From NCBI GenBank assembly GCA_019058515.1, contig JAHPYY010000088.1, positions 1 through 18,535 on the forward strand: DNA of 18,535 nucleotides, read 5' to 3'. The notes under the pieces are model-generated. The model searched no databases, had not been told where the DNA came from, and saw only the letters and a program-made list of their open reading frames with translations. The number at the start of each line of letters is the position of its first letter. The stretch's first letter is position 1. Below, piece after piece: positions 1 through 18,535 of this stretch. The translations under genes and the position numbers were made by a program. The stretch comes from Promethearchaeota archaeon. Lineage in GTDB: Archaea; Asgardarchaeota; Lokiarchaeia; Sigynarchaeales; SOKP01.

Positions 1-510
1 AACAGGTTTAGTCCGTACACCATCGCAAAGTTAGCAGCGTCGGACGGGATGGTGCCTACTAAGGCGTTGGAAAGCGTGATGGTCTCCCGAGCGTTTACTT
101 GGGAGCAGTTGGTCGAGTTGCTGGAAAATCGAGTGTCGAAATTAGAGAATGTGGAGGTGTTAATCGTAATGGGGATTACCGCTATGTGGCCTGATTACGA
201 GCAAAAAACCTTTAGGGAGCTTTTGAATGCCATTTGCGGGTTAAAGGAGTGTTTGAAGCAAGAAGTTCCCTTGATATTAGTATCTACCCCGATCCACCCT
301 AATTCCGAGTTTCGACCTGTGGGCGGGAAGATACTGTCTCATTTTGGACATATTTTAGTTTCGATTGAGACTATGGAACGTTACATATTGTATTCTCTGG
401 TTCAGCACCCGTTCCTTCCCGAAATTACCCAAAAGCGATATTTTCCTCGTAAACCAAAGCGAAGGATGAGACCACCCTTAAAGAACCAGACCTTGGACTC
501 GTGGTTGTAG
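1..510 (+). CDS. RecA/RadA-like ATPase, C-terminal part (5' end outside window)
   Basis: The frame is open from base 1, so the gene starts outside the window; the first ATG at 49 is probably internal, because the preceding codons (NRFSPYTIAKLAASDG) read as ordinary protein of this family. Visible landmarks are the 'N-R-F-x-P-Y-x-I-A-K-L-A' segment, VSRAFTWEQLVELLE (the strand-helix found in RadA/RadB/KaiC-like ATPases after Walker A), a hydrophobic Walker-B-like strand VLIVMGITAMWPD, a second core strand VPLILVSTPI and the late GGKILSHFGHILVSIE strand. The usual Walker B aspartate is not obvious (VMGI instead of VDSL). The C-terminus is basic and proline-rich (RYFPRKPKRRMRPP). Family membership is inferred from pattern recall; the ATP-binding P-loop would lie upstream of the window. 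A role in recombination or repair, or as a RecA-fold regulator, is a family-level guess. Confidence 0.6.
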   Translation, partial: NRFSPYTIAKLAASDGMVPTKALESVMVSRAFTWEQLVELLENRVSKLENVEVLIVMGITAMWPDYEQKTFRELLNAICGLKECLKQEVPLILVSTPIHPNSEFRPVGGKILSHFGHILVSIETMERYILYSLVQHPFLPEITQKRYFPRKPKRRMRPPLKNQTLDSWL

Positions 511-564
511 GCGTTAGAATTAGGAATAGGTGAAATTACTTGTGAAATACGGAGATACACGCTT

Positions 565-993
565 TTATATTCCTGTTTGGAAAACAGCGTTGTCCATCTG
601 TCTACCAACTTTTATATTCCCTTTTTTTGACAATCCAATCTCTTTTAATGGGTCAAATTTGATCTTAACATAATGTTTTCCAAAAGGTTTAGAGTAAAGA
701 TTATTTCCAATTTTGCGATAAGTGCCACTTAGATTTTGATTAAGGGAACGAAGGTCTAACAGTTCTTCGTTACTAAATATGTTGAACCTTAGCTGAAGAT
801 GCTTAAATTCCAAAAAAGGTCTGTATTTGCTCCCATTTGTAGATATTACATAATGTTTCTCGCTAGTAGAGTAGATCTTGGCGACCTTAGAGAGGTCGCA
901 AATTAGTTCAATCCATCCGTTATCGTCAACTTTATAGGCAAGATTGCTTCCAATTAGGGTATACCTATTATCCACTATATTTTCTATTAACAT
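565..993 (-). CDS. Uncharacterised 142-residue protein
   Basis: I do not recognise this protein. The open frame runs 142 codons with balanced protein-like composition, no signal peptide, no membrane segment and no cysteine cluster (one Cys, in LICDLSK). The sequence reads as alternating short beta strands (RYTLIGSNLAYKV, HYVISTNGSKYRPFLEF, HYVKIKFDP) suggesting a small beta-rich fold. Support for it being real comes from upstream: a TATA-like box at 1031-1040 lies about 40 bp before the ATG, with a purine-rich stretch (GGAAAGGG) just upstream of the box. It ends 55 bp from the stop of the plus-strand RecA-like gene, so the two are convergent. No partner gene is adjacent on the same strand. 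Function unknown. Confidence 0.5.
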   Translation of the reverse strand: MLIENIVDNRYTLIGSNLAYKVDDNGWIELICDLSKVAKIYSTSEKHYVISTNGSKYRPFLEFKHLQLRFNIFSNEELLDLRSLNQNLSGTYRKIGNNLYSKPFGKHYVKIKFDPLKEIGLSKKGNIKVGRQMDNAVFQTGI

Positions 994-1030
994 TTTTATT
1001 TCGCCTTAATGAAATTAATTAATAATTAAG

Positions 1031-1040
1031 AATATATAAT
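1031..1040 (-). promoter_or_regulatory. Archaeal TATA-like box for the 565-993 gene
   Basis: Read on the minus strand this is ATTATATATT, preceded by a purine-rich BRE-like stretch and followed after about 40 bp by the ATG at 993. With transcription starting some 25 bp after the box the leader would be about 15-20 nt, enough for the weak AAGGCG element just before the start. This is by spacing and composition only. Confidence 0.35.
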
Positions 1041-1049
1041 CCCTTTCCG

Positions 1050-1496
1050 GATTTAAGTTTTACGGTTTTCTAATACGCCCTACTATACAGAGGGGGTAGA
1101 GTCCCCCTCATGGGTAGCATGTGGGGCGTCAATTTTCCATTTATAAAGCAATAGATTTTAATTTTTTTTAGGGAAAGGTCGACTCCCTCCGACACGATCG
1201 CAACACACGGTCAAATCGTCAAAAGGATAAGGAGGGTGATACAACGCGCAGATTATACGCGAACCAAAAGACAAAATCAAGAGCGTCGAGGGAGCCGTTA
1301 GTTGGAGAAAACGGACGCGCAAATCCACAATCTCGTTTGTCAATTTCAAAGTTGTTTTGCCCGTGTTTTCTCTAAACGATTAAGATAGCGATCGCTACCC
1401 CACCAAAAGACAAGAAAAACGACCCATACCGTTTGAACTGCGGCGAGTAACGACCGCTACTATTGCATAAAGTAAATTCTCGCTTTTAAGCAAAAA
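1050..1496. other. Gap without a convincing gene; hairpin and 12-bp palindrome
   Basis: This stretch is richer in G+C than the sequence to its right. It contains a 7-bp hairpin with GAGGGGG at 1090-1096 pairing with CCCCCTC at 1103-1109 (loop of 6), and a perfect 12-bp palindrome TAGCGATCGCTA at 1386-1397. On the minus strand, directly downstream of the 1497-2204 gene, one frame reads a short membrane-like stretch (LLAAVQTVWVVFLVFWWG) but has no start codon and two stops just before it; it overlaps by TTGA with a TTG-started 63-codon frame (1158-1349). Neither looks like a normal gene. It may be a decayed gene or a non-coding RNA; I see no tRNA, RNase P or SRP signature. Confidence 0.3.
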
Positions 1497-2204
1497 TTAC
1501 TCCTCCTCGGGTAGTTCTGGTTCGAATGTAGCTTTTAATGCACGATTGATTCGCGTGTCTACATAGAATCCCGAGCTGGTATCAGTATCATATTTAATCC
1601 CTGAGTGGTTTAGGAATTCTTGTTTTACTTCCTTAAGGCTTTGGATTGTAAATGCAGGAGATTCAGCACGTTCTCCTGACCACACTACCACATCTCCTAT
1701 AACTTGTTTTACAGGTTTAAACGCTACTTTTGCTTTTCCCTCTTCCTTGAACTCCACTTCCACAAAAGTCTTTCCTTCGAGTTGGTCAATTTCATCTTGG
1801 TATTCTTTCATTAACTCGATAATCGTCTTATTTAAGTGGTAACCAAGGCGAATAAAACTTTGCTTTACGAATTCGTCCCAATCAGATATCACCTTTTCCA
1901 AGTGAAACCTATCCTTAGTGTAAAATAGATACTCGTAGGCAATCGCTATTAGCTCGTAGATTTTCTCCTTTTTTTTCTCGGAGAGCAGGATGGGAGGAAC
2001 ACAGTGCCGAAAGTACGATTCTGCCAACTCCTGCTCGTAGGTAGGGTCGGCAGAATTACTTGACTTTTTTGAAAGTATGGTGTAATTACTTTTTGCTAGG
2101 ATCATCATCGAGGCTAACTCCTTTTTTTTCCTCGAGTAATCGCTTATCGCTTTAAACAGGGAGCGTGCGAATTCCACCCCAAACTTTATCCAGTCGGTTG
2201 ACAT
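1497..2204 (-). CDS. Uncharacterised 235-residue protein
   Basis: I cannot assign a family. The first ~140 residues are strongly helical and charged (SDYSRKKKELASMMILAKS, LLSEKKKEKIYELIAIAYEYL, LNKTIIELMKEYQDEIDQLEG); residues ~145-200 look like beta strands (TFVEVEFKEEGKAKVAFKP, VIGDVVVWSGE); the C-terminus is acidic (PELPEEE). There is no signal peptide or transmembrane helix, so it should be cytoplasmic. Start ATG at 2204 has no clear Shine-Dalgarno; TATA-like sequences (CTTAAAG near 2251-2257, AATTAAAG near 2218-2225 on the minus strand) lie upstream. It is transcribed divergently from the interrupted frame at 2300. Codon composition is closer to the G+C-richer left end than to the AT-rich kinase region. 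Confidence 0.6.
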   Translation of the reverse strand: MSTDWIKFGVEFARSLFKAISDYSRKKKELASMMILAKSNYTILSKKSSNSADPTYEQELAESYFRHCVPPILLSEKKKEKIYELIAIAYEYLFYTKDRFHLEKVISDWDEFVKQSFIRLGYHLNKTIIELMKEYQDEIDQLEGKTFVEVEFKEEGKAKVAFKPVKQVIGDVVVWSGERAESPAFTIQSLKEVKQEFLNHSGIKYDTDTSSGFYVDTRINRALKATFEPELPEEE

Positions 2205-2299
2205 GTAACTTCAGATCTTTAATTGGTATTGGATTGCGTAACGAGAAGAAACTTTAAGTAATAAATGTTATTTTTAAGTAAGACAACTAAAGTTATCCA

Positions 2300-2548
2300 A
2301 TGAATATGTCAGAACAAAAGCTCTAATGTTTCATTATCGTGCCCTTTTCCCAAAACAACCCTCAGTACACCAAGCAGTTCAAAAAAAAGTGTATTATTTT
2401 CGATAATTTTAGCTCGTTTGCGATTTTGAAAAAAAATCGGGTGGTAATGTTTGAAGTTGATAATTTCACCCCCAGGGTTTTTGAGATCGATCAATTTTTA
2501 GAAAACAGTTTTGAACTTCCATTTACAAAGGGATTTGGAGAAGGTTAA
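2300..2548 (+). pseudogene. Small frame interrupted by TAA after eight codons
   Basis: From ATG 2300 the frame reads MNMSEQKL, then TAA at 2324-2326, then stays open in the same frame for 74 codons (CFIIVPFSQNNPQYTKQ... to ...FTKGFGEG). A TATA-like TTTTTAAG at 2271-2278 sits about 25 bp before the ATG, right for a leaderless archaeal transcript, so ATG 2300 looks like the real start rather than the internal GTG at 2339. The downstream part contains plausible protein strings (RVVMFEVDNFTPRVFEIDQFL). Either a point nonsense mutation has killed a small gene, the stop is bypassed, or translation restarts at GTG 2339 giving 69 residues. No family recognised. It sits just before the toxin-antitoxin promoter. 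Confidence 0.35.
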
Positions 2549-2557
2549 AAATATAAG

Positions 2558-2584
2558 TGTATTAAATATATTATAATTAATACA
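2558..2584. promoter_or_regulatory. Palindromic operator of the toxin-antitoxin operon
   Basis: A 27-bp near-perfect palindrome centred on 2571: arms TGTATTAA (2558-2565) and TTAATACA (2577-2584) with inner TATA/TATA pairing, 12 of 13 arm positions complementary. It ends 21 bp before the antitoxin ATG (2606) and overlaps the TATA region. Ribbon-helix-helix proteins bind such short dyads, and the product of the next gene starts with that fold, so autorepression is the natural reading (inference). Confidence 0.5.
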
Positions 2585-2605
2585 TATAAAAAGTGAGAGA
2601 TAAGT

Positions 2606-2911
2606 ATGGGAAAAACATTGACATCGAGATTACCAGATGAAATGATTGAGGAAATCGAAAAAATTGCCGAGTATGAGAAATTAGACAAGTCGAGCGTCGT
2701 TAGAAGACTACTAAATAAAGCTATACCACTCTGGAAGCTAGAAATAGCGCTAAAGTTATATCAAGATGGTGAAGTTTCCCTTGGACGAGCTTCTGAGTTT
2801 AGCGGATTATCAATCTGGGAATTCTTAGATCACTTAGCTTTAAAAAAAATTCCTTTAAACTATTCACTTGAAGATTTAAAAAATGATTTAAAAACTGTGG
2901 ATGAGTTATGA
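2606..2911 (+). CDS. UPF0175-type antitoxin with N-terminal ribbon-helix-helix
   Basis: This 101-residue protein has two parts. Residues 1-45 match a ribbon-helix-helix DNA-binding domain: strand KTLTSRLPDEM, helix IEEIEKIAEYEKLDKSS, helix VVRRLLNKAI. Residues ~46-101 carry the UPF0175 core ALKLYQDGEVSLGRASEFSG followed by LSIWEFLDHLALKKIPLNYS and a DLKNDLK tail. UPF0175 proteins are predicted antitoxins that pair with DUF3368 PIN proteins, and exactly such a gene follows with an ATGA overlap (2908-2911), implying translational coupling. A weak GAGAG element precedes the ATG. The palindrome at 2558-2584 is the likely site of autoregulation. Full length for the family and apparently intact. 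Confidence 0.85.
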   Translation: MGKTLTSRLPDEMIEEIEKIAEYEKLDKSSVVRRLLNKAIPLWKLEIALKLYQDGEVSLGRASEFSGLSIWEFLDHLALKKIPLNYSLEDLKNDLKTVDEL

Positions 2912-3408
2912 AAGAAATAAGGGTAATTTCAGATAGCTCTCCCATTATAGCGCTTATAAAAAAGGAGGAACTATCACTTCTAAAGAAATTATTTAATAAT
3001 GTCATAATTCCAAAAGGTGTTTATGAGGAGCTTACTGACAGTCTAGAATATCAAGAGGAACAGAGAAAAATATTTAAAAACGAATTCGAATTAGGTTGGA
3101 TAACCTTAAAAGAATTAAAAACCGTTAAGTATCTTGATTTGCCTCTTGGAAAAGGGGAATCTGAAGCTATAAATACTTGTTTCGAATTTGAAAATGTTCT
3201 CTTATTGATGGATGAAAAGAAAGGTAGGAATATAGCGAAATCGCTACAAATTAAAGTTCTAGGAACTCTGGGAATCCTATCTTTAGCAAGAAAGAACAAT
3301 ATTAAAACTATTCAAGAAAGTGAAACGAATCTAGAAAAGCTAATTCAACAAGGATTCTATTTATCAAGTGATGTAATACTTGGTTTCTTAAAGAATTTAA
3401 GGTCTTAA
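2908..3408 (+). CDS. DUF3368 PIN-domain toxin (predicted ribonuclease)
   Basis: 166 residues with the order expected for a PIN-domain nuclease of the DUF3368 family: the N-terminal strand IRVISDSSPIIALIKK with first acidic residue D9, IIPKGVYEELTD with E40/E41, GKGESEAINT with E84, and VLLLMDEKKGRNIA with D102, followed by the family's LGTLGILSLARK segment. These acidic residues would coordinate the metal used for RNA cleavage. The start ATG overlaps the antitoxin stop (ATGA), so the pair forms a two-gene operon. All four expected acidic positions are present, so the toxin should be catalytically competent. The RNA target cannot be read from sequence. It converges on the AbrB gene, 46 bp between their stops. 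Confidence 0.85.
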   Translation: MKEIRVISDSSPIIALIKKEELSLLKKLFNNVIIPKGVYEELTDSLEYQEEQRKIFKNEFELGWITLKELKTVKYLDLPLGKGESEAINTCFEFENVLLLMDEKKGRNIAKSLQIKVLGTLGILSLARKNNIKTIQESETNLEKLIQQGFYLSSDVILGFLKNLRS

Positions 3409-3454
3409 TTAAAAGCTTTCATTTTCCATATTCCTCAGATAACTCTTCTTTAAA

Positions 3455-3670
3455 TTATTTCCAATCATGATAATTAATTTTAATTTTTGGCGGAGATTCT
3501 AAGAGTTCTTCGATGGAATGAATTTTTCTAATAATTAATTGGTCTTTATGAATATAGAGTAATATAGGTTGCCCTGGCATAAATCCAAGTTTTTCTCTGA
3601 GATCTTTTGGGGGATAAATTTCTCCTTTAGATCCAATGTTTAAAATGATTTTATCTGTAGAAGTCGTCAT
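3455..3670 (-). CDS. AbrB/MazE/SpoVT-type DNA-binding protein, likely cut short by a stop
   Basis: Residues 6-48 form a swapped-hairpin AbrB domain: KIILNIGSKGEIYPPKDLRE, then LGFMPGQPILLYIHKDQLII. The next segment SIEELLESPPKIKINYHDWK is the linker seen in archaeal AbrB-type antitoxins, where it normally runs into a charged helix. Here TAA (3455-3457) ends the frame, yet the same frame continues FKEELSEEYGK before TGA at 3419-3421, exactly the expected tail, so a GAA-to-TAA change is likely. The DNA-binding part is intact. No PIN or other toxin lies next to it on the same strand, so it is an orphan. No Shine-Dalgarno; an inverted repeat around the TATA box lies upstream. It may act as an antitoxin or autoregulated transcription factor. 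Confidence 0.75.
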   Translation of the reverse strand: MTTSTDKIILNIGSKGEIYPPKDLREKLGFMPGQPILLYIHKDQLIIRKIHSIEELLESPPKIKINYHDWK

Positions 3671-3685
3671 TACTAAATCTTGAGC

Positions 3686-3711
3686 ACTCGAAATATTTAT
3701 TTTTTTCGAGT
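3686..3711 (-). promoter_or_regulatory. Inverted repeat flanking the AbrB gene TATA box
   Basis: ACTCGAAA (3686-3693) and TTTCGAGT (3704-3711) are perfect 8-bp arms around a 10-bp AT-only spacer. On the minus strand the spacer with its edges (AAATAAATATTT) is the best TATA candidate, and the ATG at 3670 lies 15 bp beyond the repeat. A protein bound to both arms would block TBP, which suits autoregulation by the AbrB-type product. Confidence 0.45.
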
Positions 3712-3805
3712 ATTCTTTTAACTATAATTATTCTTTCTCCCAATATTTTAGATCTGCAAATACACTAAAATTAATTTAAAACACTTTTTTTAAATTTTAT
3801 TGTAA

Positions 3806-4123
3806 AGTAACCATGAAAGAAAAGGAATCCTCAGTAAATTAGTAAAAGCGATATTCGAAAATGTGGATAGCCTTGTGTATTACATCTATGTAAGCGCAAA
3901 TATAGACAATATAGATTTCTAAAAGAAACGCAGATTTGAGTTTATTGAGGAAATTAGTGTTAAAATTAATGATTTTGATCTGCTTAATTACGAAATGGTC
4001 TGAAATCCTAAGAATCCGGTTTAGGTGGATTTAGCAACAAATAAAAAATACAATCTCATTTTCAAGAGCGTCTTAAATTATAAGCGCTACAAGTGCCTGA
4101 GACAACTTCTCGTTATTTCTTAA
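3806..4123 (+). pseudogene. Decayed reading frame with TAA, TGA and TAG inside
   Basis: One frame, from AGT 3806 to the TAA at 4121-4123, reads as about 105 codons of convincing protein interrupted by TAA (3920-3922), TGA (4001-4003) and TAG (4022-4024), with no frameshift. Readable pieces are HERKGILSKLVKAIFENVDS, LVYYIYVSANIDNIDF, KKRRFEFIEEISVKINDFDL, VDLATNKKYNLIFKSVLNYK and RYKCLRQLLVIS. Charged and hydrophobic residues are distributed as in a globular alpha/beta protein. No family recognised. There is no start codon in frame near 3806 (a TAA is at 3803), so the 5' end is lost as well. The mix of all three stop codons argues for a dead gene rather than reassignment of one codon. Confidence 0.4.
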
Positions 4124-4144
4124 CTTAATTGGAGTGTTAACCAA

Positions 4145-4192
4145 AACTATAAATATGTAATCTTTTGTAATCTATTGGTGTGAATATTCACA
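4145..4192 (+). promoter_or_regulatory. Promoter and perfect 14-bp palindrome before the kinase gene
   Basis: A TATA-like ACTATAAATATG lies at about 4147-4158. About 25 bp on, at the expected transcription start, is the perfect palindrome TGTGAATATTCACA (4179-4192). The kinase GTG follows 30 bp later. A dimeric repressor on the palindrome would cover the start site. It looks like a TGTGA/TCACA half-site pair but with a 4-bp spacer, not the 6 bp of CRP sites, so no regulator can be named. Confidence 0.45.
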
Positions 4193-4222
4193 TAAATCAT
4201 TTTTTATCGAATGTTATATTAG

Positions 4223-7200
4223 GTGTTAAAGTTGTTTGAGTGGGGAGATAAAACCTCCATTTATAGCGAGGTTTTTGGTAGATCAATTTTTCGTGATTCT
4301 CCAGTAGCAACTCTTATTTGCGATTCAAATCAAAAAGTACTTGATGTAAACCAATCGTGCTTGGAATTATTTGGAGTATCCAAAAAAGTGGATATGGAGA
4401 AATTTAAATTGACAGAAGCTCAGACTATTTCTAAAAGCACCATCGTGAAATTGAAGCATAGAGAAACAATTTGTTACGAAAAAGAAATGGACTTTGACTC
4501 AATTAAAAGCAATAATCTCGTCGCTACATCGAGAACAGGAAAAGTTTACACTGAAGTATCTATTACACCACTATTTCATGAGGACACTGAAATTATTAAT
4601 AATTTTTTAATCCATATCCAAGACATTACCAATCGTAAAAAGATTGAACAAAGGTTAAAAACGTCTGAAGAGAGGTTTAAACATTTATATAAAAATATAG
4701 GTCAAATTCACGAGGAAAATGAAGAAAATTTCTATACTGATGGGATAATTTTTGATCTATCTGAACATAAGATATCTAAAGGTAAACTTAAAGCTAGTGA
4801 AAATTTACTCAGAAATATTTTCGAGAATGCTTCACACGGAATCGCACTAATTAAACCTGATGGTAAATTTCTTATATTCAATGAACGAGCAGCATCGATG
4901 TTAGGCTATTCAATGGATGAATTTGTGAATATGACACTTTTAAGCATAACTCACCCTGATGATTTAGAAAAAAGTCAAGAACGGTTGAAAATGCTTCTTG
5001 ATGGAGATATTTCCTCGTATAGAATTGAAAAGCGCTATTTAACAAGAAATAAAGAAGAATTTTGGGTAGATCTCTCTGTTAGCGCTCTGTATGGTGATAC
5101 TGGTTCGATAACTACTATCTTAGGCATTCTAGTAGATATAAACGAACGCAAGAAAGCAGAAATAAAATTCAAGAAATCTGAAGATATATATCGAAATTTA
5201 GTTAGTAATATTAAAGATATTATAGTAGAGATTGATTTGAAGGGTACCTTCTTGTATGCTAGTCCCCAAGTTTATGGTATTTTAGGTTATAATCCTGAAG
5301 AAGTTATGGGGATAAACGGATTTAATTTAGTTCATCCCGACGATAAGGAAAGAGTGAAGTTTATTCTAAGAAAAGCTGTAAAAAGTAAAAACTATATATA
5401 TCTTGAGTTCAGAACACTGCATAAAAATGGTAATTATATTGATATGTCTGCTTATGGGAAGGTTGCGTGCGTGGATGGAGTTGATAGAGTTTTTCTTGTC
5501 ATAAGAGATATATCTGCGCGTAAACTAGCAGAAAAATCAGCGAGAGAAAGTCAACAATTATTAGAACATACTTTTAACGCATTAAATGATGCTATTTTCG
5601 TTTTAAACAATGAAAATCCTCCTAATATCTTAAGATGTAATTTAACCGCTGAGAGGATTTTTGGTTATTCAATTAAAGAGATGGTAAAAAGACCCATTAG
5701 TTTTTTACACATCAATAGAAAATCATTAGAAAAATTTCAACAAATCTTATATCCTATAATTGAACAAGGAAAGGTTTTAACCGACTTTAAATATCAGATG
5801 AAGAGAAAAGATGGGTCAGTTTTTCCATCTAAACATTGTGTAATTCCATTAAAGAATTATAGTGGCACCCGTATAGGATGGGTAAGCATTGTTCGAGATA
5901 TTACAAAACAGGTGGAAGCAGAGCAAAAAATAAAAGAATCTGAAGAAAAATATCGTCGTATTTTTGATAACTCTCCCTTGGGAATAGGTATTGCGACTAT
6001 GAATGGTAAAGTAATTGCTATCAATAAAAAAATGGAAGAATTAACAGGCTATTCTGTAGATGAGTTAAACAATTTAGGTTTAGAGAATGATTATATTGAT
6101 CCACATGTAAGAACTGAGTTATTAGGAAAAATAAAAGAACAGGGATTTGTACGAAACTACGAAGTAAAAAAAAAACATAAAGATGGGGCTATATATATAG
6201 CTTCAATAAATGTAGATTTGATTGATATTGAAGAAGAACCCCTATTACATACAACCATCAAAGATATTACCTATCAAAAATTAGCGGAAGAGAGATTAAA
6301 AGAAACTGAACAAAAATTCCGCTCGTTTGTAGAATCAACTCCTGTTGCGACATTTTTATATCAGAACTATGATTGTATATATGCAAATCCTGCTGCTTTA
6401 AATTTAACAGAATATTCAATTGATGAGTTACGCACATTAAAGTTTTGGGATTTTGTCCATCCTGATTATAGACAATCAATTATTAATATCGGAAAATTAA
6501 TCGAAAACAATGAACCCTTTTCATTAATTAATGAAGTTAAAATCATTACTAAACTGGGTACTGAGAAGTGGATTAATGGAAGCATGGTATTAATTGAACA
6601 CGAAGGAAAAAGAGCAGCTTTGATCTCTGCCTTCGATGTTACGAAAAAAAAAGAAACAGAGCAAAGTTTAAAACAATCCGAGGAAAGATATAAAAATTTT
6701 ATTCAAAACTTTCAAGGAATTGCTTTTCGAGGATATATTGATTTTTCTATTGGTTTTCTTCACGGGGCAGTAGAGGAGATTACAGGATATCAACTTTCCG
6801 ATTTTCTTTCACAGAAAATTAAATGGAATCAAATTATTCATTCTGAGGATATTCAAAGGGTAAACGAAAGCGTAAAAGCATTCCATTCATCTGATAGGTT
6901 AACTGATTCTCGTGAATATCGGATCATTCGTAAAGATGGTAAAATTAGATGGGTATTAGAAAAACTACAAAAAATACACGATCCGATAAAAAAAAAAGAA
7001 GGTGTTCAAGGCTTAATCGTTGATATTAATGAACGGAAGGAAATAGAACATAAATTAAAGGATTCAGAGGAGAAATTCAGAACAATTGCGGAACAATCTT
7101 TGTTGGGACTTTCAATAGTCCAAGATGATTCAATTGTATTTTTAAATAACGCTTTTGCAAATATTCTTGAATATCCCATCGAAGAAATACAGAAATGGTC

Positions 7201-8149
7201 TAATAAAGATACTTTAAGCATAATCTACGAGGAAGACTTACCTAAAGTTTTAGAGCAGTTGGATTTAAGAAAAAACGGAAATTTTGAATCAATTATAAAC
7301 TATAAATGTAGAATTAGGACAAAAAAAGGCAATTTAAAATGGGTTGAGGCAATTTCTAAACCTATAGAATTCAAGGGGAGAATTGCATCAATTTTTTCTT
7401 TAATAGATATCTCAGCCAGTAAAAAAGCTGAAGAAGAATTAATTGAAGTAAACAAATTGAAATCTGAATTTGTTAGCAGAACCTCACATGAATTAAAAAC
7501 TCCTTTAGTATCTATTCAAGGATATATCGATCTTTTACTAGAAATACAATACAAAAAATTTGATTCTCAAACTATTTCCATTTTGCATGAAATTAAATAT
7601 GGTTGCAATAGATTACGCTCCTTAATTTCAGATCTTTTAGAAACCTCAAAATTTGAACAAGAAGAAATACAGTTAAACAAAGGATTAGAAGACTTATCTT
7701 TCCTAATTAGGTATTGTTTAAACGAACTTCGTGGAATATTGCGTCAAAGGAACCATATCGTTAATTTAGAAATCCATGACACGTTGATTACTAAATTTGA
7801 AAAAGAGAAAATTTACGATGTAATCATCAATTTATTAAGTAACGCTATTAACTACACTTCTCCTAATGGGATCATAACGATAAAATCCAAAATTTTAGAT
7901 GGTTTTTATGTAGTGTCTGTTGAAGATAATGGAATAGGTCTAACAGAAATCGAAAAATCTAAAATCTTCAAGAAATTTGGAAAAATCGAACGTTATGGTC
8001 AAGGATTTGATATTATTTCAGAAGGATCAGGCTTAGGCTTATATATATCAAAAAAGATTGTTGAACTACACGGTGGATCGATCTGGGCTGAATCGAAAGG
8101 AAGGAATAAAGGTTCAAAATTTAGTTTTTCATTACCAATCGATAAGTAA
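4223..8149 (+). CDS. Soluble multi-PAS sensor histidine kinase (eight PAS domains)
   Basis: A 1308-residue sensor kinase with no transmembrane segment, so cytoplasmic. PAS domains begin near residues 20, 196, 322, 445, 575, 697, 821 and 950, most ending in a PAC-like D-I-x-x-R-K-x-x-E motif (DITNRKKIE, DINERKKAE, DISARKLAE, DINERKEIE). Residues ~147-192 are a collapsed ninth PAS: the N-cap EERFKHLY is followed almost directly by a terminal DLSEHKISKGKLKASE. The HisKA box SHELKTPL puts the phosphorylated His at about 1089; the HATPase has NLLSNAINYT (N box), DNGIGL (~1235) and GSGLGL (~1267). There is no receiver domain and no response regulator nearby, so it is an orphan. Start is GTG because an in-frame TAG lies immediately before it; no Shine-Dalgarno. 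It is notably AT-rich. Ligands or cofactors of the PAS domains cannot be told from sequence. Confidence 0.95.
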   Translation: MLKLFEWGDKTSIYSEVFGRSIFRDSPVATLICDSNQKVLDVNQSCLELFGVSKKVDMEKFKLTEAQTISKSTIVKLKHRETICYEKEMDFDSIKSNNLVATSRTGKVYTEVSITPLFHEDTEIINNFLIHIQDITNRKKIEQRLKTSEERFKHLYKNIGQIHEENEENFYTDGIIFDLSEHKISKGKLKASENLLRNIFENASHGIALIKPDGKFLIFNERAASMLGYSMDEFVNMTLLSITHPDDLEKSQERLKMLLDGDISSYRIEKRYLTRNKEEFWVDLSVSALYGDTGSITTILGILVDINERKKAEIKFKKSEDIYRNLVSNIKDIIVEIDLKGTFLYASPQVYGILGYNPEEVMGINGFNLVHPDDKERVKFILRKAVKSKNYIYLEFRTLHKNGNYIDMSAYGKVACVDGVDRVFLVIRDISARKLAEKSARESQQLLEHTFNALNDAIFVLNNENPPNILRCNLTAERIFGYSIKEMVKRPISFLHINRKSLEKFQQILYPIIEQGKVLTDFKYQMKRKDGSVFPSKHCVIPLKNYSGTRIGWVSIVRDITKQVEAEQKIKESEEKYRRIFDNSPLGIGIATMNGKVIAINKKMEELTGYSVDELNNLGLENDYIDPHVRTELLGKIKEQGFVRNYEVKKKHKDGAIYIASINVDLIDIEEEPLLHTTIKDITYQKLAEERLKETEQKFRSFVESTPVATFLYQNYDCIYANPAALNLTEYSIDELRTLKFWDFVHPDYRQSIINIGKLIENNEPFSLINEVKIITKLGTEKWINGSMVLIEHEGKRAALISAFDVTKKKETEQSLKQSEERYKNFIQNFQGIAFRGYIDFSIGFLHGAVEEITGYQLSDFLSQKIKWNQIIHSEDIQRVNESVKAFHSSDRLTDSREYRIIRKDGKIRWVLEKLQKIHDPIKKKEGVQGLIVDINERKEIEHKLKDSEEKFRTIAEQSLLGLSIVQDDSIVFLNNAFANILEYPIEEIQKWSNKDTLSIIYEEDLPKVLEQLDLRKNGNFESIINYKCRIRTKKGNLKWVEAISKPIEFKGRIASIFSLIDISASKKAEEELIEVNKLKSEFVSRTSHELKTPLVSIQGYIDLLLEIQYKKFDSQTISILHEIKYGCNRLRSLISDLLETSKFEQEEIQLNKGLEDLSFLIRYCLNELRGILRQRNHIVNLEIHDTLITKFEKEKIYDVIINLLSNAINYTSPNGIITIKSKILDGFYVVSVEDNGIGLTEIEKSKIFKKFGKIERYGQGFDIISEGSGLGLYISKKIVELHGGSIWAESKGRNKGSKFSFSLPIDK

Positions 8150-8223
8150 TATTCTTCAGTGCTACTAGGAATATTAATTTATTAATTAGTTTGATTAATG
8201 GACTACATTTAAATAGATAATAC

Positions 8224-8242
8224 AAAAGCAATATCGCTTTTT
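8224..8242 (+). terminator. Possible terminator after the kinase gene
   Basis: AAAAGC (8224-8229) pairs with GCTTTT (8236-8241) around a 6-nt loop and runs straight into a T tract. It is 75 bp after the kinase stop and before the promoter of the next gene. The stem is short and AT-rich; archaeal termination mainly needs the T tract, so this is a modest call. Confidence 0.3.
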
Positions 8243-8327
8243 CAATAGAAAATTTAGGTTTAAGGAATTTCTCGAATACTTCAAATTAGAAATTTTAATA
8301 TTTCGACTATTCTATTTCAACGATGAA

Positions 8328-9320
8328 ATGCTCATGAATGAAGTTGAATTAAAAACCTATTTGGAAGAAAATGAGATCGATAGCCAATTGATTACAATCT
8401 TTCTTGACCATATGAGGAAATATGATAAATATCTTGCTAGGAAAAATATAAATCTCGCAACAAGTCCACCTGAACAAATCACGGAATATTCTGAATTTCT
8501 CGTCTTGTCGGATAAAGAATCTGTATTAGATTTCCTAAGGTCGATAATTCACTACGCGAGATTTACCAAGAAATATGAGCTAATTACTAAGGTAATAGAC
8601 ATTAGTGAATCCTATAATGCAATGGACACTTTATATTCGAGAGTAGCAGAATATTACGGAGAAACTTTAAGAGACGAAATTTTTAAGGATTTAACGGTTC
8701 CCCCACTTGGTGTTAATCCCGAAAAGAAACCAGAATTTACGAAAATCGTTTTAAAAAGACTGGAAGACAATTTAGGGAAAGAAGAGATCGTTGATCTGCT
8801 TTCTCCTTGTCTTCACGGACGACCTCCAGACGATATAGAAGGGGATAGAAGAATCCTTAAAGAGTTAGGTATAGACGGTTTTTTAAAGAAGAAGCATCAA
8901 GATTTAATTGCAAGACTTGAGAAACATAGAAACGAAGGAACTTTAGAATTTGCACAAAAGATTGACGATGAAGTTATCAAATATGTGAAAGAAAATCAAA
9001 CGATTGCTGAGGGTGTTAGGGAAGGAAACATGATATTTGTATCAAAACTCCCTTATCAAACGAGAGAATTTTTAGATGCTAAAGACGATAAAATGAAAAG
9101 ATACTTTCTGTGCTATTGCCCTTGGATTAGAGGAGCGTTAAAAAATGGCACCGAAAAAGAAATCACGGAAGATTTCTGCCATTGTAGCGCGGGATGGTAT
9201 AAACTCTATTGGGATCAACTTTTCGAGCAATCTGTTGTAGTCAACCCAGTACATACAGCATTGAAAGGCGCCCTCGAATGCAAATTCGTAATCACTATTC
9301 CTGAAACTATACTTCAATAA
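8328..9320 (+). CDS. Conserved cysteine-motif protein (DUF6144/V4R-like C-terminus)
   Basis: 330 residues. The C-terminal ~75 residues carry the family signature: YFLCYCPWIRGALKNG (C262, C264), FCHCSAGWYKLYWDQLF (C284, C286), then a variable strand and ALKGALECKFVITIP (C318). This Cys-rich layout ending in a G-x-x-x-C-(K/R)-F strand is shared by DUF6144-type proteins and related 4-vinyl-reductase-like small-molecule domains; a metal or sulphur ligand role for the cysteines is inferred. A further SPCLHGRPPDD motif (C161) lies mid-protein. Residues ~1-60 form a helical bundle reminiscent of SAM-like core-binding domains (LITIFLDHMRKYDKYLARK). A TATA-like TTTTAATA at about 8294-8301 suggests a leaderless transcript starting at ATG 8328 or ATG 8334. 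No catalytic function can be stated. Confidence 0.7.
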   Translation: MLMNEVELKTYLEENEIDSQLITIFLDHMRKYDKYLARKNINLATSPPEQITEYSEFLVLSDKESVLDFLRSIIHYARFTKKYELITKVIDISESYNAMDTLYSRVAEYYGETLRDEIFKDLTVPPLGVNPEKKPEFTKIVLKRLEDNLGKEEIVDLLSPCLHGRPPDDIEGDRRILKELGIDGFLKKKHQDLIARLEKHRNEGTLEFAQKIDDEVIKYVKENQTIAEGVREGNMIFVSKLPYQTREFLDAKDDKMKRYFLCYCPWIRGALKNGTEKEITEDFCHCSAGWYKLYWDQLFEQSVVVNPVHTALKGALECKFVITIPETILQ

Positions 9321-9752
9321 AGTAGTTTATAATGGCTTTATTGGTTTCTCTTGCCTTTTTTAATTCTCTTTCTCTTACATTTTTTCGAAAACTAATTTCG
9401 AAACTAAACTCATGAAAGCTGAAAAATCAGTAAGAGATAAGCATAGAATTCTTATAGTGTAACTCTATAATGAGTGAAATTCATATACGCCCACAGTAAG
9501 TTGTATTAATGGACTAGAATTAGATATGATCGTATGATATTTTATGTTATGAATTAAATAAAAGATTATGTTATCTTTGATCAAAATGTTCCAGAAAATC
9601 AGCTAAATAAGAAGGAAACCTTTTCCTTGGTTAATTTTCCTTCAAATTTGAATATTTTAATTAGACTTTCGTAAATTTTATCCATCAATTTAATAAGAAT
9701 AAAGTATTATTCGAAGATTAAAGGAAGAAATAATGTGGCTGGTTTAATAAAC
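9321..9752. other. Gene-free AT-rich gap with possible gene remnants
   Basis: No intact gene is visible. T-rich runs at about 9352-9388 could terminate the upstream gene. ATG 9411 opens a 16-codon frame ending KHRILIV then a stop, resembling the first strand of a receiver domain (usually RILIVDDE) but too short to prove. A plus-strand frame from about 9560 reads IKDYVIFDQNVPENQLNKKE and continues past one TAA. AAGGAAA (9612-9618) and TTTCCTT (9622-9628) form a hairpin without a following T tract. Any of these could be chance in such AT-rich sequence. Confidence 0.25.
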
Positions 9753-9862
9753 TTTAAATTATTTTCGGTATAATTCACTTATGATGCAAGAAGGAATTCA
9801 AAAAAAATTTAAATTATATTCGGTATAATTCACTTATGATGCAAGAAGGAATTCAAAAAAAA
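9753..9862 (+). repeat. 55-bp tandem duplication of promoter and start codon
   Basis: Two adjacent copies (9753-9807 and 9808-9862) differ at one base (T in the first, A in the second, within AAATTAT-T/A-TTCGG). Each holds a TATA-like TTTAAATTAT, a TATAATTC, then CTTATGATGCAAGAAGG and an A run. The spacing from TATA to ATG (about 28 bp) fits a leaderless transcript. Because 55 is not a multiple of three, the first ATG (9781) is out of frame and makes a 15-residue peptide ending at TAA 9826-9828; only the second copy's ATG (9836) opens the real gene. Near-identity implies a recent duplication. Confidence 0.9.
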
Positions 9863-10078
9863 AGCGTACTTGATGCCGCCTTAGATAAAGAGGAATTTAA
9901 CACTATAGATATTTTGCATTTCGTAAATGAAATGAAAAAAGCTATTTTTTACATAATAAAAAAGATTACTCACGAAAACGATAGAATCTGGGTAAAAACT
10001 TTTATCCTTCCAGCTATAATACAGATTCATCGTACTGTAGAAGCTTATGAAAGATCAAAGGGTGCAAAAATCAAATAG
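9836..10078 (+). CDS. Small uncharacterised protein, 80 residues
   Basis: I do not recognise it. It is predicted all-helical with two amphipathic helices, NTIDILHFVNEMKKAIFYII and IWVKTFILPAIIQIHRTVEA, separated by a charged KKITHENDR turn, and a basic C-terminus (RSKGAKIK). No signal peptide, no cysteine. ATG 9836 is immediately followed by a second ATG at 9839; either could be used. The promoter and the first codons are part of the 55-bp duplication, so transcripts from the upstream copy would carry a 15-codon decoy frame before this start. The fact that the duplicated piece is a precise promoter-plus-start with a downstream open frame supports it as an expressed gene. Confidence 0.6.
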   Translation: MMQEGIQKKSVLDAALDKEEFNTIDILHFVNEMKKAIFYIIKKITHENDRIWVKTFILPAIIQIHRTVEAYERSKGAKIK

Positions 10079-10144
10079 TAATTAAAATCCCTGAAAATAT
10101 ATCTAAGTAATAAAATTCTTTAGCTCAACATTTTTTATCGTAAG

Positions 10145-10187
10145 TTTTTAAATATTCTTTTTTGTAAAGGAGATTTTAATGAAATAA
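10145..10187 (+). promoter_or_regulatory. Orphan promoter, ribosome site and three-codon frame
   Basis: TTTTTAAATA (10145-10154) is followed by AAAGGAG (10166-10172), six spacer bases, then ATG at 10179 and AAA TAA. This is a complete-looking start region with no gene behind it: the next sequence is the 3' end of the oxidoreductase gene on the other strand. It may be the remnant of a lost gene or drive an antisense RNA. Confidence 0.3.
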
Positions 10188-10196
10188 ATGGATTAA

Positions 10197-11195
10197 TTAA
10201 TGTACTACATTTATTACTACATTTCCCATTTTTTGGCCTGATTCCACGTAACGATGAGCCTCAACGATGTTTTCCAATGGAAACTGCTTGTCTATAACCG
10301 GTTTAATGTGCCCAGCTTCAATAAGTTCTTTAAGGTAATTTAATTCTTCAGTCTTATACGTTGCTGTTCCGCTTATAACTTTCTTGGTACTTCTCCTTGA
10401 TGTCCATAACCCTTTAATAGCTCTGGATAATGTAGGATTACCAAGAAGATAATATCCGTTTTTCTTTAACGAGTTAAGGCTTTCAGAGTAAGGACTTTTA
10501 CCCGCCACATCAAAAATTACGTCGTAAGTTTCTCCCCTCTTGGTAAAGTCTTCTTTGGTGTAATCTATGACATGGTCTGCGCCGACGGAGCGTAACAACT
10601 CCAGTTTCATTGTGCTATCCACGGCAGTCACCTCCCCTCCGTATGATTTCACAAGCTGTATTCCAATTGTACCGATGCTTCCTCCAGCGCCGTTAATCAA
10701 AACTTTTTGCCCACTTTGAATGTTTGCTTTTTTAAGAAAATTTACGGCATTAAGTCCTCCAGTAGGAACAACAGCTGCTTCCTCGTGAGTGATATTCTTC
10801 GGTTTTAGTGCTACTACTCCACTTCCGCCGTCTTCAGGCAAACAGGTGTACTCCGCGTATGCACCAGCACCAGAAAACATATCGGTTGCAGCAAAAACTT
10901 GATCCCCCTTTTTAAAATGTTTTACATCTTTGCCTATTGCTTCGACCTCTCCCGAAAATTCCTGCCCCAATATAGATATTTTCTTGGGCTTTCTAAGACC
11001 AAAAAATAGGCGTAATGGAACTCGTAATAAGAAAGGTATTGCGAGGCTTCGCATTTCACAATCTCCTGCTGTTACTGTTGCTGCATGGATTTTTACTAGT
11101 AATTCATTGTCCTTAGGGACAGGTTTCTCAATCTCTCGGAGTTGAAGAACTTCAGGAGGTCCATATTCCGTCCATACAATTGCTTTCATATTCAT
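10197..11195 (-). CDS. Quinone-oxidoreductase-type NAD(P)-dependent dehydrogenase (MDR superfamily)
   Basis: 332 residues, the normal length of zinc-free medium-chain dehydrogenases. The N-terminal GroES-like domain shows [40 protein letters not shown] and [20 protein letters not shown]. The Rossmann part has [20 protein letters not shown] (nucleotide loop GAGGSIG, residues 159-165) and [27 protein letters not shown]. The four cysteines of the structural zinc site and the catalytic zinc ligands of alcohol dehydrogenases are missing, so it belongs with quinone oxidoreductases and enoyl reductases. C-terminal [20 protein letters not shown] and KMGNVVINV are typical. Substrate unknown. Last of three same-strand genes, 85 bp after the arginase-family gene, so a separate promoter is possible. 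Start ATG 11195; a second ATG two codons later is an alternative. Confidence 0.9.
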
Positions 11196-11280
11196 TCTAT
11201 AAACCGTTTTGCTTAATTTAACACTAAATAGAGAGCATCCTATAAAATTCTTACCTAAATTTTCTATAAGGGGTATGAAA

Positions 11281-12150
11281 CTAATTGATCCTTTTCTCTA
11301 TAGCTTCCAATATAACTTTAGATAATAATAGCGCTAGTTGTTTGGAGGGTAGACCCGTTTCATCAAGAACGGGATGATAACAACCAATCGAACAACCTAT
11401 TACTTCTGTGGCGTTACACACAGCTATAACTATAGAAAGAACCTCGTCATAGGATAAACCATTGGGAATAGGATAATTCACAGGCATCTGTTTAGGTTCT
11501 AGAACATCTACGTCAATATGAAGCCATACCAGCTTTTGATTGAGAAATAAGTTTTCAAGTTCACTATAAATTAGTTTACTTATATCTACATCTTCTAATT
11601 TTTCTGCGGTTATATACTTAATATTTGATTTACTTACATGGTCTAACTCTCGAACACCTAAGAGGAGTAAGGACTTTTCGTCCAAAATTGGTATTTTACC
11701 GAACATATTTGTCACCTCAATCGATCCCGAACCCGTAATAATTGCCGTTTCCATATCTGCAGGGTCTCCAGTAGGGGAATCAATAGGAAGGCGGTAATCA
11801 GTATGACCGTCTAACATAACCAAGCCTACATCTATTTTCTTTAAACAAAACGATCCCATTATACCTAATAAGTTGCTGCAATCCCCTCCAATTACACAAT
11901 GGAATTCGTTATCGTAGTTTGCAACTTCTAAGCATTTTGCAAGTTTCCACGAGAAGATTTTCCAACTTTCAACCCCTAAAATATTTGTATTTCGATCTCG
12001 AACCTCATTGTTAAACTCTAGCTTAAGATCAATAGTTTTAATGGTTTTTATTTTGCTATATTTAAGCAGATTTGCCAGCCCAGACTCATTTAACGATTGT
12101 ATAGGGTTTTCATCGTCGTGTATAACGTTATGAATTATTAATTTCTTCAT
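11281..12150 (-). CDS. Arginase/agmatinase-family protein with GGDC variant
   Basis: 289 residues with the ureohydrolase fold. Metal motifs are visible: [11 protein letters not shown] (88-92), MLDGHTDYR (D114, H116, D118) and [10 protein letters not shown] (D213, D215). In arginases the first motif is GGDH and the His binds Mn(A); here it is Cys91, while the remaining five ligands are kept. GGDC variants occur in some arginase-family proteins, so this may mark a subfamily with a different substrate or metal rather than a dead enzyme. Residues near the active site ([12 protein letters not shown]) differ from the arginase SPSGNVHG loop, so guanidine substrate identity is open: arginine, agmatine, formiminoglutamate or something else. 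It follows the acetyltransferase gene by about 35 bp, suggesting cotranscription. Confidence 0.85.
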
Positions 12151-12185
12151 TATACTTCCACATTCACGCTTCTAAATGCTTGCAA

Positions 12186-13433
12186 TTACAAAGTTGGTGC
12201 GATATCATTTTTAATTTTTGGAAACAGAACTCCTACAATATGCTTATATAGTGGATCAACCGACACATCGGGGTAAATTTCTTCGAGTTCGTTTATATCG
12301 CGGAAACCAAAAAATAATTGGTTTATTACCAATGGTGGGAGAGCAACATGAACCCCTTCAAGTTCGTTTCTATTCAGCTCTTTTACGGTTTGTACCTTTC
12401 CTTTTTGAACAACAATTTCACAACCCCCTTTATAACAGCTCAACACTAGCTTACCGCTATATTCGTTAAGTTCCGATGAGCTTAAGCGTCGTTCCAACAC
12501 TGGAGCTAAATGTTCGAGAAATATCTTAGTGGAAGGGATTCGCACATAGCACGCGTACGGTGTTGGGAATTTGGACCGTGTAATACTTTCCACGTAATTC
12601 AAAACAGATTCTTGGATCGGACGATCCATGTGCAAGGGTAAATCACATTCCTTAGCTATTTCAGCAATATAAGTCAATATTATTGGCAGAGTAAGTGCGT
12701 CTTGTAAATACAATTCTCTGACAATTAGAGATCCAAAAAATCTTTCTAAATAAAACGAGCCAGCGATTTGAGATTTCAGAAAAACGCCATACGGCCCACA
12801 CATTCCCACCTCTTGTAAGGTTGAGTGCGAGAAATAAAGAGCTAGACTCATGTCGAGATCTCGGTACAAATCTAGCAGTTTGTTGCGCTTCGCTCTTAAT
12901 TCTAAATAACGATCAAAAGACGACTTGTCAATGCGTTTTATCTCAATTAAATCGTATTCATTATCTTCGATCTTAGGAATACTTTCGAAAGGAATTCCAA
13001 TGTAACAAAACGAGTTTAGCGCGAACTCATAGCCAAATTGACGATAAAAGTACGGAATACCCTCTATGATTAATACGGGGAGATCGTATTCCAAAGCTCG
13101 CTTTTCGAAAGCTTCGTTAAGTTTTCTGATATAACCTTTATGCCGATGTTCGGGATCCGTTCCCACGATTTCCATTTGACCGAACGGTACTCTCGTTCCG
13201 TTCAATACTAAATGTCCTCGAAGTAGGCAGAGATAGGCAAGAATTTTATTGCTTCTTGTATTATAGATTATGAAATTATCGGAAAGAGGAAAGTTTGGAT
13301 AGTATTTTAATAACCGTTTTACCACTGGAGCTACCTCTTCTCCGTTCACTTTCTTTACAAACTCTAATAAATCTTCAATATCTGAGTCTTTTAAAATTCG
13401 AAGAACTACATCTTTCTCGATAATAGTTTCCAT
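12186..13433 (-). CDS. Eis-like GNAT N-acetyltransferase
   Basis: About 415 residues, the length of Eis-type enzymes with two GNAT folds plus a sterol-carrier-like C-terminal domain. The first GNAT domain contains GTRVPFGQMEIVGTDPEHRH and the acetyl-CoA pyrophosphate loop RHKGYIRKL (R-x-x-G), then VLIIEGIPYFYRQFGYEF, the usual Eis-type strand-loop before the second half. The C-terminal ~100 residues (LVLSCYKGGCEIVVQKGKVQ, LPPLVINQLFFGFRDINELE) resemble the SCP2-like domain. I place the start at ATG 13433 rather than ATG 13439, because GAGAGG at 13441-13446 is 7 bp from the former but only 1 bp from the latter. First of three minus-strand genes; it is divergent from the transglutaminase-like gene. 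Acceptor amine is unknown. Confidence 0.85.
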   Translation of the reverse strand: METIIEKDVVLRILKDSDIEDLLEFVKKVNGEEVAPVVKRLLKYYPNFPLSDNFIIYNTRSNKILAYLCLLRGHLVLNGTRVPFGQMEIVGTDPEHRHKGYIRKLNEAFEKRALEYDLPVLIIEGIPYFYRQFGYEFALNSFCYIGIPFESIPKIEDNEYDLIEIKRIDKSSFDRYLELRAKRNKLLDLYRDLDMSLALYFSHSTLQEVGMCGPYGVFLKSQIAGSFYLERFFGSLIVRELYLQDALTLPIILTYIAEIAKECDLPLHMDRPIQESVLNYVESITRSKFPTPYACYVRIPSTKIFLEHLAPVLERRLSSSELNEYSGKLVLSCYKGGCEIVVQKGKVQTVKELNRNELEGVHVALPPLVINQLFFGFRDINELEEIYPDVSVDPLYKHIVGVLFPKIKNDIAPTL

Positions 13434-13590
13434 AAGCATTCCTCTCTTTCGATCAAATTTTGTATTCTATCATGAAAATGCCTTAGCTTTCATGTCCAAA
13501 TAAGAAAGTATTTAGTTAAAATATTATTTTGAAATTTAGATTTACAGTAAACAATAAGTTTTAAACCTATTTAGAAAAAGGGGATAAATT

Positions 13591-14229
13591 TTGACTATTG
13601 GTAGAGAATATTTAGACTCAACTTTTTACATTGATTCTCAATCTCAAGTTGTTAGTAGTTTGGCTAAAGAGATTACCGCAAATCACAAGGATCCTATAGA
13701 GCGGGCAATTTCAATCTACTACTGGACGAGAGATAAAATTGTTTACGATCCTTACAGCAGTTTTTCCTCAAACGAGGAAATTTTCACCGAATCCTATAAA
13801 GAACGCTACAAAGCGTCAACAATCATCGAAATTAAAAGGGGTTGGTGCGTGCAGAAAGCGTGCGTCCTAGCTGCGTTAGCTCGCGCGTTAAAGATTCCTT
13901 CGAGACTCCGTTTCGCGGATATAAGAAATTATTGCGTTCCTCAGAAACTTAAAGATCAAATGGGCACTAATTTCTTTATTTTTCACGGGTACACCGAACT
14001 ATTTCTCGACAAAAAGTGGGTAAAAGCCACTCCAGCGTTTAACGTAGAGCTTTGCGAAAAATTTAACTTGCCTCCAGTGGAATTCGATGGCGTTAGGGAC
14101 GCAGTACTAGCTGAAAAGACATCAGATGGCCGAAAGTACATCGAATATGTCAACGATAGAGGAACTTATTCCGATTTTCCGTTCGAAACTATCTTAGAGA
14201 CTTTATCTAGCTATTATTCGTTTGTTTAA
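13591..14229 (+). CDS. Transglutaminase-like protein with altered catalytic triad
   Basis: 212 residues matching the transglutaminase/protease core: helix DPIERAISIYYWTRDKIVYD, nucleophile motif RGWCVQKACVLAALARALKI (Cys86), SRLRFADIRNY, and HGYTELFLDKKWVKATPAFN with His132. The usual third residue, Asp in a V-D-P-T strand, is replaced by K-A-T-P-A-F, so a strict Cys-His-Asp triad is not evident; D140 just before is not in the standard place. It could be a protease, a peptide amidase or a non-catalytic binder. No signal peptide, so cytoplasmic. Start is TTG 13591, supported by AAAGGGGAT a few bases upstream and no closer ATG. Codons are richer in G+C than those of the kinase. Confidence 0.8.
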   Translation: MTIGREYLDSTFYIDSQSQVVSSLAKEITANHKDPIERAISIYYWTRDKIVYDPYSSFSSNEEIFTESYKERYKASTIIEIKRGWCVQKACVLAALARALKIPSRLRFADIRNYCVPQKLKDQMGTNFFIFHGYTELFLDKKWVKATPAFNVELCEKFNLPPVEFDGVRDAVLAEKTSDGRKYIEYVNDRGTYSDFPFETILETLSSYYSFV

Positions 14230-14370
14230 TTTTAAAATTCTTTTTATTCAGATCGGATTTCAACAAAGCTGTTAAGTCGTTATCGATATTTAAACGATCC
14301 TAGCAATTAAATATCTCACTACACTTATACTATAATTAAATTAAATTAGATATTGAAAAAAAGAAGTAAA

Positions 14371-15948
14371 ATGAATAAAAAGTGGATTTTAGGTGTTCTT
14401 TGTTTAATAATTATCCTAGGCATTAGTCCATTTGTATTAGGAACAAATAATAACGTCGAAGAAAATATTTATGCCTCTTATTATGGTGGCAATGATCGAG
14501 ATATAGCAATAGATATCGCAGTTAATTCCCAAGGACAATTCATCGTCGTAGGAGGTACATTTTCTACAGATTTCCCTATATTGAATGGATTTCAGGAAAT
14601 TTACGGGGGAGGGGAACATGGAAGTAATATTCACGTTAATGGAGGAGATGGTTTTATTATGAAATTGGATTCTTCTGGAATAATTCTCTGGAGTACCTTT
14701 ATTGGAGGAAGCGACCTTGAAGTAATAGAAGCTGTAGAAATTGACGAGGAAGATAACATCGTAATTTGCGGTAGTACAAGTTCTAATAATTTCCCTGTTA
14801 CTGACGATGCTCTCCAATTGACATATAGAGGAGGAGAGAGCGATGGATTCGTTGCGAAAATTAGTAATGATGGAGATCTTCTATACTCTTCCTATTGTGG
14901 AGAAGCTCTTTTTGATAGTCTACTAGATTTAAAAATTGCATCCAACGGGGATGTGCTGTTTCTTGGGTTAACTAATTCTCCTGGATGGAGTACCACGGAA
15001 AACGCGTTTCAAGCGACTTTTGGAGGAAATTACGATACAATACTGCACCGCTTCACCGGTAGCCTTTCTAAAATAGAAATGCGTAGCTATTGGGGGTCTC
15101 AAGATCAGGAAATTCCTTACAGGCTCGAACTGGATTCGGATGATAACATTTTTATAACAGGCAATATAATCGGAGACGACTTACTGATTAAAAATGCCCT
15201 CTACGATCAGTTTGGTGGAAACCGCGATATATTTGTCCTAAAAATAAACGATGCCGGTATAATAGACTTTTGTACTTATTTAGGAGGAGAAGATTTTGAA
15301 GATCCTTTTGGATCTACAATAGATCAAGAGGGAAATATCTTACTCTCTGGTCGAACAGCCTCGAGTAATTTCCCCGTGATCAACGAAGTTCAATCGAGTT
15401 ACGGTGGCATTGTTGACGGAATTGTTTCTTTTTTTGATGCTGACGGTCAGACATTACGTTACTCTACATATCTTGGAGGATCTGGGTGGGATACAGTTCA
15501 CGACCTCTCAATAACTGATTCTGGCAAAATATTTGCGTGTGGAATAGGTGGACAAAACTTTCCTTTAAAAAAAGAGCTCCAAAGTAGCCCTGCTGGTAAT
15601 ATTAACTTAGTAATGATGGTGTTTGATGAGAATTATAATATCGAATTCAGCAGTTACTACGGGACTGGGGCAGGAGCCACACCATATGTTGTAGAGGGTC
15701 ATCAAGGGCAAATGGTCATTGTTGGTCGAGCGGATGCAAGTTCCATACGTATGAGCGACGACGCTGCTTATCCTACCAATTCTGGAGACGATGATGGTTT
15801 TCTGTTAATTTTTGATGTTGAATCCTATTTAACTAATTACATTGAACCCGGGACGATTGCAAGTGCCACTGACATGCTCTATCTGGTTAGTTTCCTAAGC
15901 ATTATAAGCATCTTTATCTATACAACGATTAAAATATGTAGAAAGTAA
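14371..15948 (+). CDS. Membrane-anchored seven-bladed SBBP beta-propeller protein
   Basis: A secreted propeller. Residues 1-24 are a signal peptide (MNKKWILGVLCLIIILGISP), ending near FVLG-TNN. Seven repeats begin near residues 34, 107, 172, 237, 300, 364 and 426 with the SBBP marker Y-S-(S/T)-Y-x-G-G: YASYYGG, WSTFIGG, YSSYCGE, MRSYWGS, FCTYLGG, YSTYLGG, FSSYYGT. Each has a later strand such as DEEDNIVICGSTSSNNFP. The ~64-residue spacing and seven copies suit a closed seven-bladed propeller. Residues ~503-520 (LYLVSFLSIISIFIYTT) are a C-terminal membrane anchor followed by KICRK. So the propeller faces outside. I chose ATG 14371 over TTG 14353, since a TATA-like run at about 14326-14340 puts the transcript start near the TTG. 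Likely roles are binding or cell-surface display. Confidence 0.85.
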   Translation: MNKKWILGVLCLIIILGISPFVLGTNNNVEENIYASYYGGNDRDIAIDIAVNSQGQFIVVGGTFSTDFPILNGFQEIYGGGEHGSNIHVNGGDGFIMKLDSSGIILWSTFIGGSDLEVIEAVEIDEEDNIVICGSTSSNNFPVTDDALQLTYRGGESDGFVAKISNDGDLLYSSYCGEALFDSLLDLKIASNGDVLFLGLTNSPGWSTTENAFQATFGGNYDTILHRFTGSLSKIEMRSYWGSQDQEIPYRLELDSDDNIFITGNIIGDDLLIKNALYDQFGGNRDIFVLKINDAGIIDFCTYLGGEDFEDPFGSTIDQEGNILLSGRTASSNFPVINEVQSSYGGIVDGIVSFFDADGQTLRYSTYLGGSGWDTVHDLSITDSGKIFACGIGGQNFPLKKELQSSPAGNINLVMMVFDENYNIEFSSYYGTGAGATPYVVEGHQGQMVIVGRADASSIRMSDDAAYPTNSGDDDGFLLIFDVESYLTNYIEPGTIASATDMLYLVSFLSIISIFIYTTIKICRK

Positions 15949-15967
15949 TTTTTTTTATTTTCATTTT
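15949..15967 (+). terminator. Poly-T termination signal after the propeller gene
   Basis: Eight Ts directly follow the stop codon, then ATTTTCATTTTAT continues T-rich. Archaeal transcription commonly ends on such oligo-T runs. No hairpin is needed or seen. Confidence 0.4.
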
Positions 15968-16049
15968 ATATCATTTATTTCTACATAAAATCATTTGAGA
16001 GACTCTATACCAATCTAAAATATTGAATAATTAAAATTTAATAAAGATC

Positions 16050-16073
16050 ACATTCCTATTTTTTCGGGAATGT
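16050..16073 (-). terminator. Hairpin over the hydrolase stop codon
   Basis: On the minus strand ACATTCC (16073-16067) pairs with GGAATGT (16056-16050) around a 10-nt loop that contains the stop codon, followed by GATCTTTATT and T-rich sequence. It would stall or end transcription at the end of the hydrolase gene. The two genes here, propeller and hydrolase, converge. Confidence 0.35.
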
Positions 16074-16778
16074 CTCAGGAAGAACTACATCAATTAGAAC
16101 TGAGTTAAATTTTTCAGACTCCTCGAAAATTGGCGAATGACCGGAATTCTCGAACCAAACGAACTTCTTTTTAGGAGCTTTTATTTGGTTGAACAGTTTT
16201 TCCGCTAGTTCAAACGGCACCTGATAATCGTGTCTTCCTTGGCATATGTATATAGGCAGTTTTAATTCAGGGACTTCCTTGAATAAATCCACTCCCATAA
16301 GTTGTGTCAACATGGCTTTTGTTGAGAACATGCTACCTTTAAAGCACTTATAAAAATCTGGGGAACCCAACGCATATTTATACAGAGACATATAGCTTTT
16401 ATAGTTGTAGATGCTTCCCTTTAGTTTTACCAACCACTTTCTTTGAACTTTGAGTTTATCGAGGTCTTTCCCGTCGTACGGTTGAATTTCTTCTAGTAGT
16501 TTGATTGCTTTTTTATTGTTCGTTTCTTTAGCTCGATTATACATGTAATCGTAGGAAATTTGCTCGTTTTGAACCATGTTAGCTACTTGAACTGTGCCAA
16601 TATAGGCGTAGAGAAACTCTGGATGGCGTTGAGCAATGTAAGTCCCTAACACGCTACCCCAAGAATGCCCCATAAGATAAACATTCTCTTTTTCAAATCG
16701 AGTCAGTAACAATTTGACCAATTCGATACAATCGGAAATGTACTGTTCAGTGTTCAAAGAATCTGCTGCAATCTCCAC
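16056..16778 (-). CDS. Alpha/beta hydrolase lacking its N-terminal part (probable remnant)
   Basis: The family signature is clear: nucleophile elbow GHSWGS (Ser39), YICQGRHDYQVP with Asp184, and FENSGHSPIFEE with His214, so the triad is complete. It resembles proline-iminopeptidase-type hydrolases, which have about 330 residues. Here only 240 remain and everything before the elbow helix is missing, including the oxyanion HGGPG and the DQRGAGKS strand. The frame can be read a few codons upstream of GTG 16778 (KSVTYVEIAADSLNTEQ) to a TGA at 16794-16796, and then homology stops where the acyl-CoA dehydrogenase remnant begins on the other strand. Without the first beta strands it is unlikely to fold as an active enzyme. 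Head-to-head overlap with the next gene over 16714-16778. Confidence 0.75.
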   Translation of the reverse strand: MEIAADSLNTEQYISDCIELVKLLLTRFEKENVYLMGHSWGSVLGTYIAQRHPEFLYAYIGTVQVANMVQNEQISYDYMYNRAKETNNKKAIKLLEEIQPYDGKDLDKLKVQRKWLVKLKGSIYNYKSYMSLYKYALGSPDFYKCFKGSMFSTKAMLTQLMGVDLFKEVPELKLPIYICQGRHDYQVPFELAEKLFNQIKAPKKKFVWFENSGHSPIFEESEKFNSVLIDVVLPETFPKK

Positions 16779-17643
16779 GTATGTAACTGATTTTCAACAT
16801 GTAAAACAAAATTTTGTAGACGCCTATACTCACTTAGTCGCTATGAAGTTATTTGAATTAAGAACTGCCGATTATATGCGAGTAGCTTCTAAGAAAGATC
16901 GTCGCTATCTACTCTATGCCCCCACAATGAAAATGAAAACAACGACTCAAGGGGAGGAGGTTATAAATCTCTTGTGGGATTTGATTGCTGCAAAAGGGTT
17001 TGAAAAAGGCATGTATTTTGAGAACGCGGCTATAGATATTCGTGTTTTACCAAAACTCGAAGGGACGGTCCATGTGAACATTGCTTTAATTTTGAAGTTC
17101 ATGTTAAATTTCTTCATGAATCATAAGAACTACGAAATAGTGCATCGACAAGATCATATGAAAAACGATGATATTCTTTTTGATCAGGGGCCCACCCGGG
17201 GATTGGGACGAATTCGGCTTCACGATTGGAAACCTGCATTCGAAAAATATGATTTGCCTAATGTCAAGATATTCTTGGAGCAAATTAACTTTTTTAACCT
17301 TCTTGGAATAAAAGCAACTCCAAGCGTCGAACAACAAAAAGATATGGATTTTATGCTTTCTGGAATAGGCGAAATCTTTGCTTTGATTGTCTATGCTCAT
17401 CTTATTATTGAAAACGCTCCAATCTACAACATTGATGATGATACTGTGGATCAAATTTTCGATTTTCTGGTTAGAGATTTCTCAAAATACGCGTTGAACC
17501 TTTATCACAAATCTAGCACTACTCCTGAGCAAATGGAATGGTGTTTAAAGATGATTAAAAAACCCAAAGTTGATCACGATAGATTCAATAAGGTCTGGAA
17601 CATTGTACACAAACTTAAAGATGCCTATCAAATGAACGATTAA
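16714..17643 (+). CDS. Acyl-CoA dehydrogenase C-terminal part (N-terminal domains missing)
   Basis: From about residue 24 the protein reads as the C-terminal helical region of an acyl-CoA dehydrogenase: QNFVDAYTHLVAMKLFELRT, DRRYLLYAPTMKMKTTTQGE, INLLWDLIAAKGFEKGMYFE, IRVLPKLEGTVHVNIALILK. The order helix-bundle, GFE, then R...P.LEGT-H.N matches the FAD/acyl-CoA site helices of that superfamily. The ~300-residue N-terminal and middle domains that bind FAD and the acyl chain are absent. Residues 1-22 (MTNSIQSEMYCSVFKESAAI) are just the antisense of the hydrolase gene, so they are not family sequence. The listed start is TTG 16714; ATG 16738 is as good, and real homology begins near 16783. A remnant created by a rearrangement, or a chimeric contig, is most likely. 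Confidence 0.7.
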   Translation: MTNSIQSEMYCSVFKESAAISTYVTDFQHVKQNFVDAYTHLVAMKLFELRTADYMRVASKKDRRYLLYAPTMKMKTTTQGEEVINLLWDLIAAKGFEKGMYFENAAIDIRVLPKLEGTVHVNIALILKFMLNFFMNHKNYEIVHRQDHMKNDDILFDQGPTRGLGRIRLHDWKPAFEKYDLPNVKIFLEQINFFNLLGIKATPSVEQQKDMDFMLSGIGEIFALIVYAHLIIENAPIYNIDDDTVDQIFDFLVRDFSKYALNLYHKSSTTPEQMEWCLKMIKKPKVDHDRFNKVWNIVHKLKDAYQMND

Positions 17644-18151
17644 AATAGCTTATACTTTTTTCATTTATAGTTTTGCCTATACTTTGATCGATCTCAATAT
17701 ATATTCTCAGATCAGATTATCAACTTCTGACATTTCTATCAAAAAGTTTTTTGAAATAACGGACACTCGGACAGCCCATAAATCGCTTTTAACGCGAATT
17801 GTACCTTCTCTTTAAGAGAAACGCTCATGAAGTGTTATACGCGGCGAAATTATATAAATGAAAATCCGATTAGGCGCCAAAGTCTTTGAAAAAATGATAA
17901 AAAGCTATAATGGTAGTATGAAATGTAAAAGACCTTTAGAGCTTTTAAATTATTTAATTTCATGTGAAATTTGGTAGGTTTTGCATTTTTTGGTTAAAAT
18001 TTAGTGGTAGGTTATCATTCTCTTCAATAATCTTAATAATTTGTCCTAAATTAAGTATGATGATCAATAAGGTTGGTATTTTCTTGGTACTTAAAATAAA
18101 AAAAAATGTGATTATCATTGGAGCATTAGGTTACGACTGGAGGTGTTTAAC
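17644..18151. other. Intergenic gap; one possible tiny gene
   Basis: No clear gene. A T-rich run at about 17657-17664 may terminate the upstream gene. TTCTCTT and AAGAGAA (17806-17820) form a 15-bp odd palindrome. ATG 17858 opens a 39-codon frame (MKIRLGAKVFEKMIKSYNGS...) ending at TAG 17975-17977. A GTG at 17964 opens a hydrophobic frame to TGA 18153-18155 that overlaps the next gene's ATG as ATGA, but its composition (FCIFWLKFS, SIILIICPK, NVIIIGALG) looks like chance in AT-rich sequence. No tRNA found. Confidence 0.25.
18090..18145 (+). promoter_or_regulatory. Promoter and strong ribosome binding site of the FAD oxidase gene
   Basis: A TATA-like TACTTAAAATAAAA lies near 18090-18102, which puts transcription start at about 18125. 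GGAGGTG (18139-18145) follows, six bases before ATG 18152. This is the strongest Shine-Dalgarno in the window and fixes the start. Confidence 0.5.
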
Positions 18152-18535
18152 ATGAGCGAAGAAAAACTAGCAATGCATAAAAGAAAAGTAGAAGCGATCT
18201 CTGAAATGGTTAGAAATGCGTACGATAACGCGAAGCCGGGGGAATATTTCTCTCTAAAAAAAGCGAACGTTTCCCACATGGCTCCACAGCCGGATAATCC
18301 GAGATATAGTGACAAGCCGATAGATGTGAAGTCGCTTACAGACATTATTGAGATAAACACGGATACAAGGACATGTATTGCAGAAGCAGGGGTTACTTTT
18401 TTTAGGCTTGCAAGAGAAACCTTAAAGTATGGGCTCGTACCGCAATGTGTTTCCGAGCTCAAGGGAATCACGATAGGCGGGGCAGTAGCAGGATGTTCAG
18501 TTGAATCCATGTCTTTCAAGTATGGGGGATTTTTC
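18152..18535 (+). CDS. FAD-linked oxidase/dehydrogenase, N-terminal part (3' end outside window)
   Basis: 128 codons are open to the window end. After a helical start (HKRKVEAISEMVRNAYDNAK), the sequence shows the first half of a PCMH-type FAD-binding domain: SLKKANVSHMAPQPDNPRY, VKSLTDIIEINTDTRTCIAE, AGVTFFRLARETLKYGLVPQ and the glycine-rich GITIGGAVAGCSVESMSFKY, which contacts the FAD pyrophosphate. The pattern resembles DHCR24-like and other FAD-linked oxidases that reduce C=C bonds or oxidise alcohols. The His of a covalent FAD link is not seen in the part visible (a His occurs in VSHMAPQ). Start ATG 18152 is set by GGAGGTG six bases upstream. Substrate unknown. Confidence 0.85.
   Translation, partial: MSEEKLAMHKRKVEAISEMVRNAYDNAKPGEYFSLKKANVSHMAPQPDNPRYSDKPIDVKSLTDIIEINTDTRTCIAEAGVTFFRLARETLKYGLVPQCVSELKGITIGGAVAGCSVESMSFKYGGFF

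Follow-up and report, generated by a model that had tools for sequence, protein, structure and literature searches.

How did two genes of unrelated families, each without its 5' part, come to meet head to head at one point of a Lokiarchaeal contig? The window, by which we mean the whole 18,535-nt stretch analysed, carries the 3' part of an α/β hydrolase gene on its minus strand and the 3' half of an acyl-CoA dehydrogenase (ACAD) gene on its plus strand. An initial annotation had attributed both truncations to a single event, either an inversion or deletion breakpoint or a false join in the assembly.

Two truncated genes at a shared breakpoint

The minus-strand ORF (16056–16778) matched Pfam Hydrolase_4 (E = 1.1e-14), and its match to Abhydrolase_1 began at profile position 55. 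It contains the 3' part of a proline iminopeptidase-like (S33) α/β hydrolase gene at 16056–16772, of which 238 codons are kept and ≈ 97 N-terminal ones are lost. Like the α/β hydrolases of this type (PF12146, PF00561), the fragment has the C-terminal part and the aligned Ser (GHSWG), Asp (GRHD) and His (SGHSP) residues, which we take to be the catalytic triad. The HGGPG block, presumably the oxyanion loop, and the DQRGAGKS block are present in the alignment of full-length relatives and absent here, as are the first strands; the hydrolase thus has the full triad and lacks its N-terminal part, just as had been annotated. Relative to proline iminopeptidase-like hydrolases, the window copy is missing ≈ 97 N-terminal residues, HGGPG included, and in addition five conserved alignment columns. 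The fragment was 73% identical to P0122 and 54% identical to the G047 copy. It scored 45.9 bits against the proline iminopeptidase-family model TIGR01250, whose curated cut-off is 167.65. The closest full-length database homologues (P0123–P0131) have 91 to 97 residues ahead of the first shared column, and all seven genome matches with E < 1e-30 had open frames of 341–402 aa.

The plus-strand fragment (16779–17643) comprises the last 287 codons and the stop codon of a gene for a 579-aa dehydrogenase. Its ORF matched Acyl-CoA_dh_1 (E = 4e-8) over profile positions 41–149 of 150, so that the C-terminal helical domain (PF00441) is present in part. Compared with the long archaeal and bacterial ACADs (PF02770 plus PF00441), the C-terminal half was 80–88% identical in 25 Lokiarchaeal relatives and 89% identical in the best database protein; residues 1–292, including the middle domain, are absent. 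In the full-length relative at locus L002, the Acyl-CoA_dh_1 domain starts at residue 251 of 579, which places the break at residue 292/293 inside this domain. The ORF extends upstream to a TTG at 16714, and this extension (16714–16778) is merely the antisense of the hydrolase; the first 22 codons had been recognized as such from the start. The database call for this frame, the 301-aa protein P0001, corresponds to a start at 16738. Solved-structure matches returned general acyl-CoA dehydrogenases for the one fragment and proline iminopeptidases or other α/β hydrolases for the other, and nothing informative on the break.

Alignment to full-length homologues, which had been suggested as a way of placing the breakpoint, located it sharply. 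Of 31 relative loci, 26 showed dehydrogenase DNA similarity that began precisely at 16779; the remaining five comprise a Chloroflexi locus (L025, from 16819), three loci cut by contig ends (L026, L028 and L031) and L030, which is described below. Hydrolase DNA similarity extended to 16772 in L051, and similarity to full-length hydrolases stopped at ≈ 16770–16772. This leaves six nucleotides (16773–16778) without a clear match to either family. One shared breakpoint between two 5'-truncated, head-to-head genes was therefore upheld. Its position had been given as 16779–16800; the dehydrogenase does begin at 16779, but the break itself lies slightly to the left of that range, at ≈ 16773–16778.

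Were the short forms found in relatives? Among the 25 near relatives of the dehydrogenase (at least 80% identity, matched over fragment residues 1–286 or 1–287), 24 had open frames of 581–605 aa; the 25th (G045, locus L018; 345 aa) begins at base 2 of its own contig. Other short forms were cut by a contig end (G056) or begin at a contig start (G130), and in G087 the match spans residues 1–578 despite an open frame of 327 aa. None of the relatives had the same short form. The E-values and the 24 relatives that are full length across the break point exclude a chance resemblance. We also considered a separate conserved C-terminal gene, as 24 of at most 102 other listed relatives start at the conserved Met 292. 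This candidate was rejected: starts also peak at Met 151 (13), 113 (8) and 178 (6), which suggests that gene callers, given a cut gene, place the start at a conserved Met codon inside it. Eight plasmid records matched the dehydrogenase, none of them reaching 60% identity.

The identity of the dehydrogenase fragment to its relatives marks the window DNA as Lokiarchaeal, and sequence matches place both sides of the junction in this group: the gene leaving the right end is 96% identical to the G002 copy, and stretches on the left side have DNA matches of up to 83% in the same genome set. GC content shows no step at the junction; the right side is merely 1.8 kb long. In the protein database, both fragments were placed on two contigs, the longest of 336,363 bases; these may be a single contig deposited twice, or two assemblies.

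Constraint and age of the fragments

For the dehydrogenase fragment, pairwise dN/dS was 0.035–0.059 where dS was below 2; many other dS values were saturated. Its terminal branch had a dN of 0.039 and a dS of ≈ 1.1 (ratio 0.035); the ratios of the relatives scatter widely, and dN was above that of the window's branch in 3 of 25 relatives. Long freedom from constraint would bring dN near dS, so that, by this estimate, the unconstrained share of the branch is no more than a few per cent. The fragment deviated at three of the 169 sites that are invariant in the 25 Lokiarchaeal relatives, which themselves had 0–4 deviations; in the comparison with database proteins it was tied fourth to seventh of 60. 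Judged from these substitutions, the dehydrogenase appears to be without long-term decay, and the join would then be either recent or false.

Relative-rate counts were also obtained. The hydrolase fragment had 26 unique replacements versus 12 in P0122 (outgroup P0123; χ2 = 5.16). Across seven outgroups, the counts were 19–26 versus 11–16, and two of the seven tests, which are not mutually independent, exceeded a χ2 of 3.84. For the dehydrogenase, compared with seven relatives, mean replacements were 13.4–16.6 versus 6.8–11.6 with Lokiarchaeal outgroups and 9.2–12.4 versus 3.8–9.1 with bacterial ones. The hydrolase is also missing five consecutive alignment columns that are filled in all 119 homologues, the largest such loss among the 120 sequences (the next is four). 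At near-invariant sites it deviated at 2 of 34 when compared with its 38 nearest homologues, seven of which show three or four deviations, and at 2 of 26 when compared with all 119, the joint highest figure of the 39 sequences counted. The rate counts of both fragments lean to a mild acceleration and, taken with the five-column loss, would fit a young truncation, the statistics being weak and not independent.

Origin of the junction

The two truncations meet at one point, and no long sequence is shared across it: the longest exact run common to the 100-nt flanks was 7 nt, direct or inverted. Repeats around the junction were short and imperfect, and none of those shown spans 16773–16779. The window contains no N, and the exact junction was found in none of the viral contigs searched. 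With so little shared sequence, neither homologous recombination nor a k-mer misjoin is likely. Unrelated truncated genes joined without homology are what one expects of a rearrangement scar with paired pseudogenes, and equally of a chimeric contig; nothing was found that marks this junction out from known cases of these kinds.

The explanation we prefer, at close to an even chance, is a real, recent, non-homologous rearrangement in a Lokiarchaeal lineage that joined the interiors of the hydrolase and dehydrogenase genes. An inversion or translocation, its ends joined with little or no microhomology, would have severed both 5' parts and their promoters in a single event; the leftover 3' parts would be young pseudogenes that retain open frames. 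The 7-nt limit on shared runs and the lack of N mean that no k-mer overlap explains the join. The mild acceleration of both fragments and the five lost hydrolase residues, which would be unexpected for intact genes, favour a real event. The abrupt change of similarity at one point, the listing of both fragments on two contigs and the Lokiarchaeal origin of both sides also speak for it. The apparently undecayed state of the dehydrogenase and the ordinary appearance of the hydrolase at near-invariant sites would count against it. When the missing N-terminal half of the dehydrogenase was searched for, none of the 120 matches listed had a longest contig of 336,363 bases (best 8000 candidates scored), a weak negative result.

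A false join, which we rate as almost equally probable, would mean that pieces of two intact Lokiarchaeal genes, perhaps of two strains, were fused during metagenome assembly by a chimeric read or a wrong path. Clear decay was indeed seen in neither fragment. Moreover, among 23 loci no other 45-nt stretch of the dehydrogenase is as conserved as the one that holds the break (from codon 290, identity 0.904 versus a mean of 0.819). Exact shared runs of at least 27 nt (419, in 242 pairs below 90% identity) started most often in codons 286–290, the top five-codon bin with 28. Among truncated Loki-like database proteins, 7 of 17 start at residues 292–314, the window's own having been dropped. We infer that sites such as this conserved block are break-prone in assemblies of mixed Lokiarchaeal communities. 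The gene at the right end of the window (18143 onward) also counts in favour of a false join: its DNA is 91–97% identical at 12 fetched Lokiarchaeal loci, and of 13 further close matches covering only part of its first 105 residues, nine reach the first four bases of their contig. Had the assembly taken a wrong path at this block, however, the dehydrogenase would be expected to resume from about codons 286–290 and not from 292/293, a gap of only 2–6 codons. As the window retains none of the conserved block upstream of codon 292, a simple wrong path is disfavoured, and with at most 7 nt shared between the flanks a chimeric read would be needed.

One other locus bears on this question. In L030, a 4,462-base contig of G062, the first 409 positions hold residues 502–579 of the dehydrogenase preceded by 175 nt of AT-rich, unrelated sequence. 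Of the loci looked at, this was the only one with unrelated DNA ahead of a dehydrogenase fragment. In G056, the contig breaks off at residue 501, so that a contig end in one assembly and a hybrid in another fall at the same place. The L030 hybrid leans toward an assembly fault, but this single example, cut at a different residue, left our estimate unchanged. Of the seven truncated database proteins that start at residues 292–314, two are NCBI partial proteins from Promethearchaeota (P0003 and P0004) that share a start at residue 296 of the dehydrogenase, some three codons away from the junction. We consider it very improbable that recombination recurs at the conserved block (about codons 288–305) in Lokiarchaeia and that several of the truncated database copies starting there are, like the one in the window, real hybrids and not contig ends.

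For a head-to-head pair, the simplest geometry would be a deletion between divergently transcribed neighbours that removed the 5' parts of both genes along with the promoter region. This variant of the single event first proposed found no support, and we regard it as very unlikely. None of the 31 dehydrogenase loci gave a hydrolase match (tblastn, E 1e-3 and again at 1e-4), so the head-to-head pair is not conserved among them. G001, G019 and G047 carry both genes on different contigs, and their dehydrogenase loci are without the hydrolase; the locus of a fourth genome with both genes, G106, was left out of the neighbour comparison. When the 16 window ORFs were compared with the 31 loci by tblastn, the only match besides the dehydrogenase was a weak one of the β-propeller protein. 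As the two genes were never seen as neighbours, a simple deletion is unsupported. Gene order around the dehydrogenase is fluid: in 24 loci, with up to four genes considered on either side, matching neighbours formed groups of five genes at most. Finally, that the two truncated products function as proteins from newly acquired starts is barely credible: both frames are open and the dehydrogenase dN/dS is low, but the hydrolase has lost HGGPG and its early strands, the dehydrogenase residues 1–292 with the middle domain, and the start regions of the two frames are mutually antisense.

If the preferred rearrangement is real, it adds another recent gene-breaking event to a lineage whose gene order around the dehydrogenase is already fluid. 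A false join would make this contig a chimera at 16.77 kb, and any gene content inferred from it would need checking. The finding is ordinary in kind and minor in either case, and neither outcome alters any wider question.

Other features of the window

A Rad51-like frame enters from the left end (1–510), with a weak Pfam match just under the cut-off; bases 194–509 were 83% identical to G019. At 2606–3408, UPF0175 and DUF3368 genes overlap by 4 nt, a pair that resembles a toxin–antitoxin system.

The gene at 18143–18535 encodes a FAD_binding_4 plus DUF2229 protein and is evenly conserved over 1.8 kb in 10 loci (0.90–0.98 per 60-nt bin; loci from L072–L083). The bases upstream of it end in AATCCCAACCCT in 7 of the 10 loci compared (12 fetched) and in a near variant in the other three. 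This sequence is often part of a longer shared leader, and the surroundings otherwise mostly differ. In the window, the sequence ahead of the gene (18060–18142) differs from this type of leader up to 18142. Over the first 393 nt of the gene, G002 differs from G059 and G061 by 3–4%; the dehydrogenase DNA of the same genomes differs by ≈ 20–21%. This suggests a recent transfer or sweep of the FAD_binding_4 plus DUF2229 gene.
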